From positions 124,001 through 188,000 of the forward strand of contig VTPO01000001.1 in assembly GCA_008638205.1 (NCBI GenBank): a DNA stretch of 64,000 nt, given 5' to 3'. The position numbers and the translations under genes are program-made. The notes under the pieces are model-generated. The model was not told the DNA's origin, made no database searches, and saw only the letters and a program-made list of their open reading frames with translations. The DNA comes from Pelagibacteraceae bacterium. Its GTDB lineage: Bacteria > Pseudomonadota > Alphaproteobacteria > Pelagibacterales > Pelagibacteraceae. The first letter of the stretch is position 1, and the number at the start of each line of letters is the position of its first letter. Positions 1-64,000 of this stretch are shown here, in pieces.

Positions 1-393
1 AAATTAGGTGGAGGAGACGGTACCGACGCAACTGTTGAAGTTGGAAATCAAATCACACTTTATGTACAGCCTTCAAAAGAACTTTCTAATGGATTAAAAG
101 TATTTGGAAAACTTGGATATTCTAGAATGTCAGTGGACATTACAGATATTACAAGACAAGCAACTACTGCTGGTACAGCTTCTACTGACGGAAATACATC
201 TAAAGATTTAGATGGAATAACGGTTGGTTTAGGTGTTGAAAAATCTGTATCTGCAGGACCTTTTGATTTTATTAGATTGGAAGCTTCATATACTGATTAC
301 GACTCTATTAGTCATACCAACTCTAACAGTAAAAAACTTACAGCTGATGCAGATTTAACTGCAATTAACTTATCGATTGGTAAGAAGTTTTAA
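1..393 (+). CDS. Outer-membrane beta-barrel-like protein, C-terminal part (5' truncated by window edge)
   Basis: Frame 1 is open from base 1 (KLGGGDGTDATVEVGNQITLYV...) into the listed ORF; alternating aromatic/polar strands and terminal Phe (LSIGKKF) typical of OM barrels. Confidence 0.7.
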   Translation, partial: KLGGGDGTDATVEVGNQITLYVQPSKELSNGLKVFGKLGYSRMSVDITDITRQATTAGTASTDGNTSKDLDGITVGLGVEKSVSAGPFDFIRLEASYTDYDSISHTNSNSKKLTADADLTAINLSIGKKF

Positions 394-417
394 TTACTAC
401 TTAATATAAATTAAATA

Positions 418-447
418 AAAGGGATATCTCCGGATGTCCCTTTTTTT
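418..447 (+). terminator. Intrinsic terminator after the OM barrel gene
   Basis: gggatatc-tccg-gatgtccc stem followed by a T run. Confidence 0.7.
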
Positions 448-466
448 TTATTGTTTTTTAAATTTT

Positions 467-1207
467 ATGAAAAAATTTTTATTAATATTAATTTTTTTAT
501 CCTTTATTTCCCAAGGCGTTTTTGCAAAAAAAATTGAGATTTCAGAAGTTTCAAATAATAAAATATGGGTATATTATAGTAAGCAAGCAAAAGTTAATTA
601 TATAGCTTTTGTTGGAGGAGGAGGGATGAAGGGAAACCCAACCAAATCTGGAAATCCTGTAGCGAAGTTTGGAAAAAATTTCAGAGAAGCTGGTTCTAAC
701 TATTACATTTTTCCAAACCCCAAAAAGAAAAAAGCATTAAATAATAGAAAAACTAAAGATCATATAAAGAGAATTTCAATTTTAATAGATCACATAAAAA
801 AACAAAACAATTTACCCATTGTTTTATTGGGTCATAGTAGAGGCTCTATTTCTGTTGCTCATGCTACCAATAAAATTGGGAAAGAAAAAATTGATGGTAT
901 TGTTATTTTGGCCTCTATCACAGATACAAATGGTTCAAAGAAAACCCCCAATACTAAAACAATGAGATATATGCTGAAGAATCCCAAAGTACCTGTTTTA
1001 GTTGTTCATCATGAAAAAGACGGGTGTAATGTAACTCGCTATTCTAGCGCTAAGAGTCTAGCCAAAAAACACAATTTCAAACTAGTAACGATAACAGGAG
1101 GTGGTACTACAGGAGAGGTTTGTGGACCATTTCACTATCATGGTTTTGAAAATAAAATGCCCGAGGTAATTCAAGCTGTTCATTCCTGGTCTAGTACTTT
1201 GAAATAA
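467..1207 (+). CDS. Secreted alpha/beta-hydrolase-like protein
   Basis: Signal peptide MKKFLLILIFLSFISQGVFA; GHSRGS nucleophile elbow; the upstream ORF start at 434 falls in the terminator. Confidence 0.65.
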   Translation: MKKFLLILIFLSFISQGVFAKKIEISEVSNNKIWVYYSKQAKVNYIAFVGGGGMKGNPTKSGNPVAKFGKNFREAGSNYYIFPNPKKKKALNNRKTKDHIKRISILIDHIKKQNNLPIVLLGHSRGSISVAHATNKIGKEKIDGIVILASITDTNGSKKTPNTKTMRYMLKNPKVPVLVVHHEKDGCNVTRYSSAKSLAKKHNFKLVTITGGGTTGEVCGPFHYHGFENKMPEVIQAVHSWSSTLK

Positions 1208-1211
1208 AATT

Positions 1212-2573
1212 TTAATTTAAAAAATTTTCTACACTATTTAAATTTTCTATTTTTTCTATTTTTTCTTTAAAATTATCTATTTCTTTTTGATCGTACGCAA
1301 ATTTTGCCAAATTGTTAAATTTTGTTAAAATTTCATTTTTCGGCACAGGGTTTTCAGGGGATCCTTTTCTAAATTTTTCAGTATGTGTAAATTTTTTATT
1401 ATCATTGGTGATCACTTCTATAGATGCCATATGTCTAAATTCATGACCAAGTTTTTCAATTTCTGGATCTACTTCTGCACTTATTTTTTTCATATAATCT
1501 AAAATTTTAGGATTTGATATTTTATCTGGACTAAATTGATCCACAAACAATTCTCCTTCAAGAGCCATTAATGCCAAACCGTAATAAATGTTCATTTGAG
1601 CAGAAGTTACATTTTGATTTTCGTAAGCCCAGGCGCAATGGACATAAGTAGGATGGCTAATTTTTGCTTTAATTTCTTTAATATCATTTGATAAAATTTT
1701 ATTATCTTTCATAATTGCTTTAAGACTATCTAAAGCTGCATGAATACTGGTGACAGACGAGTAGGGCTTAATCCCTGTGTTAGCACATTCCCAAACTTCT
1801 CCTAATTGATCTGTAGCTCTTGTAAAATTATTTTGCCCAGAAAAACTTGAAAGATAACCTCCATAGTCAGCTTCAATAATATTAGAAATTCCTGTAAATT
1901 TTTTTGCAGCAAGTTCAGCTGCCAATACTCCAGCCTCAGCTGCTCTTCCTGAATGTAATCGTTTTACCATGGCACCTTCTTGAGCTGCCATCAAACCAGC
2001 ACCCAATGATCCTGCAATTCCCATTGCATGTAAAGTTTGTTCTTTATTTAAAGTCATTAATTTTGCCGCTGTAACAGCCGAAGCTATTGTTCCATGGGTT
2101 CCTTGTGGATGAAATCCTCTTAACAGAAGCTCAGTACCAGCCGCTGAGCCTACGCGAGTAGCTACTTCATATCCAGCAACAACAGCAGTTAAAAAATGTT
2201 TACCACTTACATTTTTAATTTTTTCAGAAACATTAATAGAAACAGGTACTATGATAGAATTAGGATGCAAAATAGATTCCCTATGAATATCATCAGACTC
2301 AAAGCCGTGTCCCGCTGTTGAATTGATTAAAGTAGCATTTAATAGGGAGGTTTTGGTGTTAGTCCCTATGATTGTACACTCTTGAATGTCCGTATTATTT
2401 AGCACAACTTCCATTAATGTCTTAGTCCACGGCAATGTATTTCCATGGATGCAGCAACCTACTCCATCTAAAAAAAGAAGCTTAATATGCTCTAAGACTT
2501 TTTTGGGTATGTCCTCAAAGGTTAAGTTTGCAGAAAATTCAGAAAGAATTTCAGTAGCATTACTTCTTTTCAT
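1212..2573 (-). CDS. MmgE/PrpD family protein
   Basis: 453 aa; GHGFESDDIHRESILHPNSIIVPV and GIAGSLGAGLMAAQEGAMVKRLHSGRAAEAG family motifs. Confidence 0.9.
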   Translation of the reverse strand: MKRSNATEILSEFSANLTFEDIPKKVLEHIKLLFLDGVGCCIHGNTLPWTKTLMEVVLNNTDIQECTIIGTNTKTSLLNATLINSTAGHGFESDDIHRESILHPNSIIVPVSINVSEKIKNVSGKHFLTAVVAGYEVATRVGSAAGTELLLRGFHPQGTHGTIASAVTAAKLMTLNKEQTLHAMGIAGSLGAGLMAAQEGAMVKRLHSGRAAEAGVLAAELAAKKFTGISNIIEADYGGYLSSFSGQNNFTRATDQLGEVWECANTGIKPYSSVTSIHAALDSLKAIMKDNKILSNDIKEIKAKISHPTYVHCAWAYENQNVTSAQMNIYYGLALMALEGELFVDQFSPDKISNPKILDYMKKISAEVDPEIEKLGHEFRHMASIEVITNDNKKFTHTEKFRKGSPENPVPKNEILTKFNNLAKFAYDQKEIDNFKEKIEKIENLNSVENFLN

Positions 2574-2577
2574 CTAA

Positions 2578-2964
2578 TTAAAGAATTTTCCAAATTCCCT
2601 CAGATGTTGCTAGAGTTTTGCCATTTGATTTTAACTCACCCTGCATAAAAATAAGAGATCTTGTTTTTCGTTTAACTTTTGCATAGCCAATAATTTCTTC
2701 ACCTGCTTTAGATCCAGAAATAAACTTGATATCTAAAGTTATTGTTACAGCAACTCCATCGATCAATTGGTGAGCAGCCGTTCCCATTCCCGAATCTAAT
2801 ACAGACATGATATAGCCACCATGTGTAACTCCTGCTGCATTCATATGAAAATCCTTTAGAGTAGTTCTATATTCATATTCATCTTCCGAAATTTTTTTGA
2901 ATTCTAGTCCACCGTTATGAAGCATGAATCCTACTTTGCTAATATTTCTAAATTCTTTTGACAT
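2578..2964 (-). CDS. PaaI-like hotdog-fold thioesterase
   Basis: HGGYIMSVLDSGMG hotdog motif, 128 aa. Confidence 0.85.
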   Translation of the reverse strand: MSKEFRNISKVGFMLHNGGLEFKKISEDEYEYRTTLKDFHMNAAGVTHGGYIMSVLDSGMGTAAHQLIDGVAVTITLDIKFISGSKAGEEIIGYAKVKRKTRSLIFMQGELKSNGKTLATSEGIWKIL

Positions 2965-2966
2965 AT

Positions 2967-3350
2967 TTATTTTTCTTCTTTGAAGGTTAATACTTTTCCG
3001 TTATTGCAATATCTCTTGCCAGTGGGTTTTGGCCCATCATCAAAAATATGGCCATGATGACCCCCACATTTGATACAATGGTATTCTGTTCTAGGATATC
3101 CTTGCAAGTGATCAGTTTTGGTTTCAAAAACATTCTCAAAACTTTGAAAGAAGGAAGGCCAGCCACTTCCGCTATCATATTTCATTTCTGAACTAAAAAG
3201 TTTTTGATCACAACCTACACAATGATAAGAACCTTTTCTTTTTTCATCGTTTAGATCGCTGCTTCCAGGCATTTCAGTGCCTTCTTCTCTCAGAATTAAA
3301 AATTGTTCTGGTTCTAATGTCTTGGCCCATTCACTATTTGTTTTTTTCAT
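2967..3350 (-). CDS. msrB: Peptide-methionine (R)-S-oxide reductase MsrB
   Basis: YHCVGCDQKLF, SGSGWPSF, CGGHHGHIFDDGP, GKRYC motifs. Confidence 0.93.
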   Translation of the reverse strand: MKKTNSEWAKTLEPEQFLILREEGTEMPGSSDLNDEKRKGSYHCVGCDQKLFSSEMKYDSGSGWPSFFQSFENVFETKTDHLQGYPRTEYHCIKCGGHHGHIFDDGPKPTGKRYCNNGKVLTFKEEK

Positions 3351-3390
3351 AGATTAATAATACAGTAATATTAATTAAAATTAATCAATT

Positions 3391-3627
3391 ATGTTTAAAT
3401 ATTTTTTACTATTTTTTTTGTTCTGTACTTTTTCCAATGCCACATCTCACAACGTTGAGTTGATAAAAAAAAAATCAAAAGCTATTATAGAAAAAGTCAA
3501 AGAAACATCAAAAGAAGAGATCAAACAAGTTAAAGAATTTCAAAAACAAAAGAATCAAGAAGGCAAAGAACAGAACAAAAGAAACCTTGAAAAACTGAAA
3601 TCTTTTTTTAAAATTAAAAAAAACTAA
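3391..3627 (+). CDS. Small Lys/Glu-rich exported hypothetical protein
   Basis: ORF with signal-like hydrophobic N-terminus, then a highly charged helix. Confidence 0.5.
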   Translation: MFKYFLLFFLFCTFSNATSHNVELIKKKSKAIIEKVKETSKEEIKQVKEFQKQKNQEGKEQNKRNLEKLKSFFKIKKN

Positions 3628-3720
3628 GCCAATCTAGCACCAAAAAGTTTCATATTGTAAAATGATCCATTATATATTGTAATAATTTTTGCCGGAGCTA
3701 TAAACCTTGGAATATATTTT

Positions 3721-5190
3721 ATGAAAAATTTTTATGATGTTGTGGTAGTTGGAACTGGAAATGCAGCTTTATCTGCTGCCTTATCAGCATCAGACAATGG
3801 AGCTAAGAAAATTTTAGTTATTGAGAAAGCTTCCAAAAAAGAAAGAGGTGGTAATAGCAGATACACGAATGGAGCTTTTCGTTTTGCTTATAAGGGCTAC
3901 TCTGATTTAAAAAAAATTATACCTACTTTAAAAAATTCGAATAGTATTGATTATGGAAAATATACGACAGCAGATTTCATGAAAGATATGCAGAAAGTTA
4001 CGAATGGAAAAACAGACAAAAATTTATCTAAAATTTTAACAGGCAATAGCTTTGAAACAATTCATTGGCTTAGCAAAAAAGGTTTAAAATTTACTCCAAT
4101 TGAAGGAAGACAGTCTTTTGTAGTAGATGGTAAAATGAAATATTGGGGAGGCTTAACATTAGAGGTTGATGGGCAAGGAGAAACACTAGTCGATTCATTA
4201 TTAAAAATTGTAGAAAAACATAAAATCAAAATTCAGTACGAAACTGCTGCAGTCGATTTGGTTTATGAAAAAAACTCAGTGTCTGGAGTGGAGGTAATGA
4301 ATAAAAACAAAGTTGAAAAAATTTATGCCAAGTCCGTTGTTTTAGCATGTGGGGGATTTGAATCTAATCCTGAAATGAGAACAAGATATTTAGGTCCAGG
4401 ATGGGATATGGCAAAAGTCAGAGGAACTAAACACAATACTGGAGATGGATTAAACATGGCATTTAAAGTGGGTGCTTCAGCTTTCGGTAATTGGTCTGGT
4501 TGTCACGCAGTTTTTCATGACTTGAACGGTCCAGAATATAGTGATTTAAAAATTAGTAATAAATATCGTAAGATTAGTTATCCATGGGGAATTGTTCTCA
4601 ATGCTGATGGAGAACGATTTGTTGATGAGGGGGAAGATTTTAGAAATTTCACATACGCAAAATTTGGAAAAGAAGTAATCAAGCAACCCAATCAATTAGC
4701 TTGGCAAATTTTTGACAAAAAAGTTAGACCCATGCTGTACAGTGAGTATGATGTAAAATCTGCGACCATGGTTAAGGCAAACACTCTTGAAGAATTAGTA
4801 AAAAAACTAACAGGGGTTAATAGTCAGAAGGCCTTGGACACTATTAAAGAATACAACAACTCTATCAATGATGTAAAATTTAATCCAACTATTAAAGATG
4901 GAAAAAGTACAACTGGCTTAAAAATAAATAAAACCAATTGGGCAAACAAAATAGATACAGCTCCTTTTTACGCGTATGGGGTTACATGCGGCATTACATT
5001 CACCTTTGGTGGTTTGAGAATTAATAATAAAGGACAAGTTTTAAATAAAGTCATGAAGCCTATTAAAGGATTGTATGCTGCTGGTGAAATGGTGGGTGGA
5101 ATATTTTACTTTAATTATCCTGGCGGAAGCGGACTAACATCTGGTGCAGTATTTGGAAAACTTGCTGGAAAATTTGCAGCGAAACACTAA
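3721..5190 (+). CDS. FAD-dependent oxidoreductase, fumarate reductase/tricarballylate dehydrogenase (TcuA)-like
   Basis: N-terminal dinucleotide motif VVGTGNAALSAALSA; GGNSRYTNGAFR; C-terminal GLYAAGEMVGGIFYFNYPGGSGLTSGAVFG. Confidence 0.8.
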   Translation: MKNFYDVVVVGTGNAALSAALSASDNGAKKILVIEKASKKERGGNSRYTNGAFRFAYKGYSDLKKIIPTLKNSNSIDYGKYTTADFMKDMQKVTNGKTDKNLSKILTGNSFETIHWLSKKGLKFTPIEGRQSFVVDGKMKYWGGLTLEVDGQGETLVDSLLKIVEKHKIKIQYETAAVDLVYEKNSVSGVEVMNKNKVEKIYAKSVVLACGGFESNPEMRTRYLGPGWDMAKVRGTKHNTGDGLNMAFKVGASAFGNWSGCHAVFHDLNGPEYSDLKISNKYRKISYPWGIVLNADGERFVDEGEDFRNFTYAKFGKEVIKQPNQLAWQIFDKKVRPMLYSEYDVKSATMVKANTLEELVKKLTGVNSQKALDTIKEYNNSINDVKFNPTIKDGKSTTGLKINKTNWANKIDTAPFYAYGVTCGITFTFGGLRINNKGQVLNKVMKPIKGLYAAGEMVGGIFYFNYPGGSGLTSGAVFGKLAGKFAAKH

Positions 5191-6251
5191 AAGGGAGACT
5201 TAACTCCTACCGAATCTCCCAACTCATTAAGATCCTTTACTATATCCTCCGAAAGTATAACTCCCTGTTTTTTTATCATCTGTTCTTTTCTATACTCTGG
5301 TTCTCCAGGATGTAAGATTTCTTTAAAATTCTTAGCTAGTTTTAATTTTTTTACTTTCTTTATTCCATATTCCATTTTTTTTAAAAATTGATTTTTATTT
5401 TGGAAAAGATCTGCTTTTAAACAAATCATAAAATGTCCAACATTAGCTGGTCCTGAAAAATTATTTCCAAATTGATTTTTTACATTTCCACTGTGATTTG
5501 CTCCCGTAAAAATTCCTCCTATGATATCCATCATCCAGGATATACCTGCACCTTTCATTCCACCAAAAGGTAACATTATTCCTTCAAAGGCTTTTGCACC
5601 ATCATTGGTAGGTTTTCCAAACTTATCAAGGGCTAATCCGAAAGGTATTTTTTTTCCACTTTTAGCAGCAAATTTTAATTTTCCTCTAGCAACTGCTGAA
5701 CATGCCATATCTAATATAAAAGGTTTATTTTTATTTCCAGTTGGACTGCCAAATGCAAATGGAGCGGTACCAAAATGAGCAGCCATTGCACCATGTGGAG
5801 GTAATGCAGGAGAGGATGCGGTAAATACCCAAGCTATACAATTATTTTTAGTTGCAATTTCTAAATAGTTTGCAGCCATTCCGAAGTGATTACTATTATA
5901 AATTCCAGCAATTCCTACACCATATTTCTTTGCTACTTTTACACATTCATTCATTGCAATACTTGAAGTTATAAAGCCCAATCCATTATTCCCATCCACA
6001 TGTAGAATATTTCTTTGAATTTTTTTAATTTTAATTTTTGGTTTAGGATTGGCAACTTTTTTCAAAATTCTTTCGCAATAAATGGGAGCCCTCACTACAC
6101 CATGTGACCAGACACCTCGCACATCTGCTCGGACTAACCCCTTTGCTACTATTGACGCGTGTTTTTTGGAAAGTTTACATTTTTCATAAACAGTAGAAAT
6201 AAACTTTTCTAACTTATCAGGTTTTATTTTATAATTTTTTTTTATGCTCAT
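5187..6251 (-). CDS. Ldh family (malate/L-lactate/ureidoglycolate-type) NAD(P) oxidoreductase
   Basis: DVRGVWSHGVVRAPIY, VDGNNGLG, NSNHFGMAA motifs. Confidence 0.88.
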   Translation of the reverse strand: MSIKKNYKIKPDKLEKFISTVYEKCKLSKKHASIVAKGLVRADVRGVWSHGVVRAPIYCERILKKVANPKPKIKIKKIQRNILHVDGNNGLGFITSSIAMNECVKVAKKYGVGIAGIYNSNHFGMAANYLEIATKNNCIAWVFTASSPALPPHGAMAAHFGTAPFAFGSPTGNKNKPFILDMACSAVARGKLKFAAKSGKKIPFGLALDKFGKPTNDGAKAFEGIMLPFGGMKGAGISWMMDIIGGIFTGANHSGNVKNQFGNNFSGPANVGHFMICLKADLFQNKNQFLKKMEYGIKKVKKLKLAKNFKEILHPGEPEYRKEQMIKKQGVILSEDIVKDLNELGDSVGVKSPF

Positions 6252-6639
6252 CGAGTATTTTGTATGTTTTTTTGGTTAACACATCTGTACGTGTTGCATT
6301 AACATTGGCATATGTCCAATATATTTTTAAATTATTTTTTTTATTATTTATAAATCGATGAGGAACCTTTGCCGGGATCCAACAAACTTCACCTTCTTTA
6401 AGAGTATATTTTTTTTTATTTATTTCAGCTAACGCAGTTCCTTTAAGAACGAACACAGCCTCTTCACAGTTGTGGTAGTGTAAATTAATTGATTTATTTT
6501 TAGGAATAAGTGTTGTTCCGCTAATCATAGACTTAGATCCAGAATTTTTATTAACAAAAATTTTAGTAACTACTGTCCCAAATCTTTTTATCGATTTGAT
6601 TTTTTTTTCTTTAAATATAACTGGTTTATTATTTAGCAT
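6229..6639 (-). CDS. Cupin-domain protein
   Basis: LHYHNCEEAVFVLKGTA...VPHRF cupin motifs. Confidence 0.85.
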   Translation of the reverse strand: MLNNKPVIFKEKKIKSIKRFGTVVTKIFVNKNSGSKSMISGTTLIPKNKSINLHYHNCEEAVFVLKGTALAEINKKKYTLKEGEVCWIPAKVPHRFINNKKNNLKIYWTYANVNATRTDVLTKKTYKILDEHKKKL

Positions 6640-6683
6640 TTGCTTTAAATTAATTTCAATTGTTATATATAATATATTTAAAA

Positions 6684-7751
6684 ATGAAGAATCTTAAATT
6701 TTTAGTATTAGAAGGTGATGGTATAGGACCAGAAATAACCAAATCATCAATTGATGTTTTAAAAGCAGCATTAGCTATTTTTGATTTGAAAGTAGACCTA
6801 ATTTATGAAGATATTGGTTTTGCCTCTTTTAAAAAACACAAAACCACTTTTAGAAATGAAATTTTACAAATTGCAGAAAAGTGTGATGGCATTATACTGG
6901 GGACGTGTTCACATAATGATTACCCTCCAACTAACGAAGGGGGGCTAAATCCTTCAGGCGTTATTAGAAAATATTTTGAGCTTTATGCCAATGTCCGACC
7001 AGCTAGAAATAGACTAGGAAAGTCCACTAGATTTCCTATGGGAATAGATTGCATTGTGATGAGAGAGAATACAGAAGGCTTTTATTCAGATCGTAATATG
7101 TATCTTGGAGTGGGAGAGCTTATGCCAACTAAAGATGTTGCCATATCCATAAGAAATATTACTAGAAAAGGGTCCATGCGTATTGCAGAAACTGGATTTC
7201 AATATGCACAAGAAAGAAGAAAAAAACTAGTCGCCATTCATAAAGCAAATGTTTTAAGATATTCCGATGGTCTCTTTTTAGAGTGTGCGAGAGAAGTGTC
7301 CAAGAAATATCCAGAAGTGGAATATAAAGAACAAATTGTAGATTCTATGTCTGCATTAATAATAAGGGATCCCTCGGTATTTGATGTGATTTTAACTACC
7401 AATTTATTTGGAGATAATCTGTCTGATGCTGCATCCGAAATTGCAGGAGGACTTGGTCTTGCAGAATCAATTAATGCAGGGGATAATTTTTGCATTGCCC
7501 AAGCTCAACATGGGTCTGCACCAGATATTGCTGGAAAAAATATTGCAAACCCAGTTTCAATGATAGGATCGGTGGCAATGTTATTAGATTGGCTTGGAAA
7601 AAAAAATAATAATGATCAACTAAAAAAAATATCGCAAATGATAGAAGATGCAATTGATAAAACAATTATAAATCCAGATACAAGAACGACTGATATTGGC
7701 GGTAAATTATCCACCACTGAATTTACAAAAAAATTAATTGAAAATTTATAA
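6684..7751 (+). CDS. Isocitrate/isopropylmalate-type beta-decarboxylating dehydrogenase, probably NAD-dependent
   Basis: GDGIGPE, MRENTEGFYSD, DNLSDAASEIAGGLG, HGSAPDIAGKNIANP; Asp-Ile at the cofactor site suggests NAD; in-frame ATG at 6684 preferred over 6660. Confidence 0.88.
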   Translation: MKNLKFLVLEGDGIGPEITKSSIDVLKAALAIFDLKVDLIYEDIGFASFKKHKTTFRNEILQIAEKCDGIILGTCSHNDYPPTNEGGLNPSGVIRKYFELYANVRPARNRLGKSTRFPMGIDCIVMRENTEGFYSDRNMYLGVGELMPTKDVAISIRNITRKGSMRIAETGFQYAQERRKKLVAIHKANVLRYSDGLFLECAREVSKKYPEVEYKEQIVDSMSALIIRDPSVFDVILTTNLFGDNLSDAASEIAGGLGLAESINAGDNFCIAQAQHGSAPDIAGKNIANPVSMIGSVAMLLDWLGKKNNNDQLKKISQMIEDAIDKTIINPDTRTTDIGGKLSTTEFTKKLIENL

Positions 7752-7771
7752 TTAATCATTATTTTTAGTTT

Positions 7772-8800
7772 ATGGAGATATTAAAAAATAAAATTATAGA
7801 AAATTGTGTTTGGAAAGTTTCCGATTTTAAAGATGAAAATGAATGGACGTTTACTTTCACAGATAAGCATTTAATTGAATTAGAAAGCGCAGCAAAACAA
7901 ATAATTGAACAAAAATTAGCACCCACATCTTTTTCTAAAAAAGATTTTGTTTTAGATTCCTTAACTGAAGTTTTAAATCAGCAATTAGATATATTACAGA
8001 ACGGTAGAGGTTTTATTCGTTTAAGAGGGTTAAATCCAAAAAAATACGACGATCTTACAATCCAAACAATTTATTGGGGCATTTGCAGTTATTTAGGCAC
8101 CGGCATTCCTCAAAATTCTGTGGGAGAATTAATGAGCGGTGTTAAGGATTATGGTGATAAAATTAAAAGTGACAATCCATATAGAGAGGGGATTAGATTA
8201 CACAGAACAACCGCAAAAATTGATGCTCATACAGATAGTTGTGATCATGTTGCTTTATTATGTGTAAGAAAAGCAAAGGAAGGTGGAGAGAGTGGTGTAG
8301 TGAGCGCTCTTTCTATTTATAATGAAATTTTAAAAAACAAACCTGAGTATTTAGAACCTTTGTGCAAAGGTTTTTATATTGATTTAGTTGGCAAAGGTAA
8401 AACAGAAAAAGAATTAAGTTCTCATCCTATCCCAGTATTTAGTTATTTTGGTGGAAAAGTTTGTTCTCGGTTTAACAAAGGTCAAATTGAACTGGGAGCA
8501 GAAAGACATTCGGGAGGACTGGATCCAATCAGTCAAGAAGCTATTAATTATGTTCAGCATCTAACAGAGCAGGACGATTTTCATTTAAAAATGATGTTAG
8601 AGGATGGGGACATTCAGGTACTTAATAATAGAGTCACCTATCATACTAGATCAAAAGTAGTAGATGATGAAGATCCTGTAAAAAAAAGATTATTATACAG
8701 AGTGTGGTTAAACGCACCTCAACCAAGACCCATGGCGCCAGAGTTTGCAAATCAATTAAACACTGGAGAACGTGGTGGTGTCACAAAGCGAATACATTAA
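7772..8800 (+). CDS. TauD/TfdA-like Fe(II)/2-oxoglutarate dioxygenase family protein
   Basis: HTDSCD HxD metal motif; distal NRVTYHTR and C-terminal RVW. Confidence 0.8.
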   Translation: MEILKNKIIENCVWKVSDFKDENEWTFTFTDKHLIELESAAKQIIEQKLAPTSFSKKDFVLDSLTEVLNQQLDILQNGRGFIRLRGLNPKKYDDLTIQTIYWGICSYLGTGIPQNSVGELMSGVKDYGDKIKSDNPYREGIRLHRTTAKIDAHTDSCDHVALLCVRKAKEGGESGVVSALSIYNEILKNKPEYLEPLCKGFYIDLVGKGKTEKELSSHPIPVFSYFGGKVCSRFNKGQIELGAERHSGGLDPISQEAINYVQHLTEQDDFHLKMMLEDGDIQVLNNRVTYHTRSKVVDDEDPVKKRLLYRVWLNAPQPRPMAPEFANQLNTGERGGVTKRIH

Positions 8801-9953
8801 TACACTGTCTAATTCACACCCCACTGATACCAAAGAAATTCATCTCAAAGATCACAAGTGTTTTTTTGTAGGGGGAGTCAAAACGACCATCAAAGACAAG
8901 GAAGTTGTCAAAGGCTCTATGTATGTTGAGCAATTTGTGCCAGTTGATAGTAAGCCAAATCATAAAATAGTTTTAATTCATGGTGGAGGCCAGACTGGTG
9001 TTGGTTTTTTAAGCACACCCGACGGAAGAAGAGGGTGGGCACACGATTTTTTATTAGCAGGCTTTGAAGTGTTTGTTGTAGATCAACCAGGTAGAGGAAG
9101 ATCTGGATATTCATCTACGTTATACGGAGAATATATTGATAGAGAATTAGATATCGATGATTGTGAGAGACGATTTACTTCCATGAAAGATTTGGGAAAC
9201 TGGTCTCAAGCAAAACTTCATTCCCAATGGCCCGAAAATGGAAAAAGAGGGAATGATGTTTTTGATCAGTATATGGCATCCCAGGTAAATACCATGGAAG
9301 ATAGAATTGAAATTGAAAAAATGTCCAGAGTAGCACTTGCAGATTTATTAGATCGTATTGGACCGGCTTTTGTTTTAGGCCACAGTCAAGGTGGACCTTT
9401 TTGTTGGTTAGCAGGAGATGTAAGGCCAGAGAAAGTATTAGGATTAATAGCAGTAGAGCCAAATGGTCCTCCTTTTTTTAATGTAGCTTATGGAGGTCAT
9501 GTTCATTCACATTTAAAAAATGCAAAAGCAGACACTAAAAGACTTGGTGATAAAGATTGGTATGTAACGAGTTCAAAATCTGACAGACCAGGCGGTATAA
9601 CTTATTTCCCTTTAACTTTTGATCCTCCTTTAGGTAAAGATGAACAATTGATTGCTGAATTAGATACTCAGCCTACAAAAGAAAATTTAGTGCAATGTTA
9701 TCTTCAAAAAGAACCAGTTAGGAAATTAACTAATTTACAAAAAGTATCTATCTTAATTTTATCAGCTGAAGCCTCATATCATTCTCCTTATGATCATGGA
9801 ACTAGTAATTTTCTTAAGCAAGCTGGTGTTCAACATGATTTTTTAAGGCTGGAAGATCATGGAATCAAAGGTAACGGACATATGATGATGCTTGAAAAAA
9901 ATAATCATATAGTTGCAGAATTTATTTTAAGTTGGATTAAAGACAAAATTTAA
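8772..9953 (+). CDS. Alpha/beta hydrolase
   Basis: HGGGQTG oxyanion region, VDQPGRGRS, GHSQGG nucleophile elbow; GTG start overlapping the upstream gene by 29 bp. Confidence 0.8.
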   Translation: MVVSQSEYINTLSNSHPTDTKEIHLKDHKCFFVGGVKTTIKDKEVVKGSMYVEQFVPVDSKPNHKIVLIHGGGQTGVGFLSTPDGRRGWAHDFLLAGFEVFVVDQPGRGRSGYSSTLYGEYIDRELDIDDCERRFTSMKDLGNWSQAKLHSQWPENGKRGNDVFDQYMASQVNTMEDRIEIEKMSRVALADLLDRIGPAFVLGHSQGGPFCWLAGDVRPEKVLGLIAVEPNGPPFFNVAYGGHVHSHLKNAKADTKRLGDKDWYVTSSKSDRPGGITYFPLTFDPPLGKDEQLIAELDTQPTKENLVQCYLQKEPVRKLTNLQKVSILILSAEASYHSPYDHGTSNFLKQAGVQHDFLRLEDHGIKGNGHMMMLEKNNHIVAEFILSWIKDKI

Positions 9954-10064
9954 TCAAAATTGTTGATAAAGTTGAAAAATAAGACCAAAATTTGTTTTAC
10001 ATCAAAAGTTTTTTAATGTTTATTATCATACTATTAAAAATTTAAACCAATAGGGGAGAAAATA

Positions 10065-11132
10065 ATGTTTAAAAAATTTCTAGCAATTGTTGCTGCATTG
10101 ATGATGTCAATGACAAGCTCATTTGCAGTAGACTTCTCAGGTAAGACTGTTACCTGGTTAATACCTTTCGGAGCTGGTGGAGGATCGGATAAGTGGGCAA
10201 GATATTATGCTCCTATGCTATCTAAAGCGTTACCAGGAAATCCAACAGTAGTTGTTCAAAACTGTCCGGGTGGAAGTGGAACAAAGTGTTCTAACCAATT
10301 TGCACAAATTAAAGGTGGAGATGGATTAACTATTTTTGGAGACTCTGGTTCATCTAAGTTTCCATTCTTATTAGATGATAAACGAGTTCAATACAATCCA
10401 ACTAAATGGCCCGTAGTATTATCATCAGCAACCGGGGGAGGCGCTTACGTAACTTCTAAAACTGGTTATAAAACTTCTGCTGATTTTAAAAAACTACAAG
10501 GTAAAAAGTTAAAATATGGTTCTCAAGGTGCAACTTCTCTGGATTTAATTGCATTGCTAGCATTTGATATGCTTGGATTGCAAGTAGATGCAGTAATGGG
10601 TTACAAAGGAAGAGGTCCAGCTAGGGTCGCTTTTGAAAGAGGAGAAATGACAATAGATTATCAAACATCTTCTGCTTACTTTAAAGTTATCCAAACCCTA
10701 GTAAAAGATGGTAAGGCAGTTCCTTTATTTGCATGGGGAATTTTAGATGAAAGTGGAAACATTGTTAGAGATCCAACTTTTCCAAATTTACCTTCTTTTG
10801 TTGAATACTATGAAAGCGTTCATGGAAAAAAACCAAAAGGACCAGCTTGGTCAACATGGAAAACTTTTTTTGCTTCCGGCTTTAATGGACAAAAAATGGT
10901 ATACCTTCCAGAAGGAACGTCAGCTGATATTGTAAAGACATATGCAGACGCTTTTGCAAAAGTTGTTGCTTCAGATGAATTTAAGAAAACAAGCTCAAAG
11001 AGACTTGGAAAATATCCTCAAGCAACAGGTAAAGCTGCTGTAGCTGCTCAAAAAGCAGCATTCACAATTGATGCTGAATCTAAAGCATGGATTAAAAATC
11101 ATTTAACTAAAAATTACGGAGTTAAATTTTAG
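10065..11132 (+). CDS. TTT system substrate-binding protein (TctC/Bug family)
   Basis: Signal peptide MFKKFLAIVAALMMSMTSSFA; VTWLIPFGAGGGSDKWAR...VVVQNCPGGSG; precedes tctA-like gene. Confidence 0.9.
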   Translation: MFKKFLAIVAALMMSMTSSFAVDFSGKTVTWLIPFGAGGGSDKWARYYAPMLSKALPGNPTVVVQNCPGGSGTKCSNQFAQIKGGDGLTIFGDSGSSKFPFLLDDKRVQYNPTKWPVVLSSATGGGAYVTSKTGYKTSADFKKLQGKKLKYGSQGATSLDLIALLAFDMLGLQVDAVMGYKGRGPARVAFERGEMTIDYQTSSAYFKVIQTLVKDGKAVPLFAWGILDESGNIVRDPTFPNLPSFVEYYESVHGKKPKGPAWSTWKTFFASGFNGQKMVYLPEGTSADIVKTYADAFAKVVASDEFKKTSSKRLGKYPQATGKAAVAAQKAAFTIDAESKAWIKNHLTKNYGVKF

Positions 11133-11150
11133 TTAAACAAATAAAATTTA

Positions 11151-11183
11151 AAAAAGGCCACTCGTAAAACAGTGGCCTTTTTA
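11151..11183 (+). terminator. Intrinsic terminator/attenuator between TctC and TctAB genes
   Basis: Perfect 12-bp stem aaaaaggccact-cgtaaaac-agtggccttttt. Confidence 0.85.
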
Positions 11184-11198
11184 TCATAAGGCTATTAG

Positions 11199-13154
11199 AT
11201 GCTAGACTCTTTAATAAGCGCATTTACTTTAATTTTTTCAGGAGAGCATTTTTTATTTCTCTTATTTGGAGTGGTAATGGGAATATTCATTGGAATATTG
11301 CCAGGTATGGGTGGTATTGTGGGATTTTCAATTTTAATGCCATTTATTTATGGCATGGATCCAGTTTCAGCACTTGCGATGTTGATTGGACTAATTGCTG
11401 TAATTCCTACCTCTGATACATTCGCCTCTGTTCTTATGGGTATACCTGGATCAAGTGCTTCACAAGCAACAGTTTTAGATGGTTTTGCTTTAGCAAAGCA
11501 GGGACAAGCCGCAAGAGCCTTAAGTGCAGCATTTTCTGCATCTTTGTTTGGCGGTTTATTTGGAGCTTGTGTTTTGACATTAATTGTCGTCATCGCAAAA
11601 CCAATAATTTTATTTTTTGGGTCTAGTGAATTGTTCATGCTTGGTATTCTTGGAATAAGTATGGTTGGAGTTTTGTCTGGAGATAGTTTTGTAAAAGGTT
11701 TTTTAGCATGTGGAATTGGTTTGTTATTGGGAACCATGGGTAGCGCTCCTGCAACAGGTGAGTGGAGATTAACTTTTGGTAGCTACTATTTATTTGATGG
11801 TTTGAAAGTTGTTACTATTGGATTAGCTGCATTCGCAATTCCAGAAATTTGTGATCTTTTGAGAAAAAACAAAACAATTGCTACTAAGGACGAACCAATA
11901 GGCAAAGGTTGGTTGAAAGGACTAATGGATACCCTAAGAGAAAAATGGATTGTTATTCGTTGTGCAGGAATAGGAACTTTAGTTGGAATTTTACCTGGCC
12001 TAGGTGGTAGTGTCGTTGATTGGATCGCATATGGCCACGTTGTCCAAACATCAAAAGATAAAAGTAATTTTGGAAAAGGGGATATTAGGGGTGTGATTGC
12101 TCCTGAGTCTGCCAATAATGCAAAAGAAGGCGGAGGATTAGTTCCTACTATTTTATTTGGAATTCCAGGTAGTGGAAGTATGGCTGTTTTTTTAGGTGGC
12201 TTAACTTTGTTAGGTATCGAACCAGGACCAGCGCTTATCGAAGAAGATTTGCAGTTTACTTATGTGATGGTTTGGTCACTAGCTCTTGCCAATGTCATTG
12301 GTGCAGGTATGTGTTTTGCAATTTCAAGCAAGGTGGCAAAAATTACCACCATTCCTTACGGAGTCCTAGCACCTTTTATGATTATGATCATTTGCTTTGC
12401 TGCATTTCAGGTTACGAGAAGTATTTATGATTTATATATTTTGATTGTTTTGGGTGCATTTTGTACTTTGATGAAAAGTTATAACTGGCCAAGACCAGCT
12501 CTATTAATTGGTTTTGTATTGTCTGATACTTTAGAAACTTATTTATATCAAGCTGTACAAATTTATGATTGGAATTTTTTAACTAGAACAAGCGTTATAA
12601 CAATTTTTGTCATAATTCTTATTTCTGTCTTTTTAGGAATGAGAACTAAAAAAGAAAAAACAGTTACTCATTCAGTAAAGGTTTCTGATTTGTTTAAATT
12701 AAATTTAGAAACAGTGTTTTTAGGAATTATTTATATCTTCTTTGGGATGACGGTATACGATTCTTTCAAACATAACTTTTTAGGAGGAGTTTTTCCAGGA
12801 GCTATTTCTTTGATTATGTTTATAGTGATGACCTATACTTTGTTTTTTAATCAAAAATGGTTATCCAAAGCATTGAATTCATCTTATAGTTTAGAAGATA
12901 CAAAAGACATGTTCTATGCTTTTTCTTGGATAATATTTTTGGTGGTTTTAGTATCATTATTTGGATTTATCATAGGCATCGTTATTTTATTCTTTGCTGT
13001 TATGAAAAACAAAACCGAGATGCCATTAATTAAAATTTTAACAATTACTACTGGTGGAGTAGCTTTGATGTTGCTTCTTTCACATTTCATGGTATTAGAT
13101 TTTCCAAGTGGTTTATTGCAAGAATATGCTCAATTACCCTGGCCTTTAAAATAA
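11199..13154 (+). CDS. Fused TTT permease: TctA N-terminal domain plus TctB-like C-terminal domain
   Basis: 651 aa; GILPGMGG, GIPGSSASQATVLDG, ESANNAKEGGGLVPTILFGIPGSGSMA (TctA); extra 4-TM C-terminus LETVFLGIIYIFFGMTVYDSF... (TctB-like). Confidence 0.87.
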   Translation: MLDSLISAFTLIFSGEHFLFLLFGVVMGIFIGILPGMGGIVGFSILMPFIYGMDPVSALAMLIGLIAVIPTSDTFASVLMGIPGSSASQATVLDGFALAKQGQAARALSAAFSASLFGGLFGACVLTLIVVIAKPIILFFGSSELFMLGILGISMVGVLSGDSFVKGFLACGIGLLLGTMGSAPATGEWRLTFGSYYLFDGLKVVTIGLAAFAIPEICDLLRKNKTIATKDEPIGKGWLKGLMDTLREKWIVIRCAGIGTLVGILPGLGGSVVDWIAYGHVVQTSKDKSNFGKGDIRGVIAPESANNAKEGGGLVPTILFGIPGSGSMAVFLGGLTLLGIEPGPALIEEDLQFTYVMVWSLALANVIGAGMCFAISSKVAKITTIPYGVLAPFMIMIICFAAFQVTRSIYDLYILIVLGAFCTLMKSYNWPRPALLIGFVLSDTLETYLYQAVQIYDWNFLTRTSVITIFVIILISVFLGMRTKKEKTVTHSVKVSDLFKLNLETVFLGIIYIFFGMTVYDSFKHNFLGGVFPGAISLIMFIVMTYTLFFNQKWLSKALNSSYSLEDTKDMFYAFSWIIFLVVLVSLFGFIIGIVILFFAVMKNKTEMPLIKILTITTGGVALMLLLSHFMVLDFPSGLLQEYAQLPWPLK

Positions 13155-13156
13155 TT

Positions 13157-14239
13157 ATGAGCGATCAAATTAAAATACCTTGTTTATTTATGAGAGGTGG
13201 GACCTCGAGAGGACCTTATTTTTTAAAGTCAGATTTACCTGATGATATTAAAAAAAGAGATAAAATACTTTTAGCCGCAATGGGATCACCTGATGTAAGA
13301 CAAATTGATGGTTTAGGTGGCGCAGATCCAGTTAAAAGCAAGGTTGCAATTGTATCTAAATCGGAAGAGCCAGGAGTAGATGTAAATTATTATTTTGCGC
13401 AAGTAAAAATTGACGAGCCTATTGTAGATACCAAGCCATCCTGTGGAAATATGCTTATTGGTGTTGGCCCCTTTTCCATTGAAAGAAATCTAGTTCAAGC
13501 ACAAGATAAAGAAACCAAGGTTGTTATCAGAGATATGAACACTGGTATGAAGATTGAAGAAGTAGTTCAAACTCCTAATAAACAAGTTTCCTACGATGGT
13601 AATTTTAAAATTGATGGAGTTCCAAATGCTGGAACACCAGTTGAAATTAGATTTATAGGTTCTATCGGATCTAAAACTAAAAGACTATTTCCTACAGGAA
13701 ACAAAATTGATGTAATTAACGGAATAGAATGCACTTTAGTTGATGCTGCTATGCCTGTTGTTTTTTTTAGAGCAAAAGACCTTGGAGTTTCTGGAAATGA
13801 GAGTCATTTAGAGTTAAATCAGAATCAAAAACTAATTGATGATATGGGAAAAATTAGAATTGAACTTGGAAAAAGAATTGGTTTTGGTGATGTAAGCAAA
13901 TCAGTAATTCCAAAAGTTGCTTTAGTTTCTAAAGCTGATCAGGGTAGTATCAAATCAAGATACTTTATGCCGTGGAGTTGTCATAATGGTTATGCCATCA
14001 CAGGTTCTATCGCTTTATCAGCAGCAGCGAAATCAAAAGGAACTATTTGTGCAGAATTTTATAATGATTACAGCAATCATGGAGATTTTGTAATTGAACA
14101 TCCTACAGGTGTTTCAAAAGTAAAATTAGAAATAAAATACGAGGCTGATGATATTATTGATTTAGTTGCAAGTACTACAAGACACGCAAGATTAATCATG
14201 TCGGGTGAAGTTCATATTCAAAAAAGTTTAGTTGAGTGA
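13157..14239 (+). CDS. PrpF-family isomerase, closest in my memory to 4-oxalomesaconate tautomerase (GalD)
   Basis: IPCLFMRGGTSRGPYFLKSDLP...MGSPDVRQIDGLGGADPVKSKVAIVSKS; CGNMLIGVGPFSIE. Confidence 0.83.
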   Translation: MSDQIKIPCLFMRGGTSRGPYFLKSDLPDDIKKRDKILLAAMGSPDVRQIDGLGGADPVKSKVAIVSKSEEPGVDVNYYFAQVKIDEPIVDTKPSCGNMLIGVGPFSIERNLVQAQDKETKVVIRDMNTGMKIEEVVQTPNKQVSYDGNFKIDGVPNAGTPVEIRFIGSIGSKTKRLFPTGNKIDVINGIECTLVDAAMPVVFFRAKDLGVSGNESHLELNQNQKLIDDMGKIRIELGKRIGFGDVSKSVIPKVALVSKADQGSIKSRYFMPWSCHNGYAITGSIALSAAAKSKGTICAEFYNDYSNHGDFVIEHPTGVSKVKLEIKYEADDIIDLVASTTRHARLIMSGEVHIQKSLVE

Positions 14240-14997
14240 TGCAATTATTGCTTCATAATAAAAAGTGTATTGTTACAGGTGCCAGTCAGGGCCTTGGAAG
14301 AGCTATTGCAATGCTTTTAGCAGCTGAGCAATGTGATTTAGTATTAGTAGCTCGAAGAAAAAAACCACTAGAAGAAGTAAAAAAACTTATCCAAAAAAAA
14401 TATAACTGTAAGGTTTCTACTTTATCTATTGATGTTACCTCTAATAACGCAGATATAAAAATTAAAGATTTTGCTTTAAATCAACTTGGAACTATTGATA
14501 TTTTGATTAACTCAGCTGGTGGTTCACGTCCTACCACATGGGATGCTCCCGAGTCATTTTGGGAAGAGGGCATGAATTTAAATTTTACTGCTTTAAGAAA
14601 ATTAACGACAAAAATTATTCCTATCATGAAGAAGAACAAGTGGGGTCGTGTCATTAATATTACTGGATCTGTTGAGCCTAGAGAAGTGAATGTAGCTAAT
14701 GCAGCAAAGTCTGCCGTTCATGCCTGGTCCAAAGGACTTTCAAGAATTGTTGCAAAAGATAAAATTACTATAAACAATATATCTCCAGGAAGATTAAAAA
14801 CAGAGCAGATTTTAAAGAGAAGACACCCTAATTTAAAAGAGAGAAAACAGTTTATTAAAGAAAATATTCCCGCAGGGTACTTTGGGGAACCGGAAGATCT
14901 TGCAAATTTAGTAGTTTTTTTATGTTCGCCTCTAGCGAGATATATAACTGGTGAATTACTACATGTAGACGGCGGTATGAAGAAATTTGCACATTAG
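14236..14997 (+). CDS. SDR family oxidoreductase
   Basis: TGASQGLG cofactor motif, NSAGG, C-terminal ITGELLHVDGG. Confidence 0.88.
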   Translation: MMQLLLHNKKCIVTGASQGLGRAIAMLLAAEQCDLVLVARRKKPLEEVKKLIQKKYNCKVSTLSIDVTSNNADIKIKDFALNQLGTIDILINSAGGSRPTTWDAPESFWEEGMNLNFTALRKLTTKIIPIMKKNKWGRVINITGSVEPREVNVANAAKSAVHAWSKGLSRIVAKDKITINNISPGRLKTEQILKRRHPNLKERKQFIKENIPAGYFGEPEDLANLVVFLCSPLARYITGELLHVDGGMKKFAH

Positions 14998-15038
14998 TAG
15001 TTGCAATATTTAGGTTTTATCATTAATTATCCTCGAAC

Positions 15039-17702
15039 ATGAAAAGCAAAAATAGTTTCAAATCTTTATCAAAACTAAATGTTGGAAATAAAGAATACAA
15101 TTATTATAGTTTACCCGAGGCCGAAAAAAATGGTCTTGAAGGAATTAGCAGGCTTCCAAAATCTTTAAAAGTTTTATTAGAAAATCTTCTTCGATATGAA
15201 GATGATGCTTCGGTTACTAAAAATCAAATTCTAGCTATGAAAGAGTGGCTAAACACCAAAACTTCTAATACGGAAATTGCATACAGACCAGCACGAGTTT
15301 TGCTACAAGATTTTACAGGAATTCCGGCTGTCGCAGATCTTGCAGCAATGAGAGAATTAGTTAAGAAAAAAAACAAAGATCCTAATAAGGTTAATCCTTT
15401 GTCTGCAGTTGATTTGGTAATCGATCATTCTGTTCAAGTAGATACAAATGCAACGAAAGATTCTTTAGATAAAAATGTTAAAAGAGAATTTGAACGAAAT
15501 GGTGAAAGATATGAATTTTTAAAATGGGGCGCTCAAGCCTTTGATAATTTTAGAATTATTCCACCAGGAACAGGAATCTGTCACCAAGTAAATTTAGAAT
15601 ATTTATCCAAAGTAGCATGGACTAAAAAACATGATGGAGAAGAGTATGTTTATCCGGATACATGCGTTGGAACAGACAGTCACACAACGATGGTTAATGG
15701 TCTTTCCGTTTTAGCTTGGGGTGTGGGTGGAATTGAAGCCGAAGCTGGAATGTTAGGTGAGCCTGTATCCATGTTGATACCAGAAGTTATCGGATTTGAA
15801 GTGACTAATAAAATGCCAGAAGGAACTACAGCTACAGACTTGGTGTTAACCGTAGTTAAGCAATTAAGAGACAAGGGCGTAGTTGGAAAATTTGTAGAGT
15901 TTTATGGAGAAGGGTTAAAAAATCTAACATTAGCAGACAGAGCTACCATCGGTAACATGGCGCCTGAGTACGGAGCTACTTGTGGCTTTTTTCCTGTGGA
16001 CGAAGAAACATTAAAATATTTAAGATTTTCAGGAAGAGATGAAGAGACTGTTAAGCTAGTAGAAGATTATGCAAAAGCTCAAGGACTTTGGGCAAGCGAT
16101 GATGTTGTGTTCACGGATACAGTTTCATTAGACATGTCTACGGTAGTTCCAACTATTTCAGGACCCAAAAGACCACAAGACAAAGTGTTATTAACAGAAG
16201 CTTCTACAGATTTTAAAAAAGTTTCAAAAGAAATTATTAAAAGAGATGAACCAAAAACAGTAGAGGTAAAAGGTGCTGATCATTCATTATCTGATGGAGA
16301 TATAGTAATTGCAGCAATCACTTCTTGTACCAACACTTCTAATCCAAATGTTTTGATTGGAGCTGGTCTTTTAGCAAAAAGAGCAGTTGAATTAGGTCTG
16401 GATGTAAAACCTTGGGTTAAAACATCTTTAGCACCTGGCTCTCAAGTAGTGACTGATTATTTAGAAAAAGCAGGATTAAATGTTTATTTAGACAAACTAG
16501 GATTTAACTTAGTTGGGTATGGCTGTACCACTTGCATCGGTAATTCAGGACCTTTGCCGGACAATATTAATAACGCTATTTTAGACAATGACTTATTGGT
16601 TACTTCTGTTTTGTCTGGAAATAGAAACTTTGAAGGAAGAATTAGTCCAGTAGTAAAAGCTAATTATTTGGCATCACCCCCATTAGTAGTAGCGTATGCC
16701 ATTGCTGGAAATATGAACTTTGACATGTACAAAGATTCTCTTGGAAAAGACAAAGAAGGAAAAGAAGTTTACTTAAAAGATATTTGGCCAACTAATAAAG
16801 AGATTGAAGATACTCTTTTAGTTTCTCTAAATGCAGAAATGTTTAAAAGCCGATACGGAAATGTAGAGCAAGGTCCAAAAGAGTGGCAAGAAATTAAAAC
16901 AGACTCTACTAGTATTTATGAATGGGATGAAGGTTCGTCTTATGTAAAAAGACCTCCATTTTTTGATGACATGACAGATCAGCCAGAAGGATTTAAAGAA
17001 ATTAAAGATGCAAGGCCATTAGTTATACTTGGGGATATGATTACCACAGATCACATTTCACCAGCAGGAGCTATTCCTAAAGACAGTCCAACAGGCGATT
17101 ATTTTATGAAGTATCAAATTGTTCCGAAAGACTTTAACTCTTACGGAGCTAGGAGAGGAAATCATGAAGTGATGATGAGAGGAACTTTTGGAAATATCAG
17201 AGTTAAAAATGAAATGGCACCTGGAACTGAAGGTGGATTCACAAAAATTTATCCAGAAGGAAAAGAATCAACAGTTTTTGATGCTGTCATGGAATATAAA
17301 AAAAGAGGCACACCTCTGGTAGTTATTGGTGGAAAATTATACGGAACAGGGTCTTCAAGAGACTGGGCTGCTAAAGGCTCTCAATTGCTAGGAATTAAAG
17401 TTGTTATAGCAGAAAGTTTTGAAAGAATTCACAGATCTAACCTAGTTGGAATGGGAATTTTACCTCTTCAATTTATTGATGGGATGAATCGTGAAACATT
17501 AAATTTTAAAGGTTCGGAACTAATAACAGTTAAAGACATTGAAAAAGGCGTTAATCCTTTAGAAAAAGTCAAAGTAGAGATCAAATATGCAGACGGAACT
17601 ATCAAGACAATAGAAGCTTTATGTAGAATTGATACAGCAAGTGAAATTGAGTACTACAAAAACGGTGGAATATTGCAGTACGTTCTTAGGAGTATGCTAT
17701 AG
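15039..17702 (+). CDS. acnA: Aconitate hydratase, AcnA type
   Basis: 887 aa; PDTCVGTDSHTTM, TSCTNTSNPNV, GYGCTTCIGNSGPL, RRGNHEVMMRGTF, GTGSSRDWAAKG. Confidence 0.95.
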   Translation: MKSKNSFKSLSKLNVGNKEYNYYSLPEAEKNGLEGISRLPKSLKVLLENLLRYEDDASVTKNQILAMKEWLNTKTSNTEIAYRPARVLLQDFTGIPAVADLAAMRELVKKKNKDPNKVNPLSAVDLVIDHSVQVDTNATKDSLDKNVKREFERNGERYEFLKWGAQAFDNFRIIPPGTGICHQVNLEYLSKVAWTKKHDGEEYVYPDTCVGTDSHTTMVNGLSVLAWGVGGIEAEAGMLGEPVSMLIPEVIGFEVTNKMPEGTTATDLVLTVVKQLRDKGVVGKFVEFYGEGLKNLTLADRATIGNMAPEYGATCGFFPVDEETLKYLRFSGRDEETVKLVEDYAKAQGLWASDDVVFTDTVSLDMSTVVPTISGPKRPQDKVLLTEASTDFKKVSKEIIKRDEPKTVEVKGADHSLSDGDIVIAAITSCTNTSNPNVLIGAGLLAKRAVELGLDVKPWVKTSLAPGSQVVTDYLEKAGLNVYLDKLGFNLVGYGCTTCIGNSGPLPDNINNAILDNDLLVTSVLSGNRNFEGRISPVVKANYLASPPLVVAYAIAGNMNFDMYKDSLGKDKEGKEVYLKDIWPTNKEIEDTLLVSLNAEMFKSRYGNVEQGPKEWQEIKTDSTSIYEWDEGSSYVKRPPFFDDMTDQPEGFKEIKDARPLVILGDMITTDHISPAGAIPKDSPTGDYFMKYQIVPKDFNSYGARRGNHEVMMRGTFGNIRVKNEMAPGTEGGFTKIYPEGKESTVFDAVMEYKKRGTPLVVIGGKLYGTGSSRDWAAKGSQLLGIKVVIAESFERIHRSNLVGMGILPLQFIDGMNRETLNFKGSELITVKDIEKGVNPLEKVKVEIKYADGTIKTIEALCRIDTASEIEYYKNGGILQYVLRSML

Positions 17703-17718
17703 TCTGTAAAAAAGACAT

Positions 17719-20352
17719 ATGCAGAAACAATTTTCCAAATTAACAATTCATAACCAAGACTTCGAGTTCGCAGATATTTCTTCCATTGCAAATATTGAGC
17801 AAATACCTTTTTCTTACAGAATACTCATAGAAAATATTTTAAGACAAAAAATAAATGGCGATGACATTGATGCTGACAAGCAAATAGAAGATATCTTAAA
17901 TTATAAGCTTGGTGCAGCCATAAGCTTTATGCCTAATAGAATTTTAAGTCACGATATTCTTGGAAAAGTAATGCTGGTTGATTTCCTTGCTTATCGAGAG
18001 GCTCTTCAAAAAAAAGGGATTGATCCAAAAGACATTCAACCTAAAGTTCCTGTAGATGTAGTTATAGACCATTCTTTGCAGGTTGATTTTTTTGGATCAG
18101 AAAATGCCAAAATAGAAAATCTAAAAAAAGAGTATGCAAGAAATTCTGAAAGATTTTCATTCCTTCGCTGGTGCTCTGAAAATTTAAAAAATGTTAGAGT
18201 CATTCCTCCGGGAGTTGGAATTTGTCACCAAGTTAATATTGAATATTTGTCCAAAGTAGTTTGGACTGAAAATTTAAATAATAAATTACTTTTACATCCA
18301 GATACTTGCATTGGTACCGATAGTCATACACCCATGATGAATGCTATAGGAGTTTTGGGTTGGGGAGTGGGAGGAGTAGAAGCTGAGATTTCTATGCTTG
18401 GAAAGCCATTGCCGATTACGCTACCTGAAGTGGTTGGAGTTAATTTGACCAATAAACTTAAAGAAGGAATTACCTCTACTGATTTAGTTTTAAATATAAC
18501 AGAACTGCTAAGAAAAAATAAAGTGGTTGGTTCATTTATAGAATTTTTTGGAGAAGGGGTGGAAACGTTAAGTGTAGGAGATAGGGCAACCATTTCTAAC
18601 ATGGCACCAGAGTATGGAGCAACGGCAGTTCTTTTTCCGGTTGATGACTCTACACTTGATTATTTAAAAATGACTGGTCGTACAGAGGCGCAGATAGCAA
18701 TTATTAAAGAGTATTCAAAAAAACAAAAGTTATGGAGAAATCCTACTGACCTTCCGAAGTATACAAGATCATTAGAATTAGATCTTTCTTATATTGCTCC
18801 TTGTGTTTCAGGACCCAAAAATCCTGAAGACAAAATTAACTTAGATCAATTTTCATCTAAAGTGAATTCTCATTCTCAAATGTTATACAAAAACGATTTA
18901 AGAGATGAAAAATTTTTAGTACCTAATTTAAATTTTGACATTAAAGATGGAGATATAATGATAGCAGCTGTCACTAGTTGCACCAATACAGCTAATCCTA
19001 GAAATGTAATTGCAGCAGCAATGGTTGCTAAAAAATTAGTAGAGTTGGGATTTAAAAGAAACGAAAAGGTAAAAACTTCTTTTGCGCCAGGAAGTAAAGT
19101 AACAGCGGAGATTTTAGAAGAAAGTGGACTGCAGTATTATTTAGATGTATTGGGTTTTAATGTGGTTGGTTTTGGCTGTACTACTTGCAATGGTAGCTCT
19201 GGCCCTCTTCACAAAGACATAGCAGATACCATTGAAAACAATAAAATTTTTTCTACGGCCGTCTTGTCTGGAAATAGAAATTTTCAAGGAAGGATTCATC
19301 CTAATATAAGAGCCTCTTATTTAGCATCCCCAGCTTTAGTTGTTTTGTTTTCTTTGCTTGGTTCTGTGAAAAAAGACTTAACTAAGGAATCGCTAGGTCA
19401 AGATAAGGACGGGAATGAAATTTATTTAAAAGATATTTGGCCTGAAAATAAAGAAATTAACAAAATAGTAGAAAGTTTTTACAAGCCAGAAACATTTGTC
19501 TCTAAATATAAGGCAGTAGACGAGGGTGGAGAACTTTGGGAAAATTTAGATGTATCAGAATCTAGCAATTATGAATGGTCTGACAAAAGCACTTATATAA
19601 AAAAACCACCCTACCTAGAAAATGTAACGCAAGAAACGCTTGCTATTAAAGATGTAAACTTAGCAAGACCTTTAGTATTGCTGGGAGATTCTGTGACCAC
19701 TGATCATATTTCTCCCTCTAGTGATATTACCAAGACTACTGCTGCCTGGGATTATTTAATATCTCAAAAAATTAAACCTGAAGACTTTAATAATTTTTTA
19801 ACTAGAAGAGCTAATCATGAAATTGTAAAAAGGTCTGGATTTGCAAGTCTACGTCTAAGAAATCTTATGACGCCTGACAAAGAGGGTAGTTTTACCGTTA
19901 AGTATCCAGAAAATAAAACAATGAGGATATTTGAAGCTGCTATCGAATATGAAAAAACAAAAACTGAATTAGTAGTAATTGCAGGAGAAAATTATGGATG
20001 TGGATCATCCAGAGATGTTGCTGCGAAAGCCCCATTATTATTAGGAGTAAGAGTAATCATAGCTAAAGGATTTGAACGAATTCACAGATCCAATTTAGTG
20101 GGAATGGGATTGCTTCCTTTGGAGTTTTTGCCAGGTAACGGAATTTCAGAACTTGGAATTGTTACTACGGATCAATTTTCCGTAGTTGGCTTAGATCAAG
20201 TCAGCAATGAACATAAGGAAGTAGATTTATTAATCCACAAAGAGAGTGGAGATGTAGTTAAAGTAAAATTAAAAGCAAGGTTAGATAATCCAGATGAAGT
20301 TATTTTTTGGAAAAATGGTGGTATCCTACAAACTGCTTGGAAAGAATCTTAA
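17719..20352 (+). CDS. Second, divergent aconitase-family hydratase (AcnA/AcnD-like paralog)
   Basis: 877 aa; Fe-S cysteines kept (TSCTNT, GCTTC) but RRANHEIVKRSGF and GSSRDVAAKA differ from the acnA neighbour. Confidence 0.9.
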   Translation: MQKQFSKLTIHNQDFEFADISSIANIEQIPFSYRILIENILRQKINGDDIDADKQIEDILNYKLGAAISFMPNRILSHDILGKVMLVDFLAYREALQKKGIDPKDIQPKVPVDVVIDHSLQVDFFGSENAKIENLKKEYARNSERFSFLRWCSENLKNVRVIPPGVGICHQVNIEYLSKVVWTENLNNKLLLHPDTCIGTDSHTPMMNAIGVLGWGVGGVEAEISMLGKPLPITLPEVVGVNLTNKLKEGITSTDLVLNITELLRKNKVVGSFIEFFGEGVETLSVGDRATISNMAPEYGATAVLFPVDDSTLDYLKMTGRTEAQIAIIKEYSKKQKLWRNPTDLPKYTRSLELDLSYIAPCVSGPKNPEDKINLDQFSSKVNSHSQMLYKNDLRDEKFLVPNLNFDIKDGDIMIAAVTSCTNTANPRNVIAAAMVAKKLVELGFKRNEKVKTSFAPGSKVTAEILEESGLQYYLDVLGFNVVGFGCTTCNGSSGPLHKDIADTIENNKIFSTAVLSGNRNFQGRIHPNIRASYLASPALVVLFSLLGSVKKDLTKESLGQDKDGNEIYLKDIWPENKEINKIVESFYKPETFVSKYKAVDEGGELWENLDVSESSNYEWSDKSTYIKKPPYLENVTQETLAIKDVNLARPLVLLGDSVTTDHISPSSDITKTTAAWDYLISQKIKPEDFNNFLTRRANHEIVKRSGFASLRLRNLMTPDKEGSFTVKYPENKTMRIFEAAIEYEKTKTELVVIAGENYGCGSSRDVAAKAPLLLGVRVIIAKGFERIHRSNLVGMGLLPLEFLPGNGISELGIVTTDQFSVVGLDQVSNEHKEVDLLIHKESGDVVKVKLKARLDNPDEVIFWKNGGILQTAWKES

Positions 20353-20370
20353 AATAAGTTATTTAATTTT

Positions 20371-21504
20371 ATGAAACAAAATTGGATCACTGCAGCATAC
20401 TATCGTGGAGGAACAAGCAAAGGTGTTTTTTTTCAAGCTAAAGACTTACCCACAGATAATCAAGAAGAGTTAAGTAAAATTTTTTTAAAAATTATTGGAA
20501 GTCCTGATCCTAATGGAAGGCAATTAAATGGAATGGGCGGAGGAGTTTCTTCTGTTTCTAAGTCTGTAATTATTAGTCCTTCTAAAAGAGATGATGCAGA
20601 TGTTGATTATAATTTTATTCAATTGGCAGTCGAGGAACCGGTTGCAGAATGGAATAATAACTGTGGAAATTTATCAGGAGCAGTAGGACCTTACGCTGTA
20701 AATACTAGAATAGTAAAATCTAAAGAAGGGGAAAATAAAGTAAGAATTTATCAGGTGAATACAGATAAAATTATACACGCTACTTTTGATGTAAAAGATG
20801 GAATTGCTTCAGTTGAAGGAGACTATTCTATAGCAGGAGTTGCTGGAACAGGATCTAAAGTAAGATTAGATTATTTATCTCCGGGAGGATCTGGAACGGG
20901 AAAATTATTGCCAACAGGAAATGTGGTAGATGAAATTGATATTGAAGGTCATAAAAAAATTAAGGTTAGTATAATAGATGCTGCAACACCTTTGGTTTAT
21001 ATTCTGGCGGAAGATTTGGGACTTACCTGTGTAGAGTCCCCTGACGAATTAGATTCAAAATCTAAAGAGATGGAACTAATTCAAAAAATTAGAAGAAAAT
21101 GTGCCTTTATGATTGGCTTGAGCAAATCTGAAAAAGAGGCTCCCATGAACACTCCAAGAATAGGAATTGTTTCAAAGCCAAAAGATTATACTAGTTTAGA
21201 CAAATCCAAAGTCTCAGCTGGAGACCATGATATTTGCACTCGTATGTTTTCTATGGGCAAAACTCACAAAGCAATTATGGGAACTGCGTGCGTGAATATT
21301 GGAGTAGCAGCTGCCATTAAAGGAACCATACCCTTCCAAGTTAAGAGAGAAGGGGCTAATGATTTGGAACTAAGAGTAGGAAACCCTTCTGGAATTATTG
21401 TTGCAGGCTCTGTCATTAAACAAGATAATGAAACCGTAGAAGCAGTATCTGCTGTGATGTACAGAACGTTTAGGCCACTTATGATTGGTAAAGTTTTAGT
21501 TTAA
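20371..21504 (+). CDS. PrpF-type aconitate/2-methylaconitate isomerase family protein
   Basis: YYRGGTSKGVFFQAKDLP, IGSPDPNGRQLNGMGGGVSSVSKSVI, NCGNLSGAVGP. Confidence 0.85.
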   Translation: MKQNWITAAYYRGGTSKGVFFQAKDLPTDNQEELSKIFLKIIGSPDPNGRQLNGMGGGVSSVSKSVIISPSKRDDADVDYNFIQLAVEEPVAEWNNNCGNLSGAVGPYAVNTRIVKSKEGENKVRIYQVNTDKIIHATFDVKDGIASVEGDYSIAGVAGTGSKVRLDYLSPGGSGTGKLLPTGNVVDEIDIEGHKKIKVSIIDAATPLVYILAEDLGLTCVESPDELDSKSKEMELIQKIRRKCAFMIGLSKSEKEAPMNTPRIGIVSKPKDYTSLDKSKVSAGDHDICTRMFSMGKTHKAIMGTACVNIGVAAAIKGTIPFQVKREGANDLELRVGNPSGIIVAGSVIKQDNETVEAVSAVMYRTFRPLMIGKVLV

Positions 21505-21505
21505 T

Positions 21506-22357
21506 TTAAACAGCTATTCTTGTGTCGCCAGTAATTTGAGTTCTATGCATAACTCTTCTTGTATTTGGATCAAAAGCATCCCTTTTGTGAAGTACATAAA
21601 GATTTTTCCACATTAAAAGATCTCCCACATCCCATTTTTGGGTCCAGGTATATTTATCTTGCGTTGCATGTGCCCATAATTCATCAAGAATTTTTTCACT
21701 TTGCTCTAACGGTAAGCCGACTATATATGCATGAGGCCTTCTACCTAGAAATAATAATTTTTTATTTGTTACGGGGTCTCTTGCAATAATTGGATGCTTT
21801 GCACCTGGAGTTTTGGATGGATCACTAACCTCTTCATATCCTTTTCGAAGCATTCCAGCACTATTGTGTGCACTGTCATGAATTAATAGTTTTCCTTCTA
21901 TTTGCAACTTTAAAACACTAGGAAGCTCATTATAAGCTTCAATCATATTTGCAAAATGAGTATGGCCTTGATTTTCAGGCACTTCCAAAGAATATAAAAT
22001 TCCTGCCTTAGGGGGTATTTCATTGTAAGTCATGTCGGCATGCCAAACAGCCTCACCATCCCCTAAATTTCCAATTGGTTTTCCTAAATTTTTAACATTG
22101 GATATAACGTTAATTTCAGGATGATTTGGTGAAAAATTAATTCCATAAGGATTGGGTGCAGGTAAATCCAGATCCCCAAAATTCTTACTATAATGAATTA
22201 AGCGCTCATCTGATAAGTTCTGTTTTTTAAATACTAAAACTAAATTTTCAGACCAGGCTTGATTAATAAAATCCAATTCTTCTTTGGTTAGGTCTTTTTC
22301 AAGATTAATGTTTCTAATTTCAGCACCAAGAGAACGATTACTTTTTACAATTTCCAT
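21506..22357 (-). CDS. TauD/TfdA family dioxygenase
   Basis: AVWHADMTY HxD motif; LHKRDAFDPNTRRVMHRTQITGD C-terminal motif. Confidence 0.93.
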   Translation of the reverse strand: MEIVKSNRSLGAEIRNINLEKDLTKEELDFINQAWSENLVLVFKKQNLSDERLIHYSKNFGDLDLPAPNPYGINFSPNHPEINVISNVKNLGKPIGNLGDGEAVWHADMTYNEIPPKAGILYSLEVPENQGHTHFANMIEAYNELPSVLKLQIEGKLLIHDSAHNSAGMLRKGYEEVSDPSKTPGAKHPIIARDPVTNKKLLFLGRRPHAYIVGLPLEQSEKILDELWAHATQDKYTWTQKWDVGDLLMWKNLYVLHKRDAFDPNTRRVMHRTQITGDTRIAV

Positions 22358-22406
22358 AAAAAAAAACTATTAGATAGGGTATGTAATTACAATAGTTAAT
22401 TTTAAA

Positions 22407-23753
22407 TTAAATTTTAAAATTTAATACTGCCATTAAATCTTTTATTTTAAAGTCTTCATGTAGAACCAGCTGAATCAATCGATCTACTTGGTCTTTTGGG
22501 TGAGATTTTAATAACTCTTTTGCTTTATTAGAAATTTCTTCCTCATTCATAGGATTATCAGGAGTTCCACGTACAGCTTTCGCATGATGAGATAGTTCTG
22601 AATTATCGTTAAAAACAATTTTTACTTTTGCTTGTCTTTCTGGTCTTGCAATAGCCAATTCTTCACTAGGCACTGCTATTATCTTTTTTCTTACTTCTAG
22701 AACTTCTTTGTCAGTAAATAATTTTTCATCATGCACTTCATTATATCCAATAGTTTTTTTAACAATATAAAGGGCAGCTAGGTGTTGAGCGCAAATATTA
22801 GGAATACTTCTATCGCTAACAATATCAAACCTGTCGGAAGGAATGTCAATTTTAATTTCTTTTATTTCCTTATGATCAAATTGTTTTTGTTTTAAAATAG
22901 CTTCAATGGCATCCAAGATTGCTTGAATGGGAGATCCCACACACCATTTTTTTATCGAAGTGTTATCAATTTCAAAAACAGCTCCAAGATCTTTAATAAT
23001 AATTTCAGGTTTTGGATTGTGTGCAAATGCTTCTAGTAAACCTCTGTGTCCTAAAAGAGGATCTTCAACGGACGTAAAGTTTTCTTTTGCTAACAAAGCA
23101 GAATAAATCCCATTTCTTGTAGTCATTCCTGAAAATACAAATGCTTTTTCAATGTGTTCTTTGTCTCTATTCCAACAGGCAAGTCCGGAAGTTTGTTGAA
23201 TGGTATAGGATAATAAATAATTACACTGTTCTTGATTTAGCTTTAATAAAGAACCTGCAGCCACAGCAGCTCCAAAAATCGTACCGATGCTGTGGGTTGC
23301 AAAAATAGTTGTCTTGGGTGTTTTGTAACCCATGCTCATATTAATTCTAACTCCCACATCATAACCAAGAGCTATCGCTTTTAACAAATCGGAGTGAGAA
23401 GAATTTTCTTTTTCAGCTATAGCTAATGCAGCTGGCACAATGGCACAACCAGGATGAAATCTTCCATTAGTATGAGTATCATCGGTTTCATCGGCATGAG
23501 CTGCCATCCCATTTGATAAGCCTGCATGGATTGCGCTAACTTTTATATCATTTCCAATTAAAGTAGATTCTGGATTTCCACCTTGGGATTTTGCAAATTC
23601 AAAAGCTTTTTTTCCTGGCGGTAATAATCTTCCGGTGAGAATTGCAACCAAGGTATCTAGTAAATGAAAGCGAGTATTTTTTTGAGTTACCTCCGGCAAT
23701 TCATTGTGAATTGCTGAAGCAATGTATTTTGTAAGTTCTTGTTGAATGTCCAT
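22407..23753 (-). CDS. MmgE/PrpD family protein
   Basis: AAHADETDDTHTNGRFHPGCAIVPAALAIAE. Confidence 0.9.
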   Translation of the reverse strand: MDIQQELTKYIASAIHNELPEVTQKNTRFHLLDTLVAILTGRLLPPGKKAFEFAKSQGGNPESTLIGNDIKVSAIHAGLSNGMAAHADETDDTHTNGRFHPGCAIVPAALAIAEKENSSHSDLLKAIALGYDVGVRINMSMGYKTPKTTIFATHSIGTIFGAAVAAGSLLKLNQEQCNYLLSYTIQQTSGLACWNRDKEHIEKAFVFSGMTTRNGIYSALLAKENFTSVEDPLLGHRGLLEAFAHNPKPEIIIKDLGAVFEIDNTSIKKWCVGSPIQAILDAIEAILKQKQFDHKEIKEIKIDIPSDRFDIVSDRSIPNICAQHLAALYIVKKTIGYNEVHDEKLFTDKEVLEVRKKIIAVPSEELAIARPERQAKVKIVFNDNSELSHHAKAVRGTPDNPMNEEEISNKAKELLKSHPKDQVDRLIQLVLHEDFKIKDLMAVLNFKI

Positions 23754-25267
23754 TAATTAAATATCCCTTCTATTTTATTTTTGCTTAAATCGACTGTATT
23801 TTGATCACAAGTAAGATTTAGATTTTGGATTTCGTTTGAATCTAGGTTTTCAAGGTTATCTATAAGGCTAATAAACCTTAATTCTTCTTGTTGCGAAACG
23901 AACCCATTTATAAGAGGTTGCATCTTCTTTATATATTCATTTCTTCCAAAAGGTGTTTTTCCACTAGGATGAGCATTCGCAAAGTCTAATTGTTCTGTGA
24001 TTTTAGTCCCATCATTCATTATCACTTCAATTTTAGCACCCTGCACTTTTTTTAAAGGATCTTTTTCATCATAATATTTTCGATTAAATTCTGGATCCTC
24101 AAATGTTTCAACTTTTTTCCACAATTTAACGGTCTCTGGATTTTGCTTTCTCTCATTACTATAGCTAGTCTCATGATGCCAAAATCCATCCTCTAGAGCC
24201 ACAGCAAAAATATACATTGCTGAGTGATCCAGTGTTTCTCTGGAAGCTTCTGGGCTATATTTTTCAGGATCGTTACTTCCAGAACCCATAACAATATGAG
24301 TATACTTTTTAGAATAAATATTTATTTTTTTAATCTCTTTTAAGTCTTTAATTTTTTCTCTTAGAAGAAATGCCACATCAATAATAGAGTTACCATGATA
24401 GCCAGCTGAATGCTCTTTAGTAAAAGTGGAAAGAATTCCTGCTCGTGGAGCATTTTTTTCTGGAAGATTAATTTCAATATTTTTATTTTCTTTATGAAGC
24501 AAGATAGGAACGATTCCGTAATCTCCTTCCCAAACTGGGCTAGGTCCTTTTTCTCCTCGAATCGCACGGTCAATTGCATCAATCGCATTTCTTCCAACCA
24601 ACCCTGGTGCAAATGCTTTCCAACTGGAAAGATCTCCTTTTCTTCCTTGTCTCGTAAAAATAGAAGTGTGTGCACTGTATTGTATGGCTTGATAAATAGT
24701 TTCATCATCAAGATTTAACATTGCGCCTATGCCTCCTGTAATTGCTGGGCCTAAATGACCTACGTGATCAATTTTATTTGGGTTTAAAGCAATAGACATC
24801 GACAATCGTAATTGAATTTCGTAACTGGTTGCAATTCCTCGGATAAGATCTTTTCCATTTAATTTTTTTTGTTGAGCAACTGCCAAAATAGTTGGAATAC
24901 AATCACCTGGATGACAAGTTTCTTTAGCCATAATGTTATCATGAAAATCTAATTCTCTAACCGCCACTGCATTGGCCCAAGCTGCCCATTCACAATTAAA
25001 TTTTTCATGACTGCTTAATCCAAACAGAGTAGATCCATTTTTATTTTTATGAAACATGGCTTGTGATCTTGCAACACAAACAGGAGCTCTATTGATGGCT
25101 GCGATTGCAACACCTGCATTGTCAATTAAACGATTTCCAACCATCTCATTAATTGATTCATTCGAGTCCCATGGTTGCGCTGCCATTGATGCTAACAGCC
25201 ACGCAAGTTGATTTTTTTTTTCAATTCTTTTTCCTGGGCTGGGGATAATTATTTTATTGGAAATCAT
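23753..25267 (-). CDS. MmgE/PrpD family protein, 2-methylcitrate dehydratase (PrpD)-like
   Basis: AVRELDFHDNIMAKETCHPGDCIPTILAVAQ resembles the PrpD subgroup motif; 504 aa. Confidence 0.88.
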   Translation of the reverse strand: MISNKIIIPSPGKRIEKKNQLAWLLASMAAQPWDSNESINEMVGNRLIDNAGVAIAAINRAPVCVARSQAMFHKNKNGSTLFGLSSHEKFNCEWAAWANAVAVRELDFHDNIMAKETCHPGDCIPTILAVAQQKKLNGKDLIRGIATSYEIQLRLSMSIALNPNKIDHVGHLGPAITGGIGAMLNLDDETIYQAIQYSAHTSIFTRQGRKGDLSSWKAFAPGLVGRNAIDAIDRAIRGEKGPSPVWEGDYGIVPILLHKENKNIEINLPEKNAPRAGILSTFTKEHSAGYHGNSIIDVAFLLREKIKDLKEIKKINIYSKKYTHIVMGSGSNDPEKYSPEASRETLDHSAMYIFAVALEDGFWHHETSYSNERKQNPETVKLWKKVETFEDPEFNRKYYDEKDPLKKVQGAKIEVIMNDGTKITEQLDFANAHPSGKTPFGRNEYIKKMQPLINGFVSQQEELRFISLIDNLENLDSNEIQNLNLTCDQNTVDLSKNKIEGIFN

Positions 25268-25428
25268 TTTTATTTAATTTAATTTTAATTCCTTTGTATT
25301 GCTAGTTTATTTCACTATTAGTTTGATGTTGCAAAATCATATTTCACATTATGAAACTATGTTTTGTATATTGATATAAATTTTTTTTGTGATACTTTTA
25401 TTTCATAAAATAAACAATGGGGGAAATA

Positions 25429-26436
25429 ATGACAAATAACTTTAAAAAACTTTTTGGTTTTTTTTCAGTTGCCGCTTTAATTCTTACTTCTTTAACGGGA
25501 ACAGCAGATGCTGCTTCTCATGCTAAAAAGAAGAGTGGAAGTTACGCAACAAAAAAATGTGATCCAATTCAAGTCGTGATCCATGCTTCATACGGTGGTG
25601 GTACAGATACTACTGCAAGAATGATGTCAGTTAGAACTAGAAGAAATTTAAAAGCTGATATTCAAGTAGTTGGTAAAAGAGGTGGATCTGGAGCAAAAGC
25701 ACAGAACTATGTTTTAACTAGACCAAAAGATGGTTGTACTATTATGGCTCTTACGGAGTCTCATTTATACACAATGGCTAGAGGAAAATCTAACATGAAG
25801 ATCGATGATCTTGTTGGAGTTGCTAGAGCAATGGAAGAGCCAACTTTCATCGTTGTAAATGCTAAAAATAAAAAACTAAGCACAATTAAAAAACTAGTTA
25901 AAGAAGCTAATAAGAAACCAATTACTGCAGGTATTGCATCTATCGGTGGAACTGAACACATTGGTATGTACCAATTTTCAAAAGCTGCTGGCGTACCGTT
26001 TAAAGCAGTTTCTTTTGGTTCAGGCGCACAAAGTTTAGCTGCACTTGCTTCTGGAAAAATCGATGTTGCATTGCTTAATCCAAGTGAAGCTGCAGGATTA
26101 ATCCAAGACAAAAAAGTGAAAGCTGTACTTTTATTGGCTGAAAAAAGAATGCCAGACTATAAAAAAGTACCTTCATCTTATGAACTAGGTTGGAAAGTAA
26201 AAGTTTCAACTACTAGAGGTTATGCTGTTCTTAAAGGAACTCCACAGCCAATCATAAATGAGATCTCTAAAGCAATGGTTAAAGCGATGAAACACGAAAT
26301 ATTCGCTAACTATCTAAAAGGTGCTTCTTTAGACCCTGTTACTAGTCCTGCTGGTACAGAAGTTTGGGATAAGCAACTTAAAGAAAACTTTGCAAATGCT
26401 CAAGATGCATTAAAAGGTTTAGGACTAATTAAATAA
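25429..26436 (+). CDS. TTT system substrate-binding protein (TctC family), second system
   Basis: Signal sequence; IQVVIHASYGGGTDTTARMM...VGKRGGSGAKAQNYV; Shine-Dalgarno gggggaaat favours ATG 25429 over 25417. Confidence 0.88.
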   Translation: MTNNFKKLFGFFSVAALILTSLTGTADAASHAKKKSGSYATKKCDPIQVVIHASYGGGTDTTARMMSVRTRRNLKADIQVVGKRGGSGAKAQNYVLTRPKDGCTIMALTESHLYTMARGKSNMKIDDLVGVARAMEEPTFIVVNAKNKKLSTIKKLVKEANKKPITAGIASIGGTEHIGMYQFSKAAGVPFKAVSFGSGAQSLAALASGKIDVALLNPSEAAGLIQDKKVKAVLLLAEKRMPDYKKVPSSYELGWKVKVSTTRGYAVLKGTPQPIINEISKAMVKAMKHEIFANYLKGASLDPVTSPAGTEVWDKQLKENFANAQDALKGLGLIK

Positions 26437-26456
26437 TCTAGAATTGATATTTATAA

Positions 26457-26996
26457 ATGTCTAAACAAAAACAAAAATTAAATCCCGCAACTAATTTAGT
26501 TGCGGGGTTGGTTCACAAAATTGATTTAATAGTAGCAAGCATTCTTATTATTGGTGGAGCCTTCATGTATTATGAAGCAACTCTTTTTCCTGCTGCTCCA
26601 AATATTTTAGGTGATACATTAAACGCAGATATATTTCCTAAGATGTTAATTGTTCTTATGATTATCTTGGCATGCATTATTCCTTTTGAAATAAGATTTA
26701 TGCCAGAAAAAATTGCAAAAATTGACAAGGATAGATCTGTAAGCTTAGAGCCAATTACCTGGAAAACGATCGTTTTACTTATAACTTTAGTTTCGGTTGC
26801 AGAATTTTTAGGTCCGATGGTTACAATGTTTGTTACCGCGGCTTGTTTCCCTTTAGTGTGGGGAGAAAAAAATTATGTTCGAATAGCAATTTATTCAGTT
26901 GCGTTCCCGCTATTTGTGTATTTCGTGTTCAACAAATTGCTTGGTCTATTTTTTGATCCAGGCGTATTACAATATTTAGTCAAACCAACCAACTAA
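26457..26996 (+). CDS. TTT system small permease TctB
   Basis: 4-TM hydrophobic protein between TctC and TctA genes. Confidence 0.82.
   Translation: MSKQKQKLNPATNLVAGLVHKIDLIVASILIIGGAFMYYEATLFPAAPNILGDTLNADIFPKMLIVLMIILACIIPFEIRFMPEKIAKIDKDRSVSLEPITWKTIVLLITLVSVAEFLGPMVTMFVTAACFPLVWGEKNYVRIAIYSVAFPLFVYFVFNKLLGLFFDPGVLQYLVKPTN
26484..26506 (+). other. Perfect 9-bp hairpin at the 5' end of the tctB reading frame
   Basis: cccgcaact-aattt-agttgcggg, not followed by a T run. Confidence 0.75.
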
Positions 26997-27030
26997 TTAA
27001 CTAACTAACTAACAAAATATAAATTAAATT

Positions 27031-28506
27031 ATGGAAGCAATTTTAAAAGGACTAGGACTATTACTGGAGTGGCAAAATATTTTATTAATTTTCGGAGGAG
27101 TGTTTATTGGGGTTTTGGTGGGTGCGTTACCTGGCTTAAGTTCTCCAATGGCCATTGCTCTTCTTATGCCTTTTACTATTAGTTTAGATCCGGTAGCTTC
27201 TATTGCTATGATGGCAGCTCTTTACTGTGCTGGAACATTTGGCGGATCTATTACAGCCATATTAATTAATGCACCCGGTGCTCCACCTGCAGTTGCGACT
27301 GCATTTGACGGATATCCGATGGCAAGAAACGGAGAACCTGGAAGGGCATTAGGACTTGCTGCAGTTGCTAGCGTTTTTGGTGGTATTTTTAGTTTAATTA
27401 TTTTTATAGCTGCAACTCCTTTATTAGCAGAAATTGCTTTAAGTTTTGGCCCAGTAGAATATTTTGGCTTGTCTATTTTTGCATTGTCTATGTTGGCTTC
27501 TATGAGTGGAAAATCCTCTATTAGAAACCTAATAGCAGGATGTATTGGAGTATTGATCTCAACAGTGGGTGTCCATTTAGCAACTGGTGTAGAACGTTTT
27601 GATTTTGGTGTTTCTGAATTAACAGAAGGTATTCATTTTGTACCTGTATTAATTGGGCTGTTTGCAATGTCAGAATTGTTAACTCAATCTTCAACATTAC
27701 AAGATGCGGTTAGAGTAATGTCAGCAAAGTCATTGAAGCTACCAACTTTTGCAGAGTTAAAAAAATTAAAAAATCTGATTTTAAGGTCTTCGGGTTTAGG
27801 AACTTTTATAGGAATTTTACCAGCAGAGGGTTCAACCGTAGCTGCCATGATGGGTTACAATGAAGCTAAAAGATGGTCTAAAACTCCAGAAAAATTTGGT
27901 ACAGGACATGATGAGGGTATTGTGGGTCCGGAAGCTGCAAACAATGCAGCGGCAGGTGGAGCAATGGTTCCAACTCTTGCCTTGGGTATTCCTGGAAGCG
28001 GAACTACTGCATTAATTTTAGCAGCTTTAGTGATGCATGGATTTAGACCTGGTCCTTACTTAATTACAGAAACACCAGAACTAGTTTATGCTATCTTCGG
28101 AGCTATGCTTATTGCAAACTTTGCCTTTTTGGGAATTGGACTTGCAGGAGCAAGATTTTTCTCTTTGGTTACCTTTATACCAAAAAGATTTTTATGGCCT
28201 TCTGTTTTCATTTTTTCTCTAATAGGATCTTATGCTTACAGCTCAGCTTTTTTCGATGTGTGGGTTATGTTAATCTCAGGTATCGTTGGCTTCTTTATGA
28301 TGAGACACGGTTTTTCTCCAGCTCCATTAGTAATGGGTCTTATTTTAGGACCTTTGGTAGAAGAAACGTTTACTCAAGCGATGGTTATTCATGACAGTAG
28401 CTTCTTTCAGTTCTTTGAAAGTGGTGTCTTTCTTGTCTTTATGGCTTTGACCGTCATAAGCTTAAGTAGTCCTTTTTGGCCAAAGATATTTAAGAAAAAA
28501 AAGTAA
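27031..28506 (+). CDS. TTT system large permease TctA
   Basis: GALPGLSSPMAIALLMPFT, GPEAANNAAAGGAMVPTLALGIPGSGTTA. Confidence 0.94.
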   Translation: MEAILKGLGLLLEWQNILLIFGGVFIGVLVGALPGLSSPMAIALLMPFTISLDPVASIAMMAALYCAGTFGGSITAILINAPGAPPAVATAFDGYPMARNGEPGRALGLAAVASVFGGIFSLIIFIAATPLLAEIALSFGPVEYFGLSIFALSMLASMSGKSSIRNLIAGCIGVLISTVGVHLATGVERFDFGVSELTEGIHFVPVLIGLFAMSELLTQSSTLQDAVRVMSAKSLKLPTFAELKKLKNLILRSSGLGTFIGILPAEGSTVAAMMGYNEAKRWSKTPEKFGTGHDEGIVGPEAANNAAAGGAMVPTLALGIPGSGTTALILAALVMHGFRPGPYLITETPELVYAIFGAMLIANFAFLGIGLAGARFFSLVTFIPKRFLWPSVFIFSLIGSYAYSSAFFDVWVMLISGIVGFFMMRHGFSPAPLVMGLILGPLVEETFTQAMVIHDSSFFQFFESGVFLVFMALTVISLSSPFWPKIFKKKK

Positions 28507-28510
28507 GCAA

Positions 28511-29272
28511 TTGAGCTCAAAAATATCTAACAAAGTAGCTGTTATAACCGGCGGAGCAAGAATGATAGGTCGTGCGACCGCCGTAAAACTTGCAAAACAA
28601 GACTTTGATATTTTAATACACACTGGAGGCAAAAGTTTAGAAGAAGCTAAAAAAACTTCTGAAATGATTTCTGATTTATCTAAAAAATGTGAGATAGTTA
28701 CAGGCGATCTTACTGATTTAAAAACCATCGAATCTATCAAAAATAAAGCTTACGAAATGGGCAATCCTTTGATCTTAATTAATAATGCAGGAATGCGTAT
28801 TCATGAAATTTTTGAAAAAATTATTTACGAAGACTGGAAAAAAATTATGACAGTTAATGTGGATGCTGCATTTCTATGCGCTCAGGCATTAATTGGCTCT
28901 ATGACAGATCACAAATGGGGAAGAGTAGTCAATATTGGAGGAATGTCTGCTCATATTGGAGCAAGGGAAAGAGCACATGTGGTTACTTCCAAAGCAGCTT
29001 TAGTTGGGCTGACCAAAGCCATCAGTATGGAATTTATTGAACGTGGAGTTACTTGTAACTGCGTAGTGCCAGGTTTTATTGAAGATTTCAATTCAGATGA
29101 AAATACCTTACGTGGTCATTGGTTAAAACATCCCCAAACACCAAATCTTGCATCTGGTAGATATGGAAATCCAGATGATGTTGCCGAAGTAATTTCTAAT
29201 TTATGCAAAGAAGAAGCTAATTACATTAATGGACAGGTGCTTCATGTAAATGGGGGAACTTACACACCATGA
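28511..29272 (+). CDS. SDR family oxidoreductase
   Basis: ITGGARMIGRATA, LINNAGMRI, YINGQVLHVNGG; start TTG. Confidence 0.87.
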   Translation: MSSKISNKVAVITGGARMIGRATAVKLAKQDFDILIHTGGKSLEEAKKTSEMISDLSKKCEIVTGDLTDLKTIESIKNKAYEMGNPLILINNAGMRIHEIFEKIIYEDWKKIMTVNVDAAFLCAQALIGSMTDHKWGRVVNIGGMSAHIGARERAHVVTSKAALVGLTKAISMEFIERGVTCNCVVPGFIEDFNSDENTLRGHWLKHPQTPNLASGRYGNPDDVAEVISNLCKEEANYINGQVLHVNGGTYTP

Positions 29273-30627
29273 CCATTTATGCAGAGGAATTTTCAGGCTG
29301 GGCAACTAAATTAGAAACTCAAGATATCCCATCTGATATTCAAGAAGTATTAAGTTTTTTAGTTAAAGACATTTCGGGAGTAATTGTTGCCGCAAGAAAT
29401 GAAGACTATATTCAAAGTTTAATTAAGACCTATAGCAATACAGGAAATATAATTGCACTAGGGCACAAAAATGTTTTTGATGTTTTTTCCTCATCTATTA
29501 TTTGTGGAACTGCAGCACACGGAGAAGATTTTGACGATACGTTTGAAGGAAACCCTATGCATGTTGGAGCAACTATGGTTTCTACTTTTTTATCTGCTGG
29601 GCAATTTTTTAAACTCAACGGAGAACAAATTTTAAAAGGAATAGCTATTGGTGCTGAGTTAATATGCAGAATGGCATTGGTATCTCCTACAGCAATGCAC
29701 AAACAAGGTTTTCACCCCACATCTATTTGTAGTGTATTTGGAGCAACCGCTGGATTGGGAGCGGTACTTGGATTGAATCAAAAACAATTATCTTCTGCCC
29801 TGGGTGTTGCGGGCAGCATGTCATCTGGAATTATTGAATACTTAGCAGAAGGAACATGGACAAAAAGAATACACCCTGGTTGGGCTGCAAGCTCTGGAAT
29901 TCACGCAGCTTTATTAGGAAGGTCTGATTTTTTGGGACCAAGAACTGTATTTGAGGGAGCACATGGTTTTTTTAAAGCTTTTACCATTAAAGAAATTGAA
30001 AAAGATTTTTCTCATTTAATAGAAGGTTTGGGTACTAGGTGGGAATGTAAAAATTTAGCCTTTAAGCCTTATGCTTGTGGAACTATGGCACAACCGTTCG
30101 TAGACTGCGCAATACAATTAAAAAAACAGATAAGTGATTTGTCTCAAATTAAATCTATCAAAGCAAAAGTAGGTGAGGGAACGGTTCACCGACTATGGGA
30201 ACCAAGAGCCGAAAAAAATAATCCATCCACTCCATACTCTGCAAAATTTTCTGTTCCTTATTGCGTAGGAGTAGCACTTGTTAAAGGCGGGGCTGGTTTA
30301 GAAGAATTCACCGAAATTAATATTAAAAATCCAGAGATTTTAAAAATAGCTAATTTAATGACTTATGAAATTGACCCTAATGATGAATATCCAAAAAACT
30401 ATACTGGAACTTTAATTGTAGAGACGGTAGATGGAAAAACAATTGAAGCAAAACAGCCTTGTTTTAGAGGTGGAAAAAAACAACCATTAACTAAAGAAGA
30501 TTTTGACAGCAAGTTTAATAAAAATTTAAAATATGCAAAACTAAATGACGATCAGTCTAAGCAACTTGAGGAATTCACGAATTCTATCTTTGTTAATACT
30601 GACTTTTCAAAAATTAATTTATTTTAA
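29269..30627 (+). CDS. MmgE/PrpD family protein
   Basis: AAHGEDFDDTFEGNPMHVGATMVSTFL; GVAGSMSSGIIEYLAEGTWTKRIHPGWAASSG. Confidence 0.9.
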   Translation: MTIYAEEFSGWATKLETQDIPSDIQEVLSFLVKDISGVIVAARNEDYIQSLIKTYSNTGNIIALGHKNVFDVFSSSIICGTAAHGEDFDDTFEGNPMHVGATMVSTFLSAGQFFKLNGEQILKGIAIGAELICRMALVSPTAMHKQGFHPTSICSVFGATAGLGAVLGLNQKQLSSALGVAGSMSSGIIEYLAEGTWTKRIHPGWAASSGIHAALLGRSDFLGPRTVFEGAHGFFKAFTIKEIEKDFSHLIEGLGTRWECKNLAFKPYACGTMAQPFVDCAIQLKKQISDLSQIKSIKAKVGEGTVHRLWEPRAEKNNPSTPYSAKFSVPYCVGVALVKGGAGLEEFTEINIKNPEILKIANLMTYEIDPNDEYPKNYTGTLIVETVDGKTIEAKQPCFRGGKKQPLTKEDFDSKFNKNLKYAKLNDDQSKQLEEFTNSIFVNTDFSKINLF

Positions 30628-30632
30628 ATTAC

Positions 30633-31403
30633 ATGGAAAGCTTTGATCTTTATGCTTTCACTTCCAATCTTAGTTATCTTCACATAGGAATTCTTCTATT
30701 TGTTGCATTGCTTGCTTCTATTATTTCAGGAATTTCGGGGTATGGAGGAGGAATGACTTTGGGTATTCTTGTATCTCCATTTATTCCTATTAAGTTATTA
30801 GTTCCTTTAATGTCTGTTTTCGTTTTCTGCTCTAATGTATCAAGGATGTATTATTATCGAGACAGTATTTTTTGGAAAAAAGGTTTGTATTTTGCTCTAA
30901 TAGGCACTCCTTTTATAATTTTAGGAACAAATTTTTACGCAGGCGTTTCAGATAAAGTTTTGTATTTTTGTCTTGGTTTTGGTCTTGCTTTTGTAATCAT
31001 TGTGAGAAGAGTTTTTAAAAAAATTAATTTAACTATTGGTTGGTTTGGTTTGGCAGTTATGGCAGTCTTTTACGGAACGATCAGTGGTGTCATATTAGGC
31101 CCTGGAGCAGTGCTGCTAACAGCGTTGGCCTCTAATGGAATGGTAGGTTCAGCTATCATTGGAACAGATTCATTAATTACCTGCATCAATGTAATCATAA
31201 GGTTAGTTTCTTTTCGAAATCTGGGCTTATTAAATAACGATGCCTTATTGATTGGTAGTTCCATAGGAGTTGTTGCTATTTTAGGCTCTTATATAGCGAG
31301 AAAAATAGTAGATAAGCTTGGGGTTAAGTTACACACTTTAGTGATTGAGATTTGTATAATCTTAGGCGCAACTGTGATGATTTATCGTGCCCTTACCATT
31401 TAA
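30633..31403 (+). CDS. TauE/SafE family sulfite exporter-like permease
   Basis: Multi-TM; ISGISGYGGGMTLGILVSPFIPIKLLVPLMSV motif. Confidence 0.85.
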   Translation: MESFDLYAFTSNLSYLHIGILLFVALLASIISGISGYGGGMTLGILVSPFIPIKLLVPLMSVFVFCSNVSRMYYYRDSIFWKKGLYFALIGTPFIILGTNFYAGVSDKVLYFCLGFGLAFVIIVRRVFKKINLTIGWFGLAVMAVFYGTISGVILGPGAVLLTALASNGMVGSAIIGTDSLITCINVIIRLVSFRNLGLLNNDALLIGSSIGVVAILGSYIARKIVDKLGVKLHTLVIEICIILGATVMIYRALTI

Positions 31404-32145
31404 GCGCATAGTCAACAATTAACCTTGTACTTGAAATTAATATAAGGGAATAAACTACGTTATAAAACATAGCTTCCTCAACCCTTTTTAAAATTTGATA
31501 TCCAACTAATATTCCCAATATTGAAGCAGGAAAAAATAATAAAGATTGTTTTAAAGTATCAGCACTTAAGAAAGACAAGTTTGTATAAAAGGGAAGTTTA
31601 ACTAAATTTAAAAATGTGAAAAAAATAACCCTAGTACCTACATAAATTTCTTTTTTAAGTCTTAAAGGAAGAAGATATATACTTGTAGGAGTTCCACCTG
31701 CATGAACACAAAAGCTTGCAAATCCAGCAACCGCAGAAGAAATGCCTCCTTTGATGATGGATCTTTTTAGTGGGACTATCTTTTTTCTCTTGAATATAAA
31801 ATAATGCGCAGTGAATCCAAATCCCATAACACCAATAAGCGCCTTCAAAAGCTCTTCACTAAAGTAAGTGTAGGTGAATGAGGCTATTACCACACCAGCA
31901 GCCCCACCTATCATTAAAAGTTTAATAGTTTTAGAATCGTAATATTTTCTAAATTTATAAAAAGCTACTAGGTCAGATAAAATAAGAATAGGTAGTATAA
32001 TCGCCAATGCCTGACTCAGTGGCATGACCACTGTCATTAAGGGAATCGAAATTAGGGCCATAGACCCTCCCAATCCAGACTTAGCAATTCCATAAAGCAT
32101 AATTGCAGGTATGGTGCATGCTAAATATATAGGATCAAATTCCAT
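31393..32145 (-). CDS. TauE/SafE family sulfite exporter-like permease
   Basis: AKSGLGGSMALISIPLMTVVMPLSQALAIILPILILSD motif. Confidence 0.88.
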   Translation of the reverse strand: MEFDPIYLACTIPAIMLYGIAKSGLGGSMALISIPLMTVVMPLSQALAIILPILILSDLVAFYKFRKYYDSKTIKLLMIGGAAGVVIASFTYTYFSEELLKALIGVMGFGFTAHYFIFKRKKIVPLKRSIIKGGISSAVAGFASFCVHAGGTPTSIYLLPLRLKKEIYVGTRVIFFTFLNLVKLPFYTNLSFLSADTLKQSLLFFPASILGILVGYQILKRVEEAMFYNVVYSLILISSTRLIVDYALKW

Positions 32146-32225
32146 AAAATTATGACTTTATACAAGTTTGATATAATTATCAGTTTTTTTTAATTATTTA
32201 ACTTAAGATTAATATTTATGCTGCA

Positions 32226-32927
32226 CTAAGATTGGGGCAGATCAATTAACAGAACTTCGCTATCTTGGTTTGCTTGAATAGAAACTTCATTTAATTTTGT
32301 AATTTCAGCTCCATCTCCCTTTTTAAGCTCTACATCATTTATTTTGACAGAGCCATAGGAGCACAAAAGATATGCCTGTTCCTTGATAGCTTGTTGAATC
32401 ACTGTTCCTTGATTTAGTCTTCCAGCAAAAATAGTAGCATCTTGATATATTTTTAAGCTATTTGAATCGGGGTCGTTAAAACCTGTTACTAACGGTTTTA
32501 ATTGATCAGTAACTGGCTCTTTAGGAAATTCTTTAGCATCCCATCTTGGCTTCACATTTTTTTTATTAGGAAACATCCAAATTTGATAAAGACTGGTTTC
32601 CTCATCTTCCAAATTGTATTCCGAATGAGTAACTCCTGTTCCTGCAGACATTACTTGAACATCTCCTGCCGCAGTTCTTCCTTCATTACCCATATTATCC
32701 TTATGAGTAATAGCACCTTTTCTCACGTAAGTTATAATTTCCATATTGTCGTGAGGATGTGGAGCAAAGCCTTTTTGTGCGGCTACAATATCATCATTAA
32801 TAACACGCATTGGACCAAAGTTCATTCTGTTAGGGTCTTGATAGCTTGCAAAGCTAAAGTGATGTTTTGCTTTTAGCCATCCGTGGTCTGCACCACCTAA
32901 TTTTTCATAAGGAATTAGATTAATCAT
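32226..32927 (-). CDS. Pirin family protein
   Basis: FGPMRVINDD, GFAPHPHDNMEIITYVRKG, HSEYN motifs. Confidence 0.93.
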   Translation of the reverse strand: MINLIPYEKLGGADHGWLKAKHHFSFASYQDPNRMNFGPMRVINDDIVAAQKGFAPHPHDNMEIITYVRKGAITHKDNMGNEGRTAAGDVQVMSAGTGVTHSEYNLEDEETSLYQIWMFPNKKNVKPRWDAKEFPKEPVTDQLKPLVTGFNDPDSNSLKIYQDATIFAGRLNQGTVIQQAIKEQAYLLCSYGSVKINDVELKKGDGAEITKLNEVSIQANQDSEVLLIDLPQS

Positions 32928-33490
32928 ATTTTACTAATTATTTCTTTTGCTTTTTTGAGATTATCATCATTAATAGCAAGCTGGTCTGCTGCAATTATCT
33001 CAATATTTTTAATGCCTAGAAAATTTAATGCTTGTTTGAACCAAGGAGTACAAAAATCAACAGGACTTCCTACTGGCACTCCACCAGAAGTAACAACTAA
33101 ATAAACTTTCTTATTATCCTTAATCAATCCTACGGGTCCGCTTGCCTCGTATTGAAATGTTCTGCCTGCTCTAGCAATCAAATCAAACCAAGCTTTTACA
33201 GATGCTGGAGGACCAAAATTGTAAATAGGAACCGAAATAACAACCACATTCGATTCTAGCAACTCATCTACCAATTCATCAGAAAATTTAAACAACTTAC
33301 GGTCTTCTTCTGTCCGTTCTTCTTCCGGGATAATAAAGCCTGCACCTTTAATTCCATCTACAAAGGGTATGTTTTGAGAAATGTCTCTATATTTTACATC
33401 TCCTTGCAATTTTTGAACCAATTCTTTTGCAAGCTTACGTGAAACAGAATTTTCTTTTCGAGCACTCGAGTCTAAATGTAATATATTCAT
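32924..33490 (-). CDS. azoR: FMN-dependent NADH-azoreductase
   Basis: LHLDSSARKENSVSRKLA; PIYNFGPPASVKAWFDLIARAGRTFQY. Confidence 0.88.
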   Translation of the reverse strand: MNILHLDSSARKENSVSRKLAKELVQKLQGDVKYRDISQNIPFVDGIKGAGFIIPEEERTEEDRKLFKFSDELVDELLESNVVVISVPIYNFGPPASVKAWFDLIARAGRTFQYEASGPVGLIKDNKKVYLVVTSGGVPVGSPVDFCTPWFKQALNFLGIKNIEIIAADQLAINDDNLKKAKEIISKI

Positions 33491-33652
33491 AATATCTAAA
33501 GATATAGTCTTAATTAAATAATTTTCAAGAATATAAAAAAATTAACCTATCAATAATTTAGGATAGATTTTTAAATTAAAAAATATATTAACCATTCTTA
33601 GCAACGGTATTAATAATTTTTAAATTTGTATTAATTTTAACAACAGACTATT

Positions 33653-34543
33653 TTGGATAAAAATTTTTTTAGCACCACTAGAATTCTTGATGGAGGAATG
33701 GGCCAGGAATTATTGAACAGGGGAGTAAAGCCAGAAGGAACTCTATGGGGAGCAACAGCATTACTTCACAAAAAGTATCACAAAATAATAGTTGATACCC
33801 ATCTAGATTTTATTAAAGCAGGAGCGGAAGTTATTATAACCAACAGTTTTGGAAGCAGAAAAAGAAGAATGATAGAGAATGGAGTGCTTTCCAAATTTAA
33901 GTCTGCAAATAAAATGGCAGGAATTTTAGCAAAAAAAGCAGTGCTAAAATCGAAAAAAAAAGTTTTGATAGCTGGAAGCTTACCACCACAACATTTTACT
34001 TACTTTTCAGATATGGGAACTGATTTGAAGTTAATTAAAAAATATTTTTATGATCAAGCAAAAATTCTCAACCCTTATGTTGATTTTTTTTACCTAGATG
34101 TAATGAGTAGCTTTAAGGAGTGCGAAATAGCAATCACAGCCATCGCGCCATTAAAGAAAGATTTCTTGGTAGGAATTCATATTCGAAAGGAAGAAAAATT
34201 ACCTTCAGGAGAGGATTTTCTTTCTGTAGTTAAAAAACTTTCAAAATTAAATCCATTGGGCGTTGTAGTGGCCTGTGTATCTGTAGAGCATTTGGAGCCC
34301 CTAATAAAAAAAATTTCAAAAATGAAAGTACCTTTTGGTTTTAAGATCAATGCTTTTCAGCATATTCCTGCTGGATGGAAGCCAGACTCAAACAACCCCA
34401 ATGTAAAACTTGGAAAAAGAAAAGATTTAACTCCTGCTACCTTTTATTCTATATCAAAAAAAATACATGAAGCAGGAGCGACTATATTAGGTGGATGTTG
34501 TGAGATTACACCTAAGCACATTGCTAGGTTGAAAAAAATTTAA
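33653..34543 (+). CDS. Homocysteine S-methyltransferase-family protein
   Basis: LDGGMGQELLNRG, ITNSFG, GGCCEITPKHI zinc-site motifs; TTG start. Confidence 0.88.
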   Translation: MDKNFFSTTRILDGGMGQELLNRGVKPEGTLWGATALLHKKYHKIIVDTHLDFIKAGAEVIITNSFGSRKRRMIENGVLSKFKSANKMAGILAKKAVLKSKKKVLIAGSLPPQHFTYFSDMGTDLKLIKKYFYDQAKILNPYVDFFYLDVMSSFKECEIAITAIAPLKKDFLVGIHIRKEEKLPSGEDFLSVVKKLSKLNPLGVVVACVSVEHLEPLIKKISKMKVPFGFKINAFQHIPAGWKPDSNNPNVKLGKRKDLTPATFYSISKKIHEAGATILGGCCEITPKHIARLKKI

Positions 34544-34722
34544 ATTTCTTGAGGTAAAGACTGAACTTCTGTTTGTCTACTAGTTTTCTTTTCGAGACTA
34601 GTTGCAAGTTTAGAATATTCTTTGGTAGTTTTGTAAAAAAGAATAGATGTTAAGCCTAATGCTATAGCGTAAGAGCTCCATACAAAGATAGCATGTCCAC
34701 CCATATTTAAAAATTCAATCAT
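34540..34722 (-). CDS. CcmD-like heme exporter small protein
   Basis: 60 aa, MGGHAIFVWSSYAIALGLTSILFY TM signature. Confidence 0.7.
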   Translation of the reverse strand: MIEFLNMGGHAIFVWSSYAIALGLTSILFYKTTKEYSKLATSLEKKTSRQTEVQSLPQEI

Positions 34723-34804
34723 TAAGCCTTTATAACTAATTTCATAGGCAATTTACAACAAAAAAATAGATTGTGCGTATCTTTTAAAAAAGATCATTTT
34801 TTTA

Positions 34805-35410
34805 TTACAAATCAATAAATTTTCTTATTTCTTTGTCTAAATCTTCTGGTTTTTGTAGTTGAATAGTTTTTATCCCTACCTGTTCAGCCCCTTTAGTGTT
34901 TTCAATTTTATCATCAATAAATAAAGATTCTTCAGGGTTAAGATTAAATTTTTTTATCGCAAGCTGATAAATTTTTATATCTGGCTTGGCTAAGCCAACA
35001 TCACCTGAGATAATTCTATCATCAAATTCATCTAGAAAACTATTTTGCAATCTATATTTTTCAAACTGATCTCCTGGAAAATTGCTAAGCAAGTAGATTG
35101 GATAGCCTTTTTGCTTAAGTTTTAAAGCTAAATCCACGTTTTCTTGGTGAACGCTATCTATCATTTCTAGAAATCTTCCATAAAAAGCTTCTATTGCTTC
35201 TTTGTATTCGGGATGTTTTTTTATTACAGGCTTAGCTGCTTTGGAGGTATCGTAAATTAAATCTTGTTGAATATGCCACTCCCAAGTACAAATATTTTTT
35301 AAAAAAAAGTCTACTTTTTCCTCATCTTTAAGAATTTTAATAAATAAATTTCGTGGATTAAATTTAACCAACACCTGTCCAACATCGAAAATAACTTTTT
35401 GGATTGTCAT
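34805..35410 (-). CDS. HAD family hydrolase
   Basis: VIFDVGQVLV, LLSNFP, KPDIKIYQLA, FIDDKIENTKGA. Confidence 0.9.
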   Translation of the reverse strand: MTIQKVIFDVGQVLVKFNPRNLFIKILKDEEKVDFFLKNICTWEWHIQQDLIYDTSKAAKPVIKKHPEYKEAIEAFYGRFLEMIDSVHQENVDLALKLKQKGYPIYLLSNFPGDQFEKYRLQNSFLDEFDDRIISGDVGLAKPDIKIYQLAIKKFNLNPEESLFIDDKIENTKGAEQVGIKTIQLQKPEDLDKEIRKFIDL

Positions 35411-35414
35411 GGTT

Positions 35415-35795
35415 TTACGCTAAGTCGATTGCATTCTTTTTTAACGTATCAAGATCAATATGCTGCAAAGTTTTGATGTTGGTGCTTTTAATGTACACTT
35501 TGCAGGGATGACCTGCCTTTACTGCTCTTACATACCAGTCTGCACAAACACACCAGTTATCTCCTTCTTTCAAACCATCAAAGTTGTATTCAGGTCTAGG
35601 TGTAATTAAATCATTACCATTCTCTTTTAACCACTGCAAAAAATCATTAGTAACTTTTGCACAGACAGTGTGGGTTCCATTGTCATTTTCATCTGTGTTG
35701 CAACATCCATCACGATACCAACCCGTTACCGGATCCATAGAACAGGATTCTAAGTCTTCACCTAGTACATTTTTTTGTTTATTAGAATTATCCAT
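35415..35795 (-). CDS. DUF2237 family protein
   Basis: VTGWYRDGCCNTDENDNGTHTVCAKVT...GDNWCVCADWY motif set. Confidence 0.82.
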   Translation of the reverse strand: MDNSNKQKNVLGEDLESCSMDPVTGWYRDGCCNTDENDNGTHTVCAKVTNDFLQWLKENGNDLITPRPEYNFDGLKEGDNWCVCADWYVRAVKAGHPCKVYIKSTNIKTLQHIDLDTLKKNAIDLA

Positions 35796-36402
35796 GAAAA
35801 ATTTTTGATATAGATTTGTCTATTTCTGCATTAAAAGAAAAAGAGCGCCTCTCACCCTCTACTGAAAAAGGATAAGCCGTATGCATTAAGTAGTTTGGAA
35901 AAAACAAAAGATCTCCCACCTTAGGCTTGTGATTGAGGATACTCTTATTTAAAAACATTCGGCTACCATGTACAAAATCAATAGAGCCATTTGTAGAATA
36001 TTTTTTCTTACTTTTGCTAAAGTTTTTAGGAAGCTTTAAATATCCAACTCCTGAAATATCTCCATCATGAAAGTGAATAGGGTTGTAATCATTAGCGAAC
36101 TGACGAACCACCCAAAAATTTTTTAATTTAACCTGTTTGGCAGTTTTACCAGTCACATCTTTTACAAAAGATTTAATATTAGTCTCAAAAAATTTTTTAA
36201 GAAATTTATTTACAAATAGATTAGGCAGTTCTATTTCCTGCTCTACCTCACCAGCCAATTGTTTAGAATAATTATACTTTTTAGATAAGGTATTGCTTGT
36301 TATAATTTTATCTACTTCTTGATTAATTTTAGCCACTAATGGTTTTGGCAATGATAGCTTTGCCATCTTAGGTCCAAAAGGACTTAATATTTTTAAACTC
36401 AT
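35788..36402 (-). CDS. Putative 2OG-Fe(II) oxygenase family protein
   Basis: YNPIHFHDGDISGVGYLKLP HxD; HTAYPFSVEGERRSFSFN. Confidence 0.78.
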   Translation of the reverse strand: MSLKILSPFGPKMAKLSLPKPLVAKINQEVDKIITSNTLSKKYNYSKQLAGEVEQEIELPNLFVNKFLKKFFETNIKSFVKDVTGKTAKQVKLKNFWVVRQFANDYNPIHFHDGDISGVGYLKLPKNFSKSKKKYSTNGSIDFVHGSRMFLNKSILNHKPKVGDLLFFPNYLMHTAYPFSVEGERRSFSFNAEIDKSISKIFHG

Positions 36403-36860
36403 AATTTGGTTGGATTTGGCTGTCCTTTATAAACAACTTCTGGATCAAATTTTTTTTCCGTTTCTTCAAATTTCATTTCAATAGGATCTTTGCTCTCGTT
36501 TAAAGGTATCGATCTATAAAAACAGGAGTTGTATCCCACGTGGCAACTTGCACCATCACCTATATCAACAGATATCCATACTGCATCTTGATCATCATCT
36601 ATTCTGATGGATTGAACCTTTTGAACAAAGCCACTAGTTTTTCCCTTGTGCCAAATGCTTTGTCTAGATCTACTCCAGTAGTGAGCTTCTTTTGTTTGAA
36701 TAGTTTTTTTTAAAGCTTCTTTATTCATGTAGCCGTGCATTAAAATTTCTTTAGTTTTGACATCAGTGGTAATAACGGGAATTAAGCCTTTCTCGTCAAA
36801 CTTGGGTGATAAAAACTTACCTTCCTCAACCTCTTCTACGGATTTTCTTTCTTTAAACAT
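36399..36860 (-). CDS. hisI: Phosphoribosyl-AMP cyclohydrolase
   Basis: MHGYMNKEALKKTIQTKEAHYWSRSRQSIWHKGKTSG; DIGDGASCHVGYNSCFYR. Confidence 0.95.
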   Translation of the reverse strand: MFKERKSVEEVEEGKFLSPKFDEKGLIPVITTDVKTKEILMHGYMNKEALKKTIQTKEAHYWSRSRQSIWHKGKTSGFVQKVQSIRIDDDQDAVWISVDIGDGASCHVGYNSCFYRSIPLNESKDPIEMKFEETEKKFDPEVVYKGQPNPTKL

Positions 36861-36922
36861 TTTTAAGACAATATAACCATTTTCAAAAATACATATATAT
36901 TATAAGTTGATTTTACAAAATA

Positions 36923-37525
36923 ATGAAAAACGTAACAGACATAAAAGATAAAATTTTAGAAAAGATTTCTAAAGAAGAGGCTGAAAAAGCTATTAAAACT
37001 ATATTAAAATTTGTTGGAGAGAACCCTGATAGAGAAGGTTTGGTAGAGACTCCAAAAAGAGTAATTAAAGCATTTCAGGAGTATTTTGGAGGCTATCTAA
37101 TCAATCCTGACGATTATCTAGAAAAAACTTTTGGAGATGTGGAGGGCTATGATGACATGGTGATACAAAAAAATATTACTATTCATAGTCATTGCGAGCA
37201 TCATATGGCTCCCATTATTGGAACTGTACATGTCGCCTATGTTCCTGCTGAAAAAGTAGTAGGCTTAAGCAAACTTGCAAGAGTAGTAGATGCGTATGCT
37301 AGAAGGTTGCAAACTCAAGAGCGTTTAACCATGCAAATTGCCAACTCGATTTACAAAGGTTTGAAATCTCATGGATCTGCCGTGAGTATAGATGCGGAGC
37401 ATCAATGCATGACCACACGAGGAGTTAGAAAAGAAGGAGCAACAACCATCACTAATTATTTCACAGGTGTGTTTCGTGATAGTCAAAATCTTCAAAAAAG
37501 ATTTTTATCTTACATAAAAGATTGA
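36923..37525 (+). CDS. folE: GTP cyclohydrolase I
   Basis: GLVETPKRV, SHCEHHMAPI, VVGLSKLARVVDAYARRLQTQERLT, EHQCMTTRGV. Confidence 0.96.
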   Translation: MKNVTDIKDKILEKISKEEAEKAIKTILKFVGENPDREGLVETPKRVIKAFQEYFGGYLINPDDYLEKTFGDVEGYDDMVIQKNITIHSHCEHHMAPIIGTVHVAYVPAEKVVGLSKLARVVDAYARRLQTQERLTMQIANSIYKGLKSHGSAVSIDAEHQCMTTRGVRKEGATTITNYFTGVFRDSQNLQKRFLSYIKD

Positions 37526-37530
37526 TTGTT

Positions 37531-37773
37531 ATGATTGCTGTACCAGATAAGTTTAGTCATCTAAAAAAAATATTTGTTGATACTACTCATGTTGTAACCG
37601 AGCTTGATCATCCACGTGTATACTATACGATTAAGCCTGAAGTAGGCTATGTCATCTGTGGTTACAGTAATATTTGTTTTGTACTAGCAGAAGGTGCTGA
37701 TTTAGATACGGAACGATTATTTGTGTTTAATGAAAAAGAAAATAAGAAATTAAAAGAGAATGTCTATGAGTAA
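37531..37773 (+). CDS. Conserved-looking small hypothetical protein
   Basis: Intact ORF between folE and the acuI-like gene, overlapping the downstream start. Confidence 0.6.
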   Translation: MIAVPDKFSHLKKIFVDTTHVVTELDHPRVYYTIKPEVGYVICGYSNICFVLAEGADLDTERLFVFNEKENKKLKENVYE

Positions 37774-38764
37774 ATTTAAAGCTATTATAGTGAATCAAGA
37801 AGGGGAAAACTTCACAAGAAATTTGCAAGAAATTGATCTTTCTTTTTTAAAAGAAGACGAGGTAACTGTAAAAGTAGATTATTCTAGTCTTAATTATAAA
37901 GATGGAATGATTTTAAAAAATGGTGGTAGACTGGTTAAGGACTATCCTCATATTCCGGGTATTGATTTTGCAGGAACAGTAGAACAGAGCTCTGATCCAA
38001 AATTTAAAGCTGGAGATAAAGTTATCCTTACTGGCTGGAGGGTAGGTGAAATTTATTATGGTGGCTATTCCCAATACGCGAAAGTAAAAAGTAAATTTTT
38101 AGTAAAGACACCCGAGGGAATTTCAAACAAAGATGCCATGGCTTTAGGAACAGCTGGCTTTACAGCACTTCTTTGTGCTTTTGCAATTCAAGCAAGAGAA
38201 TCTATTTTATTGGGAGATCCCATTAAAGATGTGCTAGTTACCGGAGCAACAGGCGGAGTAGGTAGTGTTGCCGTGATGGCTTTAGCTAAGATGGGTTATA
38301 ATGTGACGGGTGTTACTGGCAAAAAAGATAAGGCTGATTTTTTAAAGGAGTTGGGTGCAAGTGAGGTGATAGATCGATCTGAAATGGATCAAGAATCTAA
38401 ACCATTAGAATCGGCTTTGTGGGATGGGGTGGTGGATACTGCAGGAGGAAAAATTTTATCTAGAGCGCTTTCTCAAACTAGACCCAATGGAATCGTTGCA
38501 GCTTGCGGTTTAGCAAGCAATTATAAATTGGACACTACAGTCATGCCTTTTATTATTAGAGGCGTAAAATTATGGGGTATTGATTCAGTTATGTGCTCTT
38601 CCAAAAGAAGAGAATTTGTTTGGTCTCAAGCAAAAGATCTTATTGATTTTAAAAAATTACAGGAAGTAACAGAAGTGTGGTCATTGGAAGACCTTCTTCA
38701 ATCATCTTCTAAGATTCTTAAAGGAGAAATATCTGGAAGAGTTGTAGTGGATGTAAATCAATAA
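37760..38764 (+). CDS. acuI: AcuI/YhdH family MDR oxidoreductase (acrylyl-CoA reductase-like)
   Basis: VDYSSLNYKDGMILKNGGRLVKDYPHIPGIDFAGTVEQSSDPKFKAGDKVILTGWRVGE; VTGATGGVGSVAV. Confidence 0.85.
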   Translation: MSMSKFKAIIVNQEGENFTRNLQEIDLSFLKEDEVTVKVDYSSLNYKDGMILKNGGRLVKDYPHIPGIDFAGTVEQSSDPKFKAGDKVILTGWRVGEIYYGGYSQYAKVKSKFLVKTPEGISNKDAMALGTAGFTALLCAFAIQARESILLGDPIKDVLVTGATGGVGSVAVMALAKMGYNVTGVTGKKDKADFLKELGASEVIDRSEMDQESKPLESALWDGVVDTAGGKILSRALSQTRPNGIVAACGLASNYKLDTTVMPFIIRGVKLWGIDSVMCSSKRREFVWSQAKDLIDFKKLQEVTEVWSLEDLLQSSSKILKGEISGRVVVDVNQ

Positions 38765-38766
38765 CA

Positions 38767-39651
38767 ATGGATTGGGATAAATTAAAAATATTTCATGCGG
38801 TAACACAAGCAACCAGCTTTACAAAAGCTGCGGAGGTTCTTCATTTAAGTCAATCAGCAATTAGCAGACAAATACAATCTTTAGAACATGAGCTTAAATG
38901 TACTCTGTTTGAAAGGCATGCAAGAGGATTGTCCTTAACAGACAATGGTGAGCTTCTTTATAAAACTGCCAATGAAGTAATATCTAAAATTAAAGATGTG
39001 GAATCTGATTTGATGGATGAAAAACACAAACCATCAGGGAAGATTGTAGTTACAACAGTAGTTGGCTTTGGTGGAATCTGGCTTACACCTAGAATTCAAG
39101 AGTTTATGGAAAAAAATCCTGATATTGAAGTGGAGTTGATTGTGACTGATCAAGAACTAGATTTAAGCACAAGAGAAGCAGATGTTGCCATTTGGATGAG
39201 ACAACCAAAGCAACTTAATTATATTCAAAAAAAAGTAATAGATATTAATTACCATATTTACGGTTCTTCAAAATATTTAGAAAAACATGGAGTGCCCAGA
39301 ACAGGAAAAGAATTAGATAAACATAAATTAATTACTTACGGACGAGGAACCCCTTCGCCTCTTTCCCAAAAAGAATGGATTTTAAAAGTAGGAACTAAGT
39401 TTAAAAGAAAAGCTGTTATGAAAGTGAATAATATTTATTCATTATTATTAGCTGTAGAAAGTGGTGTTGGTCTTGCAGCATTACCAAATTATATGGCAGT
39501 AGGAAAGCCAGGATTAGTGAAAGTACTACCAGAAATAACAGGTCCTAAGTATGAAGCTCATTTTGTTTATCCACAGTCCTTAAAAAATGTTGCTAGAGTA
39601 AAAGCTTTTAGAGATTTTATTTTTAGCAAAATTAAACAATGGGAATTTTAG
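38767..39651 (+). CDS. LysR family transcriptional regulator
   Basis: N-terminal HTH: FHAVTQATSFTKAAEVLHLSQSAISRQIQSLEHELKCTLFER. Confidence 0.94.
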   Translation: MDWDKLKIFHAVTQATSFTKAAEVLHLSQSAISRQIQSLEHELKCTLFERHARGLSLTDNGELLYKTANEVISKIKDVESDLMDEKHKPSGKIVVTTVVGFGGIWLTPRIQEFMEKNPDIEVELIVTDQELDLSTREADVAIWMRQPKQLNYIQKKVIDINYHIYGSSKYLEKHGVPRTGKELDKHKLITYGRGTPSPLSQKEWILKVGTKFKRKAVMKVNNIYSLLLAVESGVGLAALPNYMAVGKPGLVKVLPEITGPKYEAHFVYPQSLKNVARVKAFRDFIFSKIKQWEF

Positions 39652-39701
39652 ATATTCACCGATTGCATGAATATTAAAAATCATTTAATATAATTAAAAT
39701 T

Positions 39702-40040
39702 ATGAAACTAATTACTGCCATCATCAAACCAAACAAAGTAGAGAGTGTTAAAAGCGAACTTTCTAAAGTTGGGATTTCAGGAATCACTCTTACTGAGGTA
39801 AAGGGTTTTGGGCGTCAAAAAGGTCATAAGGAGGTTTATCGTGGTACAGAAATTGAGGTCTCTTTTTTGCCTAAGTCAAAATTGGAAATTGCAGTTAAAG
39901 ATGAAGAATTAGAAACTGTTATTAAAGTAATAGAGCAGGCTGCAAAAACAGATCAAATAGGAGACGGTAAGATTTTCGTGACTGATTTATCTAAAGTTAT
40001 TAGAATTCGAACAGGTGAAACAGGCCCTTCCGCTATCTAG
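39702..40040 (+). CDS. glnB: P-II family nitrogen regulatory protein
   Basis: AIIKPNKVESVKSELSKVGISGITLTEVKGFGRQKGHKEVYRGTEIEVSFLPKSKLE; GDGKIFV; RIRTGE. Confidence 0.92.
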   Translation: MKLITAIIKPNKVESVKSELSKVGISGITLTEVKGFGRQKGHKEVYRGTEIEVSFLPKSKLEIAVKDEELETVIKVIEQAAKTDQIGDGKIFVTDLSKVIRIRTGETGPSAI

Positions 40041-40099
40041 ATCTAAAAAAAATTCAAAAAATTATTAAAATACAGTAAGCTTCGATTAGAGGAGAAAAT

Positions 40100-40708
40100 T
40101 TGATTACTTACTTATCGGGTTTGCTAGTAGGATTTTTAGTGGCACTGCCTGTCGGGGCAATAGCCATAATATGTATTAACCGAACTTTGGAATACGGAAA
40201 AATATCAGGATATTTTTCTGGTTTAGGAGCTGCTACAGCGGATCTAATCTATGGGCTTATTGCGATTTATAGCTTAACTGCTATTTCAGGTCAGGCCTTG
40301 GTTAATCAACCAGTGCTAAGATTGGCAGGGGGCCTTTGTATTATATTTATTGGAGCTAGAATGATGATAGGAAAAAAATCTTCCTCTGAGACTGTTGTAG
40401 TAACACATGAGACTAATATAAAAGACTTTATTTCTACTTTTTTAATCACCCTCAGCAATCCCATAACAATGATTGCCTTTGTAGCAGCTCTCTCTAATAT
40501 TAATTACTTATTTCAAGAAATTAATTTTTTTCATTCAAGCATATTAGTTCTGGGTATTTTTTCAGGGTCCATGTTGTGGTGGGTTATTTTAGTAAATATT
40601 AGCTTAAGTTTTAAAAAATATTTAAGCAATTTGTTCGTTAGAAGAATTAATATAATCTCTGGACTAATAATACTTTGCATTGGTCTTTATTTAATTATAT
40701 CTATCTAA
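40100..40708 (+). CDS. LysE family translocator
   Basis: GFLVALPVGAIAIICINRTL...NPITMIAFVAALSN. Confidence 0.82.
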   Translation: MITYLSGLLVGFLVALPVGAIAIICINRTLEYGKISGYFSGLGAATADLIYGLIAIYSLTAISGQALVNQPVLRLAGGLCIIFIGARMMIGKKSSSETVVVTHETNIKDFISTFLITLSNPITMIAFVAALSNINYLFQEINFFHSSILVLGIFSGSMLWWVILVNISLSFKKYLSNLFVRRINIISGLIILCIGLYLIISI

Positions 40709-40714
40709 CTATAA

Positions 40715-41827
40715 ATGATTTCATTCTTACAAAGCGCTTTTTATTTTATCTTACTAATATCAGTGGTAGTTTTTATCCATGAGTATGGGCATTATTATTT
40801 TGCAAAGAAATACAAAGTTACAGTAACCGATTTCTCTATTGGGTTTGGAAAAGAATTGTTTGGCTGGTTTGATAAAGATGGAACTAGATGGAAAGTTTGC
40901 CTCATTCCACTTGGGGGATACGTAAAATTTTTTGGCGATAGTAATGCTGCAAGCAAACCCTCAAAACCAAGCGAAGTTAATTCTAAGGACCATCACAAAC
41001 TATTAGCAAACAAGCCTCTCTATCAAAGAGCCATTATCGTGGCTGCAGGACCAATTGCTAATTTTATATTGGCAATTTTTATTTTTTCCTTAATTTTTAT
41101 GATCAAGGGAAAGGATAACTCCATTCCAATCATCCAAGAGGTACAAAAAGACAGTCCAGCTGCATCAGCAGGTCTAAAAGCTGGTGATCAAATTTCTTTT
41201 ATCAATGGTACAAAAATAGAAAGTATTAATGAGGTGTCAGCATTGATTAATATGCCAGGTGCTGATGATGTAATTCAATTTGAAATTACAAGAAATTCTA
41301 AATTATTAAAATTTGAGATTATACCGATTGTTAAATCAGGAGCTGATTCATTGGGAAATAAATCTCAAAGAAAAATGATTGGTATTAAAATTGCACCATT
41401 AAATAATAAAATGGACAGACAGCAACTCGGTCCTACTAAGGCCATTTATTATGCTTTTAAAGAAACCTATAAAACTATATCGTTAACGCTAGGTTATTTG
41501 GCAAATGTTATTGGAGGTTCTGCAAGTCCAGATCAATTAGGTGGACCTATAAAAATAGCTCAAATTACAGGACAAGTCGCAGACTATGGTTTTTTTCCTT
41601 TTTTATCGATTATGGCATATATTTCTATAAGTCTTGGGCTGATTAATTTGTTCCCGATACCTTTATTAGACGGTGGACATTTGTTTTTTTACTTGATTGA
41701 GTTTGCAAGAGGAAAGCCTCTTAGTGAAAAAATACAGGAATACTTTTATAGATTCGGTTTCTTTTTGTTGTTTACACTAATGTTTTTTGCCACTTTTAAC
41801 GATTTAAAAGGACTAGGACTTTTTTAA
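40715..41827 (+). CDS. rseP: Site-2 protease RseP
   Basis: VVVFIHEYGHYYFAKKY (HExxH), PDZ domain, NLFPIPLLDGGHLFFYLIE. Confidence 0.94.
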   Translation: MISFLQSAFYFILLISVVVFIHEYGHYYFAKKYKVTVTDFSIGFGKELFGWFDKDGTRWKVCLIPLGGYVKFFGDSNAASKPSKPSEVNSKDHHKLLANKPLYQRAIIVAAGPIANFILAIFIFSLIFMIKGKDNSIPIIQEVQKDSPAASAGLKAGDQISFINGTKIESINEVSALINMPGADDVIQFEITRNSKLLKFEIIPIVKSGADSLGNKSQRKMIGIKIAPLNNKMDRQQLGPTKAIYYAFKETYKTISLTLGYLANVIGGSASPDQLGGPIKIAQITGQVADYGFFPFLSIMAYISISLGLINLFPIPLLDGGHLFFYLIEFARGKPLSEKIQEYFYRFGFFLLFTLMFFATFNDLKGLGLF

Positions 41828-41964
41828 AAAACCTATATAAAAAGCCATTTTTTTTAAGTTATCACCATAGGTTGTGTTTATTTATATTTCAACCACTATA
41901 TTTTCATTGATTTTAAGGGTTTTTTAACCATATTAAAAATATAACGAATCGAAAGGTCAATAAA

Positions 41965-42240
41965 ATGAACAAAAAACAACTGATAGCTAAAATTTCAGCA
42001 AGTATGAATCTTAGCAAGGCCGATGCAGAAAGAACATTTGATGGGATAACAAACATTATTTTAGATGCATTAAAAAATGACGATAATGTTAAAATAGCTG
42101 GTTTTGGTACTTATAAAGTAGCAAAAAGAAAAGCTAGACAAGGTAGAAACCCTAGAACAGGTGAAACTATCCAAATTTCAGCATCTCAAAAAGTTAAGTT
42201 TTTGCCTGCAAAAGCTTTAAAAGAGATGTTCAATAAATAG
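41965..42240 (+). CDS. HU family DNA-binding protein
   Basis: MNKKQLIAKISASMNLSKADAERTFDGI; GFGTYKVAKRKARQGRNPRTGE. Confidence 0.95.
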   Translation: MNKKQLIAKISASMNLSKADAERTFDGITNIILDALKNDDNVKIAGFGTYKVAKRKARQGRNPRTGETIQISASQKVKFLPAKALKEMFNK

Positions 42241-42262
42241 TCTAAAGTAAATAGTTTTTACT

Positions 42263-42302
42263 AAAAACAGCTCTAAATTAATTTTTTAGGGCTGTTTTTT
42301 TT
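42263..42302 (+). terminator. Intrinsic terminator after HU gene
   Basis: aaaaacagctctaaa / tttagggctgttttt stem plus T run. Confidence 0.85.
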
Positions 42303-42389
42303 TGCCTGTTAGTATCCCTTTTAAATGTATTGATTATATGGACGAAAATTCTATAAATTTAATAACCGAATAAACACAGGAGAATACAA

Positions 42390-43061
42390 ATGTTTTCAAA
42401 AGCACTAAACGAGAAATTAGATGAGTACCACTTATTAAAACACCCATTCTATCAAGCATGGAATGAAGGGAAATTAACTAGAGAAATTATCAAGGACTAT
42501 GCTGAGCAATATTATCAGCATGTAAAAGCATTCCCTCGATATATCAGTGCTACGCATTCTCTATGCGAAGATATTGAACAAAGAAAAGTTTTGTTAGAAA
42601 ATTTAAACGAAGAGGAAGATAGAGAAAACGATCATCCTAAATTGTGGAAAAATTTTGCATTAGCAATGGGTGCCGATTCAAAAGAGATTGAAACTAAACC
42701 ACAAGAAAAATTCACTTCTGAAATGATTGAAAATTTTTTCAAACAAGCAAGATCTAGTTATGCAGAAGGTTTAGGTTCTTTTTTTACTTACGAAAGACAA
42801 GTTCCTGAAATTGCAGAAACAAAAATCCAAGGATTAAAAAAACATTACGGAGTTACTACTGAGGAAGGTTTGATGTTTTTTGAAGTTCATAAAGGTGCTG
42901 ACGTAGTTCATAGAGAAGAGTGTGAAAAACTTCTTAACGAATTAACTGAAGCAGAACAAAAAAAAGCTGAGAATGCTGCTTTGACTACCGCTAAATTTAT
43001 GTGGAACTTTTTATCAGGTGTTTCTATTAAACATGGGATCCCTTTAAAAGTAGCCGCTTAA
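42390..43061 (+). CDS. CADD-like non-heme diiron protein, putative self-sacrificing pABA synthase (TenA/PqqC-like fold)
   Basis: HPFYQAW, EEDRENDHPKLW, FTYERQVPE, FFEVHKGADVVHREEC metal-ligand set. Confidence 0.82.
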   Translation: MFSKALNEKLDEYHLLKHPFYQAWNEGKLTREIIKDYAEQYYQHVKAFPRYISATHSLCEDIEQRKVLLENLNEEEDRENDHPKLWKNFALAMGADSKEIETKPQEKFTSEMIENFFKQARSSYAEGLGSFFTYERQVPEIAETKIQGLKKHYGVTTEEGLMFFEVHKGADVVHREECEKLLNELTEAEQKKAENAALTTAKFMWNFLSGVSIKHGIPLKVAA

Positions 43062-43079
43062 AAAATTTTACATTTATAA

Positions 43080-43116
43080 ATCGGTGTAACTAAATATAGT
43101 TGCACCGATTTTTTAT
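43080..43116 (+). terminator. Intrinsic terminator upstream of serC
   Basis: atcggtgtaact / agttgcaccgat stem plus T run. Confidence 0.8.
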
Positions 43117-43123
43117 TACAAGC

Positions 43124-44275
43124 ATGATTAAGAAACCAACAACAAAACCAAAGAACCCAAACTTCTCTTCAGGACCTTGTGCAAAGCGTCCAGGGTGGAA
43201 TATTCAAAATTTAAAAACAGATTCTTTGGGAAGATCACATAGAGCAAAACTTCCGAAGCAAAGATTGGTAGAAGTTATTAATCTTAGCAAACAACTTTTA
43301 AAAATACCTGCCGATTATAAAGTGGGAATTATAGCTGGTTCTGATACAGGAGCAATTGAAGCTGCTATGTGGTCCTTACTTGGAAAAACAGGAGTGGAGG
43401 TCTTGGCATGGGAGAGTTTTGGAAGTGATTGGGTAAAGGACATTAAAGAACAGCTTAAAATTAAAAATCTAACCATTCACCAGTCGGACTACGGAGATTT
43501 ACCAGACTTTCAAAAAATTAATTTTGATAATGATATTGTTTTTAATTGGAATGGAACTACTTCTGGAGTTTGTTTGCCAAACGCAGATTGGATAATTGAT
43601 AATAGAAAAGGTTTAACTATTTGTGATGCTACATCTGCGGTCTTTGCCATGGAAATGGATTGGCATAAATTAGATGTAACAACTTGGTCTTGGCAAAAGG
43701 TTTTGGGCGGAGAGGCTGCTCATGGAATGATAGCTTTATCTCCAAAATCCCTAGAGCGATTATCTGAGTATCAACCTACTTGGCCTATTCCTAAAATATT
43801 TAGGTTAGCAAACAATAAAAAAGTAATTGAAGGCATTTTTAAAGGAGAAACAATCAATACTCCTTCGATGCTTTGTGTAGAAGATGCGATTGATGCTTTA
43901 AATTGGATTCAATCTATTGGAGGAAGCAAAGGCTCTATTGATAAGTCACAATCAAATTTGCAAGTAGTTAAAACATGGGTTGAAACAAAGGACTGGATTG
44001 ATTTTTTAGCAAAAGATTCTTCAACTCTTTCTTCAACAAGTATTTGTTTAAAAATTACAGATCCTTGGTTCTTGGAATTGTCAGTAGATCAACAACAATT
44101 AAAAATAAAAGAAATAAATAGTCTTTTGGATAAAGAGCAAGTTGCTTTTGATATTAATGCATATCGAACAGCGCCACCTGGATTTAGAATATGGGGAGGT
44201 GCTACGGTAGAATCTTCAGATATTGAGACGTTATTGCCATGGATTGAATGGGGTTACCAAAGTATAAAAGAATAA
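43124..44275 (+). CDS. serC: Phosphoserine aminotransferase
   Basis: NPNFSSGPCAKRPGW; DATSAVFAMEMDWHKLDVTTWSWQKVLGGEAAHGM; start moved to ATG 43124 because TTG 43100 lies in the terminator. Confidence 0.92.
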   Translation: MIKKPTTKPKNPNFSSGPCAKRPGWNIQNLKTDSLGRSHRAKLPKQRLVEVINLSKQLLKIPADYKVGIIAGSDTGAIEAAMWSLLGKTGVEVLAWESFGSDWVKDIKEQLKIKNLTIHQSDYGDLPDFQKINFDNDIVFNWNGTTSGVCLPNADWIIDNRKGLTICDATSAVFAMEMDWHKLDVTTWSWQKVLGGEAAHGMIALSPKSLERLSEYQPTWPIPKIFRLANNKKVIEGIFKGETINTPSMLCVEDAIDALNWIQSIGGSKGSIDKSQSNLQVVKTWVETKDWIDFLAKDSSTLSSTSICLKITDPWFLELSVDQQQLKIKEINSLLDKEQVAFDINAYRTAPPGFRIWGGATVESSDIETLLPWIEWGYQSIKE

Positions 44276-45859
44276 ATGTTTAAAGTTTTAATAGCAGATA
44301 AATTGAGTGAGGAAGCAGTCAGAATTTTTACTGACAACGGTATCGAAGCCATTGTTAAAAATGGCCTAGATGAAGCTGCTCTCATTGAAGAGTTACAAGA
44401 TTATGATGGATTGGTAGTTCGTTCAGCCACGAAAGCTACCAAAAAAGTAATTGAGTCTTGTAAAAAATTAAAAGTAATTGGTAGAGCAGGTATTGGAGTT
44501 GATAATATTGATTTAGAAGCTGCCACTAACAATGGTAAAGTAGTCATGAACACACCATTTGGTAATTCTATTACTACTGCGGAACACGCTATTACTTTGC
44601 TTTTGTCTACTGCTAGGCAAATTCCTTTTGCTAGTCAAACAACCCATGAAGGAAAATGGGAAAAATCTTCTATCAAAGGAATTGAAGTTACAGGAAAATA
44701 TTTGGGAGTAATTGGATGTGGAAACATAGGATCTATTGTTGCTCAACGTGCTTTAGGTTTGCAGTTTAAAGTATTAGCATTTGACCCTTTTTTACAAGAT
44801 AAGAAAGCAGAAGAGTTGGGAGTAGAAAAAGTATCCCTAGATGATTTGTTTAAACGATCGGATTTTATTACTTTGCACACTCCTCTTACAGAAAAAACAA
44901 AAAATATTATTGGCAAAGAATCTTTTTCTAAAATGAAAAAAGGTGTACGAATTGTCAATTGTGCAAGAGGGGGGTTGGTAGATGAAGATGCTTTGAAGGA
45001 AAATTTAGAATCTGGCCATGTTGCTAGTGCTGCTTTAGATGTATTTGTAAATGAGCCCCCTAAAGATAGCTCTTTACTTGGAACTAAAAATCTTATTTTA
45101 ACACCTCATTTAGGAGCCTCCACTACAGAAGCCCAAGAAAAAGTTGCCTTACAAATTGCAGAACAAATAAGTGATTATTTAAAAACAGGCGCTATTATGA
45201 ATGCCGTAAACACTTTCTCTTTAACTGCAAAAGAATACACCTCCGTAAAGCCTTATTTGTCTCTATGTTCACAACTAGGAGGGTTTGCAGGACAGTTAAC
45301 AGAGAATGCTGTTAAGTCTATTCAAGTAGAATTTGAAGGGCAGGCATCTGAAATTAACACTCAACCACTTTTGCAGACTATTATTTATGCGTTACTGAAA
45401 CCGACAATGGATAATGTTAATGTTATAAATTCTATTTTAGTTGCAAAAAGTAAATCCATTGAAATTTCAGAAGTGAAACATCAAAAACAATCTGAATATC
45501 AAACATGTATTAAGCTAACAGTAACTACTGACAAGCAAAGCAGGTCTGTTTCAGGAACTTTGTTTGCTGGCAAACCTAGAATTGTAGAAATAAAAGGAAT
45601 AGAGATTGACGCAGGACTTTCAGCCCACAACTTATATATTAGCAATGAAGACAAACCTGGTTTTATTCGTGATTTATCTAAAGTGTTAGCAGATAACAAA
45701 ATTAATATTGGAACTTTCAATCTAGGAAGGAAGAACTCCGGTGGAGAGGCTGTAGCGCTTATTTCAACAGATAGCAAAATTGAAGAAGCAGTAATAGAAA
45801 GTATTAAAAAAATTCCATTGGTTATTCAGGCTAAATATTTAAGTTTTGATGAACAATAA
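44276..45859 (+). CDS. serA: D-3-phosphoglycerate dehydrogenase
   Basis: GRAGIGVDNIDLEAAT, GVIGCGNIGSIVAQRA, CARGGLVDE, HLGASTTEAQ, C-terminal ACT domain. Confidence 0.95.
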   Translation: MFKVLIADKLSEEAVRIFTDNGIEAIVKNGLDEAALIEELQDYDGLVVRSATKATKKVIESCKKLKVIGRAGIGVDNIDLEAATNNGKVVMNTPFGNSITTAEHAITLLLSTARQIPFASQTTHEGKWEKSSIKGIEVTGKYLGVIGCGNIGSIVAQRALGLQFKVLAFDPFLQDKKAEELGVEKVSLDDLFKRSDFITLHTPLTEKTKNIIGKESFSKMKKGVRIVNCARGGLVDEDALKENLESGHVASAALDVFVNEPPKDSSLLGTKNLILTPHLGASTTEAQEKVALQIAEQISDYLKTGAIMNAVNTFSLTAKEYTSVKPYLSLCSQLGGFAGQLTENAVKSIQVEFEGQASEINTQPLLQTIIYALLKPTMDNVNVINSILVAKSKSIEISEVKHQKQSEYQTCIKLTVTTDKQSRSVSGTLFAGKPRIVEIKGIEIDAGLSAHNLYISNEDKPGFIRDLSKVLADNKINIGTFNLGRKNSGGEAVALISTDSKIEEAVIESIKKIPLVIQAKYLSFDEQ

Positions 45860-46736
45860 AGACCAAGTCGTTACAATCGTACATTCCCATTCGCTTGCTA
45901 AAGAAGATTTATCTAAGTATTTTCAAAACACTCTTTCTCTTAAAATTAATAAAGAAATTAAGCTCTCCGATTGTGCGTATGATTTTTATTTAGAATCTAT
46001 AACCCCAGAGCAAAATCAAGAGTTAAGAAAAAAATGTTATCTAGAAAAGATAGATATTTGCATTCAGTTCTTAACCAGTAGAGAAAAAAAAATATTACTC
46101 TCAGATATGGATGCCACTATTATTGAAAACGAAACATTAGACGATCTAGTGAAACTTGGTGGCATAAAAACCAATATTGATGAGACCAGTAAATTAGCCA
46201 TGGAAGGCAAAATTGATATTAAGACAACATTAAATACGAGGCTGAATTATTTAAAAGGAAAATCCAAAACATTAATTGATCAAGTATTAGCAAGAATTAA
46301 ATTTCACCCAGGCTCTAAAGTGTTGGTCAAAACCCTTAATCAAAAAGGATTTATTACCAGCTTAGTGACAGGAGGTTTTGCTCCCATCTCCACTTTTGTT
46401 GGAGATCGTTTAGGATTTCAAAATGTTATTAGTAATGAATTTGAATTTAAAGACGATTGTTTCACTGGAAAGTATGCCCCAATCACCGCAGGAAAAAACT
46501 CAAAATTAGATTATTTAAACAAATTAACTGAAGAAAAAAATATTTCTAAATCTCAGGTAGTTGCGATTGGAGATGGGGCCAATGATCTAGGTATGTTAGT
46601 TAATTCTGGTCTTGGGGTCGGTTATCATGCCCACCAAATTGTAAAAGACAGTGTAGAAAATCAAATATTATTTAACGATCTTACAACACTTTTGTATTAT
46701 TTAGGAATATCAAAGAATGAATTTGATTTAAACTAA
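45846..46736 (+). CDS. serB: Phosphoserine phosphatase
   Basis: LLSDMDATIIENETLDDL, LVTGGFAPIS, GDGANDLGML. Confidence 0.95.
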   Translation: MMNNKDQVVTIVHSHSLAKEDLSKYFQNTLSLKINKEIKLSDCAYDFYLESITPEQNQELRKKCYLEKIDICIQFLTSREKKILLSDMDATIIENETLDDLVKLGGIKTNIDETSKLAMEGKIDIKTTLNTRLNYLKGKSKTLIDQVLARIKFHPGSKVLVKTLNQKGFITSLVTGGFAPISTFVGDRLGFQNVISNEFEFKDDCFTGKYAPITAGKNSKLDYLNKLTEEKNISKSQVVAIGDGANDLGMLVNSGLGVGYHAHQIVKDSVENQILFNDLTTLLYYLGISKNEFDLN

Positions 46737-46773
46737 TTCTTTAGACCTTAGCTGTTTTTACTAATCTAATTTT

Positions 46774-47790
46774 CTATTTTGTTGATTTCCATATTTTTAA
46801 GACATTCGTAAATGGAGATATTCCATATATAGAATTTACATTTGTCATATGTGTAGAAAGAGACGGCATAGGAGAGAAGCAATTGAATTTTTTATATATT
46901 TTATGAAGTGGTTTCTCATAAGGATTAAAATTGTTTGTCATCATGCTTTCATATTCTTTCCAATTTTTTAATAGTAATTTTTTAGATATCAAATAAGTGC
47001 AAAGACTTTCCTTAACTTTTCTCCAGTGCCTACCTTGCCCAGCAAATATTACAGTATTTTCTAAGTTATTATATAAATAAGGATAGTCAGCAGGACACAA
47101 GATTATTTCATCATTTAAAATAGTAGACAGTTTTTGATATGAGTAAATCATTTCAATAATAGAATTGTTTTGGTGGAGATAATCATCTTCTACAAAAAAT
47201 ATTAAGTCATAATTTGAATTTTTTGCGTACAATTTTGAATCAAATATGTGTGCATTGTGAGCGACCATTCTTTTATTGTTTTTAAATTTCATTTTACTCT
47301 CGTACTTTGCAATGTCTAAAGAGGATATTTCATTTTTTATTTTGTATTTTTTTATTATTTTTTTTAGATTATTTACAACTGCAGAGGAGGAGTTATCATC
47401 AATAACTTTTAAAAAAAATTTAATATTCGGAATTTTTTTTTGACAATCATGCATTGAATTGCAAAGAGATTGCAATGATTTATATGTGTATTCTTTTTTT
47501 TCTTTTTCAAAAATTCTTTTTTTATTTTGACTTAGCAACTTATTTTCATTGGTAAAAGATCTAAATATCACTAAGAAACTATTAATTTTTCTAGTAACTT
47601 TTAATTCTCCCAAAGGAAAAGTTATATTTTTTTGGTTAAATACACTGAGGTTTTCATTTAATTTCAAATTACTGCTTGGAACAAAAAATCTACTTTGGTC
47701 GATAACTTCAAATCCTATTTTTCTTGATATTTTTATAAATAATTTTTTAAAAAAACTGTATTGTTCTTTATGTAATAATTTTTTTCTCAT
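46774..47790 (-). CDS. Glycosyltransferase-like (GT-A type) protein
   Basis: FLKVIDDNSSSAVVNNLKKIIKKY and DLIFFVEDDYLHQNNSIIEMI (DxD-like region). Confidence 0.6.
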   Translation of the reverse strand: MRKKLLHKEQYSFFKKLFIKISRKIGFEVIDQSRFFVPSSNLKLNENLSVFNQKNITFPLGELKVTRKINSFLVIFRSFTNENKLLSQNKKRIFEKEKKEYTYKSLQSLCNSMHDCQKKIPNIKFFLKVIDDNSSSAVVNNLKKIIKKYKIKNEISSLDIAKYESKMKFKNNKRMVAHNAHIFDSKLYAKNSNYDLIFFVEDDYLHQNNSIIEMIYSYQKLSTILNDEIILCPADYPYLYNNLENTVIFAGQGRHWRKVKESLCTYLISKKLLLKNWKEYESMMTNNFNPYEKPLHKIYKKFNCFSPMPSLSTHMTNVNSIYGISPFTNVLKIWKSTK

Positions 47791-47818
47791 TGTGAATTAT
47801 CTATGATATAATCTAATA

Positions 47819-48238
47819 ATGGAAATTAAGTCTACAAAGTTATTGGTTGAAGAGGCTTTGAAAATTGCAAAAACTATAACGCCTTTTGAAGCTAAGGAAA
47901 TGCTTAGAAATTTAGACACAAGCATTTTAATCGATATTAGAGATGTGAGGGAGTTGCAAAAAACAGGAACTATTGAAGGGTCAAGGCACATGCCTAGAGG
48001 TATGTTGGAATTTTGGCTAGACCCCCAAAGCCCTTATTTCAAAAAAGATATGCCGATAACTATGAATAAAATACTTTTTTGTGGATCTAATTGGAGAAGC
48101 GCATTGGCCACAAAAACATTAATGGAGATGGGATTTAATAATGTTACGCATATCAAAGGTGGGTTCCAAGCACTAGTAGATGCTGGTTTTTCAGTTCAAA
48201 AAGTAGAACCAAATAGCACCTATAAGTCGAGTGCATAA
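47819..48238 (+). CDS. Rhodanese-like domain protein
   Basis: ILIDIRDVRELQKTGTIEGSRHMPRG; ILFCGSNWRSALA active-site Cys loop. Confidence 0.92.
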   Translation: MEIKSTKLLVEEALKIAKTITPFEAKEMLRNLDTSILIDIRDVRELQKTGTIEGSRHMPRGMLEFWLDPQSPYFKKDMPITMNKILFCGSNWRSALATKTLMEMGFNNVTHIKGGFQALVDAGFSVQKVEPNSTYKSSA

Positions 48239-48293
48239 AAGATATGCACATTTAACATAACTACTCTTCCTCCAACATTCTATTTTACCTTCA

Positions 48294-49499
48294 ATGAGTA
48301 ATGCAAATACAGCATGGATACTAACATCAACAGCCTTAGTGCTGTTTATGACTTTACCAGGTCTTGCTTTGTTTTATGCAGGTCTGGTTAGATCTAAAAA
48401 TACTATTTCAGTGCTAGCACAGTGTTTAGTAATAGCGGTCTTAGCGTCAGTTGTTTGGTTTGTGGTTGGCTATTCGCTATCCTTTAGTGGAGATGGTTCT
48501 TACATTGGAAATTTAGATAAAATTTTTTTAAAAACAGTTAATTTAAAAAGCTTGTCTGGTGATATTCCAGAAACAGTTTTTGTGATGTTTCAAATGACTT
48601 TTGCAATAATTACCCCAGCTTTAATTGTTGGAGCGTTTGTCGAAAGAATGAAATTTTCCGCAGTTGTTTTATTTACGGTTCTTTGGCTAATATTGGTATA
48701 CGCACCTGCAACTCACTGGGTTTGGGGTGGTGGATGGTTAGCAAAAATGGGTGTGTTTGATTTTGCAGGTGGGCTAGTAGTCCATACTACTGCTGGAATA
48801 TCCGCATTAGTTATTGCGTATTCCTTAGGGTCTCGAAAAGATTTTCCCAAAAATTTCAATCCTCCTCACAGCCCTGTATTAGCTATGATCGGAGCTTGTA
48901 TGCTTTGGGTTGGTTGGTTTGGATTTAATGCAGGATCTGCTTTATCTGCCAATGAAAGCGCTGGGATGGCAATGCTAGTGACACATATTTCTGCAGCTAC
49001 AGCTACTATAACTTGGATGTTTATTGATTGGATAAAAAATGGAAAACCAGGGTTAGTAGGAATGATTACCGGAATGATTGCGGGACTTGCAACTATTACA
49101 CCAGCTTCTGGATTTGTTGGACCCATGGGAGCAATTATTTTAGGAATTTTAGCCGGTAGTATTTGTTATTATTGTGTTGGGTTTGTTAAATTCAAACTTC
49201 AAATTGATGACTCTTTAGATGTGTTTGCAGTTCACGGTGTGGGTGGAATATTAGGAACATTGCTAGCAGGAATTTTAGCTACAGATTTTTTTGGAGGATT
49301 AGGTTTGGACAAATCTGCTGCAGAACAAACTATGATACAAGCAATTGGAATATTATCCGTAGCTCTTTTATCATTTGTTGGAACTGTCATAATTGTAAAA
49401 ATTATTAAACTGACAACTGGATTAAGAGTTCCAGAGGATGAAGAAATAGGAGAAGGACTTGACTTTGGAAGTCATGGTGAGAGCAGCTACAACCTTTAA
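48294..49499 (+). CDS. amt: Ammonium transporter
   Basis: GLALFYAGLVRSKN; THWVWGGGWL; HTTAGISALV; GWFGFNAGSAL; VHGVGGILGTL. Confidence 0.96.
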   Translation: MSNANTAWILTSTALVLFMTLPGLALFYAGLVRSKNTISVLAQCLVIAVLASVVWFVVGYSLSFSGDGSYIGNLDKIFLKTVNLKSLSGDIPETVFVMFQMTFAIITPALIVGAFVERMKFSAVVLFTVLWLILVYAPATHWVWGGGWLAKMGVFDFAGGLVVHTTAGISALVIAYSLGSRKDFPKNFNPPHSPVLAMIGACMLWVGWFGFNAGSALSANESAGMAMLVTHISAATATITWMFIDWIKNGKPGLVGMITGMIAGLATITPASGFVGPMGAIILGILAGSICYYCVGFVKFKLQIDDSLDVFAVHGVGGILGTLLAGILATDFFGGLGLDKSAAEQTMIQAIGILSVALLSFVGTVIIVKIIKLTTGLRVPEDEEIGEGLDFGSHGESSYNL

Positions 49500-49625
49500 T
49501 TGTAAATAATTTCTTCACTTTAACTTACTCTCGTAAACAAAAGCTAAATTTTTTATTTTTTAATTTGACAGTAAATGTTTTTTATTATCCACTAATAAAA
49601 AATTAAAAACTTCGGGGGAAATAAC

Positions 49626-51173
49626 ATGAGCAATCAATCAACTGTAAGTATTTCAAAAACACTAGACACTTCTCACTTAAAGGTAAGTTTTCCATTTAAA
49701 GAAAAATATGGAAATTTTATTAATGGAAAATTTGAAAATCCAAAATCTGGAAAGTATTTTGATAATACATCTCCCATTACCAATGAAGTAATATGTAAAA
49801 TTCCAAGATCTAATCAAGAAGATGTTGATTTTGCTTTGGATGCTGCTCACGCTGCGTTTCCTTCTTGGGGGGTTACCTCAATTACAGAAAGATCTAATAT
49901 TTTACTTAAAATTGCGGACGTAATTGAAAAAAATTTAAATGTATTGGCTGTTGCAGAATGTTTAGACAACGGAAAGCCTATTAGAGAATGTATGGCTGCT
50001 GACTTGCCTTTAGTTGTGGATCATTGGAGATATTTTGCTGGGGTTATTAGAGCTGAAGAGGGTTCTGTTTCTGAAATAAGTAATAGTGAATATTCTTATC
50101 ACATTCCTGAACCGCTGGGTGTTGTTGGTCAAATCATTCCTTGGAATTTCCCTTTGCTAATGGCTACTTGGAAACTTGCACCAGCATTAGCAGCTGGAAA
50201 CTGTGTTGTAATTAAACCAGCCGAACAAACTCCTGCATCAATATTAGTTTTAATGGAACTTATTGGAGATTTGCTTCCTCCTGGAGTTCTTAATGTGGTT
50301 AGTGGTTTTGGACTTGAGGCAGGAAAACCCTTGGCGTCATCGAAAAGAATTAAAAAAATTGCTTTTACAGGAGAAACAACAACTGGTCGATTAATTATGC
50401 AGTACGCATCGCAAAATTTAATTCCAATCACTTTAGAGTTGGGTGGAAAGTCTCCTAACGTATTCTTTGAGGATGTTATGGATAAAGACGATGATTTTTT
50501 TGATAAATGCTTAGAAGGCTTTACAATGTTTGCTCTTAATCAGGGCGAGGTTTGTACTTGCCCTAGTAGAGTACTAGTTCAAGAATCTATCTATGATAAA
50601 TTTATAAAGAGAGCCATAGAAAGAACAAAAGCTGTTACGCAAGATAACCCTTTAAAAATGGAAACCATGATCGGTGCTCAAGTATCGCTAGAGCAAATGG
50701 AAAAAATAAAATCTTACTTAGATTTAGGTAAGAAAGAGGGAGCCAAAGTTCTATGTGGAGGCGAAGTTGCTAATTTAAACAGTGGTTTGGAAAAAGGTAA
50801 TTATATCCAGCCCACTATTTTTGAAGGCAATAACTCAATGAGAATATTTCAGGAAGAAATTTTTGGTCCTGTTGTATCAGTCACCACATTTAAAGATGAG
50901 GCGGAAGCATTAAGTATAGCAAATGATACTCTTTATGGTTTAGGTGCTGGAGTTTGGACTCGAAATGGAAATATCGCATATAGAATGGGAAGGGGTATTC
51001 AGGCCGGAAGAGTATGGACCAACTGTTATCATGCTTACCCAGCCCACGCAGCTTTTGGAGGTTATAAGCAGTCTGGTATTGGAAGAGAAACTCATAAAAT
51101 GATGTTAAATCATTATAGGCAAGTCAAGAATTTGCACGTGTCTTATAGTGAAAAAAAATTAGGATTCTTTTAA
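49626..51173 (+). CDS. Aldehyde dehydrogenase (acetaldehyde/ExaC-like)
   Basis: [45 protein letters not shown]. Confidence 0.94.
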
Positions 51174-51218
51174 ACAATTTATTACAATGGTCTATAGTTA
51201 AATATAAGCCATTAAAAA

Positions 51219-51554
51219 ATGAAAGTTTCTGCTACCAGCTCTGCACTTCAGCTAATTCAAGAATTAAAAAAAAATCATGGGAATGATCTTTTATTTCATC
51301 AATCAGGTGGTTGCTGTGATGGTAGCGCCCCAATGTGTTACCCTTCCAAAGAATTTTTGGTAGGAGATCAGGATGTTTTGTTAGGAGAGATTGGTGGGAT
51401 TCCATTTTATATCAGCGAAACCCAACATGAGGCGTGGAAAAATACAGATCTAATTATTGATTGTATTAAAGGCATGGGTGGTATGTTTTCGCTAGATAAC
51501 GGAACTGGAAAAAGATTTTTAACCAGATCTGAAATTTGCGAAGTTAAAAAATAA
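51219..51554 (+). CDS. DUF779 family protein
   Basis: FHQSGGCCDGSAPMCYP motif directly downstream of aldehyde dehydrogenase. Confidence 0.9.
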   Translation: MKVSATSSALQLIQELKKNHGNDLLFHQSGGCCDGSAPMCYPSKEFLVGDQDVLLGEIGGIPFYISETQHEAWKNTDLIIDCIKGMGGMFSLDNGTGKRFLTRSEICEVKK

Positions 51555-52145
51555 TTACTTTTTTGCTTCTTTAAAAACAAACTCTAGTCTATCCTGACCC
51601 CAAAACATTTTTCCATTCACAATAAACGTGGGAGCTCCAAAAATACCCTTTTTAAAAGCAGCATCCGTTCTGTCTTTTAATTCATCTTTAATTGTTGGAT
51701 CTGATAATTTTTGTGCAAAATCACTATAATTAATATCCATATTTTTTAAAAATTTTTCAAAAATCTTGTCATCATTTAGGTTTAAGGAATCTACCCACGC
51801 TGCAATAAAGAATTTATCAATATAATTTTGAAAATAATCATTTTGGCCAGCTACAATAGCGCCACGCATAATTTGAATAGTTTTGATAGGGAAATATCTA
51901 TTAAATTGGTATTTAATTTTATACTTATCTGCAAATAATTTTAAATCTTTGATCAAATACTTTCCTCTTAAGGGATTAAGACCTGGAGCTGTGATATCCG
52001 CAAGCCTATGCAAACCTCCTAGAAAAATAGGCATGTAGTTTATCTTCTCTCCAGTTTCTTTTTCATATTTTCTTATTTGGGTGTGAGCCAGATAGGAGTA
52101 GGGACTGCTAATATCAAAGTAAAAATCAATTTTTTTATTAGCCAT
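51555..52145 (-). CDS. 2-hydroxychromene-2-carboxylate isomerase family (DsbA-like)
   Basis: IDFYFDISSPYSYLAHTQI; KKGIFGAPTFIVNGKMFWGQDRLEFV. Confidence 0.9.
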   Translation of the reverse strand: MANKKIDFYFDISSPYSYLAHTQIRKYEKETGEKINYMPIFLGGLHRLADITAPGLNPLRGKYLIKDLKLFADKYKIKYQFNRYFPIKTIQIMRGAIVAGQNDYFQNYIDKFFIAAWVDSLNLNDDKIFEKFLKNMDINYSDFAQKLSDPTIKDELKDRTDAAFKKGIFGAPTFIVNGKMFWGQDRLEFVFKEAKK

Positions 52146-52639
52146 TAATCATGAATCCTAATTTTTTGAATGATGATGAGCCTAACAAACAAATACAAAA
52201 ATAAGCCTAACGGACCAGTAAAGTAAGTTAAAATCAAAGGTAAGGCAATTACGTACTTGTGAATCCCATTTCTTAATGCATCTTTTGCAATCCATGTTCC
52301 TACAAAAATACTAATAGTTAAAAAATGGATCCAAAAAGTTAACAAAAACAGTTTGTTGTCTAGCAAGGAAGAGAGTTGATCTATTCCAAGATATAAAGAA
52401 AAATTATTGAGAGCAATACTTGCTGCTTCTTCAGCAAATATTCCACCATTATAAAACTGTTGATACAAAAGGTACCCATACGTACAGGCAAGAATAGATG
52501 GAAGCGCGATAGTGTTAATTATAATATTAGTAAATTTAGAATTGGGAGCGACTAACAACATAACCCATAAAGGGATAACTGCATAATTAGACACAAGATA
52601 AATTGTTTCTAAGGTAAAAAAATCTTTGATAGTTTCCAT
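52145..52639 (-). CDS. ABA4-like family membrane protein
   Basis: 4-TM; HFLTISIFVGTWIAKDALRNGIHKYVIALPLILTYFTGPLGLFLYLFVR. Confidence 0.78.
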   Translation of the reverse strand: METIKDFFTLETIYLVSNYAVIPLWVMLLVAPNSKFTNIIINTIALPSILACTYGYLLYQQFYNGGIFAEEAASIALNNFSLYLGIDQLSSLLDNKLFLLTFWIHFLTISIFVGTWIAKDALRNGIHKYVIALPLILTYFTGPLGLFLYLFVRLIIIQKIRIHD

Positions 52640-52662
52640 GTTATGATAGGTAAATATTATAT

Positions 52663-53223
52663 ATGAATTATTACAAATCTAGCAAGAAAAGTTATGAAAC
52701 AGATGAAGAAATTAAAGAGCTTGCACTGAATTATTTAGACAAATACCAACCTTCCAAAAAAGACTTGCGATTATATTTGTTTAGAAAAGTTCTTTCAGAT
52801 GATCAGGGTAGCGCTAATAAATCCATTATTTTAGAACAAATTGATAAAGTTATTAATAATTTAGAACATTTGGGTCTCATAAATGATGATCTTTATTCAG
52901 AAATGAAATCTAAAAACTTCTTAAAGAGGGGATATTCCCTTAATAAAATAAAAATGACCTTATCTCAAAAGGGAATTGATAGTGAGTTGTTAAAAAGGAC
53001 TATTGAGAATATTAAAAATGATAATGAGGATCCTGATTTTTATTCCGCAATTAAAATATGCAAAAGAAGAAGGATAGGGCCTTATCGTCCAGATGCAAAT
53101 AAAGAAATGTTTTTGAAAAAAGACATTGGCGTCCTGGCTCGAGCTGGTTTTTCTTATGAGACTTCAATGGAAGTTTTAAATATAGATAAAAAAGAATTAA
53201 AAATTTTAGAAAAAAAATTATAG
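52663..53223 (+). CDS. recX: RecX-like regulatory protein
   Basis: YLDKYQPSKKDLRLYLFRKV...LINDDLYSEMKSKNFLKRGYSLNKIKMTLSQKGI. Confidence 0.75.
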   Translation: MNYYKSSKKSYETDEEIKELALNYLDKYQPSKKDLRLYLFRKVLSDDQGSANKSIILEQIDKVINNLEHLGLINDDLYSEMKSKNFLKRGYSLNKIKMTLSQKGIDSELLKRTIENIKNDNEDPDFYSAIKICKRRRIGPYRPDANKEMFLKKDIGVLARAGFSYETSMEVLNIDKKELKILEKKL

Positions 53224-53361
53224 TTTTTTATTTTTTTTATTTTTCTTTTCTTCTTCTACTAAATAATCCACATATCTCTTTAATTTTTGACGAACAAAGC
53301 TAAAAAGCAAAATTCCAAAGATAGATACAGATACGATAATGATAAGAACTTTTTGTAACAT
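53218..53361 (-). CDS. 47-aa single-TM protein (not in ORF track)
   Basis: Reads MLQKVLIIIVSVSIFGILLFSFVRQKLKRYVDYLVEEEKKNKKNKKL*; fills the gap between recX and cysQ-like gene. Confidence 0.6.
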   Translation of the reverse strand: MLQKVLIIIVSVSIFGILLFSFVRQKLKRYVDYLVEEEKKNKKNKKL

Positions 53362-53363
53362 AG

Positions 53364-54143
53364 TTAAATATTTTTACTTCTCCTAACAAGTAAAGAGGGG
53401 TTATAAAAACGAGGTTTCCCATAAACAATGGTTTTGTGCTGATGAGTTGAAACAACTGCACCGGCATGTTCTGCCAACGCATGACCTGCTGCTATATCCC
53501 ACTCTTTAGCTCGAGGTCTAGCAGCGTAAATATCAAATTCTCCAGAAGCAATTAAACAAAATTTGTAAGAACTGCGAACATCTAAAAAAGAAGTGGCTTT
53601 ATGCTTTGTTAATATTTTTTTGATTATCTTAGAAGGGTTTGAGGAGTTCACCAAAGCAGATACAGAGTTCTTTTTTATTATATTGCATTGGAGTTTAATC
53701 TTTTTTTTATTTTTAATTTCATAAGCATGCCCTTTGCCATAGGAATAAAATAATCTTTTCTTTTTAGGTGCAAATACAATTCCTATAGCTGGTTTCTTAT
53801 TTACGATTAACGCTGCATTTAAAGTATATTCATCTTTATTTTTTATGTAAGAGCTCGTTCCATCAATAGGATCAATTAGCCAAAAAGTCGTTCGTGAACC
53901 TACCTTGTTAGTTCCAATGGTCTCTTCAGAGACAATTTCAATATCCGGAGTAATAGATCTAATGGCATCCTGTAAAATTTTGTCTACTGCAAGATCTCCA
54001 TTGGAAACAGGAGTTTGATCCGATTTGGTAAAAATTTTTAATTTTTTTCCAGATAGTTCAATGGATTTTTTTCCCGCTTTGATAAAGAAAGGTAATAGTT
54101 TTTTTACGATAGAGGGGTAGTTCTTTTTACTCAGCTTTTTCAT
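53364..54143 (-). CDS. cysQ: 3'(2'),5'-bisphosphate nucleotidase/inositol monophosphatase family
   Basis: KSDQTPVSNGDLAVDKIL; EETIG; WLIDPIDGTSSYIKNKDEYTLNAALI; EWDIAAGHALAEHAG. Confidence 0.87.
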   Translation of the reverse strand: MKKLSKKNYPSIVKKLLPFFIKAGKKSIELSGKKLKIFTKSDQTPVSNGDLAVDKILQDAIRSITPDIEIVSEETIGTNKVGSRTTFWLIDPIDGTSSYIKNKDEYTLNAALIVNKKPAIGIVFAPKKKRLFYSYGKGHAYEIKNKKKIKLQCNIIKKNSVSALVNSSNPSKIIKKILTKHKATSFLDVRSSYKFCLIASGEFDIYAARPRAKEWDIAAGHALAEHAGAVVSTHQHKTIVYGKPRFYNPSLLVRRSKNI

Positions 54144-54306
54144 TATATTTTTCTAGCACAATTTCATTGGCATTGATGGTTTTTTTACCAGCATTAGTAA
54201 AATTCACAGTCACAATATTGTTAATAATAGACTGAACTTGACCTATACCCCAGTCACTATTATTTGGGTTAACTACATAATCGCCTGGATCAAAATCAAA
54301 AAACAT
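54127..54306 (-). CDS. DUF3553-like 59-aa protein (not in ORF track)
   Basis: Reads MFFDFDPGDYVVNPNNSDWGIGQVQSIINNIVTVNFTNAGKKTINANEIVLEKYNEKAE*; overlaps start of the downstream cysQ-like gene. Confidence 0.75.
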   Translation of the reverse strand: MFFDFDPGDYVVNPNNSDWGIGQVQSIINNIVTVNFTNAGKKTINANEIVLEKYNEKAE

Positions 54307-54353
54307 TTTCTAAATATTGTTAATTTATATTAATTAAGTGATATATATCATTT

Positions 54354-55493
54354 ATGTCTTTAGCAACTCACACAAACATAAATTCAATTAATTCCTTGGG
54401 ATTTGCAAAAGCACCTGAAGAGACGAAGGTAGTAGTAGCAATGTCAGGAGGAGTAGACTCCTCTACGGTTGCTGGTTTGTTAAAAGAACAAAACTATCAC
54501 GTCATTGGTATTACTTTGCAATTGTATGATTATGGAAAAATTGGAAAAACTTCTGGAACATGTTGTGCTGGAAAAGATATTTATGATGCCAAAAGAGTCA
54601 GTGAACAATTGAATATTGAGCATCATGTATTTAATTATGAAAGTTTATTTAAAGAAGAGGTTATTGAGAAATTTGCAGATAGCTATCTGAAAGGAGAAAC
54701 TCCCATTCCCTGTGTTAGTTGCAATCAAACCGTAAAGTTTAGAGATTTATTTAAATCAGCAAAAGAATTGGGAGCAGACGCTTTAGTAACAGGTCATTAT
54801 GTAAAACGTCTTGGCAATTTAAGCCAATCTAAAATGTACCAACCTGTAGATATCAATAGAGACCAGAGTTATTTTTTATTTTCTACTACTCAAGAACAAT
54901 TAGATTATTTACGCTTTCCTTTGGCAGATCTTCCTAAGCAAGAAACACGAAATCTTGCCAAAAAAATGAATTTATCAATTGCCGATAAACCAGATAGCCA
55001 AGATATTTGTTTTGTTCCTAATGGCAATTACAAATCTGTAATTGAAAAGTTAAGACCCGAATCGTATGATCCTGGCAACATAGTTGACTTAAAAGGAAAA
55101 GTTTTAGGAAAGCATAATGGAATTATTAATTTTACTATTGGGCAAAGAAAAGGAATTAAAGTAGGCGGACAAGAAGAGGCAATCTTTGTTATTAAAATTA
55201 ATCCTGAAACTAAAGAAGTGATAGTAGGCTCTAGACAGGATTTAAATATTACAAAGATCGAGGTAAAAGAAATAAATTTTCTCTGCGATCCTAAAGAGCT
55301 TGAGGGAGATTTTTTTATTAAAGTAAGATCTACTGGAAGATTGTTGCCATGCCAAGTGAGCGACAGCGCAACATCAGTGACTTTGTACGCAGGAGAGTCT
55401 GGGGTTTCTCCAGGTCAAGCATGTGTATTTTATAAAAAAGACGATAAGGGAATGAGGGTGTATGGCGGCGGATGGATTGTCTCCACCTCTTAA
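54354..55493 (+). CDS. mnmA: tRNA-specific 2-thiouridylase MnmA
   Basis: VVVAMSGGVDSSTVAGLL; TPIPCVSCNQTVKF; KPDSQDICFVP; FTIGQRKGI. Confidence 0.97.
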   Translation: MSLATHTNINSINSLGFAKAPEETKVVVAMSGGVDSSTVAGLLKEQNYHVIGITLQLYDYGKIGKTSGTCCAGKDIYDAKRVSEQLNIEHHVFNYESLFKEEVIEKFADSYLKGETPIPCVSCNQTVKFRDLFKSAKELGADALVTGHYVKRLGNLSQSKMYQPVDINRDQSYFLFSTTQEQLDYLRFPLADLPKQETRNLAKKMNLSIADKPDSQDICFVPNGNYKSVIEKLRPESYDPGNIVDLKGKVLGKHNGIINFTIGQRKGIKVGGQEEAIFVIKINPETKEVIVGSRQDLNITKIEVKEINFLCDPKELEGDFFIKVRSTGRLLPCQVSDSATSVTLYAGESGVSPGQACVFYKKDDKGMRVYGGGWIVSTS

Positions 55494-55519
55494 ACAAAGA
55501 ATACTGAAAAGAAAAAAAA

Positions 55520-55603
55520 CTACTTTTTCTTAGCTTTTCTTTTTGCTCTTCTTCTTTTGGAGCCCACTTTTCTTCGGCCTCTATGTTTTTTTGGATATCC
55601 CAT
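55520..55603 (-). CDS. 27-aa extremely basic peptide (not in ORF track)
   Basis: MGYPKKHRGRRKVGSKRRRAKRKAKKK*, with aaaaggg Shine-Dalgarno-like sequence upstream. Confidence 0.5.
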   Translation of the reverse strand: MGYPKKHRGRRKVGSKRRRAKRKAKKK

Positions 55604-55714
55604 ATAATGCAACCCTTTTAGATTAAAAAACAATATTGTCACTAAAAATTATTAGTATCAGGGGTTGTATTGAAAGAATTTTTGTAGTTAAATTAAGAAT
55701 TACAAAGGGGATCA

Positions 55715-55939
55715 ATGTCGTCAATTAAAGAGCACTTTCATTCTAAAAATCAGGAAAAACTATATAATAACACACGCTCTTTATGTCCCTCAAAGACAAT
55801 TTTTAAAAAAGCTAATATTTTTGAACTAATGGCGGAAGCCAACCTAGAGAAAAAAAATAAAAACAAATCTAGCCTAAAATATTTAAGTATTTTTGCTGGC
55901 GCTACAGCTTCCGTAGTATTATTTTATTCTTTATATTAA
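55715..55939 (+). CDS. Small hypothetical protein with C-terminal TM
   Basis: ORF 74 aa, aaagggg ribosome-binding site, hydrophobic C-terminus. Confidence 0.5.
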   Translation: MSSIKEHFHSKNQEKLYNNTRSLCPSKTIFKKANIFELMAEANLEKKNKNKSSLKYLSIFAGATASVVLFYSLY

Positions 55940-55950
55940 ATTAATCTTCC

Positions 55951-56553
55951 ATGATCAGCATTGAATTGACTGTGGCATTAGTTACATTTTATTTTGTAAT
56001 GTTTGTTACTCCAGGACCCAACAATATAATGCTCACTACTTCTGGAATTAAATATGGATTTAAAAAAACTATTCCACATATTCTAGGAATTCCATTAGGA
56101 CATTTTTTTCAAATTTTTTTAGTTTCTTTAGGGCTGGGAACTTTGTTTCAAACTTACCCTCTTATTCAGCAAACTTTAAAAATAGCAGGCTGTCTTTATC
56201 TATTTTTTTTAGCTTATAAAATGTTTGGGTCTTTAAATAGCAAAAAAAATATAAAAGAAACGGGAAGACCATTAAAGTTCTATGAAGCCTCTCTATTTCA
56301 AATTCTTAATCCTAAAGCTTGGGTAGTAGCAATTACAGCGGTTAGTGTTTTTTTTCCAAAAGACGAAAATTTTATTACAGGTATCTTTTATCTTGCATCC
56401 ATTGCTCCCATTGTTTGTTTGCCCTCCATTAGTATATGGGCATTGTTTGGAAGTGGTATTCGATCTTTTGTGTCCAACCCAAAAGTAAAGCAAATCATTG
56501 AAATCATCATGGCCCTTTTATTATTAGCTACAGGTGTCATGATTTTGATCTAA
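55951..56553 (+). CDS. LysE family translocator
   Basis: FVTPGPNNIMLTTSGIKYGFKKTIPHILGIPLGH; FQILNPKAWVVAITAVS. Confidence 0.9.
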   Translation: MISIELTVALVTFYFVMFVTPGPNNIMLTTSGIKYGFKKTIPHILGIPLGHFFQIFLVSLGLGTLFQTYPLIQQTLKIAGCLYLFFLAYKMFGSLNSKKNIKETGRPLKFYEASLFQILNPKAWVVAITAVSVFFPKDENFITGIFYLASIAPIVCLPSISIWALFGSGIRSFVSNPKVKQIIEIIMALLLLATGVMILI

Positions 56554-56648
56554 TTAGCTTAATAAACGAATCGTTATCTTTAATTGATTGACTTACCCTT
56601 TGTTCACTATATCTAACAGCCATTAATAGTATTTTATAAAAAATCCCT

Positions 56649-58322
56649 ATGCAAAATTTTCAAGAACTGAATTTAAATAAGAACCTTAATGCTTCTTTAG
56701 TTAAAATGAAGTTTGATACGCCCACACCCATTCAAATAAAATCGATTCCAATTATTTTAGAGCAAAAAGATATCTTAGCATCTGCACAAACGGGTACTGG
56801 TAAAACAGCAGCATTTTGCATTCCCATGATCGAGATGATTGCTACCAAAAAAATCAATAGAGCAATTATCTTAGTTCCTACTCGAGAGCTTGCCAAGCAA
56901 GTTAATGATGTTATCGAAAAATTATTATTTCAACAGAGTGTTATTAAAAGTGTTTGTTTAGTAGGCGGAGAACCCATGAACAAACAATTAAAAAGATTAA
57001 AAACTAAACCACAAATCGTAGTGGGAACTCCAGGTAGAGTGAATGACCATTTAAAAAGAAAATCCTTACTATTAAACAAGGTGGATCTTTTAATTTTAGA
57101 TGAGATGGACCGAATGTTAGATATGGGTTTTAGTATCCAAATTGATGAGATTATTAAATTTCTGCCAAAACAAAAACAAACTTTAATGTTTTCAGCAACG
57201 ATTGCCCCTTCTATAGAGAGACTATCTAAAAAATATTTAAACAATGCAGAGCGAGTAAGTGTTGCTGCAGCCAATGCTACATTGATTACTATAAAGCAAG
57301 AGGTCATTAACTTAAGACAGGAAGATAAATATAATACTTTAGTTGAGCAAGTAAAAACAAAACACGGATCTACGCTAGTGTTTGTGAAGACCAAACATAA
57401 TGCAAAAAAATTAGCAAAAAATTTAGAAAAAGAAGGATTTGAATCAGATTCTTTACATGGAAATTTAAGACAAAATAAAAGAAACCAAGTTATTGCTAAA
57501 TTTAGAGCAAATAAAATCCATGTCTTAGTAGCAACAGATATTGCTGCAAGAGGATTAGACATTCCTCATATTGAGCATGTAGTAAATTTTGATTTGCCTC
57601 AACAAGCAGAAGACTTTATTCATCGTATGGGAAGAACAGGAAGAGCAGGTGCCAGTGGTACTGCTTGGAGTTTTGTAACACCAAGTGACAAAAGAAAGTG
57701 GCACGAAATTGAAAAAATTTTAAATCCTGGATTAAAAAGCTCATCCGACTCAAAACGATCAGGTGGACGTAGAGATGATTATAGTAAGAAGAGACCTTTT
57801 AAACGAGGTGGGCCTAGAGACGGGTTTCGTTCTGATAAAGGTGGAAAATCTAGTTTTCGCGATAAGAAAAAAACTAGCTTTAGAAGAGATGATAAAAAAG
57901 AAACTAGCTTTAAAAAAAGTGATAAAAGAGATTTCTCAAGCAAAAAACCAGCTGAATTTAGGTCTGAAGGAAAAAAATCAAAACCAAAAAATGCAGGGTA
58001 TGGAAGAAAAACACCTTTTAGCGATAGATCTAAAAGAGGAAATAGCTTTGGCAATAGAGAAGATAGAGCCCCTTCTTTTTCCAGATCGAATAGTAACAAG
58101 GGTTTTGCAGAAAAAGGTAAGTCAGACTTTTCTGAGAAACGAAAAAAAGGCAGTGGTTTTCACGATAGAAAGAAAGCTAGCTTTGAAAAATCAGAAGGTA
58201 AATTTGCAGGAGAAAAAAAAGGTCCTTTTGATAGAAAATCAAAGGGTGGAAAATCCTTCGGTTCTCGCAAAAAGAGTGGATTTAAACCCGGTGGCAAAAA
58301 ACCTTTCAAAAAAAAATTTTAG
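56649..58322 (+). CDS. DEAD-box RNA helicase (RhlE-like) with long basic low-complexity tail
   Basis: ASAQTGTGKTAAF, VPTRELA, TPGRV, DEMDRMLDMGF, SAT, ARGLDIP, HRMGRTGRAG. Confidence 0.95.
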   Translation: MQNFQELNLNKNLNASLVKMKFDTPTPIQIKSIPIILEQKDILASAQTGTGKTAAFCIPMIEMIATKKINRAIILVPTRELAKQVNDVIEKLLFQQSVIKSVCLVGGEPMNKQLKRLKTKPQIVVGTPGRVNDHLKRKSLLLNKVDLLILDEMDRMLDMGFSIQIDEIIKFLPKQKQTLMFSATIAPSIERLSKKYLNNAERVSVAAANATLITIKQEVINLRQEDKYNTLVEQVKTKHGSTLVFVKTKHNAKKLAKNLEKEGFESDSLHGNLRQNKRNQVIAKFRANKIHVLVATDIAARGLDIPHIEHVVNFDLPQQAEDFIHRMGRTGRAGASGTAWSFVTPSDKRKWHEIEKILNPGLKSSSDSKRSGGRRDDYSKKRPFKRGGPRDGFRSDKGGKSSFRDKKKTSFRRDDKKETSFKKSDKRDFSSKKPAEFRSEGKKSKPKNAGYGRKTPFSDRSKRGNSFGNREDRAPSFSRSNSNKGFAEKGKSDFSEKRKKGSGFHDRKKASFEKSEGKFAGEKKGPFDRKSKGGKSFGSRKKSGFKPGGKKPFKKKF

Positions 58323-58370
58323 TCTCACTTTAAATTCTTAATAATATATTATATACCTACGATACTTTTT

Positions 58371-58447
58371 GGCGGGGTAGCTCAGGTGGTTAGAGCGCAG
58401 CACTCATAACGCTGAGGTCGGCAGTTCAAGTCTGCCTCCCGCTACCA
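58371..58447 (+). tRNA. tRNA-Met (CAT anticodon), CCA encoded
   Basis: Cloverleaf ggcgggg...ctCATaa...ggcagttcaagtctgcc tcccgct acca; elongator-Met-like rather than initiator (inference). Confidence 0.9.
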
Positions 58448-58544
58448 AAACTCTCTTATTTGCTATCTCTTTTCTTTTAAAAGCTATATATTCAACTATT
58501 AAGTTATTTTAGTTACAGTCTTTTTTTTATACATTTTTTTTTTT

Positions 58545-59138
58545 ATGAATTTTTTCGTTATTTTAATCGTAGCTGTGTTTGCGGTTAATCAATTACCCGA
58601 CCAATCTAAGGTAAGTAATAAAACTGAAGTAGCAAAGCCAATTGTAGCTAGCGCTACTCCTGAAAAGAAAACAATTGAAAAAGCTGTCAAACCAGAACCT
58701 CCTAAACAAGTAGTAGTTCAAAAAGAAGTTAAACCAGAACCTCCTAAACAAGCAGTAGTTCAAAAAGAAGTTAAACCAGAACCTCCCAAGCAAGTAGTGG
58801 TTCAAAAAGAAGTTAAATCAGAACCAGTCAAGCAAGAAAAGATTATTCAAGAAACTGCAAAATCAACTAGCTTGTTTGAAAAAGCAGTGAATTTCTTTTC
58901 TCAATATTATTTAATTGGTCTTATCCTAGCTGCTATAGCTTATGTCTATTTTAGAACACGAAAAAAAATAACTCTAAGGGAAATTCTGAACAAAGAAGAA
59001 TTTAAACCTGAGCCTTCAGTAGAACCAATAACTACAGAAGAATTTAAACCTGAACCCTCAGCAGAACCAACAACTACAGAAGAAGTTAAGTCTGATTCTC
59101 AATCACCAGAGTCATCCGACGAAGAAGAAAAGAAATAA
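58545..59138 (+). CDS. Repeat-containing Lys/Pro/Glu-rich membrane protein
   Basis: N-terminal TM, (KPEPPKQVVVQKEV)n repeats, second TM YLIGLILAAIAYVYF, acidic tail. Confidence 0.65.
   Translation: MNFFVILIVAVFAVNQLPDQSKVSNKTEVAKPIVASATPEKKTIEKAVKPEPPKQVVVQKEVKPEPPKQAVVQKEVKPEPPKQVVVQKEVKSEPVKQEKIIQETAKSTSLFEKAVNFFSQYYLIGLILAAIAYVYFRTRKKITLREILNKEEFKPEPSVEPITTEEFKPEPSAEPTTTEEVKSDSQSPESSDEEEKK
58686..58835 (+). repeat. 42-bp tandem repeat, three full copies plus a partial copy
   Basis: gt(c/t)aaaccagaacctcc(t/c)aa(a/g)caag(t/c)agt(a/g)gttcaaaaagaa units at 58686, 58728 and 58770. Confidence 0.9.
58998..59081 (+). repeat. Second 42-bp tandem repeat, two copies
   Basis: gaatttaaacctga(g/a)cc(t/c)tcag(t/c)agaaccaa(t/c)aactacagaa units at 58998 and 59040. 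Confidence 0.85.
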
Positions 59139-59143
59139 ATATT

Positions 59144-59335
59144 TTAGGCAGCGTTCATATCTTGGCCACAACACATAGGAGATTTAATTTTTCCTTGGCA
59201 TTTGGGGCATTTAGATATTTGAATTTTTGTTCCATTATTATCTAAACTGTCATTAACAAGTGGCTCATTACTGCAGTTAGCGCATGTTGCATTAACCGCC
59301 ATGTTACATTTTTGGCACGTATATGTTGCTGTCAT
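59144..59335 (-). CDS. Small zinc-ribbon-like protein
   Basis: CQKC...CANC...CPKC...CCGQ cysteine pairs. Confidence 0.7.
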   Translation of the reverse strand: MTATYTCQKCNMAVNATCANCSNEPLVNDSLDNNGTKIQISKCPKCQGKIKSPMCCGQDMNAA

Positions 59336-59375
59336 AGTTTCTCCGCTAGTTTTTAATAATAATTTTTTCTTTTAA

Positions 59376-59588
59376 CTATTTTGTTTCTTCCAAATTATTA
59401 TTGTATTTTTGTGAAAAATGTCCAAGCACTTTACCTTTGTGGGGACCATTTTTTACCACGTACCCTGAAGTGCCATTTCCATTTATGGAAACTTCTTTTC
59501 TAGCTCTAAACAAAGCATTTGCTTTTTCTTTAGAAGCTTTTTCTTTTCCGTACGTTTCGATTAGTTTTGTGTGTCTTTTGTCAGTCAT
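59376..59588 (-). CDS. Small hypothetical protein
   Basis: 70 aa ORF with a strong gaggagggtgta ribosome-binding site upstream. Confidence 0.6.
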   Translation of the reverse strand: MTDKRHTKLIETYGKEKASKEKANALFRARKEVSINGNGTSGYVVKNGPHKGKVLGHFSQKYNNNLEETK

Positions 59589-59761
59589 TACACCCTCCTC
59601 ATTTTAAGTTAGGTGCGTTCCTTCGCTTTCGCTACTTCCGTCTTTTAAAAAAAAGATGAACGTTACAAATATGTTACTTATATTTAATCTTTTTCGCAAG
59701 AGATAAAAATCATTAGAAAATACCTTTTTTTTGAAGAAGAAAGTGAAATATTAGTGTGGTT

Positions 59762-60376
59762 TTAAGGGGTTACCCAATGAGCTTTGGAGTCGTTGTCACT
59801 CAATTCAATCTTGGCTCTTCTATGACCTTTCGATGCTAAATACAGCCATTCAAAAGAATCGATTTTACTTTCTATTATAGAAAAGTTTTCATAACCAGAT
59901 TCACTTTCTTCTTTTGGAACATTTTTTCCAACATATTGCTCTGGAATTCCAGAAGTTGGATCTTCACTTTTTGTTCCTGGGGCATTAGTTGCCAAATAGC
60001 ATTTTCTACTAATTACTTGAGTTCTCTCCCAAACCTCTTTGGTCAGATCATCTTTATAATGAATATTAGCAATACCTGCGGCTCTGACCTGAATTTTTCT
60101 CTCCTTATTGTAAAAAAGGAAATAGATTTGATTGTTATTTTTAATAAATTTTATTTTGTCCGACCTAATATCGGTATGAAATCTCAATATGTTTCTATCC
60201 TGAAAAGCTCCACGTAATACTACAATCCTAGCGTCGGGACCTTGTTTTGAATTGAGAACAACAACAGGAAGTCTAAAGTCTTCATTTCTGTCTGTTACAC
60301 CTTTAGAAAGCAGATTCCATATTTCATCAAGAATTAAATCCTTGTTATTGTAAAATTCAGGATCTTCTTTGTTCAT
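59762..60376 (-). CDS. Pyridoxamine 5'-phosphate oxidase-family flavoprotein
   Basis: FRLPVVVLNSKQGPDARIVVLRGAFQDRNILRFHTDIRSDK; C-terminal WLYLASKGHRRAKIE. Confidence 0.85.
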   Translation of the reverse strand: MNKEDPEFYNNKDLILDEIWNLLSKGVTDRNEDFRLPVVVLNSKQGPDARIVVLRGAFQDRNILRFHTDIRSDKIKFIKNNNQIYFLFYNKERKIQVRAAGIANIHYKDDLTKEVWERTQVISRKCYLATNAPGTKSEDPTSGIPEQYVGKNVPKEESESGYENFSIIESKIDSFEWLYLASKGHRRAKIELSDNDSKAHWVTP

Positions 60377-60377
60377 G

Positions 60378-61253
60378 TTATTTTTTTTTTGGTAATAAAG
60401 TGATTAAGCTAGAAGTATCAAAACGGTTTCCACCTTTTTTTTGTACTTCTGCATAATATTTATCTATAACTTCGGTAATAGGAAGTATAGAGCCATTGCT
60501 CTTTGCCTCTTCCATAGCAATGGATAAATCTTTTCTCATCCAATCGACAGCAAAACCATAATCAAACTTATCTGTGATCATTGTTTTGTAGCGATTTTCC
60601 ATTTGCCATGACTGTGCAGCTCCTTTGGAAATAACTTCGATTACATCTTCCATATTCAATCCTGCATTCTGACCAAATCGAATAGCTTCTGACAAACCCT
60701 GAACTAATCCAGCAATACAAATCTGATTAACCATTTTCGCAAGTTGACCGCTTCCAGAGTTTCCTAACAATTTCATTTTTTTAGAATAACAATCGATAAT
60801 GGATTCTGCTTGTTCAAAATGATTTTGTTCTCCACCAATCATTACTGTTAGCGCACCATTTTCAGCTCCGGCTTGTCCACCCGAAACTGGTGCATCAAGA
60901 AAACCAAACTTTCTTTTTTTTGCTTCTTCGTTTAGCTCTCTTGCAATCTTTGCAGAAGCAGTAGTGTTATCTATAAAGATAGCTCTTTCTTTAACATTGT
61001 GAAATGCACCATGCTCACCGATAGTTACTTCTTTTAAATCATTATCATTACCTACACAGGTAAAAACAAAATCAGAATCTTTTGCAGCTTCTTTGGGTGT
61101 AGAAGCATGTTTTCCACCATATTCACCAACCCATTTTTCTGCTTTCGCAGTCGTTCGATTATAAACGGTTACATCGTGACCAGCTTTTGCTATAAATCCT
61201 GCCATTGGATATCCCATGACTCCTAAACCTATGAACGTTACTTTTTTTGACAT
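60378..61253 (-). CDS. NAD(P)-dependent beta-hydroxyacid dehydrogenase family (GarR/HIBADH-like)
   Basis: FIGLGVMGYPMAGFIAKAGHDVTVYNRT; DAPVSGGQAGAENGALTVMIGG; GQLAKMVNQ. Confidence 0.92.
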   Translation of the reverse strand: MSKKVTFIGLGVMGYPMAGFIAKAGHDVTVYNRTTAKAEKWVGEYGGKHASTPKEAAKDSDFVFTCVGNDNDLKEVTIGEHGAFHNVKERAIFIDNTTASAKIARELNEEAKKRKFGFLDAPVSGGQAGAENGALTVMIGGEQNHFEQAESIIDCYSKKMKLLGNSGSGQLAKMVNQICIAGLVQGLSEAIRFGQNAGLNMEDVIEVISKGAAQSWQMENRYKTMITDKFDYGFAVDWMRKDLSIAMEEAKSNGSILPITEVIDKYYAEVQKKGGNRFDTSSLITLLPKKK

Positions 61254-61273
61254 TCGTTTCTCCTATTTTTTAA

Positions 61274-62500
61274 ATGTTTAATTATCAATTCGTTAAAAAT
61301 AATTATAGATTTCTTTTATTTGGATTCATTTTGACATTTTGTTCTAGCTTTGGTCAAACTTTTTTTATTGGCATCTTTAATCCTTATATAAGAGAAGATT
61401 TAAGCTTAAGTCACTCTGAATTTGGTTTAATTTATTCGTTGGCTACTCTTTTAAGTAGCTTTTCCTTAATTTGGATAGGAAAAAAAATTGATGACTTTAA
61501 AATCATTTATTTTGCCATTGCGGTCTGTTTATTTTTAGCTTTTTCTAGTTTTTTCCTAACTTTGGTTAGCAATATTATTCTTTTATTTTTTGCAATATAT
61601 TTTCTTAGATTGTCAGGACAGGGATTAATGACACATACAGCTAGTACCTCTATGGCAAAATTCTTTGACTTAAATCGTGGAAAAGCTCTTAGCATTTCTT
61701 GGTTAGGCTTATCCTTAGGAGAAGGTTTTTTGCCTTATTTAATTATTTTTCTTATGAAATTTTATTCTTGGAAAATAGTTTGGTTAGGAATTTCTATTTT
61801 TATTTTAAGTTTAGTAGTTCCTTCCGTATTTTTTATTTTAAGATTTTACCAGGATGGATCTACAGAAATTTCCGATACAAAGAAACAAGAAGTTAATCAC
61901 ACAATTAAAAACTGGACAAGATCAGAGGTAATACGTGATTCAAAGTTTTATTTTTTACTACCCGCTGTATTGGGACCTGCTTTTTTATCAACAGGAATTT
62001 TTATTAATCAAATATATATTTTTGAGAGTAAACAATGGTCAATGCTGATGTTAGCACAGGGCTTTACTTTGTATGCAATTGTGAGTGTAATTACTTTAGC
62101 TGTTTCTGGTTTTTTAATAGATCGCTTTTCTGCCATTAAAGTTCTACCTTTTTATTTGTTACCAACTATGGCCGCCTATACTTTGGTAATTACTAGTAGC
62201 TGGGCCTTTACTCCTATTGTTATGATGATTTTGATTGCTATGACCAACGGTACTTCTAGTGTTTTGCTTACTTCTACCTGGTCAGAGATTTATGGTACTA
62301 AGTATTTGGGTGGAATTAGATCTATTACTGTTTCTTTCTTTGTTTTTTCTACCGCTATTGCCCCTGTATTGTTTGGATATTTGATTGATCAGCAATTCAC
62401 TATTAATCAAATATTTTCAATGATGCTGGGCTATTTAATTTTGGCCAATGCTTTGTTTTTATTCAAATTAAAAGACTACCAACCTGTAAAAATTGCTTGA
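61274..62500 (+). CDS. MFS transporter
   Basis: 12-TM-like hydrophobic pattern; FIGIFNPYIREDLSLSHSEFGLIYSLATLLSSFSLIWIGKKIDDF. Confidence 0.88.
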   Translation: MFNYQFVKNNYRFLLFGFILTFCSSFGQTFFIGIFNPYIREDLSLSHSEFGLIYSLATLLSSFSLIWIGKKIDDFKIIYFAIAVCLFLAFSSFFLTLVSNIILLFFAIYFLRLSGQGLMTHTASTSMAKFFDLNRGKALSISWLGLSLGEGFLPYLIIFLMKFYSWKIVWLGISIFILSLVVPSVFFILRFYQDGSTEISDTKKQEVNHTIKNWTRSEVIRDSKFYFLLPAVLGPAFLSTGIFINQIYIFESKQWSMLMLAQGFTLYAIVSVITLAVSGFLIDRFSAIKVLPFYLLPTMAAYTLVITSSWAFTPIVMMILIAMTNGTSSVLLTSTWSEIYGTKYLGGIRSITVSFFVFSTAIAPVLFGYLIDQQFTINQIFSMMLGYLILANALFLFKLKDYQPVKIA

Positions 62501-62536
62501 TTTTCAAGTCTAAAGTCATTAGAAGACCTCAACTTT

Positions 62537-63001
62537 ATGGCACGTGTAACAGTAGAAGATTGTTTAGAGCAAGTTGATAATCAGTATGATTTGATCATCC
62601 TAGCTAAAGAAAGAACTTTGCAAATTGGTGCAGGGGACAAACCTTTGGTAGATGAAGACAATGATAAAAAAACTGTAATTTCACTGAGAGAAATTGGCGA
62701 TAAAAAAATCGATATTAAAAACTTAAATAATGCAACGATTGATCGTGCTAGAGATCATCCAGAAGACGCAACAGTACAAGAAGATTTTGATGCTCCAGAA
62801 GGAGACGAGTTTGAAGCAATTTATAAGGGTGAAGTGTCTAAATCTGGACAGGCAATTTTGCCATCTAAAAGATCAAGAAAAGTTCCTGTAGCTTCAGCAG
62901 CTGCAGTTGATGATGCGGATGATAGTGATGACGATGTATCAGAAGATATCGTAGATCAAACTACGGAAGCAAGTCCTACTGAAGATAAACCTTCAGAATA
63001 A
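62537..63001 (+). CDS. rpoZ: RNA polymerase omega subunit with acidic C-terminal extension
   Basis: MARVTVEDCLEQVDNQYDLIILAKERTLQI; ISLREIGDKKI. Confidence 0.88.
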   Translation: MARVTVEDCLEQVDNQYDLIILAKERTLQIGAGDKPLVDEDNDKKTVISLREIGDKKIDIKNLNNATIDRARDHPEDATVQEDFDAPEGDEFEAIYKGEVSKSGQAILPSKRSRKVPVASAAAVDDADDSDDDVSEDIVDQTTEASPTEDKPSE

Positions 63002-63005
63002 TCTA

Positions 63006-64000
63006 CTACTCAAATTCTTTTAAAATTTTATCGCGGTGCTGATCAAGGTCAGGTATTTCGCCTCGAGTTGATTTGTCTTCATAATTAGACATTTTAATTG
63101 GATTACCTGCCATTTTAAATTTTCCAATTTTATTGTGATTGGCACTTACAATCATATTCCTAAATTCAATTTGAGGATTTTCTACTGCCTCTTTAATATT
63201 GTAAATAGGTCCACATGGAATTTTCTTTTCAATAAATAGCGCAACCCATTCTTCTGTTGTTTTGTCTTTTAATTTGGATTCTATGATTACTTTCAACTCA
63301 TCGATATTTTTATTTCTAGATTGGTTATCCTTAAAGTTATCTTGCTTATAACAATCACAATTTAACACTTCACACATTCCTTGAAATAATTTTTCATTGC
63401 CAGCTGCAATAATGATGTAGCTATCTTTTGTTTTGAATGCTTCAAAAGGAGCAATGGAAGGATGACGCGATCCCATTGGCTGAGGAATTTCTCCCTTCGA
63501 TAGATATCTTGCGATTGCATTTTCCAATATAGCAATTTGACAATCTAGCATAGAGACATCTATGTGACTTCCTTTCCCAGTTTTTGTTCGATCAAACAAT
63601 GCAGCGTTCACACCAATGGCAGTAAACAAACCAGCAGTAATATCTCCAATGGAAGTTCCAACTCTAGTTGGTTCGCTATTTGGCTGACCTGTAACACTCA
63701 TGAGACCACCCATCCCTTGAACCACCATATCGTATGCAGGAAGTTCCTTCATTGGACCTGTTTGACCGAATCCAGATGCAGATGCATAAATAAGTTTTGG
63801 GTATTTGTCTTTTAAATCACTCCAACCGTATCCCCATTTTTCCAAGGTTCCAGGTTTAAAGTTTTCAACAAGAATGTCAGCTTTGGCTAAAATTTTTTCA
63901 AAAATTTTTTTATCCTCCTCGTTCTTTAAATTTAGAGCAATACTTTCCTTTCCTCTATTTAAAGACATAAAGTATGCTGATTGTTCTTCTATAAAAGGAC
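63006..64000 (-). CDS. CaiB/BaiF type III CoA-transferase (N-terminus beyond window edge)
   Basis: SLNRGKESIALNLKNEEDKKIFEKILAKADILVENFKPGTLEKWGYGW; YDMVVQGMGGLMSVTG; reading frame stays open to base 64000. Confidence 0.92.
   Translation of the reverse strand, partial: PFIEEQSAYFMSLNRGKESIALNLKNEEDKKIFEKILAKADILVENFKPGTLEKWGYGWSDLKDKYPKLIYASASGFGQTGPMKELPAYDMVVQGMGGLMSVTGQPNSEPTRVGTSIGDITAGLFTAIGVNAALFDRTKTGKGSHIDVSMLDCQIAILENAIARYLSKGEIPQPMGSRHPSIAPFEAFKTKDSYIIIAAGNEKLFQGMCEVLNCDCYKQDNFKDNQSRNKNIDELKVIIESKLKDKTTEEWVALFIEKKIPCGPIYNIKEAVENPQIEFRNMIVSANHNKIGKFKMAGNPIKMSNYEDKSTRGEIPDLDQHRDKILKEFE

Follow-up and report, generated by a model that had tools for sequence, protein, structure and literature searches.

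A putative self-sacrificing pABA synthase of the CADD/PabS family in SAR11 bacteria and its apparent replacement in place by a pabBAC operon

Introduction

What supplies the pABA half of folate in a SAR11 bacterium whose genome lacks the usual pABA-making enzymes? Few groups of cells in the ocean and lakes are as abundant as SAR11 bacteria, and the question arises from a single gene in a 64,000-nucleotide stretch of one such genome (Pelagibacteraceae; contig VTPO01000001.1, positions 124,001 to 188,000), referred to here as the window. A preliminary description of this DNA, made from the sequence alone, proposed that the gene encodes a CADD-like protein with the residues for self-sacrificing pABA synthesis, and predicted a PabABC-independent folate route.

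Here, we follow up that proposal with family searches, a predicted structure, and surveys of related genomes. Taking the chemistry from characterised homologues, and family membership, residues, predicted fold, genome content and an exchange at a shared genomic slot from the present analysis, we argue that the window protein is very probably a pABA synthase of the CADD/PabS type that turns over once and alone supplies the cell with the pABA half of folate.

Results

A gene between HU and serC, probably transcribed alone

The gene lies between an HU gene and a serC-serA-serB cluster, and the features of the region are as follows:

36923..37525, + strand: folE, GTP cyclohydrolase I (pterin branch of folate), from its translation
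41965..42240, + strand: HU-type DNA-binding protein gene, upstream of CADD, from its translation
42263..42299, + strand: intrinsic-terminator-like hairpin between the HU gene and CADD
42390..43061, + strand: CADD/PabS-family predicted self-sacrificing pABA synthase, 223 aa (TIGR04305, PDB-chain matches, AlphaFold model)
43078..43111, + strand: intrinsic-terminator-like hairpin 3' of CADD, ahead of serC
43124..44275, + strand: serC-like phosphoserine aminotransferase, from its own sequence and its position before serA
44276..45859, + strand: serA, D-3-phosphoglycerate dehydrogenase (Pfam 2-Hacid_dh, PGDH_inter, ACT)
45846..46736, + strand: serB-like HAD phosphatase (Pfam HAD)

The CADD reading frame opens with ATG at 42390, has AGGAG about 8 nt upstream, and faces an opposite strand full of stops. 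Three terminator-like hairpins are present in the region (0.7 expected), and because two of them flank CADD, one on each side, the gene is probably transcribed alone. An operon with serCAB was rejected, both for the hairpin between CADD and serC and because serC is missing at most SAR11 CADD loci; the serC-like protein itself gave no Pfam match at E 1e-5. The preliminary description had pointed to folE about 5 kb away. The distance is right (4.9 kb upstream), but a folate operon is not what lies there: unrelated genes intervene, CADD stands alone, and with no sign of co-transcription a functional linkage to folE is unsupported. folE is close to CADD in 13 named loci, a neighbourhood confined to those with the HU-CADD context. 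Elsewhere in the window there is a glutamine riboswitch aptamer (59612-59664, minus strand; Rfam RF01739, 60.2 bits).

Family membership and predicted fold

The window protein scores 317.6 bits against the CADD/PabS model TIGR04305 (curated cut-off 200; E = 3.6e-95). A phmmer search of PDB chains matched it to Chlamydia trachomatis CADD (1rcw/8va9; E 3e-44) and Nitrosomonas europaea NePabS (9pj4; E 6e-43), so that, judged by sequence, its nearest solved relatives are the two characterised self-sacrificing pABA synthases. The structure predicted by AlphaFold from an alignment (pLDDT 91.7) is a heme-oxygenase-like helical bundle and superposes on 8va9 with TM scores of 0.91/0.95 and an rmsd of 1.4 Å. 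Given this fold match and the TIGR04305 E-value, the family assignment is not due to chance.

The protein shares its superfamily and fold with PqqC and TenA, whose structures superpose on the predicted model less well than that of CADD, and weak profile matches to PqqC, TenA and BesC raise the alternative that the protein is another heme-oxygenase-like oxidase – PqqC, a TenA thiaminase or another HDO – and makes no pABA. Membership was rejected for each of the three, with scores far under the cut-offs: PqqC (TIGR02111) at 49.7 bits against 240, TenA thiaminase II (TIGR04306) at 17.1 against 130, and BesC at 21.8 against 500. The sacrificed Tyr and Lys are retained in the window protein, and CADD and pabBAC exchange in place within SAR11 (see below); we regard the alternative as extremely improbable.

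Catalytic residues

The preliminary description listed nine residues whose spacing was said to match CADD with an offset of 6-7. All nine – Tyr21, Tyr37, Glu75, His82, Glu135, Lys145, His167, Asp171 and His174 – are present and align with the solved C. trachomatis and N. europaea enzymes. In the phmmer alignment residues 21/37/75/82 correspond to CADD 27/43/81/88 (offset 6) and 135/145/167/171/174 to CADD 142/152/174/178/181 (offset 7), the shift arising from a one-residue gap near residue 121. The predicted dimetal ligands, three His and three carboxylates (Glu75, His82, Glu135, His167, Asp171, His174), are complete. The claim that the sacrificed Tyr and the Lys donor are kept likewise held, Tyr21 and Lys145 aligning with Tyr25 and Lys159 of NePabS, which, as mass spectrometry showed, become Gly and aminoadipate, respectively (PMC11965152). 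Their codons, assigned from the phmmer alignment and from invariance, are:

42450..42452, + strand: Tyr21, predicted sacrificed tyrosine (= CADD Tyr27, NePabS Tyr25)
42822..42824, + strand: Lys145, predicted amino donor (= CADD Lys152, NePabS Lys159)

Three further aromatic residues of NePabS have counterparts in the window protein: Tyr41 (here Tyr37), which is essential, and Tyr45 (Tyr41) and Trp99 (Trp86), where a change to Phe lowers activity (PMC11965152). The nine listed residues together with Tyr41 and Trp86 are invariant in 91/91 aligned family sequences, comprising the window protein, 80 named SAR11 loci and ten others.

Metal-tuning positions

Two positions that tune metal choice in the family differ in state:

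42789..42791, + strand: codon of Tyr134 (= CADD Tyr141, NePabS Phe148), Tyr here
42876..42878, + strand: codon of Phe163 (= CADD Tyr170, NePabS Phe177), Phe here

CADD, with Tyr at 141 and 170, uses Mn/Fe, and NePabS, with Phe at 148 and 177, uses Fe/Fe; in NePabS, F148Y alone makes Fe/Fe and Mn/Fe about equally effective, and F177Y or the F148Y + F177Y double change leads to a preference for Mn/Fe (PMC11965152). The window protein has the tuning state of the F148Y variant, and this mixed state is found in 90/90 alphaproteobacterial sequences examined; the sole aligned sequence from outside Alphaproteobacteria (L178) has Phe at both positions. From this one mutational study we infer that SAR11 CADD should take either Fe/Fe or Mn/Fe; with one Tyr and one Phe it is also well suited to a clean test of what determines metal choice across the CADD/PabS family.

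pABA and folate genes in the window's genome

The genome (SAR11, Pelagibacteraceae; 1.12 Mb in 24 contigs, 99.97% complete) was tested for gene content by family searches. Its sole chorismate-binding enzyme is TrpE (554.4 bits, cut-off 517.7), with TrpG adjoining. No PabB was found, TrpE falling below every PabB cut-off, and neither of the two class-IV aminotransferases in the genome passes a PabC cut-off, one scoring as IlvE and the other as a D-amino-acid transaminase. The genome has folP and folK, and folE is inside the window, and therefore pABA is needed. The genome thus keeps the pABA-consuming enzyme without the usual pABA-making ones. The check for pabA, pabB and pabC that the preliminary description called for found no pabABC set, and the PabABC-independent route that it predicted gains support from this gene content (TrpE only, no PabC), with its chemistry taken from homologues.

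Distribution of CADD in SAR11 and the class

The named relatives of the window protein belong to Pelagibacteraceae: HIMB114 (81%), Fonsibacter/LD12, HIMB058 and many single-cell genomes. CADD scores over the cut-off in 107/197 family genomes. For a high-quality set tallied by hand (n = 77; at least 90% complete, at most 5% contaminated), CADD is present in 25, every one of which (25/25) has exactly one chorismate-binding gene, TrpE. Fifty of the 52 high-quality genomes without CADD belong to one genus, g3 (CADD in 0/50), where two chorismate-binding genes are found in 43/50 and three more genomes have only a lower, PabB-like E-value match. g3 has been sampled in depth and is missing from the named CADD loci, which suggests that it may be Pelagibacter itself. 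None of the high-quality genomes surveyed contains both CADD and pabBAC. Genome counts reflect relatedness, so few independent events lie behind the correlation between CADD and pab genes in SAR11.

The remaining two high-quality genomes without CADD are G305 and G328. The absence from G328 may reflect a contig break, as its MFS gene runs off the contig end. In G305, HU and serC meet cleanly across a gap of 167 nt (L180, G305:C17:112000-122000, 5575-5741) that contains no CADD, and the genome has no second chorismate enzyme. This Fonsibacter-like genome, 96% complete, is a candidate natural pABA auxotroph, or its CADD lies in the missing 4%.

G305 bears on a second alternative, in which pABA is taken up, or is made by promiscuous TrpE/TrpG together with a class-IV aminotransferase in the role of ADC lyase, and the CADD homologue does something else. 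With neither CADD nor a second chorismate enzyme, G305 suggests that external pABA may sustain some SAR11; moreover TrpE, TrpG, IlvE and D-amino-acid transaminase are all present in the window's genome, and class-IV aminotransferases are related to PabC. Yet none of these candidates scores above a PabB or PabC cut-off, sister genera retain trpE plus a separate pabBAC, which indicates that TrpE is usually insufficient, and the full catalytic conservation across the clade argues for selection on pABA chemistry. We consider such a route very improbable, and synthesis by CADD the preferred reading.

In a survey of the class, CADD was over the cut-off in nine genomes, seven of them outside Pelagibacteraceae. 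Four of the seven (G119, G134, G214 and G115), all of them 99% complete or more, gave no match whatever to a PabB profile, and the other three (69-79% complete) have no PabB and a single weak match at about 73 bits. As a separate observation, serC was found in the window and in g1, g2 and g228, and not found in g3, g225 and g227; serine synthesis and pABA synthesis divide SAR11 differently.

CADD and pabBAC occupy the same slot

In a g3 genome (G207), an operon of overlapping pabB, pabA and pabC genes begins with the gene for the second chorismate enzyme. In CADD-containing genera a common arrangement is metC-MFS-CADD-(NT)-aprM-aprB-aprA (L183, L107); the corresponding order is metC-MFS-pabB-pabA-pabC-aprMBA in G207 and G303 (both g3) and in G300 (g235), and metC-MFS-NT-pabBAC-aprMBA in G296 (g232). 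pabBAC is therefore in the metC-MFS/aprMBA slot in 4/4 pabBAC genomes examined in full, from three genera without CADD. A same-strand MFS gene is directly upstream of CADD in 46/80 named loci; CADD follows HU, as in the window, in 16/80, with serC next in 14/16. All SAR11 CADDs form one group (support 99/96) that includes loci of both contexts, which is most simply explained by a single CADD in the ancestor of SAR11. On this simplest reading, and with the direction of change inferred, the ancestral gene moved in one lineage, and pabBAC took over its slot in another.

The swap could instead be a coincidence at an insertion hotspot, uninformative on function. Other genes do vary at the slot – a 126-aa nucleotidyltransferase-like gene (NT) and a different 3' side in L184 – and the window's own lineage has CADD elsewhere, between HU and serC. 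The consistent position of pabBAC in the fully examined genomes, the frequency of MFS directly upstream of CADD, and the lack of any surveyed high-quality genome with both systems count against this explanation, which we judge unlikely, and we favour replacement in place.

The g3 PabB scores 231 bits against TIGR00553, whose cut-off of 328 is too strict here, and its best NCBIfam match, PabB-clade2, is also below cut-off; its identity as PabB is assigned from the pabB-pabA-pabC operon and the separate TrpE in the same genome. The PabC candidate (L093, 2848-3624) passes Pfam Aminotran_4 and has no NCBIfam match at E 1e-10. With PabB below all NCBIfam cut-offs and PabC unmatched, automatic annotation may miss the operon. 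An MFS transporter adjoins CADD or pabBAC in many SAR11 genomes (L184 1903-3135, L181 1973-3091, L205 4763-6028), and its gene stands alone in the window's own genome. pABA or folate could be candidate substrates.

Discussion

By analogy with its characterised homologues, the window protein would activate O2 at the dimetal site (Glu75, His82, Glu135, His167, Asp171, His174), and a radical would travel through nearby aromatic residues, with Tyr37, Tyr41, Trp86 and Tyr134 as candidates, to Tyr21. The Tyr21 side chain would then be cleaved from the backbone and oxidised to a carboxylate, with Lys145 as the source of its amino group; the protein would then be spent, and the pABA product would pass to dihydropteroate synthase (FolP). 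The yield of NePabS in vitro is <0.1 pABA per monomer (PMC11965152).

A broader proposal is offered tentatively: most SAR11 genera outside the Pelagibacter type may make folate with a suicide enzyme using Fe/Fe or Mn/Fe, and a three-gene operon may have replaced that enzyme in place in the Pelagibacter-type lineage. If so, the price is one 223-residue protein per pABA, and the cheapest genome (one gene rather than three) is paired with the costliest enzyme, a trade of genome size against protein cost. A reaction described in a pathogen and one nitrifier would become a major natural route if most SAR11 genera depend on a self-consuming enzyme, and the split between genera would show, as a natural experiment, under what conditions a single-use enzyme can be afforded.

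Comparison with known systems

This type of pABA synthase has already been published, together with its chemistry and its presence in a free-living organism, N. europaea (PMC11965152, PMC13108848), so that a CADD/PabS route outside intracellular pathogens was known before (PMC11965152). The CADD family was tied to folate in a 2007 survey that named CT610 and in which Pelagibacter is absent (PMC1971073). We found no report of CADD/PabS in SAR11 or Pelagibacter in the literature searched, which covered only a minority of subscription papers. The enzyme kind is known; the SAR11-wide distribution and the replacement in place appear to be new.

The window protein resembles NePabS (NE1434, 9pj4) in sequence family, sacrificed Tyr and Lys, metal ligands, the essential Tyr37 position, the Tyr41 and Trp86 positions, Phe at position 163 and a free-living host. 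It differs in its residue at position 134 (Tyr, against Phe in NePabS), in missing an extra NePabS loop of about 9 residues, and in a gene that sits between HU and serCAB and not beside glyA. NePabS complements an E. coli pabABC deletion (PMC11965152).

C. trachomatis CADD (CT610; 1rcw, 8va9) shares about 35% identity with the window protein, an rmsd of 1.4 Å on the predicted model, the nine identical residues and Tyr at the 134/141 position. The window protein has Phe where CADD has Tyr at 163/170, and its gene is not clustered with fol genes. C. trachomatis CADD reportedly has a role in host apoptosis; SAR11 has no host to act on, and there is no reason to expect such a role of the window protein.

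Canonical PabB-PabA-PabC, as in g3, g232 and g235, has its product in common with CADD and, in SAR11, also its genomic slot. It differs in comprising three catalytic enzymes, unrelated in sequence, that act on chorismate and glutamine, and it is absent from the window's genome, where a single predicted single-turnover protein would very probably take its place.
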